57,329 nucleotides of DNA from Armatimonadetes bacterium DC. GTDB taxonomy: Bacteria; Armatimonadota; Fimbriimonadia; Fimbriimonadales; GBS-DC. A program made the position numbers and the translations under genes. Where the stretch lies: contig LDYB01000008.1 in NCBI GenBank assembly GCA_001442985.1, positions 1 to 57,329 of the forward strand, read 5' to 3'. The notes below the pieces were generated by a model, which was given only the letters and a program-made list of their open reading frames with translations, did not search any database and was not told where the DNA came from. Shown here in pieces: positions 1 to 57,329 of this stretch; the first letter of the stretch is position 1; every line of letters begins with the position of its first letter.

Positions 1-332
1 GTCCCCATGTGGCGATTATTCCCGTCAGCAGTCTGGAAGAGGCGGTGTATGTCTATAACGACACGCCCTACGGGCTGGCGATGGCGGTGATTACGGAAGA
101 CTACCGCAAGTGGCGCTATGTGCGCGACAACTGCGACTTCGGCGTGGGCTATGTGAACCTTCCGAGCATCGGCGCGGAGGTGCATCTGCCCTTCGGCGGG
201 GTCAAAGCCAGCGGGAACGGACACCCCAGCGCGTCCGCCCTGTTCGATGCCGTTACGCACAAAGTCGCCTTCACCGTCAACCACGGCACCGAGATTAAGA
301 TGGCGCAGGGCTTGAGCGCGAGGATTCGTTAA
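1..332 (+). CDS. Aldehyde dehydrogenase, C-terminal fragment (5' end outside window)
   Basis: The reading frame is open to the left edge, so only about the last 109 residues are visible. They match the C-terminal part of NAD(P)-dependent aldehyde dehydrogenases: the NDTPYGLA segment, then VGYVNLPS, then the conserved LPFGGVKASGNG stretch that contributes to the oligomerisation and substrate-exit region. The catalytic Cys and Glu lie upstream and cannot be checked. The family oxidises aldehydes to acids; the substrate cannot be told from this fragment. A GTG at position 9 is only an internal codon. A strong inverted repeat follows the stop codon. Confidence 0.85.
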   Translation, partial: PHVAIIPVSSLEEAVYVYNDTPYGLAMAVITEDYRKWRYVRDNCDFGVGYVNLPSIGAEVHLPFGGVKASGNGHPSASALFDAVTHKVAFTVNHGTEIKMAQGLSARIR

Positions 333-339
333 ACTTATA

Positions 340-366
340 GAGTGCGGAAGCGAGGCTTCCGCACTC
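340..366. terminator. Perfect 12-bp inverted repeat between convergent genes
   Basis: Arms 340-351 and 355-366 are perfectly complementary around a 3-base loop. The repeat sits between the aldehyde dehydrogenase stop and the converging PEP-CTERM gene, so a bidirectional terminator is the simplest reading. There is no clear T-run on either side, so it could instead be a dispersed palindromic repeat. A second small hairpin (gggcg-aaaa-cgccc, 377-390) follows. Confidence 0.5.
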
Positions 367-395
367 CACATTTGTAGGGCGAAAACGCCCGTCGC

Positions 396-1202
396 TCACT
401 TCTTGCGCCGGCGCAGACCCAGCAGACCCACCAGACCTGCCCCCAGCGCGACCATGCTCGCGGGTTCGGGGACGACCCAGATACGCAGGTCGTCCATATA
501 CGCACTACCTGCACGATTCGTGGTTGTTATATAGTCACTGCCGAGATTGACATTCCAGGAGTTAGTCCCTGTACCGTTGGCGCCGCCCAGACTGACTGTA
601 TCAAAGTTGGTACTAAAAAGCAGGGTATCTGAAGCATCGTACACCGCTGCGGAGCCGCCTGTTCCATCATAGCGGAGCACAACACGCACCCAGCTTCCGA
701 CAAGCGCTGGATTGGTGTAAAGTGCAGTAGAAGAGTAGGTCGCGCCCCAGGTTGTCCCTGCACGGAAGCCTCCGTCGCCCGAAATCGTAGCGCCCAACAC
801 AGTGCTTCCGAGTGTGCCAGTACCAGAGTTCGTGAGGTAAATGCCATAGAGGCGGTCTGCTCCTGTGCCCGGATTCACATGAATCCAAACGCTTGCCTCA
901 AGAGGCGTTATGGGGGTGATTGCGCCAGCTTGTCCGTTGAACGAACGACGAACGCTGTAGAACGAGTTAAGCGCGCCAGTGTTGTCCCAGAACAAGCTCT
1001 GAGACCCGGTGCGAGCGAATGTATTTACGATGGATTGGGAGGCGCCACCCCCCGAACCGTTTGCCCATCCGTCTTGCCCGTTAATACTGCCTGTTGCAAA
1101 CCCTTCAAAGCTGGTCTGGTAGATTATCACCTGCGCGTTCGCGCCTGCCATCAGCGCGGCGACTGCAATGCTGCTCAACCACAAAGTTGCTCGTTTCATC
1201 AT
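396..1202 (-). CDS. PEP-CTERM sorting-domain protein
   Basis: The 268-residue protein has an N-terminal signal peptide (MKRATLWL then a hydrophobic run ending ANA before Q). It ends in a canonical PEP-CTERM tail: VPEPAS, a short hydrophobic helix, then the basic end RRRKK. In known systems the tail is cut by an exosortase and the protein goes to the cell surface or an exopolysaccharide matrix. The body is rich in Gly, Ser, Thr and aromatic residues and looks like a secreted beta-sandwich, possibly concanavalin/LamG-like. That fold is a guess. The start has a good AGGAGG at 1210-1215; an adjacent second ATG (1199) is equally usable. No exosortase gene is in the window. A long structured leader precedes it. 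Confidence 0.8.
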   Translation of the reverse strand: MMKRATLWLSSIAVAALMAGANAQVIIYQTSFEGFATGSINGQDGWANGSGGGASQSIVNTFARTGSQSLFWDNTGALNSFYSVRRSFNGQAGAITPITPLEASVWIHVNPGTGADRLYGIYLTNSGTGTLGSTVLGATISGDGGFRAGTTWGATYSSTALYTNPALVGSWVRVVLRYDGTGGSAAVYDASDTLLFSTNFDTVSLGGANGTGTNSWNVNLGSDYITTTNRAGSAYMDDLRIWVVPEPASMVALGAGLVGLLGLRRRKK

Positions 1203-1280
1203 CCAACAACCTCCTGTGACGAGATTTTCTGAGGGCTTCGGGTGATGCGCTCCCTTTCTGCCCCTTCACTGAATTAGACT

Positions 1281-1323
1281 CCAAATTCGCCCAAAACCGG
1301 ACAGCCGGCGGGGCGAATTTTGG
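1281..1323 (-). promoter_or_regulatory. Leader hairpin upstream of the PEP-CTERM gene
   Basis: Bases 1281-1292 pair with 1311-1323 as a 12-bp stem with one bulged A. The 18-base loop holds two CCGG palindromes. A TATAAT on the minus strand at 1360-1355 would start transcription near 1348, putting this hairpin in a leader of about 145 bases before the start at 1202. Its role is unknown. Confidence 0.4.
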
Positions 1324-1354
1324 GGTTTCGCTGGGCGCTTCGCCCTCGCCTGCA

Positions 1355-1360
1355 ATTATA
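1355..1360 (-). promoter_or_regulatory. Candidate -10 element of the PEP-CTERM gene
   Basis: A perfect TATAAT on the minus strand, preceded by GGTG. No convincing -35 is seen. It lies between the end of the Wzi-like gene and the PEP-CTERM gene. Confidence 0.4.
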
Positions 1361-1417
1361 CACCGGGTATGAGTGTTCTACGGCTGGTAAAAATACCAGT
1401 TTTTGGGGTTTGGGAGG

Positions 1418-2806
1418 CTAAAACCGCTGTTGCCATTCCAGTTGCCAGCCGCATCGGGCGTCGGGGTCGCCCGCGTTGCGCAGGGAGCGCGTGCGGTAGC
1501 GCAGGCGGATGAGCGTGCGCTCGTCCACCTGCCGTGCGAGGCTCGCGTTGAACTCAAACCCGCGCTCGCCCCCATACCAGGCGTGAAACCGACGCAGGTT
1601 ATACCCTTCCAGCGAGACCAGCCACGCTTTGTGCTGGTAGTCCAGACGCCCGTAAAACCCTATCTGGTTCGCGCCGAAGGGATGTCCCATCGGGAAGCCG
1701 TTCAGGTTGTAAGCGTAGCGGGGGTCGTGCCCCGAATCGCCATAGACCCCGCCGTTGCGCGTGCCGTCCGTGCGCACCAGTTCCAGCACGACGCGCGTGT
1801 GGGGGTTCGGATAGAGCCGGGCGCCGATTAGCAGTGCGGTTTTGCGCGGCGTGCTGGCGCCCCGACCGCCCCAGAAATCAGGCGCGCGCATGTCGTCCGT
1901 CAGCCAGAAGGCATAGAGCCGATTGTGTTCTCCAAAGCGGTACTGCACGCCCACTTCCGCGAGGTAGTTGAACCAGCCTGAACCGCGCTCGGCGGTACTC
2001 ATCCATTTCTGGTAGGCGTAGTAAGGGGCAATCTGGCTCAGGGCGCCGTCGGGCAGGCTCAGCGCCTTGAAGGCTTCTGCGAGCGAAAGAGTCCATCGCC
2101 TGCCCAGTTCGCGCTCGAACCGTCGCCCGCCCCACCACACCGTGCGCCCCGACTGGCGCGTCTCCGCAAAAAACTGTTCAAAGCGCCACTCCCCCAGCAC
2201 GGGGAGGCGAAACGGAAACGCGACTTTCCCATAGGCAACGGGGGGTGTGGTGTCGTTGACCAGCAGCGCGCCACTGTAGCCGCCCGCCCAGCGCAGGGGC
2301 GCACGCCCGAACTGCCACTCCCACTCGCCCGTGCGAAAGGTGAGCCGCGCCAGCGGCAGCGTGTCAAACACTTCAGGAGATGGCTCTGGCAGGTTCACCA
2401 CCGCAGGGGGCGCGAGGCGTGGCGCGTCGCTCCAGACCCATTCCAGCAGCGCCTGCTCGCCCAGCGCATAGACTCCGCTCACCCGATAGGTCGCTTTTGC
2501 GGGGGTCTGCCAGTCTTCTTTCAGGTATCCGTAGAGGTGGGTTTGCACAAACAGCGCGCCGTGTCCTGCAGGGAGCCTTTCGGCGTCGCCCAGTTTCCAG
2601 AGCGCGACGGTGCGCAGGTGGCTCTGGGGCGCGTTCTGGAGGGCATCTTGCCACTCGTCGAGGGCGCGAGGGGTGCCTGCTATCGAAAGCGGTTCTTTCA
2701 GGAGGGCGGCGCCTACATCATAGAGGGGATCATAGCGCACGGGCAGTTGCTGGCTCCACGCGCTCCAGCCCAGTATCCCGGTCAGCGCCAGCGCCAATCG
2801 CTTCAT
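1418..2806 (-). CDS. Wzi-like capsule assembly outer-membrane protein
   Basis: The 462-residue protein starts with a short signal peptide (MKRLALALTGILGWSAWS, cut before QQ). It continues with many amphipathic strands rich in Trp, Tyr, Arg and Gly, and ends in an aromatic terminal residue (QQRF), typical of outer-membrane beta-barrels. The RTGEWEWQFGRAPLRW segment, the NDTTPP segment and the overall length resemble the capsule assembly Wzi family, which anchors capsular polysaccharide at the cell surface. Its start overlaps by 4 bases the stop of the upstream nucleotide-sugar dehydratase gene, so the two are co-translated. This supports a polysaccharide role. Assignment to Wzi is by general resemblance only. 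Confidence 0.6.
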   Translation of the reverse strand: MKRLALALTGILGWSAWSQQLPVRYDPLYDVGAALLKEPLSIAGTPRALDEWQDALQNAPQSHLRTVALWKLGDAERLPAGHGALFVQTHLYGYLKEDWQTPAKATYRVSGVYALGEQALLEWVWSDAPRLAPPAVVNLPEPSPEVFDTLPLARLTFRTGEWEWQFGRAPLRWAGGYSGALLVNDTTPPVAYGKVAFPFRLPVLGEWRFEQFFAETRQSGRTVWWGGRRFERELGRRWTLSLAEAFKALSLPDGALSQIAPYYAYQKWMSTAERGSGWFNYLAEVGVQYRFGEHNRLYAFWLTDDMRAPDFWGGRGASTPRKTALLIGARLYPNPHTRVVLELVRTDGTRNGGVYGDSGHDPRYAYNLNGFPMGHPFGANQIGFYGRLDYQHKAWLVSLEGYNLRRFHAWYGGERGFEFNASLARQVDERTLIRLRYRTRSLRNAGDPDARCGWQLEWQQRF

Positions 2807-4710
2807 GCGTGCCTTACCCCGTGCGCACCGTAAGGGGGCTTCAACCTGCCCGTCGCCAGCTCCATCAACATCGCCTGTGCCCGCTCCGCCTGATTCGACT
2901 CACAGAGGTCTATCAGCACCTCCAGTTGTTGCCGCAGCCACTCCCAGTCGGGTGCGTTTCCGTTGGTAACGCGCCGAATCTTGGGATGCACCGTCGGCTC
3001 CAGATGCTCCTCGTCGTAGCAGAGCTCCTCGTGCAGTTTCTCGCCAGGGCGCACGCCCGTATAGATAATCTGGATATCTTTGCCCGGCACCAGTCCGTAC
3101 AGGCGGATCAGGTCGTGGGCGAGGTCCACGATCTTTACGGGCTTGCCCATGTCCAGAATGTGGATGTCGCCGCGGCTTTCAAAGGCACCCACGCGCATAA
3201 TCAGATGCACGGCTTCCGAGATACTCATAAAATAGCGTTGCATTTCAGGATGGGTCAGGCGCACGGGACCGCCTGCTTCGATTTGTGCCTGAATGGTGGG
3301 CACGAGGCTGCCGCGACTGCCCAGCACATTGCCGAAGCGCACAATCGCGAACTCGGTTTCGGTTTCGTGCGCCAGCGCCTGCACAATCATCTCGCCCACG
3401 CGCTTGGTGGCGCCCATGATGCTGGCGGGTTTGACCGCCTTGTCGGTGGACACATAGACGAATTTGCGCACGCCGTTGCGTGCCGCGCTCTCTGCCGTGA
3501 CCCATGTGCCCAGCACATTGTTTTTGATGGCTTCGATCGGGTTGGCTTGCATCAGGGGGACATGCTTGTGCGCCGCGGCGTGGAACACTATCGTGGGTTG
3601 CTCTTCCTGAAACACCGCCTCGATGCGGGAGGCATCGCGCACATCGGCAATCACACAACGCGGTTCGTAGTCGTGCCTCTCTATCAACTCGCGCTGGATG
3701 AAATAGATGCTGTTCTCGCCCTTGCCCAGCAGAATCAGTGCGGCAGGACCCAGCAGCACCACCTGTCGCGCCAGCTCGCTGCCGATGGAGCCGCCTGCGC
3801 CCGTAATCAGCACGCGCTCGCCTTCGATATAATCCGAAACCGCACGCAGATCAAAACGCACCGGCTCGCGCGGGAGCAGGTCTTCGATATCCACCTCACG
3901 AATCTGCTGCAGCTGGACGCCCTTCTCGAAAATCGTGGGGATAGAGGGCACGATTCGGATGCGGGCGGGGGTGCGTCGGCAGATTTCAAAAATGCGCCGT
4001 ATTGCGGAACCTTCCGCCGAAGGGATTGCAATAATAATCTCCTGAATGCCGAACTCCGCGACCAGCTGCGGAATATCTTCGGTTGTTCCCAGGCATGGAT
4101 AGCCGTGGATGCGGGCGTGACGTTTGAGCGGGTTGTCGTCCACAAACCCCACAATACGGCGCCCCGATTCGGGGTTGCGCTGGATTTCGCGCATGACCAT
4201 CTCGCCCGCGTCGCCGCCCCCCACAATCAGGGTGCGCTTACGCTCGCGCCCCTTGTCCCGAAGTGCATCGTACCAGTCAAACGCACGCCGCCAGAGCCGA
4301 AACGCGCCCAACCCGCTCGCCGTAAGAAAGAAAAACAAAACAGGCTCCACCACACGGAACGGGCGCCCCAGCCACACTGTTCCCCCGTAAAACACACCTG
4401 CGCTCAACACGCCCAGAATCAGGGACGCCTGAAGCAGATGAATCATGTCCACGACACCGGCATATCGGCTCTGAACACGATACAGCCCTTTGGAAAACAG
4501 CAGGAGAAATGCGGCAAGCGACAGCAGGGGCGCTCCCCATGCAATCAAACGCCAATCTGCAGGCGTGAAACGAAAATTCTCGACCAGACCGATGCTAACG
4601 ACCAGCGCCAGTGAGAGCGTCAGGGCGTCCCATGCCACCGCCTGAAGCAGTGCCCCCCACCGTTTCGGGGGAATCCGTCGCCAGAACTCCAGTTTCTCCC
4701 CACTAAACAA
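2803..4710 (-). CDS. Membrane-bound nucleoside-diphosphate-sugar 4,6-dehydratase/epimerase (CapD/PglF/WbpM family)
   Basis: The 635-residue protein has about four N-terminal membrane helices, a first Rossmann-like domain (GGGDAGEMVM), and a second NAD(P)-binding SDR domain starting GAGGSIGSELARQ. The active-site region reads STDKAVKPASIMGATKR, where Met replaces the usual Tyr, as in WbpM/PglF-type UDP-GlcNAc 4,6-dehydratases. These enzymes make UDP-4-keto-6-deoxy sugars for surface polysaccharide or glycoprotein. The start is TTG at 4710, chosen because AAGGAGG (4717-4723) lies six bases upstream and no ATG is nearby. The Wzi-like gene overlaps its 3' end. Confidence 0.88.
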   Translation of the reverse strand: MFSGEKLEFWRRIPPKRWGALLQAVAWDALTLSLALVVSIGLVENFRFTPADWRLIAWGAPLLSLAAFLLLFSKGLYRVQSRYAGVVDMIHLLQASLILGVLSAGVFYGGTVWLGRPFRVVEPVLFFFLTASGLGAFRLWRRAFDWYDALRDKGRERKRTLIVGGGDAGEMVMREIQRNPESGRRIVGFVDDNPLKRHARIHGYPCLGTTEDIPQLVAEFGIQEIIIAIPSAEGSAIRRIFEICRRTPARIRIVPSIPTIFEKGVQLQQIREVDIEDLLPREPVRFDLRAVSDYIEGERVLITGAGGSIGSELARQVVLLGPAALILLGKGENSIYFIQRELIERHDYEPRCVIADVRDASRIEAVFQEEQPTIVFHAAAHKHVPLMQANPIEAIKNNVLGTWVTAESAARNGVRKFVYVSTDKAVKPASIMGATKRVGEMIVQALAHETETEFAIVRFGNVLGSRGSLVPTIQAQIEAGGPVRLTHPEMQRYFMSISEAVHLIMRVGAFESRGDIHILDMGKPVKIVDLAHDLIRLYGLVPGKDIQIIYTGVRPGEKLHEELCYDEEHLEPTVHPKIRRVTNGNAPDWEWLRQQLEVLIDLCESNQAERAQAMLMELATGRLKPPYGAHGVRHA

Positions 4711-4752
4711 GGCTTCCCTCCTTAGAAACCGCGCGACTCTCTGGGTCTTTAG

Positions 4753-4761
4753 AGTATACCC
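4753..4761 (-). promoter_or_regulatory. GGGTATACT promoter element of the capD-wzi pair
   Basis: GGGTATACT on the minus strand lies about 42 bases before the TTG start, between the end of rnpM and capD. It matches the GGGTAnnnT element found before many genes here. It would give a leader of about 35 bases containing the Shine-Dalgarno site. Confidence 0.55.
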
Positions 4762-4777
4762 GTTTCTTCAGGTAGTT

Positions 4778-5062
4778 CTACGGGGTCTGTTCCAGCAGGG
4801 TTTCCAGCAGGGCATGGGGCACAGAGGTTCGGAGCGCCCGACTGAGGGCGTTGCGTTTCAAAGCGCGTTGAAGGCACGCTTTCTGTGGGCACAGATAGGC
4901 GCCGCGTCCGGGGAGGTTTTGCTGGGAGTCAAAGACGACCTGCTGGGTCTGGGGCAGGCGCACGAATCGGAGAAGATGCGATTTGGGGGCGGTGCGCATG
5001 CATGCCGCGCACCGCCGAATGGGTTCATGCGCCGCGCCGCGCCGAGCGCTCTTGCTTGGCAA
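4778..5062 (-). CDS. rnpM: RnpM/YlxR family RNA-binding protein (DUF448)
   Basis: The 94-residue protein shows the two hallmarks of the YlxR family: the N-terminal IRRCAACM segment and the GRGAYLCP motif near residue 54. YlxR, now called RnpM, binds RNase P RNA in Gram-positive bacteria and is classically encoded between nusA and infB. Here it follows nusA with a 38-base overlap. The overlap is needed because a later start would remove the conserved RRCAAC motif. infB does not follow; the next gene is capD, so the usual nusA-ylxR-infB order is broken. Confidence 0.87.
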   Translation of the reverse strand: MPSKSARRGAAHEPIRRCAACMRTAPKSHLLRFVRLPQTQQVVFDSQQNLPGRGAYLCPQKACLQRALKRNALSRALRTSVPHALLETLLEQTP

Positions 5063-6131
5063 TCTCTTCCTCCGAGTGAACCTCCAGAGTCCAGCCTGTG
5101 AGTTCCTCGGCTAAGCGCACATTCACGCCGCCGCGCCCCACCGCCTGACGCAGTTGATTATTGGGCACAACCACCACAGCACGCTTGTTCTCTTTGTCGG
5201 TAATTATCACGCGGTTCACCCGGGCGGGGCTGAGCGCCGCGCGAATAAACTTTTCGGGGTCGCTGCTCCATTCCACCACATCGATATGCTCGCCTGCCAG
5301 CTCGTTGCTAATCGCCTGAATTCGCATGCCGCGTTGTCCCAGACATGCGCCTACGGCGTCTATCAGCGGGTTGCGCGAATGCACGGCAATCTTGGTGCGC
5401 TCGCCGGGGGCGCGGGCAATCGCCTTGATTTCCACCTCGCCGTTGGCAACTTCGGGCGACTCCTGTGCCAGCAATCGGGCGACCAGCCGCTTATCGGTGC
5501 GGGAGGCAATTACTTTCATATCGCGCAAGCGCGGCTCGCGCCCGCCTTCGCGCTGAGGAACCTGCACTTCCAGAATCAACACTTTCAGGTTATCGCCAAT
5601 CGCGTAGTGTTCGCCCTCAATCTGATGACGGTACGGCAGAATCACCTCCACGCGCCCATAGGAAAGAATCACCGTGTTGCCCTGAAAGCGTTCGACACGG
5701 GCGGTAATCACATCGCCCACATGGGCTTGCAGGTCGCGCATCGCATGTTCGCGCTCCAGCTCGCGCAGGCGCTGCGTCAGAATCTGGAAGGCGTTCTGCA
5801 CCGCCACGCGCCCCATCTCCTCCAGCGACATCTCGATAGAGACTGTGTCGCCCACCTCGAGGTTCGGATCCATCTTGCGCGCCTCCTCCACGCTAATCTG
5901 GGTGTTCTCGTCGGTGACGATTCCCACAACCTCCTTCTCAACGAACACGCGGAAACAGTTGGGGGCTTCGGGCGCCCACTGGGCGCGAATCCGGGCGCTG
6001 CTGGGCAGATGGCGATGTTTGCGATAGGCGTTCGCTATCGCGCCCTCCAGGGCTGCCATCAGCTCCGGGAACGGAATGCTCCGCTCCTTCTCTAACTGCT
6101 TCAAAACCTCAATAATTTCGTTGCACATCAT
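5025..6131 (-). CDS. nusA: Transcription termination/antitermination factor NusA
   Basis: The protein has 368 residues from the chosen start. It has the NusA N-terminal RNA-polymerase-binding domain (MMCNEIIEVLKQLEKERSIP onward), an S1 domain (VGDVITARVERFQGN), and two KH domains including RNPLIDAVGACLGQRGMRIQ and NNQLRQAVGRGGVNVRLA. NusA modulates pausing, termination and antitermination. The start was set at 6131 (ATG, with a second ATG at 6128) because GGGGG sits just upstream. A longer frame to 6224 would translate a non-conserved leader through a strong hairpin. rimP, its normal upstream neighbour, is absent. rnpM overlaps the 3' end. Confidence 0.93.
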   Translation of the reverse strand: MMCNEIIEVLKQLEKERSIPFPELMAALEGAIANAYRKHRHLPSSARIRAQWAPEAPNCFRVFVEKEVVGIVTDENTQISVEEARKMDPNLEVGDTVSIEMSLEEMGRVAVQNAFQILTQRLRELEREHAMRDLQAHVGDVITARVERFQGNTVILSYGRVEVILPYRHQIEGEHYAIGDNLKVLILEVQVPQREGGREPRLRDMKVIASRTDKRLVARLLAQESPEVANGEVEIKAIARAPGERTKIAVHSRNPLIDAVGACLGQRGMRIQAISNELAGEHIDVVEWSSDPEKFIRAALSPARVNRVIITDKENKRAVVVVPNNQLRQAVGRGGVNVRLAEELTGWTLEVHSEEEIAKQERSARRGA

Positions 6132-6162
6132 GCTTACCCCCTTGGACACACGGTGATATAAA

Positions 6163-6192
6163 GAAAAGAGTGGGCATAACCCCACTCTTTTC
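6163..6192 (-). terminator. Terminator-like hairpin in the nusA leader
   Basis: Bases 6163-6174 and 6181-6192 form a perfect 12-bp stem with a 6-base loop. Read on the minus strand the stem ends in CTCTTTTC followed by TTTATAT, so it has the stem-plus-U-tract form of an intrinsic terminator. It lies between the presumed nusA promoter (6213-6221) and the start codon, so it would act as a leader attenuator for nusA-rnpM. Confidence 0.55.
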
Positions 6193-6212
6193 CCCGCCAT
6201 GTGCCCGCCTGT

Positions 6213-6221
6213 AGTATACCC
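6213..6221 (-). promoter_or_regulatory. GGGTATACT promoter element of nusA
   Basis: GGGTATACT on the minus strand, 82 bases before the nusA start and immediately upstream of the leader hairpin. No good -35 is visible. It is back to back with the + strand promoter of the ARC ATPase gene. Confidence 0.5.
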
Positions 6222-6250
6222 CATCGGAAACCTATCATGCGGAATTGGAG

Positions 6251-6256
6251 TATAAT
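6251..6256 (+). promoter_or_regulatory. -10 element of the ARC ATPase gene
   Basis: A perfect TATAAT, 29 bases before the ATG, followed by AAGGAGG at 6273-6279 six bases from the start. No clear -35 hexamer. Confidence 0.55.
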
Positions 6257-6285
6257 TCCCCTGTAAGCCAGCAAGGAGGTTTTCT

Positions 6286-7974
6286 ATGGCACGCCGCTAT
6301 GACTACGACGACGAGTTCGAACTTCCCGAAACCCAGTTACGAGCGCTGGGGATTCTGGAAGAGATTATGCGAATCGCCCCCCGCACTGATCTCCGACTGA
6401 TCCAGCTCCTGCGACTGCTCAAACACCAGCTGGAGGTCGACGAGAAGCAGATGCAGGAGGCTATGCAAGCGCTTCAGGAGTATGAAGAGGCATATCAGAA
6501 ACTCACTTCGCCTGCTAACCGAATTGGCGTCTTTCTGGACCAGCCCGAAGAGGGCGTCGCGATGATTGCGCTTGGCGACAGCGAATACTACGCCAATATT
6601 GACCCCAAACTGGAAAACCCCAACTTCCGCGTGGGGACGCGAGTCAAGGTCAACGAGGCATTCGCGGTGATTGGCGACCTCGGCTATCACCCTGCCGGTC
6701 CGATTGTGAAGGTGCAGGAAGTGATAGACGAGAAACGCCTCCGCGTCGCCAACGACCCGCAGGGGATGACCTCCCGAATCGTGTTCCGTTCCAGCGATCT
6801 GATGGGGCAGCCCATCAAGCCGGGCGACGAGGTGCGCATCGAGCCGAACTTCAAAGTCGCGATTGAGCATATCCCCCATCAGGAAGTGCGCGACTACTAC
6901 TTCGAGGAAGTGCCACCCATCGAGTGGAGCCAGATTGGCGGTCAGGAGGAAGCGATTCGGCTCATTCGGGAGACCATCGAACTGCCCCTGCTCCATCCGG
7001 AAATCTACAAGAAGTTCGATAAGCAACCCCTCAAAGGGATTCTGCTCTACGGTCCGCCCGGCTGTGGCAAGACGCTGATTGGCAAAGCGACCGCCTATAA
7101 CCTCACCCGCCAGTATTCCGAGCGGCTCGGCAGACCTGTGAAGGAGTATTTCATGTATATCAGCGGTCCGAAGATTCTCAACATGTGGCTGGGCGAGACC
7201 GAGCGGATGGTGCGCGAGATTTTTGCGATTGCCCGCGAGAAGGCGAAAGAGGGCTATCTGGTGTTCATCTTTATCGACGAAGCGGAGTCGATTCTGCGCA
7301 CGCGCAGCTCGGGGCGCTGGCTGAACATCTCCAACACGGTCGTGCCCCAGTTTTGCGCTGAGATGGACGGACTGGTCAGCCTCGAAAATGTGGTGGTGCT
7401 GCTGACCTCCAACCGTCCCGACTATATTGACCCCGCCATCTTGCGCCCTGGGCGCATCGACCGCAAGGTCAAGGTGCGCCGCCCTGACCGCGACGCCACG
7501 CGCGAGATTTTCGGCATCTATCTGCACGAGAATCTGCCGCTGGACCCCGCCTTCGTCAGCGAATACGACTCCTATCAGGAGGCGCGGGAGTGCCTGATTG
7601 AGCAGGCGGTACAGTACCTCTGGCGCAAGGCGCCCGATACCGAGTTCCTGCAGGTCTACCTGCGCAACGGCGGTGTCGAGACACTCTACTGGCGCGATCT
7701 GGTCAGCGGCGCGCTGATTAAGTCGGTGGTGGATCGCGCGAAGGAGTATGCCATCCGCCGCGCGATTGAGGAACCGAACGCTGAACACGGCATCCGCCCC
7801 GATGACCTCAAGCGCGCGATTGAGCGCGAATACGCCGAGAACGAAATCTTCCCCAAGTCCGATGTGATGGAAGACTGGCTGAAGCTCATCGACTACGAGC
7901 CCGAATATGTCGCGAGTGTGAAGCCGATTCGTCCCAACGCCCAGATGGACGACGGGCGCAACCGCGTGATTTGA
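6286..7974 (+). CDS. ARC/Mpa-type proteasomal AAA+ ATPase
   Basis: The 562-residue protein has an N-terminal coiled coil (about residues 20-70, LRLLKHQLEVDEKQMQEAMQ), a tandem OB-fold region (about 75-205) and one AAA+ domain. The Walker A motif GPPGCGKT is at 256-263, Walker B FIFIDE ends at E332, and an arginine-finger region ILRPGRIDRKV follows. This is the layout of Mpa/ARC, the hexameric unfoldase that feeds pupylated proteins to the bacterial 20S proteasome. The C-terminus ends GRNRVI and lacks the GQYL/HbYX tail that docks on the 20S ring. No pup, dop, pafA or proteasome subunit gene is nearby. A stand-alone unfoldase is therefore as likely as a proteasome partner. Confidence 0.9.
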   Translation: MARRYDYDDEFELPETQLRALGILEEIMRIAPRTDLRLIQLLRLLKHQLEVDEKQMQEAMQALQEYEEAYQKLTSPANRIGVFLDQPEEGVAMIALGDSEYYANIDPKLENPNFRVGTRVKVNEAFAVIGDLGYHPAGPIVKVQEVIDEKRLRVANDPQGMTSRIVFRSSDLMGQPIKPGDEVRIEPNFKVAIEHIPHQEVRDYYFEEVPPIEWSQIGGQEEAIRLIRETIELPLLHPEIYKKFDKQPLKGILLYGPPGCGKTLIGKATAYNLTRQYSERLGRPVKEYFMYISGPKILNMWLGETERMVREIFAIAREKAKEGYLVFIFIDEAESILRTRSSGRWLNISNTVVPQFCAEMDGLVSLENVVVLLTSNRPDYIDPAILRPGRIDRKVKVRRPDRDATREIFGIYLHENLPLDPAFVSEYDSYQEARECLIEQAVQYLWRKAPDTEFLQVYLRNGGVETLYWRDLVSGALIKSVVDRAKEYAIRRAIEEPNAEHGIRPDDLKRAIEREYAENEIFPKSDVMEDWLKLIDYEPEYVASVKPIRPNAQMDDGRNRVI

Positions 7975-7982
7975 ACTGAGTG

Positions 7983-8008
7983 GGGGCAGAGTGGTGCGGC
8001 TCTGCCCC
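7983..8008. terminator. Bidirectional terminator hairpin
   Basis: Arms 7983-7991 (ggggcagag) and 8000-8008 (ctctgcccc) form a 9-bp GC-rich stem with an 8-base loop, between the ends of the converging ARC and HEAT-thioredoxin genes. On the + strand it is followed by TGTTTG, a weak U-tract. Confidence 0.6.
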
Positions 8009-8031
8009 TGTTTGCAGGCAGGCGAGAACGG

Positions 8032-9108
8032 CTATTTCAGAAGCCTCTGCACCGCGCGTTCGAAAGTCGCGGTGTCGCGCGCGCCAACCCACCAGAAGCG
8101 AATGCGCCCCTGTGTGTCGATCAGCACCGACTGGGGCACGCCATGAATGTCAAAGGCTTCGCGAATGGGCGCGTCGCCAAGCACCTGCGGGTAGCGCACG
8201 CCGCGCGCGGCACAGAATTGCTGAAGCCCCCGTGCGCCTGCAGGCTCATCAAAAGCAACCCCCACCACCTGCACTTGATTGCCGTACTTGCGGTGAAACG
8301 CGGTAAGATGAGGCAATTCCTGCTGACAGGCGCCACACCATGTGCCCCAGAAGTGGAGCAGTAGCGGCTTCTCTGGGCGACGAAGGGAAATCCGGGCGCC
8401 TTCCAGGGTGCGCAGGGTCAGGTCAGGCGCGGGCTGAGTCTGGCTGGGATGAACGGGGCGCGGCGTGATGGCGGGGAACTCTGCCTGCGTCTTTGTCCAC
8501 CACGCCAGCCATTGCTGGCGCGCCTGTTGACGCCTCGCAGGCGGGTCGGTATAGCGCGCATAAAATGGCTGTCCTGTAAGAGCGCGTAGCACGCCCATCG
8601 CCATGTGCTGCGTTTTCTCGTTTGAGTCCTCGCGCAGGAGGGTGATGAGGGCGCTCACGGCGCGTCGGTCGCGTATCTGTTGGAGCGCGAGCAGAGCGCT
8701 CTGGCGCACTTCCGTATCGTGGTCGGCGAGGCAGTCCACAAGCAGTTCCAGAGCGTAATCGCGTGGTTGGGACGATGCCGTCTCCGCAACACGCACGCGC
8801 ACAGGCGAGGCAAAATCGCGCAGGGCTTCGCGGAGCATGGCGCGTGCTTCGGCTGTATCGATTCGCGCCAGCGCCTCCACCGCCTCTGCACGCATGGCGA
8901 TTGGCGACTCAAGCGACAGATACTCCTTCAGCTTTTGCAGTCGCTGGGCAACCGGTAGCGATGCCAGCGACTCGACGGCTGCCTGCGCCTTCACTTCCTC
9001 CGCGTGCATCCGCTCGTGAGCGTCTTCAGAGGGACGAGAGAGCAGGCGCACAAGGATCGCCGCACCCACCAGCACCGCCACCACCGCCCAGAACGCACCC
9101 TTTCGCAT
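8032..9108 (-). CDS. Membrane-anchored HEAT-repeat/TlpA-like thioredoxin fusion
   Basis: The 358-residue protein starts with one membrane helix (MRKGAFWAVVAVLVGAAILV). About 180 residues of HEAT/PBS-lyase-like repeats follow (ALARIDTAEARAMLREAL, LLVDCLADHDTEVRQSALLAL, RRAVSALITLLRE). The C-terminus is a TlpA/ResA-like thioredoxin domain with the redox pair WCGAC after LLLHFWGT. This suggests an outward-facing disulfide reductase with a protein-binding platform; partners are unknown. The start at 9108 was preferred to a longer frame from 9189 because it begins the membrane anchor and lies six bases downstream of a TACAAT -10 element. The mRNA is probably leaderless. Confidence 0.8.
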   Translation of the reverse strand: MRKGAFWAVVAVLVGAAILVRLLSRPSEDAHERMHAEEVKAQAAVESLASLPVAQRLQKLKEYLSLESPIAMRAEAVEALARIDTAEARAMLREALRDFASPVRVRVAETASSQPRDYALELLVDCLADHDTEVRQSALLALQQIRDRRAVSALITLLREDSNEKTQHMAMGVLRALTGQPFYARYTDPPARRQQARQQWLAWWTKTQAEFPAITPRPVHPSQTQPAPDLTLRTLEGARISLRRPEKPLLLHFWGTWCGACQQELPHLTAFHRKYGNQVQVVGVAFDEPAGARGLQQFCAARGVRYPQVLGDAPIREAFDIHGVPQSVLIDTQGRIRFWWVGARDTATFERAVQRLLK

Positions 9109-9114
9109 GGAGCA

Positions 9115-9122
9115 ATTGTACC
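9115..9122 (-). promoter_or_regulatory. GGTACAAT promoter, leaderless HEAT-thioredoxin gene
   Basis: GGTACAAT on the minus strand ends six bases before the ATG at 9108. There is no Shine-Dalgarno site between them, so transcription should start at or next to the start codon. Confidence 0.5.
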
Positions 9123-9198
9123 TGCCTGCGGCACAACAGGGATTATCCCATCCCTGACGAAAACCTAACAAAAGGAGGGAAGGCTTCACAATGCGCTG

Positions 9199-9201
9199 TC
9201 A
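9199..9201. repeat. Left target-site duplication TCA
   Basis: TCA directly precedes the left inverted repeat and is repeated at 10083-10085 directly after the right one. A TNA triplet is the target duplication typical of the IS427/IS1031 groups of the IS5 family. Confidence 0.85.
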
Positions 9202-9220
9202 GAGCGTATACGGGAAGTAA
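9202..9220 (+). repeat. Left terminal inverted repeat of the IS
   Basis: A 19-bp sequence beginning GAGCGTATACGGG. It is the exact reverse complement of 10064-10082. With the adjacent target-site base the match extends to 20 bp. Confidence 0.95.
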
Positions 9221-9224
9221 GTTC

Positions 9225-9623
9225 TCACACTTGCCTCACCCCCAACTGACATAAACGACGCAACGCCAACACGATCAAACGCACATATAACCAACTCACG
9301 CGACTCCCCACATCCGACTCATAGTCCCTGTCCAAACGACGCGCATAACTCAACCACGCAAAACTGCGCTCCACCAACCAACGCTTCGGCAACACCACAA
9401 AACCTGCCCCCGCAACCTTCGCAACCACGCGCACCTCGACCCCAAACACCTCCCACGACACCTGCTCAAACTGCCCCTGATACCCACTGTCCACATACAC
9501 CCGACGCACCCGCGACGACGCCCGACACGCCTGCGCCAGCACCTCCAGTCCGCCTACAGACTCGTGAATATTCGCAGGTACGACACAGACCCCCCACACC
9601 AACCCCAGCGTATCTACCGCCAC
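9225..9623 (-). CDS. IS5-family transposase, OrfB (C-terminal DDE part)
   Basis: This frame holds the second half of the DDE catalytic domain: VYVDSGYQG supplies the second Asp and LVERSFAWL the Glu, with the RRLDRDYE tail typical of the family. It has no start site of its own; GTG at 9623 only marks the first possible codon. The frame is open upstream to the slippery run at 9698-9689. Reading through that run gives GYDAAKKVVGRKQFVAVDTLGL, the expected linker between the halves. Expression as an OrfAB fusion (9225-10042) is therefore expected. Confidence 0.88.
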   Translation of the reverse strand: MAVDTLGLVWGVCVVPANIHESVGGLEVLAQACRASSRVRRVYVDSGYQGQFEQVSWEVFGVEVRVVAKVAGAGFVVLPKRWLVERSFAWLSYARRLDRDYESDVGSRVSWLYVRLIVLALRRLCQLGVRQV

Positions 9624-10042
9624 AAACTGCTTACGCCCGACGACCTTCTTTGCCGCGTCGTACCCCGTCGTTGTACGGGGTTGATAGACCCCCCTTTTGG
9701 GGTGCTTCGGACGGTCTGACTGTCAATAATCAGCGTGCTGGGCTGGGGGTCTTTGCCGTGCGCGAGGCGCACCGCTTCGCGTAAGTGGGCATATATCTGT
9801 TCCCAGACGCCCAGTCGTTTCCAGCGGTGGAAGTGGTAGGAGACGGTTGTATAGGGCGGGAAGTGTTTGGGCAAGTGTCGCCACGCGCAGCCTGTGGTGA
9901 GGATGTAGAGGATGGCGTTGAGGATGTCGCGTGGGTGGTGTTTGGGCTTGGTTCCGTAGACGCGCTTGGGCAGGAGTGGCTCGATGAGTTGCCACTGTTG
10001 GTCGGTGAGACAGAACTCGTAGGTGTTGTGTGCTGTGTTCAT
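9614..10042 (-). CDS. IS5-family transposase, OrfA (N-terminal part)
   Basis: The 142-residue frame contains the DUF4096-type N-terminal helical domain (LTDQQWQLIEPLLPKR...ILYILTTGCAWRHLPKHFPPYTTV, shown in part) and the first catalytic Asp in LIIDSQTV. After STPKGG its sequence loses family likeness, because the conserved frame continues one base back in OrfB. The switch point is the run A4G6 at 9698-9689 (minus strand), a plausible -1 slippage site. OrfA alone may act as a regulator or be non-functional. Confidence 0.88.
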   Translation of the reverse strand: MNTAHNTYEFCLTDQQWQLIEPLLPKRVYGTKPKHHPRDILNAILYILTTGCAWRHLPKHFPPYTTVSYHFHRWKRLGVWEQIYAHLREAVRLAHGKDPQPSTLIIDSQTVRSTPKGGSINPVQRRGTTRQRRSSGVSSLWR

Positions 10043-10063
10043 AGGGAGTTTTTTTCCACATTT

Positions 10064-10085
10064 TTACTTCCCGTATACGCTCTCA
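10064..10085 (-). repeat. Right terminal inverted repeat of the IS plus TCA target copy
   Basis: 10064-10082 is the perfect reverse complement of 9202-9220. Bases 10083-10085 are the second TCA. Confidence 0.93.
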
Positions 10086-10448
10086 GATTTGTGGCACAGA
10101 GATTGCAGAGGGGCGCGCCTACTGCGAGCATTGCGCTCCTGTCGCCAGCGGCACACCACAGTCAGGCGACTCGGAGCTCCTCCCGCGAATCGTGCCCTAC
10201 AGGAACCGCTACGCGCTGATTGGCTACTACCTCGCCGTGTTCAGCCTGATCCCTTGTGTCGGGGCGCTGCTGGCGCTGGCGGCGCTCCCGCTGGGACTGA
10301 TGGGCTTATCGGAAGCGAAACGGAATCCGCAGGCGCATGGAAAGGTGCATGCGTGGATAGCGATTATTCTGGGCACGCTGGTGCTGGTTGCGCACGCAAC
10401 TTGTGGGGTGCTGATGCTGAGCACACCGCGCTTACCTTCATAGAGGTC

Positions 10449-10478
10449 TTGATTTTCCCCGCGCGAATCCGATAGAAT
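10449..10478 (+). promoter_or_regulatory. rpsU promoter P1
   Basis: TTGATT (10449-10454), an 18-base spacer and TAGAAT (10473-10478) predict a start near 10485, at the foot of the leader hairpin. A second possible promoter lies within the hairpin: TTGCAG (10489-10494), 17 bases, TAGAAT (10512-10517), preceded by GGG. Confidence 0.55.
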
Positions 10479-10486
10479 TAAAGCGC

Positions 10487-10536
10487 CTTTGCAGGAGCGT
10501 GGGAAATCGGGTAGAATTGAATCCCATCCTGCAAAG
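10487..10536 (+). promoter_or_regulatory. rpsU leader hairpin
   Basis: Arms 10487-10504 and 10522-10536 form a 15-bp stem with a three-base bulge (GCG) and a 17-base loop. The stem ends one base before the rpsU Shine-Dalgarno AAGGAGG (10538-10544). It could control S21 translation, if transcription starts at P1. Confidence 0.45.
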
Positions 10537-10554
10537 GAAGGAGGCAGATGAGCA

Positions 10555-10722
10555 TTGGCACAGATAACGATTCGTCCGAATGAGTCGATAGACAACGCGC
10601 TCAAGCGCTTTAAGAAGGCATTAGAGCAGAGTGGGATTCTTCAGGAGTATAAACGGCACACGCACTACGAGAAGCCGTCCGAGCGGCGTCGGCGTCAGAA
10701 GCAGCGCCGTCGGAAGAAGTAA
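10555..10722 (+). CDS. rpsU: 30S ribosomal protein S21
   Basis: This small gene encodes 55 residues: (M)AQITIRPNESIDNALKRF, then KKALEQSGILQEYKRH, then a very basic tail ending RRKK. That is the S21 pattern (conserved NESIDxALxRFKK, basic C-terminus). S21 sits on the small-subunit platform near the anti-Shine-Dalgarno region. The start is TTG at 10555, chosen because AAGGAGG (10538-10544) is ten bases upstream. The ATG at 10548 is out of frame and too close. It leads the pgpH-ybeY-dgkA-corC cluster. Confidence 0.92.
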   Translation: MAQITIRPNESIDNALKRFKKALEQSGILQEYKRHTHYEKPSERRRRQKQRRRKK

Positions 10723-10735
10723 TTGTGAGACCATC

Positions 10736-12247
10736 ATGCGCATTGGGCGAGCGACTCTGCGCAGGGGTCGCGGGCAGTCGGGCATTCACCACCGCGCGTG
10801 GTCGCTCCCTGTTTACTGGGGGCATGTGGCGGTGGGGATGTTCGCGGTGGGGTGTTTGACCCTGCTGAATGGCGAGCTGCGTACCCTGCCCGTGCAGTGG
10901 CTGGAGCGGCTTGTGATTGCCTTTGCGCAGGTGGGGCTGATGATCCCGCTACTGCATTATCTGGGTTTGTCTCGTCCCACCGGGTTGGCGCTCCGCTCGC
11001 CGATTGCGCACAGCGCTCGTGAAACCGGAATTGCCCTGCTGATGATTGTGGGGCTGGCAAGCCTGCTCGGTGTTCGCCTGGCTTCCGCGATTGCCGATGG
11101 CGACACGCTGACGCACACGCACGGGTTCCTCTCGTTCGCGCCGCTGGTCGCAGGGGCGATGCTCCTGAGCGTGCTGATCCATCCGCTCGCGGCGCTGGTT
11201 GTCTCGGCGGTGCTGTTGCTGGGTGTGGGGCTAACGCTGAACCTGCCACCACAAACGCTGGGCGTGGTTGGGCTGGCGGCGTGGGCATCCGCGCTGGCGA
11301 TTGCCCCCATGCGGCGACGCGCGCACATGCTGTGGACAGGGGTGCTGCTGAGCCTGCTGCTGGCAGGGGCGTCGGGGCTGCTGGCGCTCGAAGCGGATAC
11401 CGCACCGCTTCAGGCAGGAAGCAGCGCGTTCTGGGGCGCCATCGGCGGAATCGGCGCGATTGCCCTCTTCTGGCTGGGGCTGAACCTGATTGAGCGCCCC
11501 TTCCGCCTTGCGACCCCGCTGACACTGATGGAACTCGCGTCGCCCGAACATCCCCTTTTGCGTGAACTACGCGAAAAAGCGCCCGGCACCTACTTCCACA
11601 GCCAGATGGTGGGGCAACTCGCGGAAGAAGCCGCGCTCGCTATCGGCGCCGACCCGCTGCTGGCGCGTGTGGCGGGCTACTATCACGACATCGGCAAACT
11701 GACCAAACCCGACTTTTACATCGAGAACCAGACCACCCTCAACGCCCACGAACGCATCAACCCTGCGCTTTCCGCACGCATCATCGCCTCGCATGTGCGC
11801 GATGGCGTGGATCTGGCGCACCAGCACCGCCTGCCAATCGCCCTCTGCGATATTATTGCCCAGCATCATGGCACCAGCCTGATTACCTACTTCTATCATC
11901 AGGCGATTGGCGATGGGCATGACCCCGTGCTGGAACAGCATTTCCGCTACCCAGGTCCCAAGCCCCAGACACGCGAGGCGGGCATCATCATGCTGGCAGA
12001 TACGGTGGAGGCGGCGACCCGCAGTCTGGGCGAGATGACGCCCGCCCGACTGGCGAACTTTGTGCATGACATGATTGCGATGCGTCTGGAAGATGGTCAG
12101 CTGGACGAAAGCACGCTGACCTTTCGCGACCTGAAGCGGATTGAGGAGGCGTTTGTGCGGGTGCTGGTGGCGTCGCGCCATCGGCGTGTGGAATACCCGA
12201 ACGCCCCCACCGAGGGAACTGACGCCTATGCCGTCCGCAGTGGCTGA
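10736..12247 (+). CDS. PgpH/YqfF-like membrane HD-domain phosphohydrolase without the extracytoplasmic domain
   Basis: The 503-residue protein has about seven membrane helices (from residue 25 to 250) followed by a cytoplasmic HD domain: HSQMVGQLAEEAA, then AGYYHDIGKLTKPDFY with the catalytic pair H317-D318, then IIAQHHGT. This is the 7TM-HD part of PgpH, a cyclic-di-AMP phosphodiesterase. The large N-terminal 7TMR-HDED domain of PgpH (several hundred residues) is missing. An earlier in-frame start near 10631 would run through the rpsU gene, so ATG 10736 was chosen; its Shine-Dalgarno site is weak. ybeY overlaps the 3' end by 20 bases. Cyclic-di-AMP hydrolysis is inferred from family and context. 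Confidence 0.85.
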   Translation: MRIGRATLRRGRGQSGIHHRAWSLPVYWGHVAVGMFAVGCLTLLNGELRTLPVQWLERLVIAFAQVGLMIPLLHYLGLSRPTGLALRSPIAHSARETGIALLMIVGLASLLGVRLASAIADGDTLTHTHGFLSFAPLVAGAMLLSVLIHPLAALVVSAVLLLGVGLTLNLPPQTLGVVGLAAWASALAIAPMRRRAHMLWTGVLLSLLLAGASGLLALEADTAPLQAGSSAFWGAIGGIGAIALFWLGLNLIERPFRLATPLTLMELASPEHPLLRELREKAPGTYFHSQMVGQLAEEAALAIGADPLLARVAGYYHDIGKLTKPDFYIENQTTLNAHERINPALSARIIASHVRDGVDLAHQHRLPIALCDIIAQHHGTSLITYFYHQAIGDGHDPVLEQHFRYPGPKPQTREAGIIMLADTVEAATRSLGEMTPARLANFVHDMIAMRLEDGQLDESTLTFRDLKRIEEAFVRVLVASRHRRVEYPNAPTEGTDAYAVRSG

Positions 12248-12761
12248 ACGCCTGATAACGGTCCAGATTGCGCCCTCTGTGCGCCCTCTGCTTCAGGAAT
12301 CTGCTGAAGTGGAGCCAGCCCTCGTGCAGGTCGTCGCCGCGCTCCTTGACCAGGAGTCCGACCGCCTGCCCCCCGACACCCCGATGGAGGTTCACTTCCT
12401 GCTGACAGACGACGAGACGGTGCAGGCGCTCAATCGGCAGTATCGGGGTGTGGATCGCCCCACGGATGTGTTGAGTTTCGGGTATCTGGAGTCGCCCTCG
12501 CCCGTTTTGCCCGGTCAGCCTGTGTGTCTGGGCGAGGTGGTGATTTCGGTGCCGACGGCGTTGCGTCAGGCGGCGCCGAACGGGCACGATGCAATCACCG
12601 AAATCCTGATGCTGGCGTTGCACGGCACGCTCCACCTGCTGGGGTATACCGACGAGACCGAAGCCGAGCAGCAGGTGATGAACCAGCGCGCATGCGCCTT
12701 ACTTCGAGCGTTCGGCTACCCAGCGAAGGAGGTGTGGTACTCGCGATACGATGAAAACTGA
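12228..12761 (+). CDS. ybeY: Endoribonuclease YbeY (variant metal site)
   Basis: The 177-residue protein has the YbeY signatures: LNRQYRGVDRPTDVLSF, the LGEVVIS segment, and the zinc-binding HGTLHLLGYTD. YbeY is needed for 16S rRNA 3'-end maturation and 70S quality control. The usual motif is HGxLHLxGYDH; here H132 and H136 are present but the third ligand position is D142. The start overlaps pgpH by 20 bases and the next gene by 11, in the conserved pgpH-ybeY-dgkA order. Confidence 0.9.
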   Translation: MPSAVAERLITVQIAPSVRPLLQESAEVEPALVQVVAALLDQESDRLPPDTPMEVHFLLTDDETVQALNRQYRGVDRPTDVLSFGYLESPSPVLPGQPVCLGEVVISVPTALRQAAPNGHDAITEILMLALHGTLHLLGYTDETEAEQQVMNQRACALLRAFGYPAKEVWYSRYDEN

Positions 12762-13524
12762 CCCTCCCGAACAACGCGAACTCCCCCCGGATTCGGAAGC
12801 GCATGAGCCAGGCGGGATACGCCGCCACCCTCTGGAAGGCTTCCGCTACGCACTGGAAGGAATTATCGCCGTCGTGCGCACCCAGCGCCACATGCGGTTC
12901 CACTTTTTCAGTGTCGTGCTGGTGCTGCTGATGGGGTTCCTCTTCCGCCTCGACAAGCGCGAGATGCTGGTGTTGCTGTTCACCATCTCGCTGGTGCTGA
13001 TTGCCGAGATGTTCAACTCGGCAGTGGAGGCGACGGTGGACCTGGTAACAGAGGAGTATCACCCCAAAGCGAAGTTCGCCAAAGATATTGCGGCGGGCGC
13101 GGTGCTGGTGGCGACGCTGAACGCGGTGGTGGTGGCATGGGTGCTGTTTATGGGCGATTTGCGTCTGGAGCAGATTCGCCTGCGGATGGAACGCGCCGAG
13201 CCGACCCTTGCCGTCGCCCTGACGATGGGCACGGTGATTATTTTCGTGGTGGTCTCACTGGTGAAGGTGCTTTCCACGCAGGGCAAGGTGCGCCTGTTTC
13301 ACGGGGGCGCGATGAGCGGGCACGCCGCGCTGGGGTTCTTCTTCGCGATGGCGATTATCATCGTTTCGGGCAACCTGCTGGCGTCGATTCTGGCGCTGTT
13401 GCTCGCCGCGCTGGTCGCCCAGAGCCGCGTGGAAGCCAAAGTGCATAGCCTGCGCGAAGTCGTGCTGGGCAGCCTGCTCGGAATCGCTGTCGCCGGGCTC
13501 ATCTACTGGCTCGTGCCCCGATGA
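12751..13524 (+). CDS. DgkA-type lipid kinase fused to a PAP2-like phosphatase domain
   Basis: The 257-residue protein has two membrane domains. Residues 25-135 are DgkA-like, with the catalytic EMFNSAVEATVDLV motif (ExxNxAxE) that in Gram-positives phosphorylates undecaprenol. Residues 155-257 look like a PAP2 phosphatase: GGAMSGHAALGFFFAMA matches the second motif and SRVEAKVHSLREVVLGSLLG the third, with Glu in place of the usual Asp. Combined, they could make and remove the phosphate on the same lipid carrier. It overlaps ybeY by 11 bases. The kinase half is well supported, the activity of the phosphatase half less so. Confidence 0.85.
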   Translation: MKTDPPEQRELPPDSEAHEPGGIRRHPLEGFRYALEGIIAVVRTQRHMRFHFFSVVLVLLMGFLFRLDKREMLVLLFTISLVLIAEMFNSAVEATVDLVTEEYHPKAKFAKDIAAGAVLVATLNAVVVAWVLFMGDLRLEQIRLRMERAEPTLAVALTMGTVIIFVVVSLVKVLSTQGKVRLFHGGAMSGHAALGFFFAMAIIIVSGNLLASILALLLAALVAQSRVEAKVHSLREVVLGSLLGIAVAGLIYWLVPR

Positions 13525-13542
13525 GGAGGTTGAAAACGCTCT

Positions 13543-15036
13543 ATGGAAGAAGGCTCTACCCGGTCTGTGCGTAAGCCGTCAGGAAGTCGTATCCGAACCC
13601 GACGCATCCTGGGAACCACACTGCTGATAGGGTTGGCTTTCTGGATTTTCTATGGGCAAGCGCCTGCTGAGGGCGGAGCGCCCACCGCAACAACGGGGCT
13701 AACCCCCACCACCAGCCTGCTGATAATTCTGGTGCTGCTGCTGGGGAACGCCTTTTTCGCGCTGGCGGAGACCGCGCTGATTTCTATTCGCCACAGCTGG
13801 GTGCGCATGCTACTGGAGCAGAAGCATCGGCTGGCAGGGCATCTGAACGCGCTCAAAAACGAGCCGACGCGGTTCCTCTCCACCGTGCAGGTGGGCGTAA
13901 CGCTGCTGGGCTTTCTGGCGTCGGCCGTGGCGGCGACCAACCTCGCCGAACCCTTCTATCAGACCCTCAAGCCGTTAGAAGCCTATGTGGAGCCGCGCCT
14001 GCTGTACGGCTTGAGCGTGGTTATCGTGACGCTTCTCACGGGGTTTGCCAGCATCATTCTGGGCGAGATTGTGCCCAAGAGCATCGCGGTGGCGTACCCC
14101 GAGCGGGTTGCACTAACAGTCGCTGCGCCGATGGTGTTTCTGGATCGCCTGCTGGCACCGCCCGTGTGGCTGGTCAACGCCATCACACGGCTGATTCTGC
14201 GACCGTTTGGCATCCAGCCCCAGCGGCTGGCGCCCGTCGTGAGCGAAGAAGAGCTGCGCGTGCTGGTAGAAGCAGGCGAGGAGCAGGGCGTGATCGAAGA
14301 AGAAGAGAAGGAGATGATCCAATCCATCTTCGAGTTCACCGACACCATCGTGCGTGAGGTGATGACGCCCCGCGTGGATATGAAGTGCGTGCCGATAGAC
14401 GCCGATGTGCAGGAGGTGATTGCCCTGATTCGCAAGTCGGGACACTCGCGCATCCCTGTCTATGAGGGGAGCGTGGACAACATTCTGGGGATTGTGCATG
14501 CCAAAGACCTGCTCCAGCTGTGCGAAGGGGACAGGAAACTCCACCTGCGCGAGGTGATTCGCCCCGCCTACTTCGTGCCTGAGAGCAAGCGCGTGATTGA
14601 CCTGCTTCAGGAGTTGCGCCGCCAGCGCACGCATATGGCAATCGTCCAGGACGAGTACGGCGGCACGGCGGGGCTGGTCACCCTCGAAGACCTCGTGGAG
14701 GAGATTGTCGGCGAGATTCAGGACGAGTACGATGTGGAACCCGAAACGCTGGTGCAGGAGCTGCCCGACGGCTCGCTGATTATCGACGCGCGAATGCATC
14801 TGGATGACGCCAGCGAACTGCTTCGCACCACCCTCGAATCGGAAGAGTTCGACACGCTGGGCGGCTATGTGTTCGGCATGCTGGGGCATCAGCCTACCGT
14901 GGGCGAGACGGTCACCATCGAGGGCTGGCAGCTCCGCGTGCATGAGCTGGAAGGACACCGCATTCGGAGCGTGCATGCGATTCCGTATACTCCCGAACCG
15001 ACCGCCTCGGAAGAGGTGGCATCGCGTGAGGCATAA
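13543..15036 (+). CDS. HlyC/CorC family transporter (CNNM + CBS pair + CorC-HlyC domains)
   Basis: The 497-residue protein has an N-terminal signal-anchor helix, then a CNNM transmembrane domain (NAFFALAETALISIRHSWVR, later LGEIVPKSIAVAYPE). Next come tandem CBS domains (TPRVDMKCVPIDA...SGHSRIPVYEG and RRQRTHMAIVQDEYGG) and a C-terminal CorC/HlyC domain (LPDGSLIIDARMHLDD). Such proteins are linked to Mg2+/Co2+ efflux or to membrane integrity. AGGAGG lies at 13526-13531, eleven bases before the ATG. It follows dgkA by 18 bases, matching the ybeY-corC neighbourhood of many bacteria. Confidence 0.9.
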   Translation: MEEGSTRSVRKPSGSRIRTRRILGTTLLIGLAFWIFYGQAPAEGGAPTATTGLTPTTSLLIILVLLLGNAFFALAETALISIRHSWVRMLLEQKHRLAGHLNALKNEPTRFLSTVQVGVTLLGFLASAVAATNLAEPFYQTLKPLEAYVEPRLLYGLSVVIVTLLTGFASIILGEIVPKSIAVAYPERVALTVAAPMVFLDRLLAPPVWLVNAITRLILRPFGIQPQRLAPVVSEEELRVLVEAGEEQGVIEEEEKEMIQSIFEFTDTIVREVMTPRVDMKCVPIDADVQEVIALIRKSGHSRIPVYEGSVDNILGIVHAKDLLQLCEGDRKLHLREVIRPAYFVPESKRVIDLLQELRRQRTHMAIVQDEYGGTAGLVTLEDLVEEIVGEIQDEYDVEPETLVQELPDGSLIIDARMHLDDASELLRTTLESEEFDTLGGYVFGMLGHQPTVGETVTIEGWQLRVHELEGHRIRSVHAIPYTPEPTASEEVASREA

Positions 15037-15107
15037 TATGGAATAATCGGGAACAGAGGCCTGGCGCGAATCGTCCTTTAACAGGGGATTCCGCAGGAGT
15101 GGGTGGT

Positions 15108-15656
15108 ATGATGACGGCGAGAGAAGCCTTAGAACAACTGTTTCGGTCGCTGGTAGAGCGTGCGTTTGTGCTGTCGATGCGCTGGGACGATCGGCAGGTT
15201 ATCGAGTACCTGACACGCCTGCTGACCGAGTTCGTGCATATGGACAACCTGTATCGCTTGCGCGACCTCAACGGGCGTCCGCTGCAGGAGGTCGCGGAGA
15301 TGCTCTACTACGCCGATGTGCGGCTCGGCGCTCAGTCGTTCTATCAGGAGCGCGAGGTGCATAAACATATCGGCGACTACACGCTCTTCTGGACGGGGGT
15401 CTACCCTGAGGCGTTGCCACGCCTGCGAGCGTCCCTGCGCAAAGACCACCTGATTGACTATGTGAAGCAGGGGAAGCAATCGTACTACATTGTTTCCCTG
15501 TTTGATATTGGCGAATGGCGTGAGGAGGCGCCGCTGTATCGGAAGCTCTCGGAGAACTTCGAGGTGTGCATGCAGGGTCTGCACGCAGTGCGTCGGCTGT
15601 GGGAGCAGATGGCGCAGGAGAGCTTCCGCCAGTTCCAGCGTCGGCTGGAGTGGTAG
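15108..15656 (+). CDS. Conserved-looking cytosolic protein of unknown function
   Basis: The 182-residue protein has no signal peptide or membrane helix. It is helix-rich with many aromatic and charged residues (LLTEFVHMDNLYRLRD, LYYADVRLGAQSFYQERE, HKHIGDYTLFWTGVYPE). I do not recognise a domain. The start was set at ATG 15108 (or 15111) because AGGAG lies ten bases upstream; GTG 15099 is too close to it. It converges with the PII gene, whose stop lies only 3 bases past this gene's stop, with no room for a separate terminator. Confidence 0.75.
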   Translation: MMTAREALEQLFRSLVERAFVLSMRWDDRQVIEYLTRLLTEFVHMDNLYRLRDLNGRPLQEVAEMLYYADVRLGAQSFYQEREVHKHIGDYTLFWTGVYPEALPRLRASLRKDHLIDYVKQGKQSYYIVSLFDIGEWREEAPLYRKLSENFEVCMQGLHAVRRLWEQMAQESFRQFQRRLEW

Positions 15657-15659
15657 CCG

Positions 15660-15995
15660 TCAGAGCGCGGATTCGCCGCGCTCTTCGGTGCGAATGCGGA
15701 TGGCTTCCTGATAGGGTAGCACGAAAATCTTGCCGTCGTCGGGCTGACCCGTGCGGGCGTGTTCCAGAATCGCCTCAATAATCGGCTCGACCAGCGCGTC
15801 GGGCACGACCATCTCGATTCGCAGGCGCAGGGGGAGCGAAACGAGGGTCTCGTCGTCGAACGCGGGCGCCGCAGGCGCGGGTTGACCGCAGCCGCGCACC
15901 TCGCTCACGGTCATGCCCGTTACGCCCAGCTCACTGAGTGCGGTTTTAACCGCTTCCAGCTTGTGTGGGCGCAGGATACAGTCCACCTTTTTCAT
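15660..15995 (-). CDS. P-II family regulator with a degenerate T-loop
   Basis: The 111-residue protein has the PII fold landmarks: MKKVDCILRPHKLEAVKTAL at the start, the B-loop TGQPDDGKIFV, and the C-terminal IRIRTEERGESAL loop. PII proteins bind ATP/ADP and 2-oxoglutarate and control nitrogen metabolism. The T-loop reads GCGQPAPAAPAFDDETLVS. It is about two residues shorter than usual and lacks the Tyr that is uridylylated in GlnB. Its start lies 50 bases inside the 3' end of nadB, so translation is coupled. It closes the sigma-rex-nadB operon. Control of NAD synthesis rather than nitrogen uptake is my inference. Confidence 0.85.
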   Translation of the reverse strand: MKKVDCILRPHKLEAVKTALSELGVTGMTVSEVRGCGQPAPAAPAFDDETLVSLPLRLRIEMVVPDALVEPIIEAILEHARTGQPDDGKIFVLPYQEAIRIRTEERGESAL

Positions 15996-17565
15996 CGCGT
16001 TTCAGCAGGGTTGGGCAGTGGGCGAACGCCTCGTCTGGTTCTGGGTAGTCCATCACGGTATGCAAGCCCCTGCTCTCCTTGCGCAGGAGCGCACTGCGGA
16101 TAATCAGCAGGGCGCAGGTCACCAGATTGCGCACTTCGCAGGAGTCCACGCTGGGCGGCTCGGCGAGATAGGCTGCTTCAATCTGGCGGGCGAGCGCATA
16201 GAGTTCGCGCTCCGCCTGCAGCAGCCGTTCCACCGTGCGCACGATGCCGACTTTGGCTTGCATCGTGGCGCGAATCTGGGTGCGCGCGGACGCCCAGTCG
16301 AAGGGTTCGGCGCGGGGTGTGGTGTGATTTGGCGCGAACGGCTCGTGCGGCGCACAGGGATAATGGGGTTGGGGCGGCTCCTCGTCGAGGCGGGTTGTGG
16401 CGTGCTGGGCGGCGCGCTCGGCAAACACCAGCGCCTCCAGCAACGAATTACTCGCCAGTCGGTTCGCGCCATGCACCCCCGTGTAGGCGACTTCCCCACA
16501 GGCGTACAGGCGACGCACCGTTGTGCGCCCCCACACATCCGTCCACACGCCGCCGCATACATAATGGGCGGCAGGCACGACAGGGATCGGCTCGCGCGTG
16601 ATGTCGATGCCATATTCCAGACAGCGATGATAAATCGTGGGGAAACGCCGCTTGATGAATTCGGGGTCCAGGTGGGTGATGTCCAGATAGACATAGGGGT
16701 CGCCTGTCTTTTTGAGTTCGGCGTCGATGGCGCGCGCCACGATGTCGCGGGGCGCCAGCTCGGCGCGCGGGTCATAGTCGGGCATGAAGCGATACCCGTC
16801 CCGGCGCTTCAGGATACCCCCCTCGCCCCGCACTGCTTCGGAAATCAAAAACGATTGCGCTTCAGGATGATAGAGCGTTGTGGGATGGAACTGGATAAAC
16901 TCCATATTGGCAATCACCGCGCCCACACGCCAGCCCATCGCGATTCCGTCGCCTGTGGCGATTGGCGGATTGCTGGTGTGCAGGTAGACCTGACCGCAGC
17001 CGCCTGTGGCTAACAGCACGGCGTGCGCCCGTATCTCAAACAGGTCGCCTGTGAGCGTATCCAGCACCTGCGCGCCCACACAGGTGTCGCCCTCCATCAG
17101 CAGCTCCAGCACCTGATAATGTTCCAGCAGGGTGATGTTGGGTGTATTACGCACGGCGCGAAGCAGAGTGCGTTCAATTTCCCACCCTGTATGGTCAGCG
17201 GCATGCACGATTCGGTGGCGCGAATGCCCCCCTTCCATGCCTAAAGCAAGCGTGCCGTCGGGATTGCGGTCAAACTCGGCGCCCAGATCGACAAGCCACT
17301 GAATCAGGCGCGGTCCGTTCTGGGTCAAGATTCGCACCGCTTCGGGTTCGCATAGCCCTGCCCCCGCCCGAAGCGTGTCTTCCATATGCAGCTCCCACGA
17401 GTCGTCGGGTCCGATGGCGGCGGCAATCCCGCCCTGAGCGTAGTTCGTGTTCGATTCGGAACGCTGTTTTTTGGTGAGAATCGCGACGGAGCCGTGGGGC
17501 GCGGCGTTCAGCGCAAAAGTTAGCCCCGCAATGCCACTGCCCAGCACCAGATAGTCATATTGCAC
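15946..17565 (-). CDS. nadB: L-aspartate oxidase
   Basis: The 539-residue FAD enzyme converts L-aspartate to iminoaspartate, the first step of de novo NAD synthesis. It shows the FAD-binding LVLGSGIAGLTFALNA, the SESNTNYAQGGIAAA stretch, MEGGHSRHRIVHAADHTGWEI, the active-site EFIQFHPTTLY, and EAVRGEGGIL. The family's late GRTTVRRLYACGEVA and GANRLASNSLLEALVF blocks are also present. The ending RESRGLHTVMDYPEPD is typical. The start overlaps rex by 11 bases and the end overlaps the PII gene by 50. nadA and nadC are not in the window. In Clostridia, Rex represses nad genes, which fits this operon. Confidence 0.95.
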   Translation of the reverse strand: MQYDYLVLGSGIAGLTFALNAAPHGSVAILTKKQRSESNTNYAQGGIAAAIGPDDSWELHMEDTLRAGAGLCEPEAVRILTQNGPRLIQWLVDLGAEFDRNPDGTLALGMEGGHSRHRIVHAADHTGWEIERTLLRAVRNTPNITLLEHYQVLELLMEGDTCVGAQVLDTLTGDLFEIRAHAVLLATGGCGQVYLHTSNPPIATGDGIAMGWRVGAVIANMEFIQFHPTTLYHPEAQSFLISEAVRGEGGILKRRDGYRFMPDYDPRAELAPRDIVARAIDAELKKTGDPYVYLDITHLDPEFIKRRFPTIYHRCLEYGIDITREPIPVVPAAHYVCGGVWTDVWGRTTVRRLYACGEVAYTGVHGANRLASNSLLEALVFAERAAQHATTRLDEEPPQPHYPCAPHEPFAPNHTTPRAEPFDWASARTQIRATMQAKVGIVRTVERLLQAERELYALARQIEAAYLAEPPSVDSCEVRNLVTCALLIIRSALLRKESRGLHTVMDYPEPDEAFAHCPTLLKRDEKGGLYPAPTQAGSG

Positions 17566-18226
17566 AGTCGCGATGTCCTCCTGTGGGTTGAGCGATTTCT
17601 GTCCCTTCGGCTACATGATACGACAGCACCGCCAGTTCCTGCAGGAACGACACATTGCGCACGAACACATGGGGCGGCACTTTCAGCACAGTTGGCGCGA
17701 AGTTGAGAATGCCGGTGATGCCCGCTTCCACCAGCATATCCGCCACGGTTTGGGCGGCGCTGGCGGGCACGGCGATAATCGCCAGTTTCGCGCCAATCTG
17801 GGCGTTTACCTCTTTGAGGCGGGCGATATCTTCAATCACCAGCTCGCCGAACGGGCGCCCGATTTTAACGAAGTTGTTGTCGAATACAGCGGCGATACGA
17901 AACCGATGCGCTCGAAAGTTGGGGTATCCGACGAGCGCCGCGCCGAGATTGCCCGCGCCCACCAGCAGAATCGGTTGCTCCTGATCGATATGGAGGATGC
18001 GCTCGATGCACTCAATCAGCTGGGGTACCGAGTAGCCGACCCCGGGCTTGCCGAACTCGCCGAAGTAGGAGAGGTCTTTGCGGAATTGCGCGGCGCTGAT
18101 GCCCGAATAATGCTCCATCTCCTGCGACGAAATGGTCTCAACGCCACCCTCGTTCAGGTCCAGCAGCACTCGCAGGTAGGTTGCGAGCCTTTCCAGCGTA
18201 GGGATGGGCACACGGGTCTCGGTCAT
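17555..18226 (-). CDS. rex: Redox-sensing transcriptional repressor Rex
   Basis: The 223-residue protein has the Rex layout. The N-terminal winged helix reads IPTLERLATYLRVL...VETISSQEMEHYSGISAAQFRKDLSYFGEFGKPGVGY. The NAD(H)-binding Rossmann domain follows (ILLVGAGNLGAALVGY, then AAVFDNNFVKIGRP). Rex dimers leave DNA when NADH rises. A near-perfect Rex operator lies in the leader of this operon (19572-19589), suggesting autoregulation. The gene follows the sigma factor gene after 53 bases that hold a strong hairpin, and overlaps nadB by 11 bases. Confidence 0.95.
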   Translation of the reverse strand: MTETRVPIPTLERLATYLRVLLDLNEGGVETISSQEMEHYSGISAAQFRKDLSYFGEFGKPGVGYSVPQLIECIERILHIDQEQPILLVGAGNLGAALVGYPNFRAHRFRIAAVFDNNFVKIGRPFGELVIEDIARLKEVNAQIGAKLAIIAVPASAAQTVADMLVEAGITGILNFAPTVLKVPPHVFVRNVSFLQELAVLSYHVAEGTEIAQPTGGHRDCAI

Positions 18227-18241
18227 GGCGCGTTTTCGGGT

Positions 18242-18271
18242 CTGAGGGGCAGGCTTGTTTCTGCCCCTCAG
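18242..18271 (-). promoter_or_regulatory. Intercistronic hairpin between the sigma factor gene and rex
   Basis: Arms 18242-18252 and 18261-18271 form a perfect 11-bp GC-rich stem with an 8-base loop. No U-tract follows on the minus strand, so it is more likely an mRNA stabilising or processing element that sets the sigma/Rex ratio than a full terminator. Confidence 0.45.
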
Positions 18272-18279
18272 CGTTGTGG

Positions 18280-19545
18280 TTATTCAAGGTCTTTCTCTTC
18301 GATCATCGCGAGCGCCTCTTCCAGTTCGAGCCCGCGTGTTTTGCGCAGGTCTTCGAGGCGTTCGCCGATGAGTCGGAGTTTGCGCAGGGCGCGCAGTTCG
18401 AGCTGGCGCACGCGCTCGCGGGTGATTTTGAGCTCGGCGCCGACCTCTTCGAGCGTGCGCTGGTGCCCGTCGTCGAGTCCGAAGCGCAGGCGCACCACAT
18501 CGCGCTCCCGCGGCTGGAGTTTCTGCAGAATCATCTCAATTTGCTCGCGCAGAATCATCTGGCGCGTAACATCCTCTGGCGTCGGCACGATATCGGTGGA
18601 GGGGATGAACTCGCCCAGGGTCGCGTTATCGCGCTCGCCGACGGGGCTTTCGATGGAGATGGGTTCGATGGAGGCGCGGCGGATTTCACGCACGCGCTCC
18701 ACGCTCATGCCTGTCTCCTGCGCAATCTCCTCATCGGTTGGCTCGCGCTGGAGAATCTGCTGCAGGCGCATCTCGGTCTTGATGACCTTGTTAATCAGCT
18801 CCGCCACATACACAGGGATTCGGATGGTGCGCCCGTTGTTGATGACGGCGCGGGCAATCGCACGGCGAATCCACCATGTGGCATAAGTGCTGAATCGGAA
18901 GCCCCGACTGGGGTCAAACTTCTCCACCGCCCGAATCAAGCCGAGGTTACCTTCCTGAATCAGGTCTGCCAGCGAGATGCCGCGGGTGGCATAGCGCTTG
19001 GCGACGCTGACGACCAGTCGCAGGTTCGATTCGATCAGGCGTCGCTTCGCTTCTTCCGCTTCTTCGAGGCGGTAGGCGAGCTCGTAGGGTGGCAACCCGA
19101 CGGCTTCCGCCCACTCGGCTTCGCTGATCTCTTCCACGCTCACTTTGCGCTTCTCAGCAAGTTGCTGGCGTACTTTGTGGAGCCGCTCGCCTTCCTGCAC
19201 CTGCTGAGCGTAGCGGATCTCCTCTTCAGGTGTCAGCAGTTGCGAGCGACGGCTCTGGAGCATCCAGAGCTCCACATCGACGCTATCGTCCTCATGGGGC
19301 GTCTCCTCGCTCAGTCCACCCCAGAAATCGTACTCTTCCTCTTCTTCACCTGCGAGTTCGTCGCCCAGCTCCAGTCCCCCCATGCCCACTGAAGCGAGCT
19401 CCTCGTCCAGCATATCGATGTCGTCAAAATCTACCCCCTCCATCTCCAGCTCGAGGGGGTCATAGCCCAACTCGCGTCCCGCCTTCGTCAGACGAGCCGA
19501 TGCCTGCGTCTCAATCAGTTCCATCTCCTCATCCAATATTGGCAC
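18280..19545 (-). CDS. Sigma-70 family RNA polymerase sigma factor (group 1/2)
   Basis: The 421-residue protein has an acidic N-terminus, region 1.2 ([20 protein letters not shown]), regions 2.1-2.4 ([51 protein letters not shown]), region 3, and regions 4.1-4.2 ending [20 protein letters not shown]. At positions equivalent to E. coli Q437 and T440, which read the -12 base pair, it has Arg and Ala. It may therefore be an alternative rather than the housekeeping factor. GTG 19545 was chosen as start because AGGAGG (19554-19559) lies eight bases upstream. A longer frame to 19587 would begin inside the Rex box. It heads the rex-nadB-PII operon. Confidence 0.9.
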
Positions 19546-19571
19546 TGGTTTCACCTCCTGAAGGGGCGATT

Positions 19572-19589
19572 TCGTGAAACTTTTCACAA
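19572..19589 (-). promoter_or_regulatory. Rex-like operator
   Basis: On the minus strand the 18 bases read TTGTGAAAAGTTTCACGA. The Rex consensus is TTGTGAAnnnnTTCACAA, so 13 of 14 defined positions match. The site sits in the 5' leader, 27-44 bases before the sigma factor start, at the head of the operon that encodes Rex itself. A weak TATAGG just upstream could serve as a proximal promoter; the consensus promoter is farther away (19750-19778). Confidence 0.75.
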
Positions 19590-19675
19590 TCTCGCCCTCC
19601 TATAGTTCGGTTCCATAGAGTAATGTCCTGTATGGTATACGAAGCGCTCCGTATTCGAGTTCCACAGGCGCCTCC

Positions 19676-19717
19676 CAATTCCTGCCGTCAATTCCCGCAG
19701 TCTTCGCCAATTCCTGC
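19676..19717 (-). repeat. Three direct repeats GC(A/G)GGAATTG in the sigma-operon leader
   Basis: Three 10-base near-identical copies occur at 19676-19685, 19689-19698 and 19708-19717 (minus strand GCAGGAATTG, middle copy GCGGGAATTG), with offsets of 13 and 19 bases. They lie between the consensus promoter and the Rex box and may be a regulator binding array. Confidence 0.4.
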
Positions 19718-19749
19718 AAAGACCCCCCTTCTCTGTAGGGCTAATGGAT

Positions 19750-19778
19750 ATTATAACAAAAAATCGGCAGTTTGTCAA
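19750..19778 (-). promoter_or_regulatory. Consensus sigma-70 promoter of the sigma-rex-nadB-PII operon
   Basis: A perfect TTGACA (19778-19773), a 17-base spacer and a perfect TATAAT (19755-19750) lie on the minus strand. The predicted start is near 19743, leaving a leader of about 198 bases with three direct repeats and the Rex-like box. This is the strongest classical promoter seen in the window. Confidence 0.8.
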
Positions 19779-19806
19779 GGGGGTAAAGGGAAATTGGGGT
19801 CAAAAA

Positions 19807-19824
19807 CCCCGCAATTTTGCGGGG
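19807..19824 (-). terminator. Intrinsic terminator upstream of the sigma-operon promoter
   Basis: CCCCGCAA...TTGCGGGG is followed on the minus strand by TTTTT. No minus-strand gene lies upstream, so it probably stops antisense transcripts coming out of the helicase gene and insulates the operon promoter. The 318 bases between the two divergent genes hold this terminator, promoters for both sides, three direct repeats and the Rex-like box; no further gene was seen. Confidence 0.6.
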
Positions 19825-19847
19825 AGAAGCCGTCGTCCCCCCTTTCA

Positions 19848-19855
19848 GGTACACT
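19848..19855 (+). promoter_or_regulatory. GGTACACT promoter, leaderless helicase gene
   Basis: GGTACACT ends eight bases before the ATG at 19864, with no Shine-Dalgarno site between. The overlapping minus-strand TATAGT (19858-19853) could be an antisense promoter. Confidence 0.45.
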
Positions 19856-19863
19856 ATATCTCG

Positions 19864-22044
19864 ATGGATCTGAGCGTGTTGAACCTACAGCAGCTGGAAG
19901 CGGTACTCCACAAGGATGGTCCTCTTCTGGTGTTCGCAGGGGCGGGAAGCGGCAAGACGCGCGTCATCACCTACCGGATTGCAAACCTGATTCATACGCA
20001 CGGCGTGTCGCCCCGCCATATTCTGGCAGTAACTTTCACCAATAAAGCGGCGAACGAAATGAAGGAGCGCCTGCGCCACCTGCTGGGCGACGCGGCACGC
20101 GGGCTGTGGGTCGGCACCTTCCATTCCATCTGCTTGCGAATCCTGCGGGAAAGCGGCACGGCAATCGGCATTCCCCCGAACTTCGTGGTGTACGACGAAA
20201 GCGACCAGCTGGAGGTGGTGCGTCAGGCACTGATCGCGCTTAACATCGACGAGAAACAGTTCAACGCTCGCACGATTGCGAACCAGATTAGCCGCGCCAA
20301 AGAGCGCCTGCTCACCCCCGAACAGTATCAGGAGCGCGCAATAGACTTTTTTGAGCGCATCGTCGCCAGCGTGTACCGCAACTATCAGGCGTTTCTGCGC
20401 TCGGCGAACGCGCTGGACTTCGACGATTTGCTCGTGCGCACCATCGAGCTGCTGGAGACTCAACCGCTTATCAGGGCGCGCTATCAGGATCAGTTCCGCT
20501 ACATTTTGGTGGACGAGTATCAGGATGTGAACTACGCGCAATATGTGCTGGTGCGCTTGCTTGCGGAGAATCACCGCAACCTGTGTGTGGTGGGGGACGA
20601 CGATCAAGCCATCTACAGTTTTCGCGGCGCGGAGGTGGAGCTGATTCTGCGCTTTGAGCAGGACTTTCCCGACGCGAAGGTGGTCAAGCTGGAGCGCAAT
20701 TATCGCTCTACCCAGCCGATTCTGGACGCGGCGCACAAAGTGATTCAGGAAAACACTCTCCGCGCGCCCAAAAAGCTCTGGACGGAACGCACCGACGGGG
20801 CGCCCATCACCTTCACGCAGGCGATCGATCAGGAAGACGAAGCGCGAATCGTGGCGGACTACATTTTCCAGCAGGTGCGTCAGGGTAAGCGCCGTTTCAA
20901 AGATTTCGCGGTTCTGTATCGCACGAACGCCCAGTCGCGTGCGTTCGAGGAGCGATTCCTGCGCGAGCGAATCCCTTACCGCCTTGTGGGGGCGCTGCGA
21001 TTCTACGACCGTCGTGAGATTAAAGACCTGCTGGCGTACCTGCGTGTGGTGGTCAATCCCGACGATTCGGTGAGCCTCAAGCGCATCATCAATGTGCCGC
21101 CGCGCCAGATTGGGCAAAGCACCCTGAACGCCGTGCAGGCACACGCCGCCGAGTGGGGTATCAGCCTCTATCAGGCGCTCAATGACCCGCGCCTGCTGGG
21201 CACTTTCACGCCCAAAACGCTTCAAGCCGTTCAGCAGTTCGTGCTGTTGATAGAGGAGTTGCGCGAGTTTGCACGCACTCATAGCCTCACCGCCACCGTC
21301 AAGCGCCTGCTGGAAAGCTCAGGCTATCTCGCCTGGCTGGAGCAGAAGGGCGACGCCGACTCGCTGGATCGGGCAGGCAACCTGCGTGAGTTCGTGACGG
21401 TGGTGGAAGGGTTTGAACGCAAACTGCAGGACGAAGAGGAGACCCCTGAAGACACGCTGAACGCTTTCCTGCAACATATCGCGCTCCTTTCGGACATCGA
21501 CACGCTGGACGAGAGCCGCGATCAGGTGGTGATGATGACCTTCCATGCCGCTAAAGGGCTGGAGTTTCCTGTGGTGTTTCTGGTGGGGCTGGAACAGGGG
21601 ATTATTCCGCATGCGCTGAGCGAGACCCCGCGCGATATCGAGGAGGAGCGCCGCCTGCTTTATGTGGGCATGACCCGCGCGATGGACGAGTTGCACCTGC
21701 TCTGCGCCCGCGAGCGCTCCGTGTACGGCTCGCGCAAGGCGGCTATCCCCTCGCCCTTCTTGAGAGCGCTGGCTGACACCCCGATGCCTTCGCTTTTTCA
21801 ACTCCGATACGGCGGTGCGAAACCCAGCCCGCTCCAGTGGACGCCTCCCCATCGCCGTCAGGAGCCTCCGAAACCCGCGCCCGAAAAACCTGCGCCGTTC
21901 CTGCCCGGTCAGCGTGTGCATCACCCCCAGCACGGCTACGGGATTGTCGTGCGCACACAGGAGCATGTGGTAACCGTGATGTTCCCCGGGGGCAAAGGCT
22001 TGATGTCGTTCCCGCTGCAAGGCTGCCCGCTGGAAGAGGCGTAA
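19864..22044 (+). CDS. UvrD/PcrA-type superfamily 1A DNA helicase
   Basis: The 726-residue protein contains all the SF1A landmarks: the Q motif LNLQQLEAV, Walker [10 protein letters not shown] (K31), motif Ia [12 protein letters not shown], motif II LVDEYQD, motif [18 protein letters not shown], motif IV ERNYRS, motif [18 protein letters not shown], and motif [11 protein letters not shown]. The C-terminal [14 protein letters not shown] segment resembles the Tudor-like domain by which PcrA/UvrD binds RNA polymerase. It acts in repair and clearing of blocked forks. ATG 19864 aligns with the family start; an in-frame ATG at 19744 would add a non-conserved extension through the terminator and promoter region. 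Confidence 0.94.
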
Positions 22045-22058
22045 AGAGCAATTTCCCC

Positions 22059-22088
22059 TTGCAAAATCCCCCTGCCATCGGGTATCCT
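22059..22088 (+). promoter_or_regulatory. rplS promoter
   Basis: TTGCAA (22059-22064), an 18-base spacer and TATCCT (22083-22088), preceded by GGG, lie upstream of rplS. They predict a start near 22095 and a leader of about 35 bases. Confidence 0.6.
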
Positions 22089-22129
22089 ATACCCCTGCAA
22101 GCAACGAACCCGAAAAGCGAGGTGCTACG

Positions 22130-22483
22130 ATGAATCAGGCTACTCTGAACGCGATTACGGAGCCTTACCTCAAGAAAGATATTCCGGAGTTTCGTCCGGG
22201 CGATACGGTGCGCGTGCATGTGCGCGTGGTGGAAGGCAACAAGGAGCGAACGCAGATTTTTGAGGGTGTGGTGATTGCCCGCAAACATGGTGGGATTGCC
22301 GACACCATCACGGTGCGCAAGATTTCGTATGGCGTGGGCGTGGAGCGCACCTTCCCCATTCACTCACCGACCGTTGCCAAGATTGAGGTGGTGCGCAAAG
22401 GCAAGGTGCGCCGCGCGAAGCTACACTACCTGCGCAATCTGTCGAGCAAAGAGGCGCGCCTGAAAGAGGATATGAGCCGCTGA
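22130..22483 (+). CDS. rplS: 50S ribosomal protein L19
   Basis: The 117-residue protein matches L19 along its length: [51 protein letters not shown], and the end [21 protein letters not shown]19 contributes to the 30S-50S interface. It has its own promoter and is not preceded by trmD. The stop codon overlaps the start of lepB by one base, so ribosomal protein and signal peptidase are translated together. Confidence 0.97.
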
Positions 22484-23301
22484 TGGAGCCGTTCGCGCCC
22501 CCATCGGGACCGCTCACATGGATTGAGACGCTGGCGCGTCTGCCCGTGGCGACCGTCGTGTTCGCCATGGCGGTCTGCATCGTGCTACGGCTTGCCATCG
22601 AGCCGATGCACAAGCGCCCCCTCGCCCGATTCGTGAGCAACTTTCTGGATGCCATTATCTACGCGGGCATCCTCGTCTATCTGATTATCCGCCCCTATCT
22701 GGTTCAGCCCTTCTACATCCCCTCCGAATCGATGGTGCCGACCCTGCAGGTGGGCGATGTGGTGATGGTGGGCAAATATTCCTATCGGTTCAGTGAGCCG
22801 AAGCGGTTCGATATCGTGGTGTTCCGTGCCCCCGACTGGGCGCTTAACCCCTGGCAAACACCGGGCAAAACCGACTTTGTGAAACGCCTGATTGGCTTGC
22901 CAGGCGATGTGATTGAAATCAAAGCGGGCGAGGGGCTTTACCTCAACGGCAAGCGCATCGAGGAAAAGTATATCAGTGGCATCCCCCAGTACTCGATGAA
23001 AATCATCGACGGCATCGTTTATGAATATAACGACTTCGGGGATGTGTGGAAAGGCGGACCGAACATGAATCGGGTTCCCGTGATTGATGACGCGGAACGC
23101 GAGCGCGTTCTCCGCACCCCCTCCCAGCCAATTCCGAAGGGCAAATACCTGATGTTAGGCGACAACCGCAACGGCAGCAGCGATAGCCATCACTGGGGGT
23201 TGCTGGACGCCAACCGGGTGGTGGGCAAAGCGCTGTTTGTGTTCTGGCCGCCTTCGCGAATTGGTCCTGCGAACCGCACCCCTCTCCCACAAGTAGAATA
23301 A
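22483..23301 (+). CDS. lepB: Signal peptidase I
   Basis: The 272-residue membrane protease has two N-terminal membrane helices (about residues 22-40 and 54-72). The catalytic Ser is S83 in FYIPSESMVPTL and the general-base Lys is K134 in DFVKRLIGLPGD. The last box is GDNRNGSSDSHHWGLL. It removes signal peptides from exported proteins such as the PEP-CTERM, PKD and HAF proteins in this window. It follows rplS directly with a one-base overlap; the rplS-lepB pairing is known in several phyla. The stop lies four bases from a tRNA gene on the other strand. Confidence 0.95.
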   Translation: MEPFAPPSGPLTWIETLARLPVATVVFAMAVCIVLRLAIEPMHKRPLARFVSNFLDAIIYAGILVYLIIRPYLVQPFYIPSESMVPTLQVGDVVMVGKYSYRFSEPKRFDIVVFRAPDWALNPWQTPGKTDFVKRLIGLPGDVIEIKAGEGLYLNGKRIEEKYISGIPQYSMKIIDGIVYEYNDFGDVWKGGPNMNRVPVIDDAERERVLRTPSQPIPKGKYLMLGDNRNGSSDSHHWGLLDANRVVGKALFVFWPPSRIGPANRTPLPQVE

Positions 23302-23305
23302 AAAA

Positions 23306-23380
23306 TGGAGCGGGAGACGGGATTCGAACCCGCGACCCCTGGCATGGGAGGCCAGTGCTCTACCCCTGAGCTACTCCCGC
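23306..23380 (-). tRNA. tRNA-Gly (anticodon CCC), CCA encoded
   Basis: On the minus strand the sequence folds as a cloverleaf. The acceptor stem GCGGGAG pairs with CTCCCGC, the D arm is GCTCAGGGGTAGAGC, and the anticodon stem CTGGC/GCCAG encloses loop CTCCCAT, giving anticodon CCC. The T arm has TTCGAAT, followed by discriminator T and encoded CCA. Length is 75 bases. It reads the Gly codon GGG. A run of six T follows directly and should terminate transcription. It lies between the converging ends of lepB and flhF and has a promoter overlapping the flhF stop codon. Confidence 0.96.
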
Positions 23381-23389
23381 ACGCCCGTA

Positions 23390-23419
23390 ATTATACCTCT
23401 TCCTGGTGGGCGAATGCAA
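23390..23419 (-). promoter_or_regulatory. tRNA-Gly promoter nested in the flhF 3' end
   Basis: TTGCAT (23419-23414), an 18-base spacer and TATAAT (23395-23390) on the minus strand, preceded by GG. The mature tRNA 5' end is at 23380, nine bases past the -10. The -10 overlaps the flhF stop codon. Confidence 0.7.
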
Positions 23420-24539
23420 GGGGTCGGGTGGGCGGAGTACATTCGGAGAGGTCTGCCAGCACTTTGCACGCCAGCCAGCGCGCATCGGCGGGTTGAATAT
23501 CTTCGGGCACGCGCTGTCCTGTGGTGAAGTAAGCAATCGGTAGCCCGACACGCACACACAGGTTCACGCAGTTCCCGAACCGAACCGCCTCGTCGGTTTT
23601 GGTGAGAATCAGCGATTCGGGTTCAAAAATGGCGAATTTCTGGGCGGCTTCCAGCATGACGGCGGTGTCGCTGGTTGCAGAAAGCACCAGATAGGTCTGG
23701 GCGTTCGCAGGCGCGAGCGCCCGATGCATCTCGGTCAGGTGCGCCTCGTCGCGTTGACCACGCCCCACCGTATCGATCAGCACCAGCTCATAACCCCGAA
23801 ACAGTTCCAGCCCCTCTTTGACCTCTTCGGGGGTGGTGGCGATGTGCAACGGCAGGTTCATAATGCTGGCGTAAGTGCGCAGCTGTTCCACGGCGCCGAT
23901 GCGATAGGTGTCCAGCGAGAGGAGCGCGACACGGCGGTTGTAGTCCAGCGCGTGAATCGCCGCGAGCTTGGCAATCGTGGTGGTCTTCCCGACCCCTGTG
24001 GGTCCAACGAGTGCCACGACCTGCTGGGTACGGCTTTCCCGGCGCAGAGTGCCCCCAATCGGGATGCGGGTCATCAGCGTGCGTTTCAGGGCGTCCATCG
24101 CGGCGTTCTGGGGGATACGGGGCACACGGCGCAGAAGTTCCCTCGCAATATCGGGTTCCACCCCTGCCGCCAGCAACGGACGCAGCAGCGGATGGTCCTC
24201 GGAGGGCGCCACCACCGCCTGTGATGGAGGCGCGGTTTCTGCTTCGGGAGCGCCCGCGATAATCAGTTTCTGCACCAGCTCTTTAAGTTCGCTCAGTTCG
24301 CGTTCCAGTCGGCGCAGGCGTGTCTGCGTGGGGTCTATGGAATCGATCCCCTTCGGCTCTACCTTGCCGCTTTCAGGTTCCTTAATGCCGACCGTGATCT
24401 CCACCATCGGCTTGCGTCGGAACAGTCCACCCTTCTGGATTGTGCGCTCGCTCAGGATGACCGCGTCGGCTCCCAGCTCCTCACGGATTTTGAGAAGCGC
24501 TTCCAGTTTCGTTGGCGCAACATAGGTTTTCGTCTGCAT
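23391..24539 (-). CDS. flhF: Flagellar biosynthesis SRP-like GTPase FlhF
   Basis: The 382-residue protein begins MQTKTYVAPTKLEALLKIREELG, the FlhF basic/ankle region, and includes FRRKPMVEITVG. After a variable charged linker it has an SRP-type GTPase domain: G1 VGPTGVGKTTTIAKLAA, LLSLDTYRIGAVEQL, and VLIDTVGRGQRD. The late TKTDEAVRFGNCVNL segment and GQRVPEDIQPADA closing box complete it. FlhF targets the flagellum to its site, often with FlhG, which is not visible. It lies apart from the main flagellar block. GGGGAGAG lies upstream of the ATG. Its stop overlaps the tRNA-Gly promoter. Confidence 0.92.
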   Translation of the reverse strand: MQTKTYVAPTKLEALLKIREELGADAVILSERTIQKGGLFRRKPMVEITVGIKEPESGKVEPKGIDSIDPTQTRLRRLERELSELKELVQKLIIAGAPEAETAPPSQAVVAPSEDHPLLRPLLAAGVEPDIARELLRRVPRIPQNAAMDALKRTLMTRIPIGGTLRRESRTQQVVALVGPTGVGKTTTIAKLAAIHALDYNRRVALLSLDTYRIGAVEQLRTYASIMNLPLHIATTPEEVKEGLELFRGYELVLIDTVGRGQRDEAHLTEMHRALAPANAQTYLVLSATSDTAVMLEAAQKFAIFEPESLILTKTDEAVRFGNCVNLCVRVGLPIAYFTTGQRVPEDIQPADARWLACKVLADLSECTPPTRPLAFAHQEEV

Positions 24540-24593
24540 CGTTCTCTCCCCGTATTAATATCGGCATGCGGGGCGTATTTTTTCAGAGGTGTG

Positions 24594-24602
24594 GGGTACA
24601 CT
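24594..24602 (+). promoter_or_regulatory. GGGTACACT promoter, leaderless glutaminyl cyclase gene
   Basis: GGGTACACT ends six bases before the ATG at 24609, with no Shine-Dalgarno site between. Confidence 0.5.
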
Positions 24603-24608
24603 ATCGGC

Positions 24609-25451
24609 ATGCGCTGGGTGTGGCTTGCGATTTTGCTGGTCTCGCCGTTGAACGGGTGTCAATCCGTGAAAGAGCCAACAACCAACGGGCAAACCGAGAC
24701 ACCTCGCACGCAGGCAGAGGAAAAGCCTGCTACCAGCGGCGCCCCCAAAGAGACCCCCCTCTACACCTATCGTGTAGTGCAGACTTACCCGCACGACCCG
24801 AAGGCGTTCACGCAGGGGCTGGAGTATTACAACGGCTTTCTGTACGAAAGCACAGGGCTGGAGGGGCAATCCTCTTTGCGCAAGGTGGAGCTGCGCACGG
24901 GCAGGGTCCTCCAGATTCGCCGCCTGCCCGCCGAGATTTTCGCCGAGGGTATCACGATATTTAACAACCGAATCTATCAGCTCACCTGGCGGAACGGGGT
25001 TTGCTTTGTCTATGAGCGCGACTCGTTCCGCTCCGATATAGAGTTCCGCTACACAGGCGAGGGGTGGGGGCTAACCAACGACGGCACGCACCTGATTATG
25101 AGCGACGGCTCCGACACACTCACTTTCCGCGACCCTGCCAGTTTCGCCGTCGTGCGCCAGATTCGGGTGCAGGATCAGGGTAAGCCCGTGCGCGACCTGA
25201 ACGAGCTGGAGTATATTGAGGGCGAAATCTGGGCGAATGTATGGCAGACCGACATGATTGTGCGCATCTCCCCCAAAACGGGCGAGGTGCTGGGCTGGAT
25301 TGACCTTTCAGGTCTGCTGAAACCCGAGGAGGCGAGTCGGGCAGAAGTGCTGAACGGGATCGCCTATGACCGCCAGAACAAGCGCATCTTCGTAACAGGC
25401 AAGCTCTGGCCCAAACTGTTTGAGATTGAGGTGGTTCCCAAGAAGCCATGA
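24609..25451 (+). CDS. Glutaminyl-peptide cyclotransferase lipoprotein
   Basis: The 280-residue protein starts with a lipoprotein signal peptide (MRWVWLAILLVSPLNGC, lipobox LNGC, then a polar linker). A beta-propeller follows, of the plant/bacterial glutamine cyclotransferase family: QTYPHDPKAFTQGLEYYNGFLYESTGLEG, FAEGITIFNNRIYQLTW, GWGLTNDGTHLIMSDGSDTL, DLNELEYIEGEIWANVW, and the ending LNGIAYDRQNKRIFVTGKLWPKLFEI. The enzyme turns N-terminal Gln into pyroglutamate on exported proteins. ATG 24609 starts the signal peptide and lies six bases from a GGGTACACT element. It overlaps the next gene by 4 bases. Confidence 0.9.
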   Translation: MRWVWLAILLVSPLNGCQSVKEPTTNGQTETPRTQAEEKPATSGAPKETPLYTYRVVQTYPHDPKAFTQGLEYYNGFLYESTGLEGQSSLRKVELRTGRVLQIRRLPAEIFAEGITIFNNRIYQLTWRNGVCFVYERDSFRSDIEFRYTGEGWGLTNDGTHLIMSDGSDTLTFRDPASFAVVRQIRVQDQGKPVRDLNELEYIEGEIWANVWQTDMIVRISPKTGEVLGWIDLSGLLKPEEASRAEVLNGIAYDRQNKRIFVTGKLWPKLFEIEVVPKKP

Positions 25452-26653
25452 GGGGCTGGACGCTGCTTGCGTTGGTTGTGGGCATACGGAGTGCTGATGC
25501 CCAAACCCTGCTGTGGCTGGAAGAACCCCCGAACGCCCTGAGTTCGGAGCTTTATGCAGTGTCAGCGGACGGGACAATAGCAGTGGGGGTTGTGCAAATA
25601 GGCGCGCGTACCTATGCGGCACGATGGACAGAATCGTCAGGGGTGGCGCTGTTAGGCACGCTTGGCGGGCAGAGCAGCTATGCCCTTGCGGTTTCGGCAG
25701 ATGGGCAGATCGTAGCAGGCTGGAGCTACGACCTCTCTGGTCATCGGCGCGCCTTCCGCTGGACGCCCGTTACGGGGATGCAGAGCATGGGTACTCTTTA
25801 CGGACATCGCGCCAGCGAAGCCTATGCTATCTCCGCCGACGGCACGCTGATAGCAGGGCTGTTGACTCACGGCAACACATGGGAGCCGTTCTGCTGGTAT
25901 ACAAACGGCAGTGTGTGGCTTCTGAACACCAGCCCTTACTGGGACTTTACGCCGCGTGCCCTCTCAGCCGATGGGCAGGTGGTCGCCGGCTTCGGGAGGG
26001 ATGCCACAGGGCGCGTCCGTGCGCTCTGCAAAACGCCCGAAGGCATGTGGAACCTGGGCACTCTGGGCGGTTCGGAGTCGTGTGCCCATGCGATTTCGCC
26101 GGATGGACAGATTGTGGTAGGGAGTGCTACCCTGCCGAATGGGCGAGCGCGCGCCTTTCGCTGGCGCAACGGCGTGATGGAAAATCTGGGCGTTCCCGAC
26201 GGCTTCATAGAGAGCATCGCCTACGGCGTTTCCGCCGACGGGAATGCGGTGGTCGGTGAGGCAGTCCGAATGGAAGGGAACCAGTACGCCAGTTATGCCG
26301 CGCTCTGGACTCTCGAAGAGGGCATGGGGGATTTGAACCAGCGTTTCGCGAGTTTGCTTTCAGATGGCTCGGTGTTGCTGATGGCGCGCGCCATCTCGGC
26401 AGACGGCAGTACGATTGTCGGAACGGGCAGGCGCCCGACGGGCAAGGTAGAAGGCTTCATCCTGAGGTTGGCAAGCGAGTGTCAACTGGAAGGCGACGCC
26501 AACCGCGACCGCGTGGTGGACGACGCTGACCTGCTGGAGGTGCTGTTTAACTTCGGTCAAACGGGGTTCGCCTCGGCAGACCTGAACCGCGACGGCGTGG
26601 TGGATGACGCAGACTTGCTGATTGTTCTGTTCAACTTCGGAAACCGCTGTTAG
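25448..26653 (+). CDS. HAF-repeat surface protein with C-terminal dockerin-like module
   Basis: The 401-residue protein has a signal peptide ([19 protein letters not shown]). About seven beta-rich repeats follow of the form ISADGxxIVG....AFRW....LGTLGG, the HAF repeat found in extracellular proteins. The C-terminus carries two calcium-loop segments, [20 protein letters not shown] and [20 protein letters not shown], like a type I dockerin. It overlaps the cyclotransferase gene by 4 bases; the mature protein starts with Gln, a possible substrate of that enzyme. Binding partners are unknown. The 3' end overlaps the converging J-domain gene by 23 bases. Confidence 0.82.
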
Positions 26654-27314
26654 CGCGCTTCCACAGCCGCGCAGCCGCCCCGATGCCTATCAGCGCGCCC
26701 AGCCCGACACCGCCCCACAGCCCCGCTTCACCCAGCACCATCTGTCCCAGCCAGCCCAGCACCAGAATCGGCACCAGCAGCGCAGTCAGGTAGACTGCGC
26801 CCAGCCCCACCAGAGCGCCCGCGATTAGCCCCACCAGCGCCCCCGGAATGCAACCAATAATCCCGAACGGCAGCCCCAGCACAAATCCCATCACCAGCCC
26901 CAGCCCGCTGAACAGCCCCACCAGCAGGCGCGCCCAGGGGGGCATCCGCTGGGTGTTCACCTGCACCCGATAGTAGCGCTGCTGATAGCCCGCGCGCATC
27001 GTGGAATAGGGATCGCGCGGCGCCGAGCGCGGCATGCTTTGCCCCTGGGATATCGTGCGCACCGTGGTGGGGGCAGGCGCATGGGGACGCCGCGCCCGAT
27101 CATACAGCGCACGCCTTTGAGGATCGCTCAGAATCTCATACGCCGAGTTGATGCGCTTCATGCGCTCCTCATACTCCTGCTGTTTGCCCTCGGGCGCATG
27201 GTCCGGATGATACTGACGCGCGAGCCGCAAGTAAGCCTGACGAATCGCTTCCGCCGAGGCGGTCTCCGAAACGCCCAGCTCACGATAGGCATCCAGACGA
27301 AAATCAAAACGCAT
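26631..27314 (-). CDS. Membrane J-domain protein (DnaJ-like)
   Basis: The 227-residue protein has an N-terminal J domain ([20 protein letters not shown], then the HPD motif in [19 protein letters not shown], then [15 protein letters not shown]). A short Pro/Arg linker follows, then a Gly-rich C-terminal half with about three to four membrane helices containing GxxxG-like repeats. It should recruit and stimulate DnaK at the membrane. It lacks the G/F and zinc-finger regions of DnaJ. A TACAAT (27329-27324) lies nine bases before the ATG, so the message is probably leaderless. Confidence 0.85.
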
Positions 27315-27340
27315 CCTGCTCTAATTGTAGCACAGCACGG

Positions 27341-27348
27341 GGTAGAAT
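27341..27348 (+). promoter_or_regulatory. GGTAGAAT promoter, leaderless purE
   Basis: GGGGTAGAAT ends nine bases before the purE ATG (27358), without a Shine-Dalgarno site. The divergent J-domain gene has TACAAT at 27329-27324 on the minus strand, so the two promoters share about 45 bases. Confidence 0.5.
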
Positions 27349-27357
27349 TGGGGCGCG

Positions 27358-27858
27358 ATGAGACCCCAACAGCCGCTGGTGGGCGTGATTATGGGTTCGC
27401 GCTCCGACTGGGAAACCATGAAGCACGCCGTGGAAACGCTGGAGACGCTGGGCGTGCCCTATGAAGTGCAAATTGTCTCCGCGCACCGCACGCCCGACAG
27501 AATGTTTGAATACGCCAGCACCGCCGAGTCGCGCGGGATTGAGGTGATTATCGCAGGCGCGGGCGGCGCGGCGCACCTGCCTGGCATGACCGCCTCCAAG
27601 ACCACTCTCCCTGTGCTGGGTGTGCCGATTGAGTCGCACGCCCTGAAAGGGCTGGATTCCCTGCTTTCTATCGTGCAGATGCCAGCGGGTGTGCCCGTGG
27701 GCACGCTGGCAATCGGCAAAGCGGGAGCGATCAACGCGGCGTTGCTGGCAACGGCTATTCTTGCCAATAAGTATCCCCAGTTCCGCGAAGCGCTCCGGGC
27801 TTATCGCCAGCGCCAGACGGAAGCGGTCCTCGCAAACCCCGACCCACGCTCGGAATGA
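27358..27858 (+). CDS. purE: N5-carboxyaminoimidazole ribonucleotide mutase
   Basis: The 166-residue protein is a class I Pur[22 protein letters not shown], the catalytic [30 protein letters not shown], and LPVLGVPI. It converts N5-CAIR to CAIR in purine synthesis, using the product of purK, which follows four bases downstream. The start lies nine bases past a GGGTAGAAT element with no Shine-Dalgarno site. Confidence 0.96.
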
Positions 27859-27861
27859 GCC

Positions 27862-28944
27862 ATGTATCGGACAATCGGTGTGCTGGGAGGCGGTCAGCTG
27901 GGGCGTATGATGGCGCTCGCAGGCTATCCGCTGGGGGTTCAGTGCCTCTTTTACGACCCCAGCTCTGAAGCGTGCGCGGGGCATGTGGCACCTCTGCTGG
28001 CTTACCCCTATGAAGACACGCACGCTCTAAGCCAGCTTGCGGCGCGTTGCGAAGTTATCACCTACGAGTTTGAAAATGTACCCGTGGAGAGCGCGCGGTG
28101 GCTGGCAGAGCGCGTCCCCGTGCGCCCCACTCCAGAGGCGTTGCACGCCTTTCAGGACCGCCTGATGGAAAAGCAGACCCTGCAGGCGCACGGCGTGCCT
28201 GTGCCCACCTTCGCGCCGATAGACCCCCAGAACCCACGCACGGCGCTGGAGGTTGTGGGGTTGCCCGCGGTGATTAAAACGCGCCGCTTCGGCTACGATG
28301 GCAAAGGGCAGGCGGTTGTGAAAACCGAATCTGAGTTTGTTGAGGCGGTGGCGCGTTTTGGAGCGCATCTCCTGATTGCGGAGGCGTTCGTGCCGTTTGA
28401 GCGTGAGGTTTCTATTATTGCCGTGCGCGGGCTGGATGGCACCTTTGCGTTTTACCCGCTGGTGGAGAACCACCATCGCGAAGGGATTCTCTATCGCTCC
28501 ATTGCGCCCGCACCAAATATCACCCCTGCCCTCCAGCAACAGGCGGAGCGCCACGCCCGCGCCCTGATGGAAGCGCTGGACTATGTGGGGGTGATGACCA
28601 TCGAGTGGTTTGAGTGCAACGGGCAGCTGCTGGCAAATGAGGTCGCCCCGCGCGTGCATAACAGCGGGCACTGGACGATTGAGGGCGCCCACACCAGCCA
28701 GTTTGAGAACCACCTGCGGGCGATTCTGGGCTTGCCGCTGGGTTCCACCGCGCCCAAGGGCTATATGGTGATGCAAAACATTCTCGGCGACCTGCCCGAT
28801 CCCGCCAAAGTTTTGAGCCATCCCCGTGCTAAACTCCACCTGTACGGCAAAGCGCCCAAGCCAAAACGCAAGCTGGGGCATATCACATGGTGCTTTGACA
28901 CGCCCGAAGAGCGCGAGCGGTTCCTATCGGAAGCCCTGCACTAA
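27862..28944 (+). CDS. purK: 5-(carboxyamino)imidazole ribonucleotide synthase
   Basis: The 360-residue ATP-grasp enzyme makes N5-CAIR from AIR, bicarbonate and ATP, and feeds PurE. It shows the N-terminal VLGGGQLGRMMALAGYPLG, the EFENVPVESARWLAE segment, and the ATP-grasp core LPAVIKTRRFGYDGKGQ. FVPFEREVSIIAVR and the metal-binding NEVAPRVHNSGHWTIEG follow. It is translated right after purE. The last 21 bases overlap the 3' end of the converging fliP gene. Confidence 0.96.
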   Translation: MYRTIGVLGGGQLGRMMALAGYPLGVQCLFYDPSSEACAGHVAPLLAYPYEDTHALSQLAARCEVITYEFENVPVESARWLAERVPVRPTPEALHAFQDRLMEKQTLQAHGVPVPTFAPIDPQNPRTALEVVGLPAVIKTRRFGYDGKGQAVVKTESEFVEAVARFGAHLLIAEAFVPFEREVSIIAVRGLDGTFAFYPLVENHHREGILYRSIAPAPNITPALQQQAERHARALMEALDYVGVMTIEWFECNGQLLANEVAPRVHNSGHWTIEGAHTSQFENHLRAILGLPLGSTAPKGYMVMQNILGDLPDPAKVLSHPRAKLHLYGKAPKPKRKLGHITWCFDTPEERERFLSEALH

Positions 28945-29679
28945 CGCCTGCGCCAGCACGCCCCAGCCGTTCGCCAGCGTGAACACCAGCAGCTTCGCAG
29001 GTGTGGAGACCACCACAGGCGGCAGCATCATCATGCCCATCGAGAGCAGAATGCTCGCCACCACAAGGTCAATCACCAGAAACGGGATGTAGATGTAAAA
29101 GCCTATCAGGAAGGCGGTTTTAAGCTCGCTCAGCATAAACGCAGGGATCAGCACGCTCATTGGCACCTCATCGGGCGTGCGTGGGGGCGGCGCCTTGCGC
29201 ATGCGTAAAAAGAGATTCAAATCGCTGGTGTAGGTCTGGCGAAGCATAAACGCGCGAATCGGCTTCTGAGCGCGGTTTAGCGCCTCTTCGAAGGAAATCT
29301 CTTTGCGCATGTAGGGCTGGTAGGCGGTGGCGTTGATTTCGTCCAGGGTGGGCGCCATCACATAGAAGGTCAAAAAGAGGCTCAAGCCAATCAGCACGGG
29401 CGTCGGTGGGATGTTGGGCAGCCCCAGCGCGCTCTTGAGAAACGACAGCACAATCACGATTCGCGTGAAGGCGGTCATCATCAACAGGATGGACGGCGCG
29501 ACCGAAAGCAGGGTCAGCAGCGCCAGAATCTGGAGCGAGGTGGACACCTCCTGCGGGTTGCGGGCGTTGCCGACCTCCACGCTGATGCGCGGCAGGGGTA
29601 CCGATTCCTGGGCAAACAGCCAGAGGGGGAGCAACCCGATGCTGAGCGTTAGCCCAATCCAGAGCGCACGCTGCCTCAT
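28924..29679 (-). CDS. fliP: Flagellar type III export protein FliP
   Basis: The 251-residue protein has a cleavable signal peptide (to about residue 23) and four membrane helices of the FliP family. The characteristic blocks are SVAPSILLMMTAFTRIVIVLS and PVLIGLSLFLTFYVMAPTLD, then ELKTAFLIGFYIYIPFLVID, then LSMGMMMLPPVVVSTPAKLL. FliP forms the export gate with FliQ and FliR, neither of which follows here because the operon runs into purK. Its start overlaps fliO by 4 bases. Confidence 0.95.
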   Translation of the reverse strand: MRQRALWIGLTLSIGLLPLWLFAQESVPLPRISVEVGNARNPQEVSTSLQILALLTLLSVAPSILLMMTAFTRIVIVLSFLKSALGLPNIPPTPVLIGLSLFLTFYVMAPTLDEINATAYQPYMRKEISFEEALNRAQKPIRAFMLRQTYTSDLNLFLRMRKAPPPRTPDEVPMSVLIPAFMLSELKTAFLIGFYIYIPFLVIDLVVASILLSMGMMMLPPVVVSTPAKLLVFTLANGWGVLAQALVQGFR

Positions 29680-30260
29680 CCGCGAATCCCCTCCTGAAGG
29701 CTTCCGCCACTCAGTCGCGCCAGTCGCTCGCGTGCCTGATGCAGGCGCGATTGCACCTGTTCGGCAACCGCCTGCTGGGGGTCTGCCGTGGGTTGATAGG
29801 GGCGTGCGCTCCGCAAGACTTTATCAAAAGGCGTGTCTGCAGTCAGCGGCGCCGATTCGGGGGGCGGGGTCAAATCGGCGAGCAGGCTCATGCCCTGTGG
29901 CGAGCTGCCTATCAGCAACAGTCTGTCGCGTGCTTTGACCAGCATCAGGCTCCCGTTGGGCACGGCGCGAGTTTCAATCACGCGCACCTGCCCATCCAGC
30001 GGGGAGCCGTCGCCTGTTTTGCCTGCCCAGCGGAGCAGTTTCGGCAGCCCGTAGCGCAAGCCAACGCCCACCATGAGCAGCGCGAGGCTGACCTGAATCC
30101 AGCCCCCGCCGCTACTGCTGGGCGCGGCGACCTGCATCGGCGAGCCAGAGCGCGTGCCCAGCGCACCGGGCGCCAGCTCCGAATTCGTGGGCGCGCCCTG
30201 ACCCCACGCCGCCCACAGCAAAATTACCTGCATACTTGCAAGCCACACAAGCCGTCTCAT
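29676..30260 (-). CDS. fliO: Flagellar assembly protein FliO
   Basis: The 194-residue protein has a signal peptide, a low-complexity Ser/Gly stretch, one membrane helix (WIQVSLALLMVGVGLRYGLP), and the FliO domain: GQVRVIETRAVPNGSLMLVKARDRLLLIG (given in part), followed by a charged tail. FliO helps FliP fold in the export gate. It sits between fliN and fliP in the normal order and overlaps fliP by 4 bases. Confidence 0.85.
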   Translation of the reverse strand: MRRLVWLASMQVILLWAAWGQGAPTNSELAPGALGTRSGSPMQVAAPSSSGGGWIQVSLALLMVGVGLRYGLPKLLRWAGKTGDGSPLDGQVRVIETRAVPNGSLMLVKARDRLLLIGSSPQGMSLLADLTPPPESAPLTADTPFDKVLRSARPYQPTADPQQAVAEQVQSRLHQARERLARLSGGSLQEGIRG

Positions 30261-30266
30261 AAGCGT

Positions 30267-31220
30267 TCACCCAGCCAGTTTCTGAACCCGTTCCGCAGGC
30301 GAAAGAATCTCGGTGATGCGCACCGCGAAGTTGTCTTCCACCACCACGACTTCCCCACGCGCAATCAGACGCCCGTTCACCAGCACCTCCACAGGCTCGC
30401 CTGCGGTCTTTTTCAGCTCGATAATGGAACCTGTGCCAATCTCCAGCAGTTCGCGCACCATCAGCGACACGCGCCCCAGCTCCACCGACACTTCCAGTGG
30501 AATGTCCAGCAACAGCTCCAGGTTGCGGTCGTGTGTTTCCTCTGGCTCCCGAAACGGATTGAAGGGTGTGGGGGCAAAGCCTGCGGCAGGGGTGGGAGGC
30601 GTTTCAGGCTCGGTCGCCAGCCCGCTCAGCGGGTCGCTCACGCCCCCCTGCACTCCCAGCAGCGCACGCGCCAGCCCCTCTGTCAGCAGCCATGTGAGAG
30701 TGAACGGCGTGCGGTCGGGAATTTGCACTGTGAAGCGCGTCGCAATCACCTCATCCACCATCAGGAAGTTCGGCGGGAAGGTGACTGGCTCATATTTGAC
30801 CGTCACCTCGCCTGGGGTGAAGGTGGTGTTGCGCAGGTTGCCGAACGCCACTGCCAGCCCCTGCATCAGGTGCTGGAAAAACTCCTGCACCGCGGGGAAG
30901 TGGCTCTCGTTCACGCCCTCCTGGGGTGTTCCCGTGAGCGCTTCCAGCAGGGCTTTTTCCGTATCTGCCCGTTCTCCGAGCTGCTCGCCCACGATAAACA
31001 GACACGGCTCTTCTGTCGCTTCGGTGAAAAACGATTGCCCATGAAGCACGGGGTCGGCGGTGAGCAGGGTCAGGTCGCCAATCGGTACCGCCTGCGAGGT
31101 GGGAGTGGGAATCTCCACCAGCACATTGTTCTGCTCTGACAGGTGGAGCGCTACGGTTTGCCATACCTGCCCTTGCTTCACGATAAACTGTGTCAGGATT
31201 TCGGGGGTGATTTCGCTCAT
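30267..31220 (-). CDS. fliN: Flagellar motor switch protein FliN (FliY-like long form)
   Basis: The 317-residue protein has a long N-terminal region (about 230 residues), a Pro-rich linker (ETPPTPAAGFAPTPFNPF), and a C-terminal SpoA/FliN domain: LLLDIPLEVSVELGRVSLMV, GSIIELKKTAGEPVEVLVNG, and AVRITEILSPAERV. It forms the C-ring with FliM and sets motor direction. The long N-terminus recalls FliY of Firmicutes, although the CheC-type phosphatase motifs are not obvious. AAGGAGG lies upstream of the ATG, four bases past the fliM stop. Confidence 0.9.
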   Translation of the reverse strand: MSEITPEILTQFIVKQGQVWQTVALHLSEQNNVLVEIPTPTSQAVPIGDLTLLTADPVLHGQSFFTEATEEPCLFIVGEQLGERADTEKALLEALTGTPQEGVNESHFPAVQEFFQHLMQGLAVAFGNLRNTTFTPGEVTVKYEPVTFPPNFLMVDEVIATRFTVQIPDRTPFTLTWLLTEGLARALLGVQGGVSDPLSGLATEPETPPTPAAGFAPTPFNPFREPEETHDRNLELLLDIPLEVSVELGRVSLMVRELLEIGTGSIIELKKTAGEPVEVLVNGRLIARGEVVVVEDNFAVRITEILSPAERVQKLAG

Positions 31221-31224
31221 GGGC

Positions 31225-32235
31225 TTATTCCTCCTTCACCACATCGGTGATGCTGACGACCAGTTTGCGGTTGCGCACGGCGGGCTTGCCGCGGAATTTG
31301 ACCTTGTTTTCCACAAGCAGGTCAATTTCGCCGTTGACTTCGGTGTCCAGCACCAGCAGATCGCCCACCTTGAGGGCAAGCAGGTCGCGCATGCGCAGGG
31401 TGGTGCGCCCCAGCCGGGCGGTACACTGCATAAAGGTGTGGTTCAGATGTTGCGTGAGCGCCTGACGAATGTAGGGCGTGGTGCGTTTGCCCGAGGAGGC
31501 GACCCAGTTCTGGGAGCTGAGGCGCGGGGTGATGGGTTTAATCACCATGTGGGGCACACAGAGGCTCATGGCGTCGCGCCGATCGCCCACGCGCGCCTCC
31601 ATCAGCACCGTGATCACAATGTCGCTGGGCGGGGCAATCTGCACAAACTGCGCGCTGGTCTCCAAGCTCTCAATATGCGGGTCTAACTGAATAATGCTTT
31701 CCCATGCGCTTCGGAACGCCAGCAGCACGCGCTCGGCGAGCGTCATCACCAGCGGGCGCTCAATATCGGTGAAGGCGTTGCGCTCCACAGGGCGCCCGAC
31801 GCCCCCCAGCAGCCGATCCAGTAGCGTGAACACCAGCGAATACTCCATCTCCAGCACCGACTCGCCCGACAGGGGCGGCGCACTGAACACGATAAACGCC
31901 GACTGCTTCAACGAGCGCAGGTAGTCCTCATAAGGGATTTGCTCCAGTGAGATGAGCTCAATATGCACGGGCACGCGCAAATAGGTCGCGAGGTTGGTCG
32001 CGCTCAGGCGGGCGAAGGTCTCGAACACCATCTGCAGGGTGCGCAGCTGGTCGCGCGAGAACTTATCGGGGCGCCGAAAGTCGTACACCTCATACGCAAT
32101 CGCTTTCCGGCTGGTGGTGAGCGCTCCGCTCGCCGAAGGCGTCATCAAGGGTGCGCTGGTGCTACCCTCCGGTTCCTCCGCCGAGAGGGACGCCAGTAAT
32201 GCCTCAATTTCCGCCTGCGACAGAATCTCGCTCAT
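31225..32235 (-). CDS. fliM: Flagellar motor switch protein FliM
   Basis: The 336-residue protein begins with the CheY-binding peptide (SEILSQAEIEALLASL). The middle CheC-like domain includes YDFRRPDKFSRDQLRTLQMV and the LLDRLLGGVGRP loop. The C-terminal SpoA domain includes LLALKVGDLLVLDTEVNGEI. FliM binds CheY-P and FliG in the C-ring. It starts three bases after the unknown 597-residue gene and is followed by fliN. Confidence 0.95.
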   Translation of the reverse strand: MSEILSQAEIEALLASLSAEEPEGSTSAPLMTPSASGALTTSRKAIAYEVYDFRRPDKFSRDQLRTLQMVFETFARLSATNLATYLRVPVHIELISLEQIPYEDYLRSLKQSAFIVFSAPPLSGESVLEMEYSLVFTLLDRLLGGVGRPVERNAFTDIERPLVMTLAERVLLAFRSAWESIIQLDPHIESLETSAQFVQIAPPSDIVITVLMEARVGDRRDAMSLCVPHMVIKPITPRLSSQNWVASSGKRTTPYIRQALTQHLNHTFMQCTARLGRTTLRMRDLLALKVGDLLVLDTEVNGEIDLLVENKVKFRGKPAVRNRKLVVSITDVVKEE

Positions 32236-32238
32236 CGT

Positions 32239-34032
32239 TTACGCCACCTGCTCTGCAGTTTCAAACAGGTTAATCTCGCGGGCGCTTTTCTCCACAAGGT
32301 CGGTTTCCAGCGTCAGGCATGGGAAGCCAAAGTACTCCCCTTCCTGCAGCTCCACCTGATGCCCGCTGATTTGCGCCCAGCCTCGAAGCGGTGTGAAGAG
32401 CAGAACCCCCAGCCGATTCATCGTTTGCGCAGAGAGCAGAGCCAGTTGCATTTGCCCTGGAAGTCCTGCGAGTTTGTAGCGCAGGTTGGCGCGCGCGGTG
32501 AGCCACCGCGCCAGCTCATGGGCTGTCAGCCACTCGTAGCCGTTGTAGCGCACCGTGCCAATCATCCGCATCAGCGCATCGGCGCTGCTGTGGTCTGTTA
32601 GCACCGAGGGGCGTATGGTGAGGTGGAACACCCCATACACGCTTCGGGTCGCGCTGAAGAGGGCGTTCACCTGTGCTGGCGAGACCCACTCCATCGCCCG
32701 ATATGCCAGCAGGGGGAGCGAATAGACGCGGATGATCTCTCCGGGGCGCGTGCGACTCATCGGTTGCCACAGGTGTGCGCTTCCAAACAGGAACCCGCTT
32801 GCCTGGGGGTGATAACCGCCGCGGCTGAGCTCTGTAAAAATCTGCGCCCGCTCCACATACTCATAAAACTCGCTACAGCCCCGCCACTGCAGTCCCTCCA
32901 CCTGCACCGCGGTAATCGCCCGCACGCCCGTAAAGCGACGCAAATTATCCACCTGATTCTGCAGGCTGCTCGGCTTACAGAATTGCCCCGGCTCAGGCAC
33001 ATAGCGTAAGCCAATCTCGTGTTCACGGCGTGCTAAATCACGATAGAAGTTCGCGTTGTGCATCAGCTCGCTGATGCACCAGACGGCGCGCGTGCCTGTG
33101 AGGGTCATCAGGTGATTCAAGTGCGTTTCGTAGCTGCCGCTTGCAGGGTCAGACTCGATGCTCAAAACGCCCACTCCTGGCAACAGGCGCGGGTAGAACC
33201 AGACCATCGGCACAACCGCGCCTGCCCATTGCCCCGCCTGAAGCACCGCCCGAATCAGGCTCTCCTGCCATAAATCGGCGACGGGCTTCAGAAAACAGAG
33301 GGTGCCATCTTCGCACGGGTAGCGGTCCAGATACCAGTCCAGCCGCGTTGCATCCTCACTGTGGAGGCATGGATCTTCGTAGCGTGAGGGGATATCGGGG
33401 GGTAGCACGACCTGCTCGCTCACGGGGCGCCCCATGCGAATGCGCAAAATCGTTTCGCCCAGGTCAATAGCGAAGACCAGCACATGCCCTGCGCCCAGCG
33501 TATGATGGAGGAGTGCGGGGCGGTCGGTGCGCCGTCCGTGTGGGTCGTGCCAGTATGCCCACACTTCGGCGCCGGTAGCGTGGACTTCGCGCCCCCCGAA
33601 GCAGTGGAGTAGCCCCCATGTTTCGGGTAGCACGGTGTTGGGCTTTTCAGAGGCGACATAGCCCTCCCCCAGTCGGACAGGCTTGCCGTCGGGATGGGTC
33701 TGGGGTTCACAGCCTGTGATTTCGGGCGCCTCAGGCACGCCGCCAACGGCAATCCACACACCGCCCTGTTCCACAAACTGGTGGAGCGTCAGGCGTGTGG
33801 CGTCATCCAGCTCCCCTTCGCCCAGGGTGAGCAGGATGTCCAGATGGGGCACGCGGGACGCCAGCTCGGCAGGCGTGAGCCATTCGGGCAGGAAGCCTGC
33901 ATACCGAATCACCTCACACGCGTAGGTTTCGAACGGGTTCGTGCAGGTGGGGGGGCTTCCCACGCCCGTCTTGCTGACTGCGCTGAACGGGCAGACCCCA
34001 ATGCGCGCCCATCTCCACTGTGCCTTGCTCAT
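32239..34032 (-). CDS. Unknown large protein inside the flagellar operon (possible GATase-like plus deacetylase-like domains)
   Basis: The 597-residue protein has no signal peptide. Residues 1-210 resemble a class I glutamine-amidotransferase-like or trehalose-utilisation-like fold, with HLDILLTLGEGELDD and FVEQGGVWIAVGGVPEAPE. Residues 270-520 loosely resemble polysaccharide-deacetylase barrels: VGVLSIESDPASGSYETHLN, GTRAVWCISELM, and RREHEIGLRYVPE. The deacetylase zinc triad is not clear. It is tightly placed between flgE and fliM (three bases before fliM), so it is co-expressed with flagellar genes. A role in flagellin or hook modification is only a guess. Confidence 0.75.
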   Translation of the reverse strand: MSKAQWRWARIGVCPFSAVSKTGVGSPPTCTNPFETYACEVIRYAGFLPEWLTPAELASRVPHLDILLTLGEGELDDATRLTLHQFVEQGGVWIAVGGVPEAPEITGCEPQTHPDGKPVRLGEGYVASEKPNTVLPETWGLLHCFGGREVHATGAEVWAYWHDPHGRRTDRPALLHHTLGAGHVLVFAIDLGETILRIRMGRPVSEQVVLPPDIPSRYEDPCLHSEDATRLDWYLDRYPCEDGTLCFLKPVADLWQESLIRAVLQAGQWAGAVVPMVWFYPRLLPGVGVLSIESDPASGSYETHLNHLMTLTGTRAVWCISELMHNANFYRDLARREHEIGLRYVPEPGQFCKPSSLQNQVDNLRRFTGVRAITAVQVEGLQWRGCSEFYEYVERAQIFTELSRGGYHPQASGFLFGSAHLWQPMSRTRPGEIIRVYSLPLLAYRAMEWVSPAQVNALFSATRSVYGVFHLTIRPSVLTDHSSADALMRMIGTVRYNGYEWLTAHELARWLTARANLRYKLAGLPGQMQLALLSAQTMNRLGVLLFTPLRGWAQISGHQVELQEGEYFGFPCLTLETDLVEKSAREINLFETAEQVA

Positions 34033-34091
34033 AGTTCCCCATCCCGATTTTCGGCAAGCCGCTCGACTTTCTTCACCGCAAGGCTACGCGG

Positions 34092-35366
34092 TTAGCGCTT
34101 CATGTTGACCACATCTGCCAGCAGCTCGTCCACCACCGACACGATTCGCGTGTTCGCCTGAAAGCCGCGCTGGGTCACGATCATATCGGCGAACTCGCTT
34201 CCCAGATCCACATTGGACTGCTCCAGGTAGCCGGCGTTGATTTCGCCCAGTCCGCCTGTGGTGGGCGCGCCAATCTGGGGTAGCCCGGAGTTGTCGGTCA
34301 GTCGCCACATGTTGTTGCCCAGCCGCTCCAGCCCCGCCGGGTTAGAGAACAGGCTGAGCGCAATCCGTCCCATGGGGCGCGATAGCCCGTTGGAGAACAC
34401 GCCCTGAATCGTGCCGTCGATGCCGATGGTGAACTCCTGAAGCGTGCCCGGGGGGAAGCCGTCCTGATAAATCGGCTGTACCACCGACTCGGCAGCCAGA
34501 GAGGTAATCTGGCTGAGATCCAGCGTCACGGTGAACGGCGATGCGCCGTTGGTGGGGGTGATGGTAATCTGCTGGGTGGTGGAGCCAATCAGGCGTCCCT
34601 GCGAATCGAAGTAGAGGCGCGTGTTGGACCCTGTGCTGAAATCACCCACCACAGTGGCGCCTTCGGTGGCTTCCCAATCCCAGGACATGACCGCGCCTGT
34701 GGGCGCGCCTGCGGGCGGCGGCGACTGGCGGTTGCGGAAGGTAATCGTAATATCATGGGCGCCGCCCAAGCCGTCGTACACGCGCACGGTTGCCGAATAC
34801 TGGTCGCCTGAACCCGCGTTCGCGTTGAGATTACCGGTGTAAATCACCTGCGAGGTCTGGCGGACTGCCGCCTGCGAGCCGACGGGAAACTGAAGCACCG
34901 AGCTGGCGGTGATTGCCTGATTGGTGTCTATCAGCCCGCCTGGGTCGGCGCGCCAGCCCAGCACTTTCCAGCCCGTGCCCCGATGTACCAGAAAGCCCGA
35001 GGAGTCGAGTCCGAACGCGCCATCGCGTGTGAATACGACATCCCGTCCGTTGGTGAGCATAAAGTAGCCGTTGCCCTGAATGGCGAGGTCAGTGCTACGC
35101 CCGGTCAGCTCCAGTGCGCCCTGCAGGGGCAGGGTGTCGATGGCGCCGACTTTGACCCCCAAACCCACCTGCATCGGGTTCGTGCCGCCCAGCACGCCGC
35201 TGGGACGACTGGCAGCGCGTAAGGTCTGTGCCATCAGGTCCTGAAAATGGGTCCGGGCGCTCTTGAAGCCAATCGTGTTGATATTCGCGATATTGTTGCC
35301 GATGATGTTCATCTTAATCTGATGTGCCTTGAGGCTGGCAACACCGGAAAGCATCGCTTGCCACAT
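34092..35366 (-). CDS. flgE: Flagellar hook protein FlgE
   Basis: The 424-residue protein has the flagellar rod/hook N-terminus (MWQAMLSGVASLKAHQIKMN, then GNNIANINTIGFKSARTHFQ), the FlgE/F/G middle segments (TDLAIQGNGYFMLTNG, FTRDGAFGLDSSGFLVH), and the C-terminal coiled coil (ADMIVTQRGFQANTRIVSVV). It polymerises into the hook. A start at 35372 is only three bases from AGGAGG (35376-35381). The ATG at 35366 is nine bases away and was chosen. Confidence 0.95.
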   Translation of the reverse strand: MWQAMLSGVASLKAHQIKMNIIGNNIANINTIGFKSARTHFQDLMAQTLRAASRPSGVLGGTNPMQVGLGVKVGAIDTLPLQGALELTGRSTDLAIQGNGYFMLTNGRDVVFTRDGAFGLDSSGFLVHRGTGWKVLGWRADPGGLIDTNQAITASSVLQFPVGSQAAVRQTSQVIYTGNLNANAGSGDQYSATVRVYDGLGGAHDITITFRNRQSPPPAGAPTGAVMSWDWEATEGATVVGDFSTGSNTRLYFDSQGRLIGSTTQQITITPTNGASPFTVTLDLSQITSLAAESVVQPIYQDGFPPGTLQEFTIGIDGTIQGVFSNGLSRPMGRIALSLFSNPAGLERLGNNMWRLTDNSGLPQIGAPTTGGLGEINAGYLEQSNVDLGSEFADMIVTQRGFQANTRIVSVVDELLADVVNMKR

Positions 35367-35379
35367 CTGCATTCACCTC

Positions 35380-35754
35380 CTAACGAATGGTTTTGAGCGC
35401 ACTGAACGGAACGCGCTGGTCGGATACGGTGAGGTAAATCTGCCCTCCGCTGAGCTCCACTGCCTGCACTTTCCCGTTGAGCGTGGTGCCGTTGGGCAGA
35501 ACCGCTTCCACCTCACGCCCGATCAGGCTGGCAGATTGGAGTGCGGTCAGCAGTTGTCCCATGCGTTCCATCTGTTGCGCGGTATTGAGCTGCGCCATCT
35601 GTGCCAGAAAGTCCCGATCCTTTACCGGGTCCATCGGGTTCTGGGATGTCAGCTCCACAATCAGCAATCGCAAGAATTGATAGGTGTCCAGAGCGGTGCG
35701 TGAACTGTTGCCTGCGACCGTCTGGGCGCTTGACTGAACAGCCTGTATTGTCAT
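35380..35754 (-). CDS. flgD: Flagellar hook capping protein FlgD (short form)
   Basis: The 124-residue protein shows the FlgD N-terminal block: FLRLLIVELTSQNPMDPVKDRDFLAQMAQLNTAQQ (key part NPMDP...FLAQMAQL), followed by SLIGREVEAVL. FlgD caps the growing hook. It is short, as in Bacillus, and lacks the extended C-terminal domain of enteric FlgD. The start at 35754 lies six bases from AGGAGG. A longer frame upstream overlaps fliK and is not needed. Confidence 0.92.
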   Translation of the reverse strand: MTIQAVQSSAQTVAGNSSRTALDTYQFLRLLIVELTSQNPMDPVKDRDFLAQMAQLNTAQQMERMGQLLTALQSASLIGREVEAVLPNGTTLNGKVQAVELSGGQIYLTVSDQRVPFSALKTIR

Positions 35755-35773
35755 AGGCGACCTCCTCAGGCAT

Positions 35774-36997
35774 TCACGCCCAGGCGCTCCATCGCCCAAG
35801 AAGGTGGATGCTTTCCGTAGCGTGGCGTGTGATGCGTGTTGGCTCGTTGATAGGGCGAGTTGTTTCGTAGGGTGTTGGTGTCGGGCGTCGGGAAGCGTGG
35901 TGGCTGCCCGTGCCGACGCTGAACGCGCCCAGCTGCAATCCGCGCTGGGCTAACTGCTCGCGCAGGCTCTGCGCCGCCTGTTCCAGCGCACGCCGCGCGA
36001 AATCGTGTTCCGTGGTGAGCCAGGTATGCACCTCGGTACCCTCTACCTGAACGCGAATCTCAATCCGCCCCCATTCAGGCGGGTCTAACTGAAGGGTGAT
36101 GCTCTGTTCGCTGGGGCGTTGCACCAGCCGTTCGATGTGCCGGGCAACCTGCTCCATGTGTTCCCAGCGCAACGCTTCTGAGGATAGGGCGCTTGTTTCC
36201 GGAATAGCGACATCCCCTCCTTGCAAGAGGTGGTGTGTGCCTGTAGCAGGATGTGCCAGTGGCTCCCCACGCGAGTGGGGCACGCGCCTCTCCAATCCCT
36301 GCGGGGTTTCGCGTCCCTCTTCAGGCGATACAGGCTCTTCCCCTGCCCCGATGAGCGCTCCAGAGGGGGCTTGGGGTGCCTCTCTGTTCGGGGTGTGAGT
36401 CGCCCCTGTGGGAGAGGTTGACTCGGGCGTTGCGGGCTGACTCATTATCGGCAGGCGCCCGATTTCTCCTGAGTTCTGCCCGTCAGCATGCCTCGGAGAA
36501 AACACAGCCCCCTCAAAGGTGGGTTCCTGTCCTGACGGGGCAGCGGGCTGCTCCGTCAGGTGCGGCAAGACCGCTTCCTCTGAAACGGGCGTCATGTGCT
36601 GGAGAATCTCCGTGAAGGGGTCCGCCGCGTTCTGTTCGGGAGAAGTGATGGCTTCTGGGTTAGCCGCAGGAGCGTTTGCTTCCATGCGGCTCGCCACCGT
36701 CTCCTGCAGGGAAAGCCCCGCTTGCGGAGCGCGGGCGGTTGGCTCCGAAAGCGCTGGCTCTCCCGCAGGCAGTGGCAAAAACACCCCAGGGACCGGGAGG
36801 CTCATTCCTGCAAGCAAGCCCACCGTGGTGGCATCAGAAGGAGGGTCGGCATCCGTGTGGGCAGGCTCCTGTTCTTCACCAAGCAGGAGGTTCAGCCACT
36901 CTGCAAAGAGACTGTTGCCTTCGCCCTCTGCAAAGGGGCACTCCAAGCCTGTCCACTCACACACAAACGCACTTGCTTGCAGGTTCGTGATGTGCAT
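35774..36997 (-). CDS. fliK: Flagellar hook-length control protein FliK
   Basis: The 407-residue protein has a long low-complexity region rich in Pro, Glu, Ser and Ala (about residues 35-270). The C-terminal FliK domain contains ITLQLDPPEWGRIEIRVQVEG and TTEHDFARRALEQAAQSLRE. FliK measures the hook and switches export specificity. It leads the flagellar operon. TATAAT (37011-37006, minus strand) ends eight bases before the ATG, so the operon mRNA appears leaderless; a GTG three bases upstream is an alternative start. Confidence 0.88.
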   Translation of the reverse strand: MHITNLQASAFVCEWTGLECPFAEGEGNSLFAEWLNLLLGEEQEPAHTDADPPSDATTVGLLAGMSLPVPGVFLPLPAGEPALSEPTARAPQAGLSLQETVASRMEANAPAANPEAITSPEQNAADPFTEILQHMTPVSEEAVLPHLTEQPAAPSGQEPTFEGAVFSPRHADGQNSGEIGRLPIMSQPATPESTSPTGATHTPNREAPQAPSGALIGAGEEPVSPEEGRETPQGLERRVPHSRGEPLAHPATGTHHLLQGGDVAIPETSALSSEALRWEHMEQVARHIERLVQRPSEQSITLQLDPPEWGRIEIRVQVEGTEVHTWLTTEHDFARRALEQAAQSLREQLAQRGLQLGAFSVGTGSHHASRRPTPTPYETTRPINEPTRITRHATESIHLLGRWSAWA

Positions 36998-37005
36998 CAC
37001 CCCGT

Positions 37006-37011
37006 ATTATA
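37006..37011 (-). promoter_or_regulatory. -10 element of the flagellar operon
   Basis: A perfect TATAAT on the minus strand, eight bases before the fliK ATG. No sigma-28-like sequence was noticed. Confidence 0.5.
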
Positions 37012-37049
37012 GGCAGGGTAAGGGAATCTTTAGAGGGGTGGAAGGGAAG

Positions 37050-37553
37050 TTACTCTTCTTCGCCTACAACCTGTAAAACGCGCTGAACGAAATGGTCTGC
37101 CAGCCAGAAACCAGCTTCGCTACGAAGCCTTTCCAGCGCCTCTTTCAGCGATGGTATTTTCTTCTCCTGCTTCGCGCGGATTAGAACGCCAACAACCCCT
37201 GTTACTCTCAAGTTCATCTGACGCGCAACGAGACGCGCTTCCGAATCATCGAGCAGCAAGACATCGGGTTGCTCTTGTACCGCCAACGCAATCGCTTCCG
37301 CTTCACCTGCACCCAGATACAACTTCAACAGGGAAGCAAGGTTCTCATCCTGTAGAGGCTTTTGCTGAAGCCATCCATCTTGAACAGCGCGCTCGATAAG
37401 GGGCGTTTCAGGGTACCCCTGCCCTTGCTCAATCACCTCTCTCAAGACAGCGGGGGGAATCAATACCTCTCGGTGGAATTCACGCAGCAATTCCAGCTGT
37501 CCTATTTTTGAAAGGTGGATTATAGGCGAGGCGTTACTGACTGCTTTGGGCAT
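37050..37553 (-). CDS. DUF3368 PIN-like toxin of a type II toxin-antitoxin pair
   Basis: The 167-residue protein starts MPKAVSNASPIIHLSKIGQL, the DUF3368 signature in which the first PIN-like catalytic Asp is replaced by the SNASP motif. It continues with GAGEAEAIALA and VLLLDDSEARLVA, which supply the remaining acidic residues, and GVVGVLIRAKQ. These proteins are predicted PIN-fold ribonucleases. It overlaps the UPF0175 antitoxin gene by 20 bases. The start at 37553 fits the domain. Confidence 0.82.
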   Translation of the reverse strand: MPKAVSNASPIIHLSKIGQLELLREFHREVLIPPAVLREVIEQGQGYPETPLIERAVQDGWLQQKPLQDENLASLLKLYLGAGEAEAIALAVQEQPDVLLLDDSEARLVARQMNLRVTGVVGVLIRAKQEKKIPSLKEALERLRSEAGFWLADHFVQRVLQVVGEEE

Positions 37554-37794
37554 AATCCAGATCCATCTGCAGGTCTTCTTCCGTGTAGTGGCGTGTAATC
37601 TGGCGGGCGCCGAGCAGCTCGGTAAACTCGCGGACATTCATACCTGCCAGCAAGCACGCTTTCCCGAAGGGCAAGATGCCCCGAGCGTACAGAGCGAGCG
37701 CCAGCTCGCGACGCAGCACCTTCTCCGCTTCATCAGGCGGCAAACGCAGGGCGCGGGAAACCTCTTCAGGTATCTCGATGTTTAGGGATGCCAT
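37534..37794 (-). CDS. UPF0175 family antitoxin
   Basis: The 86-residue protein shows the UPF0175 pattern: LNIEIPEEVSRALRLPPDEA, then LRRELALALYARGILPFGKA, then LAGMNVREFTELLGARQI, a helix-turn-helix-like segment. UPF0175 proteins pair with DUF3368 or other PIN toxins. The message appears leaderless: GGGTATAAT (37811-37803, minus strand) ends eight bases before the ATG. Confidence 0.82.
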   Translation of the reverse strand: MASLNIEIPEEVSRALRLPPDEAEKVLRRELALALYARGILPFGKACLLAGMNVREFTELLGARQITRHYTEEDLQMDLDYAQSSQ

Positions 37795-37802
37795 CGCGTT
37801 CA

Positions 37803-37811
37803 ATTATACCC
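37803..37811 (-). promoter_or_regulatory. GGGTATAAT promoter of the toxin-antitoxin pair
   Basis: GGGTATAAT on the minus strand, eight bases before the antitoxin ATG, with no Shine-Dalgarno site. It diverges from the panD promoter. Confidence 0.55.
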
Positions 37812-37840
37812 CTCCCAACGGACGCAATCCCCGCGCAATC

Positions 37841-37849
37841 GGGTATCAT
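37841..37849 (+). promoter_or_regulatory. GGGTATCAT promoter of panD
   Basis: GGGTATCAT is followed by GGAGG (37858-37862) and the panD ATG at 37871, so the predicted leader is about 15 bases. Confidence 0.5.
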
Positions 37850-37870
37850 ATATAAGCGGAGGCACACCGT

Positions 37871-38254
37871 ATGCGACTGACGGAGCGACTGAAAGCCAAG
37901 ATTCACATGGCGCGCGTCACGGAATCGCGCCTGGACTACATCGGCAGTATCGCGATTGACGAGGAACTGATGGACGCGATTGGTATCGAGCCAGGCGAGA
38001 TGGTGCATGTGTGGGTGATGGATAACGGAGAGCGGTTTCAGACCTATGTAATTCCCGCCCCGCCCGGCTCGGGTGAGATTGCCATCTACGGCTCCGCCGC
38101 CCACAAAGCCCAGAAGGGGCATCGGCTCATCATCGCCGCGACCGTGTTCACCGACGAGTGGGTGGAACCGAAGATGGTGCTGGTCAACGAAAAGAACCAG
38201 ATTGTGCAGTACCTGCCGTTCAAAGCCCAGGCGATTCCAGTGGAGCTTTCCTGA
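37871..38254 (+). CDS. panD: Aspartate 1-decarboxylase
   Basis: The 127-residue proenzyme makes beta-alanine from aspartate for pantothenate and CoA. It shows LKAKIHMARVTESRLDYIGS with the self-cleavage site G25-S26, which creates the pyruvoyl group. SGEIAIYGSAAHKAQKGHRLI and a VEPKMVLVNEKN tail follow. GGAGG lies eight bases upstream. The stop overlaps the next start by one base. Confidence 0.95.
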   Translation: MRLTERLKAKIHMARVTESRLDYIGSIAIDEELMDAIGIEPGEMVHVWVMDNGERFQTYVIPAPPGSGEIAIYGSAAHKAQKGHRLIIAATVFTDEWVEPKMVLVNEKNQIVQYLPFKAQAIPVELS

Positions 38255-39003
38255 TGCGAGGCGAGCCAAGTCTTCGCGCCATCCTGTTCGATGTGGATGG
38301 CACGCTCATCGATACCGTCCAGCTGATTGTGAAGGCGCTGGACTACACTTATCGCAAGCATCTGGGGATTGCTCTGCCCCATGAGGAGATTCGGCGCCTG
38401 ATTGGCTTGCCGCTCCATGTGCAGATGCACTATTTAGACGATAGGGTGAGCCATCCCGTGGACCACCTTCAGATGGAGAACGACGAGCGCGCCTATTATG
38501 AAGCGCACCGCCATGAGGAGCGCGTGATTCCTGAGATGGTAGAAGCAGTGCGCGAAGCCAAGCGACGCGGCTATCGCACCGCGCTCGTGACCTCTAAAAA
38601 TCGGCTGGAGTACGCAATCTCACGCCCTCAACTCCAACTGGATGACTGGATCGATACACTGGTAACGGCGGAAGACACGGAGCGCCATAAACCGCACCCC
38701 GACCCCGTGTTGAAAGCGCTGGAACGCCTCAAAGTCGCTCCCGAGGAGGCACTCTATATCGGGGACACGGTCTACGACCTGACCTGTGGGCGCTCCGCAG
38801 GGACTCAGGTTGCCGCCGTTGCCTGGGGCGCGCACTTGCCCGAAGACCTGCGCGCCGCTCAACCCGACTATTTCTTTGAACACCCACAGGATGTGCTGGA
38901 CTGGATCAGAACCCTCCCACCTATAGACGACGATGGCACGCCGAAAGAAGACAGTTTCCGAGTCAGCCCTGCCTCCCTCCGCGGAGGCTCCCGTTACGAA
39001 TGA
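38254..39003 (+). CDS. HAD-superfamily phosphatase (PpaX/Gph-like)
   Basis: The 249-residue protein has HAD motif I ILFDVDGTLIDTV, a helical cap, motif II in TALVTSKN, the conserved Lys in RHKPHPDPVLKAL, and motif IV YIGDTVYDLTCGRSAG. Likely substrates are phosphoglycolate or pyrophosphate; the sequence does not decide. It starts on the panD stop codon. Its last 24 codons overlap the start of the giant GH42-like gene in another frame. Confidence 0.87.
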   Translation: MRGEPSLRAILFDVDGTLIDTVQLIVKALDYTYRKHLGIALPHEEIRRLIGLPLHVQMHYLDDRVSHPVDHLQMENDERAYYEAHRHEERVIPEMVEAVREAKRRGYRTALVTSKNRLEYAISRPQLQLDDWIDTLVTAEDTERHKPHPDPVLKALERLKVAPEEALYIGDTVYDLTCGRSAGTQVAAVAWGAHLPEDLRAAQPDYFFEHPQDVLDWIRTLPPIDDDGTPKEDSFRVSPASLRGGSRYE

Positions 39004-42000
39004 GAGTGGACGCAAACGACGACGGAAAGTAGCGGAAGCACCGCCGCCAGAGGCAACAGTGCCCACAATCGCGGCGGCGGAATCGCCAGCGGAAGGCTCC
39101 GCCAAGCCGTCGCGACGCAGGCGCACGGCGGCGCCCCCAGCAGAGGCTCCGCCCCCTGAAGCGCCTGCCGCACCCGAAACCGCTCAGGCTGCCGAACCCA
39201 AGCGCAAACGACGCGCGCGGAAAGCCGAAACGGCGCCTGCCGAACCAGAAGCTCAGGTTGTCGCCGCTCCCCCAGAAGCCGAGACACCTGCTGAGGTGGA
39301 GTCGCCCCCTCCCGAAACGCCCCGGCGACGCACCCGACGCAAGAAAACCGCTGCCGAACCCACCACCGAAGCACCCCCTGTGGAAACGGTAGCGGAAGAG
39401 CCTGCTGCCCCCGCAAGCGCCGAAGGCGCCGCTACCCCCGTAGAGAGCGCCGAAGCGCCTGCCCCCACCAGGCGCCGACGCCGCAGAAGAGCCAAAGCGA
39501 CACCCGAAGCCGCGGCTGAGCCTGCGTCTGCAGAGAGTGCCCCTGTTGTTGAGGTCCCGCCCACACCGCCAGCGGAAGCGCCAGAAGAGGCTCCCCGCAA
39601 AACGCGCCGACGCCGTAAAAAGGCGGAAGCTGTCGAAACGGTCCCTGAAACGGCTGTTGTGGAAGAAGCCCTTCCTGCAAAGCCGCCCATTCGCCATCCG
39701 CTGGTGCGCGTGCATTTCCATCACGGCGTTCCCAGCATCACCGTTGGCGAAAAAAGCTATCGTCCCTTCTTCTTTTTTGGCAACCCGCACACCACCGAAG
39801 CAGGCGCCCGCATTCATCAGGAAATGCAGCTCGCCTTTGAGGCAGGCATTTCGCTGGTGGCGTTGCTGATTACCCTGCCCGCACGCGACACAGGGGCGAT
39901 TGAGGCGTTTGACCAGGTGCGCTACTGGGTCGCGCTCGCCCGCGAGCTGAACCCGAATGTGCAGATTCTGTGGCGGATTGTGCCTGCCCCTGTGGGACGC
40001 TGGGAAAAAGAGTATCCCGAAGGCGTGATTCGGTATGCCGACGGCACAATCGGTGGACCCTCGGTGTGCGCTGACCGCTGGTGGCAGCTGGTGCAGGAGC
40101 AACTGACGCGCCTTGTGGAACTGATTGAGCAGGAAGAGGAGGGCGCGCACACGCTGGGCTATCATCTGGACTGGGGCGAGTGGTTTTATCCTGAATCGGG
40201 CGGTTATGATACCAGCGAGGCGGCGCTCAGCGCGTTTCGCGACTGGCTCCGTCGTCACTATCGGGGCGATTCGGTCTCGCTCCGCGCCTGCTGGTTTGAT
40301 GGGCAGGTGAGCTTCAGCACGGCGACTCTGCCACCTTTCCAGCCCAGCGCGCCGCCCCAGAAACTGCAATTCTATCACCTGCGCCGTGAAGGACGCTGGA
40401 TAGACTATCACCGCTTTTTGTCGGAAATCACCGCGAAGCGCATCCTCACGCTGGCAGAGGCGGTCAAAAACGCCTGCCAGAACCGGGCGCTGGTGGGGGT
40501 CTCCTACGGCTATCTGCTGGAGTGGCGCCATCCCCATTCGGGGCATCTGGCGCTGGGGCAGCTGCTGCGAAGCGAGCTGATAGATTTCCTGAGCGCACCG
40601 ATTACCTACGCTGACCGTCTACCTGGCGGCACGGGCGCCTTCCCCACCCCCGTCGACTCGGTACACCTGCACCACAAGCTGTTTCTCTCGGAGGAGGACT
40701 ATCGCACGCCGTTTGGCAAGATGGCGCCGATTGGCGCGCCCGCGACGGAGCGCACGCTGACCCCTACCAGTGAACCTGACGACTATAATCCGCCCCTGCG
40801 CTCGGCAGAAGCGGTGGTGCAGGCACAGGCGCGTTCCGTTGGGCAGGCGCTCACTTTCGGCTACGGCACGCAGTGGATGGACCTGTGGGGCGAGGGCTGG
40901 CTTGCCAGCCCGATTGCATGGGAAAACGCACGCGCGGAGCAAATCCTCTGGGAGATTCGCGAGCGCACCCCGCAGGCGCCCCCCGATGTCGCTGTGATTG
41001 TAGACCCCACCAGCATGCGCTATGTGCGCACTGGCTCGCGCCTGCTGGAACAGGTGATTGTCAAGGCGCGAGAGGCGCTCATGCGCAGTGGCGTCTCGGT
41101 CGGATTCTACCTGCTGGAAGACATCGTGCGCCGCGACTTCCCGCTCACCCGCATGGTGCTGTTCCTGAACGCATGGCGGCTGTCGCACCCTGTGCGAGAA
41201 GCCATCCAGCGCAAGCTCCAGCGCAATCAGCGCACGCTGGTCTGGCTCTACGCAGGTTCCCTGTTCAAAGGACATCGCGACGCGCTCGCCACCGCCCGCG
41301 AGGTGATGGGCTTCGCGCTCGCACGCCAGCCATGGGCAAGCACGCAGGGGACGCAAATTGTTAAACCTACTCACCCGATTGCACGCGCACTCGGCACCGA
41401 TAAGCTCGGCGCTCAAGAGCCATGGGAACCCAGCTACTATGTGCTGGACGAAGACGCCGAAGTGATCGGGCAGTATATTGAAACGGGTTTGCCCTCGCTG
41501 GCGGTTAAGGACCACGGCGACTGGCGCTCGGTGTTTATCGGGGAGCGCACGCTCACCCCGGAGCTGATTCGCGCCCTTGCATGGTGGGCGGGGGTGCATG
41601 TGTGGCTCAGCTCCAACGATGTGGTGCATGTGCGCCGTCCCTGGCTTCACCTCCATGCCACCCGCAGTGGGCGCAAAACCCTCTTCCTGCCCGAAGGCAT
41701 CAGCGTGTATGACCCTGCTGAAGGGCGCGTTATCGCGCGCAACGGCGGCGAATATGTGGTGAGCCTGCAGGAGGGCGAAAGCCGCGTGCTACTAATGGAT
41801 ACCGCCGAGCGGCTGGAAGCGCTTCTGCGTGGAGAAAGCCTGCCGCCGCTGGCGCACGAAGAGCCTGTGCCAGAGCCTGAGCCTGTCAAAATAGAACCCG
41901 TTATCCCCATCGTGGCAGTGGAACCCCTGGAGGAGGTCGCGCCAGAGGCGGCGGAGCCTGCTCGAAGCCGAAAAGCGCGCGGCGCTCGCAAGCGCCGTTC

Positions 42001-42094
42001 TAAAGGGGGCACAAAGGAAACCCCGTCGGTACCCTCCATAGAAGCGGTTCAGTGGCGGCGTGCGCCTGTAGAACGCAACGGGGAACCCTCATGA
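38933..42094 (+). CDS. Giant GH42-like protein with lysine/arginine-rich low-complexity tails
   Basis: The 1053-residue protein has no signal peptide. Residues 1-250 are Pro/Ala/Glu-rich with about seven basic clusters ([32 protein letters not shown]). Residues 255-960 resemble a glycoside hydrolase family 42-type barrel plus accessory domains: [59 protein letters not shown]. The C-terminus repeats the acidic/basic pattern ([16 protein letters not shown]). Such tails suggest nucleic-acid or polyanion binding and are strange on a glycosidase. The start overlaps the HAD gene by 71 bases and has no clear Shine-Dalgarno site. Catalytic residues are not assigned. Confidence 0.75.
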
Positions 42095-42846
42095 CCACTC
42101 GTCGGATTATCCCCTGCCTCGATATTAAGAATGGGCGCGTGGTGAAGGGTGTGCGCTTTGTGGGCTTGCGCGACGCAGGCGACCCGGTGGAACTGGCACG
42201 CTATTACGATTCAGAAGGCGCTGATGAGCTGGTGTTTCTGGACATCACCGCCAGCCACGAGCGCCGCGCCCCCGTGTTTGAGTTAGCCAGCCGTGTCGCC
42301 GAGCAGGTGTTTATCCCCTTCACCGTGGGGGGCGGCATTCGGAGCCTTCAGGATATTCGCGCCATCCTGCAAGCAGGCGCCGACAAAGTGAGCCTCAACA
42401 CGGTCGCTGTGGAAAACCCCACTCTGATTGCCGAAGCGGCGGAGCGGTTCGGCAGTCAGTGCGTGGTCGTGGCAATTGACGCCCGCTGGAACGGCGCGTT
42501 TTACGAAGTGTATACCCACGGCGGGCGCACCCCCACAGGCAAAGACGCCGTGCAGTGGGCGCAGGAAGTGGTTCAGCGCGGCGCAGGCGAGATTCTGCTG
42601 ACCAGCATGGATCGCGACGGGGCGCAGACGGGCTATGAGCTGACCCTTACGCGCCAGGTCGCGGAGGCGGTCTCCGTGCCGGTGATTGCTTCTGGCGGCG
42701 CGGGTATGCCCCAGCACCTCTACGAGGCGCTCACCGAAGGCAAAGCGTCTGCCGCGCTGGTCGCCTCCATCGTGCATGACGGCGTTTATCGCATCCGCGA
42801 GCTGAAAGCCTATCTGCACGAACGGGGCGTGCCTGTGCGCCTCTAA
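42091..42846 (+). CDS. hisF: Imidazole glycerol phosphate synthase cyclase subunit
   Basis: The 251-residue (beta/alpha)8 enzyme uses PRFAR and ammonia from HisH to make IGP and AICAR in histidine synthesis. It shows [20 protein letters not shown] with the catalytic Asp, [24 protein letters not shown], and [11 protein letters not shown] with the second Asp. [15 protein letters not shown] and [12 protein letters not shown] follow. It overlaps the preceding stop as ATGA. hisH is not next to it; hisI is about 8 kb away. Confidence 0.96.
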
Positions 42847-45836
42847 AACGCCCCCACCCGAATAAACGGCGCCCAGTAGTAGGGGTGCTGGAAGCGCGGG
42901 TCTTGCTTGACCTCCAGCCCGGCGCGGCGGAGCGCCTCTTCGGGGGTCAGCCCCTGCTTGAGCAACGCATAGAAACGGCTCATGAGCAACGCTGTGCTTT
43001 CGTCGCTGACCTTCCACTGGCTCAGTATCTGCACAGGAACGCCGCAGACGCTGAGCGCCCACACCATGCCCATCGTGCCCTCGCCCGGACGTGCCTGCCC
43101 GCGTGCGCTCTCGCATGCGGACAGTACCACCATCTCCGCGCTCAGAGGGATTTCCATCAGCTCGCGTGCCGTGAGAATCCCGTCCTCGCCAGAGTTTTCC
43201 GCAGGTTCCGCCAGTACCAGACCGCTCTGCAAGGGTGTTGCATCGTTGAAGTAGCCATGCGTTGCCAGATGCAGGTAGCGATACTTGCCCATCTCCGCCT
43301 TGAGGGTTGCTTCCTGAGCGTCTGCCCCTTTGAACAGGGTGTGGTCCGGGAACAGGGGCGCAATCCGCTGGGCTTCCTGTTCTGTGCCGGGCAGGGGCGT
43401 AATGCGCACACCCAGCTCTGCAAGGTACTGCCCTGTGATGTCGCGTGCGCCTGCCGTGATGGGGCGCGCGCCCGCGGTAATCGGGCGTGCGCCTGCGGTG
43501 ATGGGACGCGCCCCCGCCGTGATGGGGCGCTCACCCGCAGTTATCGGGCGTTCCCCTGCGGTAATCGGGCGCTCGCCCGCTGTCAGGGGGCGTTCCCCTG
43601 CGGTAAGGGGACGCTCGCCTGCAGTCAGAGGGCGCGAGCCTGCAGTGAGTGGGCGCGCCTCGTCCGCACGCGCCAGTGTCAGCATCCCAAACTGGGGGTT
43701 AGCGACCATCAACATCTCTTTTTCAGGGCGTGGGCGGTTAGGCACCTCGCGCAAGCGCACAGCGATAGACGCACTGGGTGCGTAAATCAGGGTATATTGC
43801 TCCCACAGGAAGCCCTGTGTGCTGAGCAACGCCTGAAATGGCACATCCCAGAGCTCCACATCGGGGCAGATAATCAGCGTTTTCGCCGAAGCGATGCGCC
43901 CCTGCACAGGACCCAGCAGGAGCCGATGCATTTCGCGAGCAGGCGCCTCATATTTGCCTTCTGGGGTCGCGCAGGTCAACACGAACGCTTCGGTCAACTC
44001 GCCCAGCGGCTTCTGAAGAGTGATCTGATGCACGCTCAGACGGGGCTGGTCTTTCTCCTTCGTCAGGCAGAACACCAGCACGACCGACTGATTCCCTTTG
44101 CTGGTGGGGATGGCAAGGTATTCCAGCAGGGCGCTTTGTGGGGGTAGCGCGTCGGCAATCTGTTGCAGGGTCGGCGATGCATGGGGCGAAGCGGCTAACG
44201 CAGGGAGCCGCGCGGCGACCCGATCCAGAAAGGCTTGCAGCTCGCGCTCCGCCTGACGCGCCTCTTCCCGAAACTGCTCCACAACCGCAGGGTCTGCATT
44301 CGGGTCCGAGCGAATCGTCAGCAGATTCTGGTTCGCGCGGTCCACCCGAAATCGGAGCATGCGCTCCTGCTCTCGCTCTTCGGGGGTCAGCAAGCTGGCG
44401 AGGCTCACGCGCCCGGTGTCCATCAAATCGCTGAGGGTACGCCCTTTGGCGCGTTGCGTAAGCAGGAACGCTTCTTCTGTACGCTTCACGCGCGCCAGCA
44501 GGGCAATCGTGGTGGTGTAGAGGCTCTGCCGCTCCGCCTGGAACGAGAGCCGTCCTTCGGTGAGCGCTCCAATCTGTTCGCGAATCTTTTCGGCACGATC
44601 AATAGCTGCCAGGTAATGCTGAATGGCAGTCTCGAGGTCGTTTTGATTATAGGCGAGCGTTCCCAGGTTGGACAGCACATACATCTCACCGCGCGGGTCG
44701 CCCAGTTGCGTATAGAGGGCGAGCGCGGTCTCAAACGCCTGTCGCGCTTCGTTGGGGCGCTGGGTTCGCGCGTAGAGCAAGCCGAGGTTGGCTTGTGCGC
44801 CTGCCTGTCCCGCTGTATCGCCCAGCGCCTGAGCGCGCGCGTATGCCTGACGGTAAAGCGTTTCTGCCTGCGCAGGCTCTTTGTCGGCAAGCAGGTTGCC
44901 CAACGCGTTCAGGGCGCTGACCTCGCCCCGTTCATAGCGGGCGGCGCGGCTGAGCTCCAGCGCCTTCTCGTAATGCTGGCGTGCTTTTTCTACCTGACCT
45001 GTGCGCACATAGAGGTGTCCCAGCCCCAGGTGCGTGATGACCATCTCGCGCGGGTTGTCCTCGGTCTGACGCAGTTCCAGCGCCTGGTGATAATAGTTCA
45101 GCGCCAGTTCGGGTTGCCCCAGCGTCAGGTAGAGCGAGGCGATAGAAGCCAGTAGTTTCGCCTCAAGGTCAGGGCTGCGCACTTCCTGGCACAGGGCAAG
45201 CGCCTTTTCGTAGCTTGCGAGCGCCGCATGCCATTGCCCAGAAGCCTGATAGAGCTGCCCGATATAGCGGAGCGTTTCGGCTTGGGCAGGCTTGTTGTCC
45301 AGCGCGTCCCATATTTTCAGGGCTTGCTCAAAGTAGTGCTGTGCCTGCTTCGTGTCGTATAGCCCAAAGTAAACCAGCGCGATGCCCTGCAGGGTCGTGG
45401 CTTCCCCGTGACGCTGCTGGAGAGCGCGTCGCAGGCTCAGCGCACGCTCATAGGCAGCAAGCGCCTCGCGGGGTTTGCCGAGGTTGGTGTACGCCACGCC
45501 GAGATTGTGGAGTGTGTTCGCCTCGCAGTCGCTGTCTTTCAGAGTTTGCCATCGTTGGAGCGCCTGATTCAGGTACGAAATCGCTTCCTGCGGGCGTCCC
45601 TGACTGATGAGCGCGACACCCAGCGCATGGAGCGCTGCCGCTTCGCCCCCGGAATCGTTCAGCGCACGCGCTTGCTCTAACGCCTGACGATAATAGGTAA
45701 GCGCTTCGCTCTCCTGCGCACGCTGGCGTGCCAGGTTCCCGCGCTGAATCAGGTCGTTCACCTCCGGGCGCAGGCGCGTCTGGGCATGCCCAGGCATCAA
45801 TATTGCACATATCACCACGAATAGTGCTGCTCTCAT
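42843..45836 (-). CDS. Exported TPR-CHAT protease-like protein with ten heptapeptide repeats
   Basis: The 997-residue protein has a signal peptide ([19 protein letters not shown]). About ten TPR units follow (roughly residues 25-420), then a helical linker, then a CHAT caspase-like domain with the catalytic dyad H860 (LHLATHGYF) and C908 ([10 protein letters not shown]). Between the first CHAT strands and the His lies a run of ten RP(L/I)TAG(S/E/A) heptads (residues 728-797). CHAT proteases act in bacterial immunity and programmed death; export of this one is unusual. ATG 45836 fits AGGAGG (45845-45850) with eight bases. It lies 22 bases after the cyclase-STAND gene. Its stop overlaps that of hisF. 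Confidence 0.88.
43446..43655 (-). repeat. Ten tandem 21-bp units encoding RP(L/I)TAGx heptads
   Basis: Exactly 210 bases encode ten 7-residue units: one RPLTAGS, three RPLTAGE, two RPITAGE, four RPITAGA. A decayed eleventh (RDITGQ) follows at 43425-43445. Units differ at synonymous positions, so the array is not a fresh duplication, and residue identity changes in blocks along it. Confidence 0.95.
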
Positions 45837-45857
45837 TATCATAACCTCCTCTGTGTG

Positions 45858-48536
45858 TTAGACGGTTTGTGAGTCTGCAGGTTCCTCAAACGATTCGCTC
45901 TGTGCCCAATAAACCAGTTCCTCACATGGGCAATGGAGCGCGTGCGCACGCAACTGGGCAAGGGTTGGCTCGTCGAGCGCCAGCGCGTTCAGAAGCGAGC
46001 GCACATAGGCGACATCCGGTGAGCCGTATCGGTCAAACACGCACTCCGCTGCCAGCAGGTAGCGCGCCGCCTGCCGCGCTTGCTCAGGGTTCTGCATCAG
46101 AGTCTCGCCGAGGTTGCATAGACAACGCGCGACCCCAATACGGTCGTTCAGCTCGATCTCATAGCGTAGCGCGTCGCTGAAGTGGCGCAGGGCGCTTTCG
46201 TAGTCTTCTTTCAGGAAGGAGACCGCGCCCAGATTGGTGAGGCTCTCTGCCAGCCCGCGCATATCACCCAATCGCCGCTGCTGCTGCACCGCTTCACTGA
46301 TCTGCGCTTCCGCAAGGTCGTAGTCGCCGGTTTCGTAAGCGACAAGCCCGAGGTTGTTGCGCACAGCCGCCTGCCAGACCGGTTGCCTCGCTTCCTCAAA
46401 CGCCTGAAGCGCCAGTTCGAACTGACGGGTAGCGTTCTCATAGTCGCAGCGGCGGAGGGCAATCAGTCCCAGCAGGTTATGCGCCTGAGCCTGCTCAGCG
46501 CGTCGATTCAGCTGTTCATAAAGCACGAGCGCCTGCTCCGCTCTCTGCCACGCATGCTCCCAGTCGTGGGTTTCGTACAGGAGACCCGCGTGTTCCATCA
46601 GCAAGTCTGCCTGAATCTCGGCAGGGGGCGAGCCAATCTGGGCGAGAGAGTGCAGGGCGCGCTCCAGCGATCGGTGCGCGGAGTAGAGCAGTCCGAGCCG
46701 TGTGGTGAGCTTAATGAGGGCTGTGGCTAACTGCACGGCATGGTTCAAATCGCCCCCCTGCTCAAACACTCCCAGCGCTTGCTGAAAATCTTCCAGATGG
46801 CGTTCCACAAGGCGCAAGGCTTCCATCTCGTGAGGCGTCCGAATCTGGCGTCCTGCCTGAAGCGCCATCTGCAGGAAGTAGTGGGCGTAACGCTGGGAGA
46901 CCTGCGCGTGCAGTTCGGGATGCTCTCGCAAGCGATTGCGAGCGAAAAGGCGCAACGGGTTCAACAACCGAAACAGCTGGGCGTCTTTCTGGTGTTCTTC
47001 TATTACAAGAGCGTGCTGGCGCAGTTCCAGAAGGTCCTCCACCAGCATGAACGATTCGCACACAGCTTCGGCGTCGGTGAGGGTGAAGCTGCCCGCGAAC
47101 ATGCCGAGCTGGCAGAGCAGCTCGCGTGCGCTCTCTGTGAGCTGCGAGTACGACCACTCTATGGCACCCAGCAAGGTGCGCTGGCGGTCGGGCATATCGG
47201 GATTGCGCGACTGGAGAATCTGGAACCGTTCGTCCAGCCGTTTCAACACCTCCTGAGGCATCATCACCGCCAGGCGCGGCGCTGCCAGCTCGATTCCCAG
47301 CGGGAGTCCGTCCAGGTGGCGACACAACGCCGCCAGCGCGGGGGCGTTCTCGGCGCTGATGGCGTAACCGTTTTTGTAGTGGCGCACACGCTCCAGAAGC
47401 AGCTGCACGGAGGGGTACTGCGCAATCTGTTGGGGGGTCAGTCCCTCACGCGCGGGCGGCACGGCGAGTGGCTTCACTTCGTAGAGATGCTCCGCACGCA
47501 GGTGCAACGGTCCCGTGTGGCAGAGCAGAATCTTGAGTTTGCTGACCCCCAGAAGCTGGCGTATTGCCTGCAAGAGTGCCTCTGTGGAGCCTGCCGAGTC
47601 GATAACCAGAAGCACCGAGCGCCCTTCCAGGTGCGCCAGTACCTGTTCGCTGAGGGGGCGGTCGCCGCGCACCGCCAGCGAAAGCGCCTGCGCAATGCTT
47701 TGAAACACGCTCTCTGTCGTGTAGGTTTCAGGGAGATTGACTAGCCAGACGCCATCGGGGAACTGTTCCAGCACGGCTTCGGCGACAGCGACTGCCAGTC
47801 GGCTCTTCCCAACGCCACTGGGACCGACAAGCGTTACCAGATGGATGTGGGGTTGCGCGAGCATCGCCGTCAAATCGCGTATCTCGCGGTCGCGCCCAAT
47901 CAGGGCGGTTTCGGCGAGCGTCAGATTGTGCGCCCCTGCGCGGGGAGCGTTCGGCGGTAGAAGCACAGCCTGTAGCCCCTCTTCATAAACCTGATACAGG
48001 CGCTCCTGTCCCACCCCTTTGAGCCAGTAGACGCCCCAGTTGCGAAACTCCCAGTGGGTGGGGCAGTGGCTCAGCGCGGTATAGGTCGTCTCCGAGAGCA
48101 GGATTTGCCCCCCATGCGCGGCGCTACACACACGCGAGGCGCGGTTCACATCGGCGCCGATATAGTCGGCTTGACCATCGGGATGGGTAATTTCCTCGGC
48201 TTCCCCTGTGTGGATGCCAATCCGAATGCGCAGGTCAATCGGTTCGCCCTCGATCTGCCAAGCCTCCATTTGAATAGCGCCCTGCGCTTCCAGCGCAAAA
48301 GCCACCGCTTCAATGGGGTTGGCAAATACCAGAAAGAAGGCGTCGCCAATGACTTTGACCTCGCGCCCCCCATGATTTTGGGCGCAAGCGCGTACCAGAG
48401 CGTTATGGCGCTCCAGAATCGGGCGAAAGCTCGCCCGATAGCGCGCCGTCAACTCCGAATAGCCCTGTATGTCCGTAAACACCAGGGTCAGATTCTCCCG
48501 CGACAAGGCAGGAGAGCGAGAATAATCGTTTTGCAT
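45858..48536 (-). CDS. Class III nucleotide cyclase-STAND ATPase-TPR regulator
   Basis: The 892-residue protein has an N-terminal class III cyclase domain. Metal-binding D22 is in LVFTDIQGYS and D65 in KVIGDAFF, with K61 and GADVNRASRV present, so it looks active. A STAND/NB-ARC-like ATPase follows (VTLVGPSGVGKSRLAVAVAE, Walker A near residues 236-246, then VWLVNLPETYTTES and LLVIDSAGSTEALL). The C-terminal half is TPR-rich (AQAHNLLGLIALRRCDYENA, AVRNNLGLVAYETGDYDLA). ATG 48536 fits GGAGAG seven bases upstream; GTG 48542 is an alternative. It is followed after 22 bases by the TPR-CHAT gene, so the two probably form one operon. Confidence 0.88.
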   Translation of the reverse strand: MQNDYSRSPALSRENLTLVFTDIQGYSELTARYRASFRPILERHNALVRACAQNHGGREVKVIGDAFFLVFANPIEAVAFALEAQGAIQMEAWQIEGEPIDLRIRIGIHTGEAEEITHPDGQADYIGADVNRASRVCSAAHGGQILLSETTYTALSHCPTHWEFRNWGVYWLKGVGQERLYQVYEEGLQAVLLPPNAPRAGAHNLTLAETALIGRDREIRDLTAMLAQPHIHLVTLVGPSGVGKSRLAVAVAEAVLEQFPDGVWLVNLPETYTTESVFQSIAQALSLAVRGDRPLSEQVLAHLEGRSVLLVIDSAGSTEALLQAIRQLLGVSKLKILLCHTGPLHLRAEHLYEVKPLAVPPAREGLTPQQIAQYPSVQLLLERVRHYKNGYAISAENAPALAALCRHLDGLPLGIELAAPRLAVMMPQEVLKRLDERFQILQSRNPDMPDRQRTLLGAIEWSYSQLTESARELLCQLGMFAGSFTLTDAEAVCESFMLVEDLLELRQHALVIEEHQKDAQLFRLLNPLRLFARNRLREHPELHAQVSQRYAHYFLQMALQAGRQIRTPHEMEALRLVERHLEDFQQALGVFEQGGDLNHAVQLATALIKLTTRLGLLYSAHRSLERALHSLAQIGSPPAEIQADLLMEHAGLLYETHDWEHAWQRAEQALVLYEQLNRRAEQAQAHNLLGLIALRRCDYENATRQFELALQAFEEARQPVWQAAVRNNLGLVAYETGDYDLAEAQISEAVQQQRRLGDMRGLAESLTNLGAVSFLKEDYESALRHFSDALRYEIELNDRIGVARCLCNLGETLMQNPEQARQAARYLLAAECVFDRYGSPDVAYVRSLLNALALDEPTLAQLRAHALHCPCEELVYWAQSESFEEPADSQTV

Positions 48537-48578
48537 GCGCACGCTCTCCGCGAAAAACCGAGCCTATGAGCCTATGGT

Positions 48579-48584
48579 ATTATA
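48579..48584 (-). promoter_or_regulatory. Extended -10 promoter of the cyclase-CHAT operon
   Basis: TGCTATAAT on the minus strand is an extended -10; TTGCCC lies 15 bases upstream. The predicted start near 48572 gives a leader of about 35 bases. Confidence 0.55.
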
Positions 48585-48650
48585 GCACATAAAGGGGCTG
48601 GGCAAGACAGAATTTGGGACTAAATTACGACTTTTCCGCGTCTGAACCCC

Positions 48651-49088
48651 CTAAAACAAAGGAGCGTACTTCACCTCTGGACAACGATTGAAGTCGTTAG
48701 GATTGAATGTACAAAGATAATCAATCTCGTAGCAACGCATCCATGCCACAAGGCGCGCATCATGGGCTTCGCGCCCCAGAACAGAATGCTGACGGCAAAT
48801 CTCCATCCATTCCTGCCACAGAGTAGGAGGGTCCGGTAAAAGCTGAAAATCGCTCACTGCCTGCTGAAGGTGCTGATAGGCGTCCTCTGCACGCATGCCG
48901 AACCCGTTTTGCGCTACGGGGCGCGTCAGCACAACCCACATCTCATAGAGAACTTGCGGCGCTATACATGGAATGTAGCCTTGCTCTTCAAGCCAGTGCA
49001 AAGCCGCTAACGCCTTTGTATGAAGAGGATCGTCCCTCGCGTAAAACCGCAGGATAACAGAGGTATCCACCAGCACCTTACTCATCAT
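48651..49088 (-). CDS. PIN-domain ribonuclease-like toxin (VapC-like)
   Basis: The 145-residue protein has PIN-domain landmarks: KVLVDTSVILRFY with the first Asp, VLYEMWVVLTR with a Glu, EAHDARLVAWM with a further Asp, and the closing LCTFNPNDFNRC. PIN toxins cleave RNA in an Mg-dependent way. No VapB-type antitoxin precedes it. Instead its start overlaps by 11 bases the end of a gene for a possible PD-(D/E)XK-like protein. Local base composition is visibly AT-richer than the neighbourhood, suggesting transfer. Confidence 0.83.
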   Translation of the reverse strand: MMSKVLVDTSVILRFYARDDPLHTKALAALHWLEEQGYIPCIAPQVLYEMWVVLTRPVAQNGFGMRAEDAYQHLQQAVSDFQLLPDPPTLWQEWMEICRQHSVLGREAHDARLVAWMRCYEIDYLCTFNPNDFNRCPEVKYAPLF

Positions 49089-49962
49089 AAAAACCGGAAG
49101 CGCGAGAGCTACGAATCGGATCGGGCAGCGAAACTCCCTTTAGGACGCCCGCTCGTGCCAACAGAAGACCGTTGTGGACCAGTCCATACGCCTGGTTGTC
49201 AATAAGCCCCCACACTTTATCGAAACGCCCCCACAACTCACGCCTCCATGGTATTCTTGCGCACGGATTCTGGTATATTTCAAGCACAGGCATCTCCTCG
49301 AACACATCAATGCCTGCACGCAGATACTTTTGGTATATCTTTTGATACTCCTTGAAAAACTCAGCAAAGCCCTTGCCAGATGCACCCAGCGTCCGCACTT
49401 CCTTCTCGAATCCGGAGAGTTGCGCATTTACCCTCTCGAGTTTAAGCGCCCCTATAGCGCTCAGATGAGCATTCTGCGATTTGTAAGCGAAAAGCGAGCC
49501 TTTCTCCGTGAGTACTGGTTTCATTTCTCCCGCCTCTCCAGAAAAAGGATTCACTGGAACTGCTATTGATAAGCCGAGAAGCTTTTGCATAAGAAAGATT
49601 GGGTGCGTTTGTAGTCCAACGGGGTCGTAAAGAACTACCATCAACGGCAGAGAAGGGAGCCCAGCGCGGTTCAATAGCTCCGTAACCTTATATAGTTGCT
49701 TCGCCTCCTTGCGGATTTTCTGGGGTAGTCGCGAAAGTTTCGGAGAGAATTCCCCTTCTTCTGAAAAAAGATCTTTTATCGTGAACTCACTCACCTCCAC
49801 CACAGCTTTGGGAGCGCCAGAGCTATCGAGAATTGTAAAGTCAGGCGCGGCATCGGTGGGGAGCAGTCCTAACCGCTGACGGAACTGGTCCTCCGTCCAG
49901 TAGCTCCAGCCCTGTTGCTTCAGGTACTGGTGGTAGAGTCTCTCTGCTTGGTGATGGTGCAT
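49078..49962 (-). CDS. Unknown protein, possible PD-(D/E)XK nuclease-like fold
   Basis: The 294-residue protein is cytosolic and I do not recognise its family. The N-terminal part has APDFTILD, a short turn, and KAVVEVSEF, resembling a PD-(D/E)XK core (D41, E56) but with Ser at the Lys position. The rest is helical with many Lys and Phe residues (GKGFAEFFKEYQKIYQKYLR). It overlaps the PIN gene by 11 bases. The start follows GGGTAAAAT by six bases. Codon use is AT-richer than that of the neighbours. A toxin-antitoxin-like or defence role is a guess. Confidence 0.7.
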   Translation of the reverse strand: MHHHQAERLYHQYLKQQGWSYWTEDQFRQRLGLLPTDAAPDFTILDSSGAPKAVVEVSEFTIKDLFSEEGEFSPKLSRLPQKIRKEAKQLYKVTELLNRAGLPSLPLMVVLYDPVGLQTHPIFLMQKLLGLSIAVPVNPFSGEAGEMKPVLTEKGSLFAYKSQNAHLSAIGALKLERVNAQLSGFEKEVRTLGASGKGFAEFFKEYQKIYQKYLRAGIDVFEEMPVLEIYQNPCARIPWRRELWGRFDKVWGLIDNQAYGLVHNGLLLARAGVLKGVSLPDPIRSSRASGFYDE

Positions 49963-49966
49963 ACTC

Positions 49967-50965
49967 CTATTTTACCCCGCTGGCATACGGCGCGCACAGC
50001 GGGTCGCCCACCACGAGGTCTTTCCAGAGAATGAAGGGGGAAGCGCCCCAGAGGCTTTCGGCGATATTGCGCCCGCGCGTGTAGAGGTCAAACATAATGT
50101 GCGCCCGACACAGCGCCACCGTATACGGCTCCGACACATAGCCCTTCACACCCGTCGCGCCCTGCGCAATCAGGTCGGCAATCAGCGACTGCCCCTTTTC
50201 GGTGGGACGGAAGGTGCGCGCGCTGGTGGAAACGGCTGTCTCGGCAATCGCGCCCGGACGAAACTGCAAACTGCGATAACTCATCTTGTTGAACTGATGG
50301 TCGTTGCTTCCCCACGAATAATAGCCCATAATATCGCGTACGACCCCCATGAAATCCTCACGCTCGTCCAGAATCACCTCGAAGCCGCGCTTCTGCAACA
50401 GCCGCGCCGCCTGGCGCATGCTTTCGTTAATCGCCCGATACCCGCCCCCGTTGCGCTTCGGGTCAATATCCAGCAGAAAGACCCCCTTGGCAGGCTTGGC
50501 ACGCAGGCTATTGTCAATCAAATCGCGAATCTGGGCAATCGTGTAGCCGTCCAGTCGCGTTGCCAGATAGAAGCCATATTTACGCCGCGAGAAGGGTTCT
50601 GTGGCGCCATAGTACGGGTTCTGGTGAAAGCGCCCCTGCTCCCGCAGGAACGGGAGCTTCAGCGGTGCGCTCATCAGGGCAGAGTCCACCGAAAAGCCAC
50701 CCTCCTGAATCCGCAGAGGCACGCCCCGACACAACACGAGATAGTCTATTTTGAGGGCGAGCTTCTTCTGCTCCAGATACGCCATGACGGGCTTCTCTAT
50801 CGTATCCCGGTAGTCGGCGAGAGGCACCTCCTCCTGGGGAACGCAATCGATGAAGCAGAGATTTTCCTGCGGCACGCCTCGACGCTGGGCGTAATATTGC
50901 GCAATCCCGACCGAGTCGGGGCTGCGGCGCGTCGCAATCACCAGCACATTCGTTGCTTTAGGCAT
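49967..50965 (-). CDS. TIGR03790-family uncharacterised protein
   Basis: The 332-residue protein fits the TIGR03790 pattern as I know it. It opens NVLVIATRRSPDSVGIAQYY and has a RGVP-NLCFI segment, DYLVLCRGVPLRI, ATRLDGYTIAQIRDLID, GAIAETAVSTSARTF, GATGVKGYVSEPY, and the ending VVGDPLCAPY. No function is established for the family. No signal peptide is seen from this start. It follows hisI by seven bases and belongs to the PKD-hisI-TIGR03790 operon. Its stop overlaps the promoter of the next gene. Confidence 0.8.
   Translation of the reverse strand: MPKATNVLVIATRRSPDSVGIAQYYAQRRGVPQENLCFIDCVPQEEVPLADYRDTIEKPVMAYLEQKKLALKIDYLVLCRGVPLRIQEGGFSVDSALMSAPLKLPFLREQGRFHQNPYYGATEPFSRRKYGFYLATRLDGYTIAQIRDLIDNSLRAKPAKGVFLLDIDPKRNGGGYRAINESMRQAARLLQKRGFEVILDEREDFMGVVRDIMGYYSWGSNDHQFNKMSYRSLQFRPGAIAETAVSTSARTFRPTEKGQSLIADLIAQGATGVKGYVSEPYTVALCRAHIMFDLYTRGRNIAESLWGASPFILWKDLVVGDPLCAPYASGVK
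49969..49977 (-). promoter_or_regulatory. GGGTAAAAT promoter of the nuclease-like/PIN pair
   Basis: GGGTAAAAT on the minus strand ends six bases before the ATG at 49962 and overlaps the preceding stop codon. Confidence 0.5.
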
Positions 50966-50972
50966 CAGTCGC

Positions 50973-51356
50973 TCACCGTGAGCCGTATATCTGCTCTGGA
51001 TCAATCAGCACGGGTTCCACTTCGACCAGTTCGCCATTCTGCACGGCGCGGTAGAAGCAGGAGCGGTGCCCCGTGTGGCAGGCAACCCCCTCCTGCTCCA
51101 CTCGAATCAGGACGCAGTCCTGATCGCAGTCCACGCGGATTTCCTTGACCCGCTGCACATGCCCGCTGGTTTCGCCCTTGACCCAGTATTGCTGGCGCGA
51201 ACGGCTCCAGTAGGTGCAGAGTCCCGTGTCAAGGGTGCGCTGGAGCGCTTCCCGATTCATATAGGCGACCATCAGCACCTGCCCGTTGTGGGCGTCCTGA
51301 ATCACCGCTGGAATCAAGCCGTTCGCGTCAAACTTGAGCGTATCCAGCCACGACAT
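50973..51356 (-). CDS. hisI: Phosphoribosyl-AMP cyclohydrolase
   Basis: The 127-residue zinc enzyme opens the adenine ring of PR-AMP in histidine synthesis. Signatures are [26 protein letters not shown] (in part), [19 protein letters not shown], and the metal-binding [13 protein letters not shown] with [11 protein letters not shown]. The HisE domain is not fused. It starts one base after the stop of the PKD-protein gene and is followed by the TIGR03790 gene. Confidence 0.96.
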
Positions 51357-51357
51357 C

Positions 51358-52362
51358 TCAGTTCACCTGAATCTCAATCTGGGTGGTGTAGGGTTTGCGT
51401 TGCCCATAGGGGTCCGCAATCGTGAGGTACACGACATAGTTTCCACGCTTGGGGAATCGGTGTCGGATGCCGTTGCCCTCTCCATCGATCTGGCTGGGGT
51501 CGCCGCCGAAGCTCCAGCGGAACACCACGGGCAGGCTCCCCGATTCGCTCACGCCGTAGAAAGTCAGTTCATCGTTCGTCGCGATGATGATTTTTTGCTG
51601 GTTTCGCGAGCTGAAGCCGCTGCCGTAGGCGTTCATCACATAGATATAGCCCTGAATAGGGGTCTGTTCGCTGAGCGTGCGGATTTCGCCCACATAAAAC
51701 ACACCGCTGGTGTCGCCAAACAGCCCGATTCGAGCAATTTGTCCGTTGGTCTCCTTCAATCCGGGGATGGCGCTGAGAGGGACGCTCACCGATTGCCAGC
51801 CTGTTTCGCTGGCACGCAGGCTGCGCACGGGAAGCATGAACTCCCCTGTCTTGCCGTCGGTGGTTTGATAGACCACACGCACGGTTTCCATGTTGGGCGG
51901 CGTGGTCTGTGTGGTCGCGCCGCCTCCTGTACCGCCCAGCGGGGCGCCAGGACCACCCTGCGGACCGCGTGGACCGCCCGCCAGGTCCCCTCCCTCACCG
52001 AGACCGCCGGGACCACCTCTGGGACCGCGCGGTGCGCCACCCCCACCGGGCGCGGTCGTCGTGCCGGGGAATCGGAAGGTGAATCGTATCACCTTATCCG
52101 GGGCGTTCATATCGGCACGCAGGTCTATCGGATTACGGAATATCAGCCATCCGCCCGAAAAGACACCTCGCGTGGTGACTTTGAGCGAGCGACTCCCCAC
52201 AAAGCTCAGTTCTTCGCTATCTTCTACCTTGCCACTGCCCCACCCCTGTAGGGTGATTCCCGTCGCGTCGGTAGGCAACCCCTGATACAGGGCGACATCC
52301 GCCCATGCCGATACCCATACGCTCAGCAATATAACCCAACCGATACGCCTGATGACTCGCAT
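51358..52362 (-). CDS. Secreted PKD-domain protein with collagen-like Gly/Pro-rich linker
   Basis: The 334-residue protein has a signal peptide ([21 protein letters not shown]). A beta-sandwich follows that resembles a carbohydrate-binding module ([19 protein letters not shown]...). This is interrupted by about 45 residues of Gly/Pro/Ala/Arg repeats ([15 protein letters not shown]). The C-terminal PKD domain reads [18 protein letters not shown]...[21 protein letters not shown] surface adhesion or binding role is likely. ATG 52362 begins the signal peptide, with GGAGG eleven bases before. GGTAGAAT (52394-52387, minus strand) is a likely promoter. Confidence 0.78.
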
Positions 52363-52386
52363 TCGTTTTTCCGCCTCCACAGGCAG

Positions 52387-52394
52387 GATTCTAC
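52387..52394 (-). promoter_or_regulatory. GGTAGAAT promoter of the PKD-hisI operon
   Basis: GGTAGAAT on the minus strand, 24 bases before the ATG at 52362, with a Shine-Dalgarno GGAGG between them. Confidence 0.45.
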
Positions 52395-52414
52395 CTCATG
52401 CCCTGGGTTTCCTG

Positions 52415-53308
52415 CTAAAAGTCGCGTTCCACGGTGAACTGAGCAATCCAGCGCAGGGGGTCAGCTGCGGCATCAAAGCCGTGGAGCGAGTCGAGCGCCC
52501 GCTGGATGGCTTCATGGGCGTGGCGCCTTGCGGTCTCCAGTCCGTAAAGGCGCGGGTAGGTCGCTTTCTGATGAGCGCGGTCTGTGCCTGCCGATTTGCC
52601 CAGCCGCTGTGGGTCGCCCGTCTCGTTGAGAATATCGTCTACAATCTGGAACGCCAGCCCCAGGGATTGACTGTAGGCGTCCAGCGCGGCGCGCTGGCTC
52701 TCTGAAGCGCCTGCAAGAATTGCCCCGCTCAGCACAGACGCACGAATCAGCGCCCCTGTCTTATGGGTGTGGATGTAGGCAAGCTTCTCAGCGTCCACAG
52801 GCTCGCCTTCGGAGAGGATGTCCTCCACCTGCCCCCCTACCATGCCGTCGATCCCCACGGCGTCGCACAGCAAGCGCAGGGTTTGCAGGACGCGCTCCAT
52901 GGGACTCTGCTCCGCCTGACGCGCCAGTAGCCCAAAGGCATGCACCAGCAGGGCGTCGCCAGCAAGGATTGCCATCGCCTCGCCGTACTGCTTCCACACG
53001 GTGGGTTTGCCCCGGCGCAACTCGTCGTTATCCAGAGCGGGCAGGTCGTCATGCACAAGGCTGAAGGCGTGGATGAGCTCAATTGCGCAGGCGGTGGGCA
53101 GCACCTGCTCCAGCGAACCCCCTACCGCTTCTGCCGCCGCGCCACAGAGCAACGGGCGCAGGCGTTTGCCCTGCCCCAGCACCGCATAGCGCATCGCCTC
53201 TGGCAAAATGCGCGGCAATCGGGAGGTTGCGGTGGGGAGGTAGGACTCCAGCGCCTGCTCAATTCGCGCGACGCGCTCGCGGGCATACGCTTCAAACAGC
53301 CCCTGCAT
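52415..53308 (-). CDS. Polyprenyl (farnesyl/geranylgeranyl) diphosphate synthase
   Basis: The 297-residue enzyme condenses IPP with allylic diphosphates. It has the first Asp-rich motif in FSLVHDDLPALDNDELRRGK, GKRLRPLLCGAAAEAVGG, HTHKTGALIRASVLSGAI, and the second motif FQIVDDILNETGDP. It is of the IspA short-chain type; product length cannot be read with certainty. ATG 53308 was chosen over a longer TTG start (53326), because GGGTATCCT (53324-53316, minus strand) ends seven bases upstream and overlaps the longer reading. Confidence 0.92.
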   Translation of the reverse strand: MQGLFEAYARERVARIEQALESYLPTATSRLPRILPEAMRYAVLGQGKRLRPLLCGAAAEAVGGSLEQVLPTACAIELIHAFSLVHDDLPALDNDELRRGKPTVWKQYGEAMAILAGDALLVHAFGLLARQAEQSPMERVLQTLRLLCDAVGIDGMVGGQVEDILSEGEPVDAEKLAYIHTHKTGALIRASVLSGAILAGASESQRAALDAYSQSLGLAFQIVDDILNETGDPQRLGKSAGTDRAHQKATYPRLYGLETARRHAHEAIQRALDSLHGFDAAADPLRWIAQFTVERDF

Positions 53309-53315
53309 AGCCCAT

Positions 53316-53324
53316 AGGATACCC
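53316..53324 (-). promoter_or_regulatory. GGGTATCCT promoter, leaderless prenyl synthase gene
   Basis: GGGTATCCT on the minus strand ends seven bases before the ATG at 53308, with no Shine-Dalgarno site. Confidence 0.55.
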
Positions 53325-53328
53325 AAAA

Positions 53329-54072
53329 CTACAGGTCGGGGTCTATGCCCAGTTCGCGCAGGCGCTGGGCGAGCTGCTCGGCACGCTGACGCTCACGCTC
53401 CGCCTCCTCGCCCGCCGTCAACACCAGATGCCCTTCTCGATCCCACAACCGCACCCAACGCCGCCGCCGACCCCAATACACTCCCTCCCACACACCCACA
53501 TACGCTTCCAACTGCGCACTCCACAACCACCCCCGCTCATCCGCCTCCAGCGGCTCATACACTCCATCCACCAAACGATACCCGCGCAACTCATCCTTGT
53601 CAGGGTCATACCAGAAATATTCCGAAACCCCAAACACCTCCGCATACAACCGCAAGTTCTCCTCCTTGTCCTTCCGCGCCGTCGTCGGCGAGGTCAACTC
53701 AATAATCACATCGGGATACTTGCCCCCCTCCTCCCACACAATCCACGACTTGCGCGGCTTCGTGCCGTCTACACCTTTGACCACGAAAAAGTCGGGACCC
53801 TTGTAGAGCGGGCGCCCTTCAATCACGGAGCGGGCTTGCTCAAGACTGTAGTAGATAAACATATTCCCGCCCGCGAAGAAGTCGGTGCGGGGTTTCCAGT
53901 GCTGGTAGACGAGTTCAATCAGCAGATGGATTTGCAGGACATGCCAATCGCTTTCCAGGGGTTCACCATCTCCTTCGGGCAGTTCAAGGTTGGGCAGCTC
54001 AGGCACGAGGTGGGCGTACTCTGAGCTGAGTTTCGGTTTGCGTTTGCGCGGTGAGGTAGCCGCTCTGGGCAT
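53329..54072 (-). CDS. Uma2-family (DUF820) PD-(D/E)XK nuclease-like protein
   Basis: The 247-residue protein has the Uma2 core: GPDFFVVKGV, IVWEEGGKYPDVIIELTSPTT (Asp and Glu of the nuclease-like site), NLRLYAEVFGVSEYFWYDPD, and a C-terminal coiled coil rich in Glu, Arg and Gln. The family is widespread in cyanobacteria and multicellular-type bacteria. It is predicted to be an endonuclease, but the physiological role is unknown. ATG 54072 was preferred to the upstream codon at 54081. The promoter GGGTATACT lies at 54098-54090. Confidence 0.85.
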   Translation of the reverse strand: MPRAATSPRKRKPKLSSEYAHLVPELPNLELPEGDGEPLESDWHVLQIHLLIELVYQHWKPRTDFFAGGNMFIYYSLEQARSVIEGRPLYKGPDFFVVKGVDGTKPRKSWIVWEEGGKYPDVIIELTSPTTARKDKEENLRLYAEVFGVSEYFWYDPDKDELRGYRLVDGVYEPLEADERGWLWSAQLEAYVGVWEGVYWGRRRRWVRLWDREGHLVLTAGEEAERERQRAEQLAQRLRELGIDPDL

Positions 54073-54089
54073 CGCGTTCACCCTGCAGG

Positions 54090-54098
54090 AGTATACCC
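54090..54098 (-). promoter_or_regulatory. GGGTATACT promoter of the Uma2 gene
   Basis: GGGTATACT on the minus strand, 17 bases before the ATG at 54072. The preceding gene's terminator hairpin lies just upstream. Confidence 0.5.
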
Positions 54099-54106
54099 TA
54101 TGAAGG

Positions 54107-54143
54107 GGTCAGCGCGAGGCATTTGCATGCACTCGCGCTGACC
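54107..54143 (-). terminator. Hairpin terminator after the barrel-protein gene
   Basis: Arms 54107-54118 and 54132-54143 form a perfect 12-bp stem with a 13-base loop, twelve bases past the stop codon. There is no U-tract, so it may need Rho or act as a 3' stabiliser. Confidence 0.55.
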
Positions 54144-54155
54144 GACGAGATTACT

Positions 54156-54839
54156 TTAGCGCAGGGTGAAGCTCCGCGAGAGCGAGAAGCCCACATCTGA
54201 CTCGCGGTTGGGATGGAACCACCAGACCCCGACACGCCACTCGCCGATGCGATGCACCAGCGCGAGGTTATAGGAGAGCGGCTCTCCTGTCATCGTGGGC
54301 TGGTGCGAGTAGAACATCAGCGCGGTGCGGTCGTTCAGGCGGTAGTTGCCCGCTATGAAGGCGATATCGCGCCCATTACGCAGGTGTTGCCAGCCCGCCA
54401 TCAATGAGAGGTTGCCCTCCGTGCGCACGCCCATCAGGTAGAAACCCTCCTGCTGGCGCGTGTAGGTGGACGAGAAGCCGTAGCCTGTCAACAGGCTTAC
54501 GGGCATCCGCTCTCCCTGTTGCGCCAGCTGATAGCTCACCTGAAGCGTGGCGCGGTCGCCATAGCGCGAGTAGCCAATTCCGAGGTCCATTCGATCTGTA
54601 ACGCCCGTCTTGAAAAACGAGCGGAACTCGTTCTCTTCGGAGTTGGGCGAGCCAATCGTGAACCATGTCAGCGTGCCCTTCGGCACGGTCAGCTCCGCGA
54701 AGTCGGTTGCCGTCTCGCTTCCCTGTTGCGATTGAATCACCACGCAGGCAGGGCAGCCGCCGCTGCCTTCCTGCGCATGCAGAACACCTGCTGTTGCCCA
54801 TGTCAGGACCATCACGGTTAGAAATGCTGTCTTTTTCAT
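54156..54839 (-). CDS. Putative outer-membrane beta-barrel protein
   Basis: The 227-residue protein has a signal peptide (MKKTAFLTVMVLTWATAGVLHAQ), a small CPAC segment, then about ten alternating amphipathic strands (LTWFTIGSPN, MDLGIGYSRYGDRATLQVSY, LMGVRTEGNLSLMAGW). It ends in an aromatic-containing strand (GFSLSRSFTLR). It looks like a small outer-membrane barrel; no family is recognised. AGGAGG lies seven bases before the ATG, partly buried in a predicted RNA helix that also contains the stop codon of the upstream Cys-rich gene. Confidence 0.75.
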   Translation of the reverse strand: MKKTAFLTVMVLTWATAGVLHAQEGSGGCPACVVIQSQQGSETATDFAELTVPKGTLTWFTIGSPNSEENEFRSFFKTGVTDRMDLGIGYSRYGDRATLQVSYQLAQQGERMPVSLLTGYGFSSTYTRQQEGFYLMGVRTEGNLSLMAGWQHLRNGRDIAFIAGNYRLNDRTALMFYSHQPTMTGEPLSYNLALVHRIGEWRVGVWWFHPNRESDVGFSLSRSFTLR

Positions 54840-54849
54840 GGTTTTGCCT

Positions 54850-54942
54850 CCTGTGTTGAGTGTGTTGTGGCTGGCTGAAACCAGCGTGAAAGGACTTCGC
54901 GCCGCTGTGGCGCGAGGTAAAGCCCAATTCCCTCAACACAGG
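54850..54942 (-). promoter_or_regulatory. Intercistronic three-way-junction RNA spanning a stop codon and a Shine-Dalgarno site
   Basis: Bases 54932-54942 pair with 54850-54860 (11 bp, perfect). Inside lie two hairpins: 54909-54915 with 54897-54903 (7 bp, 5-base loop) and 54881-54885 with 54870-54874 (5 bp, 6-base loop). The closing helix contains the UGA of the Cys-rich gene (54935-54933) and the first three bases of the downstream AGGAGG (54852-54847). Confidence 0.5.
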
Positions 54943-55340
54943 GGCGGCGCACGGGGTGCTTCAGGGGAAAATGGAGGGGAATGATTGCGAACTGCTGGCA
55001 GTCCGAAGCGCACATGCTGCCCGAAAGAAACCTCAAGGCGGGGAGGTTCGGGCAGTGCCAGCACCCAGAGTTGTATTTCCAGCGTGAGCCGTGCGGGAAG
55101 CGCCTTATCAGTCTGGGGCGCGTCTATTTTGCATGCCCGACACGAACACTCACACGCGGGCGCGGAGCTTTTCTCTGAGCAGCAATCGTGCTTCGGAGCC
55201 TGCGTCTGGCAGCACGCCTTCTGGGCGGCACAACATGCCCCTTCCTGCGGCGCGCATGAACAGAATACAACCCATGCGGCGCCAACAGGCAGGACGCTGA
55301 GCCATACCCCCAGCAAAATCGCCCACAAACGCGCTGCCAT
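54933..55340 (-). CDS. Secreted cysteine-rich protein of unknown function
   Basis: The 135-residue protein starts with a signal peptide (MAARLWAILLGVWLSVLPVGAA). About 40 residues with 14-15 Cys follow, in pairs and triplets (CSCAPQEGACCAAQKACC, DCCSEK, CECSCRACK), then a strand-like hydrophobic tail (LTLEIQLWVLALPEPPRLEV). The pattern suggests metal binding or many disulfides; no family is recognised. ATG 55340 lies nine bases after GGGTATAAT. It is followed by the barrel gene across a structured 93-base spacer, so the two may work together. Confidence 0.65.
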   Translation of the reverse strand: MAARLWAILLGVWLSVLPVGAAWVVFCSCAPQEGACCAAQKACCQTQAPKHDCCSEKSSAPACECSCRACKIDAPQTDKALPARLTLEIQLWVLALPEPPRLEVSFGQHVRFGLPAVRNHSPPFSPEAPRAPPLC

Positions 55341-55349
55341 CGCAACAGG

Positions 55350-55358
55350 ATTATACCC
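55350..55358 (-). promoter_or_regulatory. GGGTATAAT promoter, leaderless Cys-rich protein gene
   Basis: GGGTATAAT on the minus strand ends nine bases before the ATG at 55340. Confidence 0.55.
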
Positions 55359-55362
55359 CATT

Positions 55363-56490
55363 TTGTCGATTTTCAATCACTTCGTGCCCATATTTTTGCG
55401 CGAGATGGGGCTGTCGGCGACCCTGATTACCTTTGTGCTGACATGGGACAACTACCTCAACATGCTCATGCAGCCCATAGTGGGGCAGCTTTCTGACAAT
55501 ACGCGCACGGCGCTGGGGCGGCGCAAGCCGTGGGTGCTGGCGGGGGCGCCGCTGGCAGGGGTGGCGTTTCTGATGGTCCCTGCCTCGCCAGTGGTGTGGG
55601 GGATGATGCTCGCGATTTTTCTGACGAACTTGGGCGCGGCACTGATGCGCTCGCCCGGCGTGGCGCTGATTGGCGACCTCTACCCATCCCGACAGCGGAG
55701 CATTGCGAATGGCATCATCAATCTGATGCTGGGCGTGGGCGCGGGGCTGGCGTACTTTGGCGGTGGCTGGCTCTACGGGCAATTTGGACGCTATGCGCCC
55801 TTTCTGTTCGGGAGCGCGATGCTCTTTCTGGCAATCGTTGTGGTCCTGTTTTTCATCCGGGAGCCTGCTAACCCTGTAGACCAGCCCGACGAGCCTGAAG
55901 CGGGGTTTCGGGAGACCCTGCATACACTGCTCTCCCAGCACGATTCGTCGCTTTTCTGGATGCTGGGCGCGATTCTCTCGTGGTTTATGGGGTTCACCGC
56001 GCTGGAAGCGTTGCTCTCGCTGATTGGCAAAGAGGCGCTGGACATCCCCCCCGATAAGATGGGGCAGTTCGTGGCGCTGTTGCTAGCGGTGTTCGTGCTG
56101 TGTGCCGTGCCCAGCGGGATTCTGGCGACCCGTTTCGGGCGCAGGCGCATCATCCTGCTGGGGCTGACGGGGCTTATCGCGACGCTTCTGTACGGCTATA
56201 CGGTACAGTCGGTGCCGATGCTGATTGGGTTTCTGGTGCTGGCAGGCTTTTTCTGGGCGTTTGTGAATGTGAATTCGCTGCCTGCGTTGTACGACACGGC
56301 GCCGTACCTGAGAGCGGGCATCATCACGGGGTTATATTATCTGGCTTCCAATCTGTCGGCGGTGCTGGGTCCGCAACTCGCGGGTGTGCTGGTTGACCTC
56401 ACGGACAACAATTACCGCATGGTATTTCTGTATGGAGCGTTTTTCATGACGCTGGCGTGGGCGTGCATGCGGCGCGTGCGCGTGGCATAG
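55363..56490 (+). CDS. MFS transporter (sugar/SLC45-like), N-terminus possibly truncated
   Basis: The protein has about 375 residues from a TTG start and ten to eleven visible membrane helices. Typical segments are FVPIFLREMGLSATLITFVL, the MFS loop QPIVGQLSDNTRTALGRRKPWVLAGAP, LIGDLYPSRQRSIANGIINL, and the second-half loop GILATRFGRRRIILLG. It resembles the glycoside/SLC45-type cation symporters; the substrate is unknown. The first helix is incomplete and no ATG with a Shine-Dalgarno site precedes it. GTG 55384 and ATG 55405 are other options. The frame stays open through the antisense of the Cys-rich gene but without transporter-like sequence. Confidence 0.75.
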   Translation: MSIFNHFVPIFLREMGLSATLITFVLTWDNYLNMLMQPIVGQLSDNTRTALGRRKPWVLAGAPLAGVAFLMVPASPVVWGMMLAIFLTNLGAALMRSPGVALIGDLYPSRQRSIANGIINLMLGVGAGLAYFGGGWLYGQFGRYAPFLFGSAMLFLAIVVVLFFIREPANPVDQPDEPEAGFRETLHTLLSQHDSSLFWMLGAILSWFMGFTALEALLSLIGKEALDIPPDKMGQFVALLLAVFVLCAVPSGILATRFGRRRIILLGLTGLIATLLYGYTVQSVPMLIGFLVLAGFFWAFVNVNSLPALYDTAPYLRAGIITGLYYLASNLSAVLGPQLAGVLVDLTDNNYRMVFLYGAFFMTLAWACMRRVRVA

Positions 56491-56498
56491 GGTATCCT
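56490..56498 (+). promoter_or_regulatory. GGGTATCCT promoter, leaderless SDR gene
   Basis: GGGTATCCT ends seven bases before the ATG at 56506 and begins on the last base of the MFS stop codon. Confidence 0.55.
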
Positions 56499-56505
56499 TC
56501 CCATT

Positions 56506-57273
56506 ATGGAGACTCTAAGCGGGCGCGTGGCGATTATCACGGGCGCCAGCCGCGGGATTGGGCGAGCGATTGCCCTGCGGCTGGCAAAAGAGGGCGTCGC
56601 AGTGGTGATTGCCGCCAAGACGGCGAAACCTGACCCCCGATTGCCTGGCACCATCTACACGGTTGCCGAAGAGGTGCAGGCGCTGGGCGGACGCGCCTTG
56701 CCCGTGCAGGTGGATGTGCGCGACGAAAACGCCATCCAGCGCATGGTGGAGCAGACCATGCAGACCTTCGGGCGGATTGATATTCTGGTGAATAACGCGG
56801 GCGCGCTCTGGTGGTATCCTGTTCTGGAGACGCCCCCGAAGCGGTTTGACCTCGTGATGGATGTGAACCTGCGCGGCGCATTCGTTTGCTCGCAGGCGGT
56901 GCTGCCGCATATGATGGCTCAGCGCTGGGGGCATATCATCAACATGTCGCCCCCGATAGACTTCAGTGTGCTACCCGGTAGAGTCGCCTATATGATTTCC
57001 AAGTTTGGCATGACGATGCTGGCGTTCGGGCTGGCAGAAGAGGTGAAGGAATACAACATCGCGGTGAACGCGCTCTGGCCCCGCACGCTGATTGAGAGCC
57101 AGGCGACCATCGGCTGGAATCTGGGCACGCCGAAACAGTGGCGCAAGGCGGATATTATGGCGGACGCGGTGTACGAGATTGTCCGACGCTCCCCTGCCTC
57201 GCTCACAGGGCGTGCGCTGATCGACGAGGAGATTTTGCGTGAGGCGGGCGTTAGAAGCGATCTAGGAAAGTGA
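56506..57273 (+). CDS. Short-chain dehydrogenase/reductase (HSDL2-like)
   Basis: The 255-residue protein has the SDR cofactor motif TGASRGIGRAIALRLAKEG, the NNAGALWW loop, the catalytic region NMSPPIDFSVLPGRVAYMISK (Tyr and Lys of YxxxK), and the following VNALWPRTLIESQAT. The early AAKTAKPDPRLPGTIYTVAEEV stretch is typical of hydroxysteroid-dehydrogenase-like 2 proteins, which are of uncertain substrate. The start is seven bases after GGGTATCCT, with no Shine-Dalgarno site. Confidence 0.92.
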   Translation: METLSGRVAIITGASRGIGRAIALRLAKEGVAVVIAAKTAKPDPRLPGTIYTVAEEVQALGGRALPVQVDVRDENAIQRMVEQTMQTFGRIDILVNNAGALWWYPVLETPPKRFDLVMDVNLRGAFVCSQAVLPHMMAQRWGHIINMSPPIDFSVLPGRVAYMISKFGMTMLAFGLAEEVKEYNIAVNALWPRTLIESQATIGWNLGTPKQWRKADIMADAVYEIVRRSPASLTGRALIDEEILREAGVRSDLGK

Positions 57274-57277
57274 GTTC

Positions 57278-57286
57278 GGGTATACT
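57278..57286 (+). promoter_or_regulatory. GGGTATACT promoter of the last gene
   Basis: GGGTATACT ends nine bases before an ATG at 57296, with no Shine-Dalgarno site. Confidence 0.5.
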
Positions 57287-57295
57287 TTGTCCGCT

Positions 57296-57329
57296 ATGAG
57301 CGAGCGAAAGCCCTATGCCAGCGACCTGA
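57296..57329 (+). CDS. Start of a gene cut by the window edge
   Basis: Only MSERKPYASDL is visible. The spacing from the GGGTATACT element supports a leaderless start. The KPYxSDL sequence recalls the N-terminus of IS5-family transposases, but eleven residues are too few to decide. Confidence 0.4.
   Translation, partial: MSERKPYASDL

Follow-up and report, generated by a model that had tools for sequence, protein, structure and literature searches.

What is the function of a long RNA helix that has the end of one gene in one strand and the ribosome-binding site of the next gene in the other? The question is raised by a locus in the window (the whole stretch of 57,329 nt analysed here), where a Cys-rich leader open reading frame (ORF) and a barrel gene lie head to tail on the minus strand, which is the strand of their mRNA, with a gap of 93 nt (Table 1). 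The earlier note on this DNA had described an 11-bp perfect helix with the upstream UGA stop in one strand and the start of the downstream AGGAGG in the other, and our computations bear out each of these elements. Specifically, CCUGUGUUGAG (54942-54932) and CUCAACACAGG (54860-54850) form 11 perfect pairs in the minus-strand transcript. The former contains the UGA (54935-54933), and the latter contains AGG, which is the 5′ half of the AGGAGG at 54852-54847. Three more pairs extend the helix beyond a bulged A (54849), GCC at 54945-54943 with GGC at 54848-54846, and because the helix runs on past this bulge, five of the six Shine-Dalgarno (SD) bases are paired. The final 14 nt of the leader ORF, together with the base that follows, are thus engaged with a 15-nt segment that includes the AGGAGG of the barrel gene. 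The minus-strand fold of 54850-54942 reached -45.6 kcal/mol, compared with a mean of -24.6 (sd 2.8) in 200 dinucleotide shuffles (z -7.46), none of which equalled the native value.

Table 1 Features of the leader-barrel locus, in positions of the window; P+0 is the first base of the predicted P-site codon.
Feature	Position	Strand	Remarks
TATAAT, probable -10 box	55350..55355	-	9 nt before leader ATG
Cys-rich leader ORF	54933..55340	-	135 aa, 13 Cys, ends RAPPLC-stop
RAPP codons CGU GCG CCG CCC	54942..54953	-	arrest motif; predicted P-site 54947-54945, A-site 54944-54942
Left (5′) helix arm	54932..54945	-	P+2 to P+15 of predicted stall
Stop UGA of leader ORF	54933..54935	-	inside left arm; position not conserved
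Enclosed region, two hairpins (54930-54888, 54885-54870)	54870..54930	-	other sequence there in relatives
Right (3′) helix arm	54846..54860	-	bulged A at 54849
Shine-Dalgarno AGGAGG of barrel gene	54847..54852	-	7 nt 5′ of its ATG
Barrel gene	54156..54839	-	227 aa; 12 strands after an N-terminal CPAC; weak DUF5777

The leader ORF probably starts at the ATG at 55340. A TATAAT, TATACT or TATATT box was found 4-9 nt 5′ of an in-frame start at 10 of the 12 loci compared (absent from L011 and L015), and because a -10-like box stands so close to the start codon, the leader mRNA is likely leaderless, starting without a 5′ UTR. As for an internal promoter between the two genes, which the earlier note had named as an observation that would speak against its proposal, a sigma-70 scan of 54100-55500 returned no promoter, a weak result since the likely first-gene promoter was missed by the same scan. 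The leader ORF had no match in Pfam and NCBIfam; no Pfam family was reached by the window leader at E 10, and PF11162 was unmatched among seven members. Its layout is constant. RAPP lies near the C-terminus in 12/12 orthologues, followed by 2-7 residues, and a CxxC lies 59-62 residues ahead of RAPP in every one of them (59 in the paralogue L059), in place of the CruR spacing of 45 (within 1-2). A RAPP close to the end of a short leader protein whose gene precedes another one is the layout of RAPP arrest peptides. The predicted stall position within RAPP was taken from PMC10951233 and PMC12992588. When the filter for CutF-like proteins (PMC9973294) was applied, PP occurred within the last 15 residues in all 12 orthologues, 11 were shorter than 150 aa with starts chosen by us (L015 has 169 aa), and the alignment showed a hydrophobic N-terminus.

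With regard to the downstream gene, structure prediction returned a barrel of 12 strands (pLDDT 75.9) with the KdgM porin as top structural match; the match to DUF5777 was sub-threshold, and CPAC follows directly after a presumed signal peptide. Our best reading of the gene product is an outer-membrane barrel. The barrel is present in 15 of the 18 genomes of one Armatimonadota family. A search of genome contigs returned one relative (L021), and the viral contigs searched held none. The N-terminal part of the L009 barrel (G004:C1 about 1222114) contains an in-frame insertion with hairpin-like repeats, which separates the start from the CPAC region.

Comparisons among relatives covered the 12 genomes of the family in which the whole gap is present; in G007, G010, and G016 the contig ends too soon. 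The Cys-rich leader ORF precedes the barrel in all 12 evaluable genomes. A leader orthologue adjoins the barrel in each of the 12 genomes that have one, and G002, G003, and G014 have neither gene. At all 12 evaluable loci the 3′ end of the leader pairs with the AGGAGG of the barrel, across gaps of 68, 93, 95, 100, 105, 141, 149, 174, 212, 221, 221, and 329 nt. The two enclosed hairpins of the earlier note are both present in the window but are not conserved among relatives, in which the outer helix alone is kept and the inter-arm content is different in each. Since the interior differs each time, the two arms, and not the junction, are the unit of selection. In several relatives the inter-arm space is a string of hairpins such as GCTTGGACAAGACTGTCCAAGC, a repeat with as many as 274 copies in a single genome of genus g5 and 0 in the genome of the window (G000). 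Dispersed palindromic repeats (GCTTGGACAAGANTGTCCAAGC, with the same copy numbers) fill the inter-arm loop in L003, L007, L013, L014, and others, and also in L004 and L006, with the helix intact.

The pairing between the arms is specific to each locus. Native duplexes ranged from -20.4 to -34.9 kcal/mol, whereas the 342 other windows taken from each gene averaged -8.2 to -13.7. Swapping arms between genomes raised the mean from -26.9 to -20.9, a cost of ~6 kcal/mol, and none of 20,000 arm permutations equalled the native set. The native partner ranked first in both directions for 6/12 loci; for the left arms of L005, L010, and L014 it ranked 7-8. For the covariation count we used ten gap-free rows (L005 and L015 were omitted because of indels) and shuffles that ignore kinship: 0 of 500 shuffles reached the native score, and 84.4% of cells were paired in the native register vs at most 43.8% with slid partners. 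Only 2 of the 15 core pairs changed on both sides, and three more double changes fall in the outer extension, which pairs in a minority of rows.

The earlier note had looked to relatives for compensatory base changes, and these were present, with the helix kept by double changes. In L013, a U-A pair became A-U and the last Cys codon became Ser. In L008 and L009, the old UGA now reads UGU, and at its third base A-U has given way to U-A; the pair was kept and the stop in the arm was lost, the stop now lying 9 nt downstream, possibly in one event. L015, whose barrel is 51% identical, builds the helix from a sequence of its own, in which CCUCCU faces AGGAGG. Prediction and covariation together give an SD-masking RNA structure, as in the CutF mechanism. 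We make no claim for synonymous-site constraint in the last codons, since the CGU and GCG codons, which lie beyond the helix, vary no more than the Pro codons do. In a survey of stop/SD helices over 400 kb of G004, 21 pairs with gaps of at least 40 nt had a mean of -13.1 (sd 5.1); three of them came up to -20.4, the weakest value of the native set, and the top one, at -26.2, was another RAPP leader.

Which landmark of the leader does the mask follow? We computed the register at 14 loci, namely the 12 orthologues, L059, and one G004 leader. The SD partners lay at P+0..P+8 of the predicted stall in 14/14, and the RAPP proline codons are therefore part of the SD mask. The left arm starts at P-2 to P+3 and ends at P+13 to P+22 in most orthologues; the exceptions are L015, with pairs counted out to P+36, and L059 and the G004 leader, which end at P+8 or P+9. 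A stalled ribosome covers the mRNA to about P+15 ahead of the P-site, and the left arm corresponds roughly to this stretch. The stop ranges from P+9 to P+27 (in L015 it lies 27 nt past the predicted P-site) whereas the SD partners are fixed, so that the constant relation is that of SD to RAPP and not of SD to stop. According to the earlier note, a ribosome terminating at the UGA would open the helix and free the second SD. A ribosome at the 3′ end of the first gene would indeed cover one strand and free the second SD, but termination at the UGA as the opening event is not supported, and the stop codon was rejected as the landmark: the stop has moved in L008, L009, and L015 while RAPP and its register stay.

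The modelled cost of opening the SD was 6.5-16.1 kcal/mol in the free RNA and 3.1-9.1 kcal/mol with a ribosome at RAPP, and it was lower at all 14 loci, although barely so in L005 (6.5 to 5.9). A ribosome at the stop gave about the same cost in most loci and a better one in L003, L005, L009, and L013; the modelled energies therefore do not separate a stall from termination. In addition, CCN-CCN is always anti-SD-like, so part of the overlap between RAPP and SD comes free, and CCGCCC, found in most orthologues, is the commonest Pro-Pro codon pair in G004 (26%).

The same arrangement of RAPP and SD was found ahead of other genes. L059 (G011:C1:465858-466205 plus downstream) is a second Cys-rich leader, with RAPPV, in which CCUCCUGUGU pairs with ACACAGGAGG; the gene after it has a GLHCEGC heavy-metal-domain (HMA) motif, the domain being named by eye. 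When 1.2 Mb of G004 were scanned for small ORFs with a terminal or nearly terminal R[AG]PP, five ORFs with a downstream SD were returned, of which three are convincing and two probably spurious (RAPP 9 and 12 residues from the end, in frames of 51 and 149 residues); the 13 cases with other motifs had a mean of -13.7. In the three convincing leaders (G004:C1 near 241.4, 420.5, and 718.1 kb, within L072, L081, and L095) CCUCCU sits exactly on AGGAGG, with partners P+5..P+0. One has a CxxC at 60 residues, and the downstream genes encode one TolC-like and two pilin-like proteins, named by eye. CCTCCT makes up 29 of the 1,328 Pro-Pro codon pairs (2.2%) in the same DNA. The resulting p is 1e-5 for three of three, a value that disregards the two probably spurious ORFs; for three of five it is about 1e-4 by our own reckoning.

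Across the phylum, we identified 13 DUF2946 loci, nine of them with a terminal R[AG]PP ORF; nine ORFs had an SD candidate, and the distance from CxxC to RAPP was 43-48. The SD partners lay at P-1..P+8 in four of the nine ORFs (L122, the second of L124, L125, and the first of L130), at P+6..P+10 in L129, and elsewhere in four (L120, the first of L124, L128, and the second of L130). With four in register, one near, and four not, the dual use of RAPP appears common but not universal. L128 and the second ORF of L130 lack CxxC; L120 and the first of L124 have it, with the SD unpaired with RAPP. L125 (G000:C25:41212-41430) belongs to the genome of the window. It has a weak DUF2946 match (23.0 bits, below the cut-off), ends in RAPPVCA, precedes a pilin-like gene, and has its SD paired with the RAPP codons. 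It is the counterpart of the 241-kb leader of G004 (CPVC, spacing 48, pilin-like gene downstream) and is therefore not independent of it. A plasmid search with a DUF2946 protein returned no match.

We consider it likely that the Cys-rich gene is a sensor leader of the CutF/CruR kind, on which a stalled ribosome opens the lock on the outer-membrane barrel gene. A simpler possibility, which we regard as unlikely though worth keeping in mind, is plain translational coupling, in which any ribosome terminating on the Cys-rich gene opens the helix without a regulated stall, and in which the Cys-rich protein acts as a partner that is kept in proportion to the barrel. The strict pairing of leader and barrel would suit this arrangement, RNA unfolding is an accepted model of coupling (PMC12548453), and in most loci the modelled cost of opening the SD drops as far with a ribosome at the stop as with one at RAPP. 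However, RAPP and the CxxC spacing are constant and the stop position, from P+9 to P+27, is not; RAPP arrest is established in print, and unrelated genes are preceded by the same RAPP/SD layout. The gaps of 68-329 nt also exceed the usual ~40 nt range of coupling (PMC12548453), although unfolding is less bound by distance.

The gap lengths bear on another reading as well, attenuation of the CruR type, in which stalling or release at RAPP would decide Rho-dependent termination in the long untranslated gap, with the helix secondary. CruR works in this way (PMC9426467) and gaps of up to 329 nt leave Rho room, yet the SD-pairing helix is kept by covariation, and in several relatives the gap is packed with hairpins, unlike the unstructured stretch of CruR. 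We judge Rho attenuation improbable as the main explanation; it is nonetheless compatible with a sensor leader. A role of the helix in mRNA processing or stability, either as 3′ end protection of the leader mRNA or as an RNase III site, would account for a helix that is long and perfect, and a stem-loop does affect the stability of cutF mRNA (PMC8456105). It leaves unexplained why the RAPP codons are always in one strand and the SD in the other, and we hold it to be very improbable. Coincidence between conserved codons and a conserved SD is extremely improbable: six pairs need only the RAPP codons and the SD, and CCN-CCN fits AGGAGG anyway, but the non-coding right arm, where it precedes the SD, changes in concert with the left arm, and L015, L005, and L013 rebuilt the helix with different bases. 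A ligand-binding riboswitch with a three-way junction can practically be dismissed: the shape that the earlier note had called riboswitch-like, though of no class known to it, occurs in the window genome alone, Rfam at gathering thresholds matched only a tRNA in the window, and the junction interior is replaced in relatives, leaving no conserved core.

Returning to the sensor leader, we infer the stall, its control by a ligand, the sign of the response, and the opening in cells, and envisage the following order of events. When no ribosome is present, the Pro codons and the next 8-12 nt would pair with the SD and its preceding bases, so that the barrel gene would be silent. The nascent Cys-rich chain would probably be exported or in the translocon, with its CxxC about 60 residues before the C-terminal RAPP. 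A ribosome held at RAPP would cover the left strand and the helix would open, allowing other ribosomes to translate the barrel gene. A metal or a thiol/redox signal on the Cys residues may set the duration of the stall, and the RNA between the arms could be replaced freely provided that the arms meet. Copper as the ligand is a first guess by analogy. With CutF, copper lengthens the stall; the stem-loop over the next SD is opened and the gene behind it switched on (PMC9973294), whereas copper relieves the CruR stall and turns the operon off (PMC9426467).

In addition, we are somewhat inclined to think that RAPP plays a double role, as a stalling peptide and, through the same nucleotides, as a mask of the SD, so that the mask would enter the P- and A-sites of the stalled ribosome. 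The cassette (CxxC ... RAPP/mask ... SD) would then be portable to unrelated genes with gaps from tens to more than 300 nt, and Armatimonadota may reuse it for metal-, envelope-, and pilin-like genes. RAPP codons as an SD mask are not stated in the passages of literature on arrest peptides, CutF, and Armatimonadota that we consulted. In print, RAPP arrest places RAP in the P-site and Pro in the A-site (PMC10951233, PMC12992588), and CruR arrests in vitro at RAPP (PMC12992588).

A separate observation concerns the barrel. In a distant family (f19; 8 genomes; L035-L042, G178-G187) the barrel stands by itself with no leader, and in 8/8 the codon for the second Cys of CPAC is replaced by an in-frame TGA (CPA-TGA). 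All eight genomes have a tRNA-Sec at 72.9 bits (ARAGORN agrees at both loci tested) and SelB over the cut-off, and the 60 nt after the TGA are 92% identical, with a stable hairpin. Judging from these sequences, the TGA very probably encodes selenocysteine, giving a probable new selenoprotein barrel (CPAU). Selenocysteine at CPAC would mark a redox or metal site, which fits a thiol- or metal-sensing leader. In the leader-bearing family, G005 (the genome of L015) has tRNA-Sec and SelB, and its barrel still has CPAC.

The nascent-chain metal sensors CutF and CruR are recent and have been studied in two proteobacteria; the leader described here would place their logic in another phylum, with evolutionary support for the RNA half. 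The mask keeps its register to RAPP over gaps of up to 329 nt. Such a long-gap mask bears on the open question of whether coupling proceeds by RNA unfolding or by scanning (PMC12548453). In CutF-like genes, unfolding had been considered limited to short gaps (PMC9973294). Like CutF (Rhodobacter capsulatus cutFOG; PMC9973294, PMC8456105), the leader is small and probably exported, with a Cys motif and a proline-rich C-terminus, and the SD of the next gene is predicted to be masked by a stem-loop that leader translation would be needed to open. CutF, in contrast, has CxxxC, ends in PPPRL, and is separated by about 40 nt from a multicopper oxidase gene; the present leader has CxxC among 13 Cys, carries RAPP, and stands 68-329 nt ahead of a barrel gene, with free content in the gap. 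With CruR (Bordetella pertussis, DUF2946; PMC9426467) the leader shares a fixed CxxC-to-RAPP distance and the gene for a probable outer-membrane protein in the operon, but CruR acts via Rho, its spacing is 45 vs 59-62, and the leader has no PF11162 match. ApdA and ApdP (PMC10951233, PMC7897499) are likewise small leader proteins with RAPP close to the C-terminus; these precede protein-localisation genes and had no SD-masking hairpin predicted for them (PMC7897499), whereas here the RAPP codons are in the mask. Finally, as proposed for our locus, the stalled ribosome of SecM-secA disrupts a stem-loop that masks the next SD (PMC10987492, PMC7897499); SecM has another arrest motif and reports export, while the Cys-rich chain suggests metal or thiol sensing.
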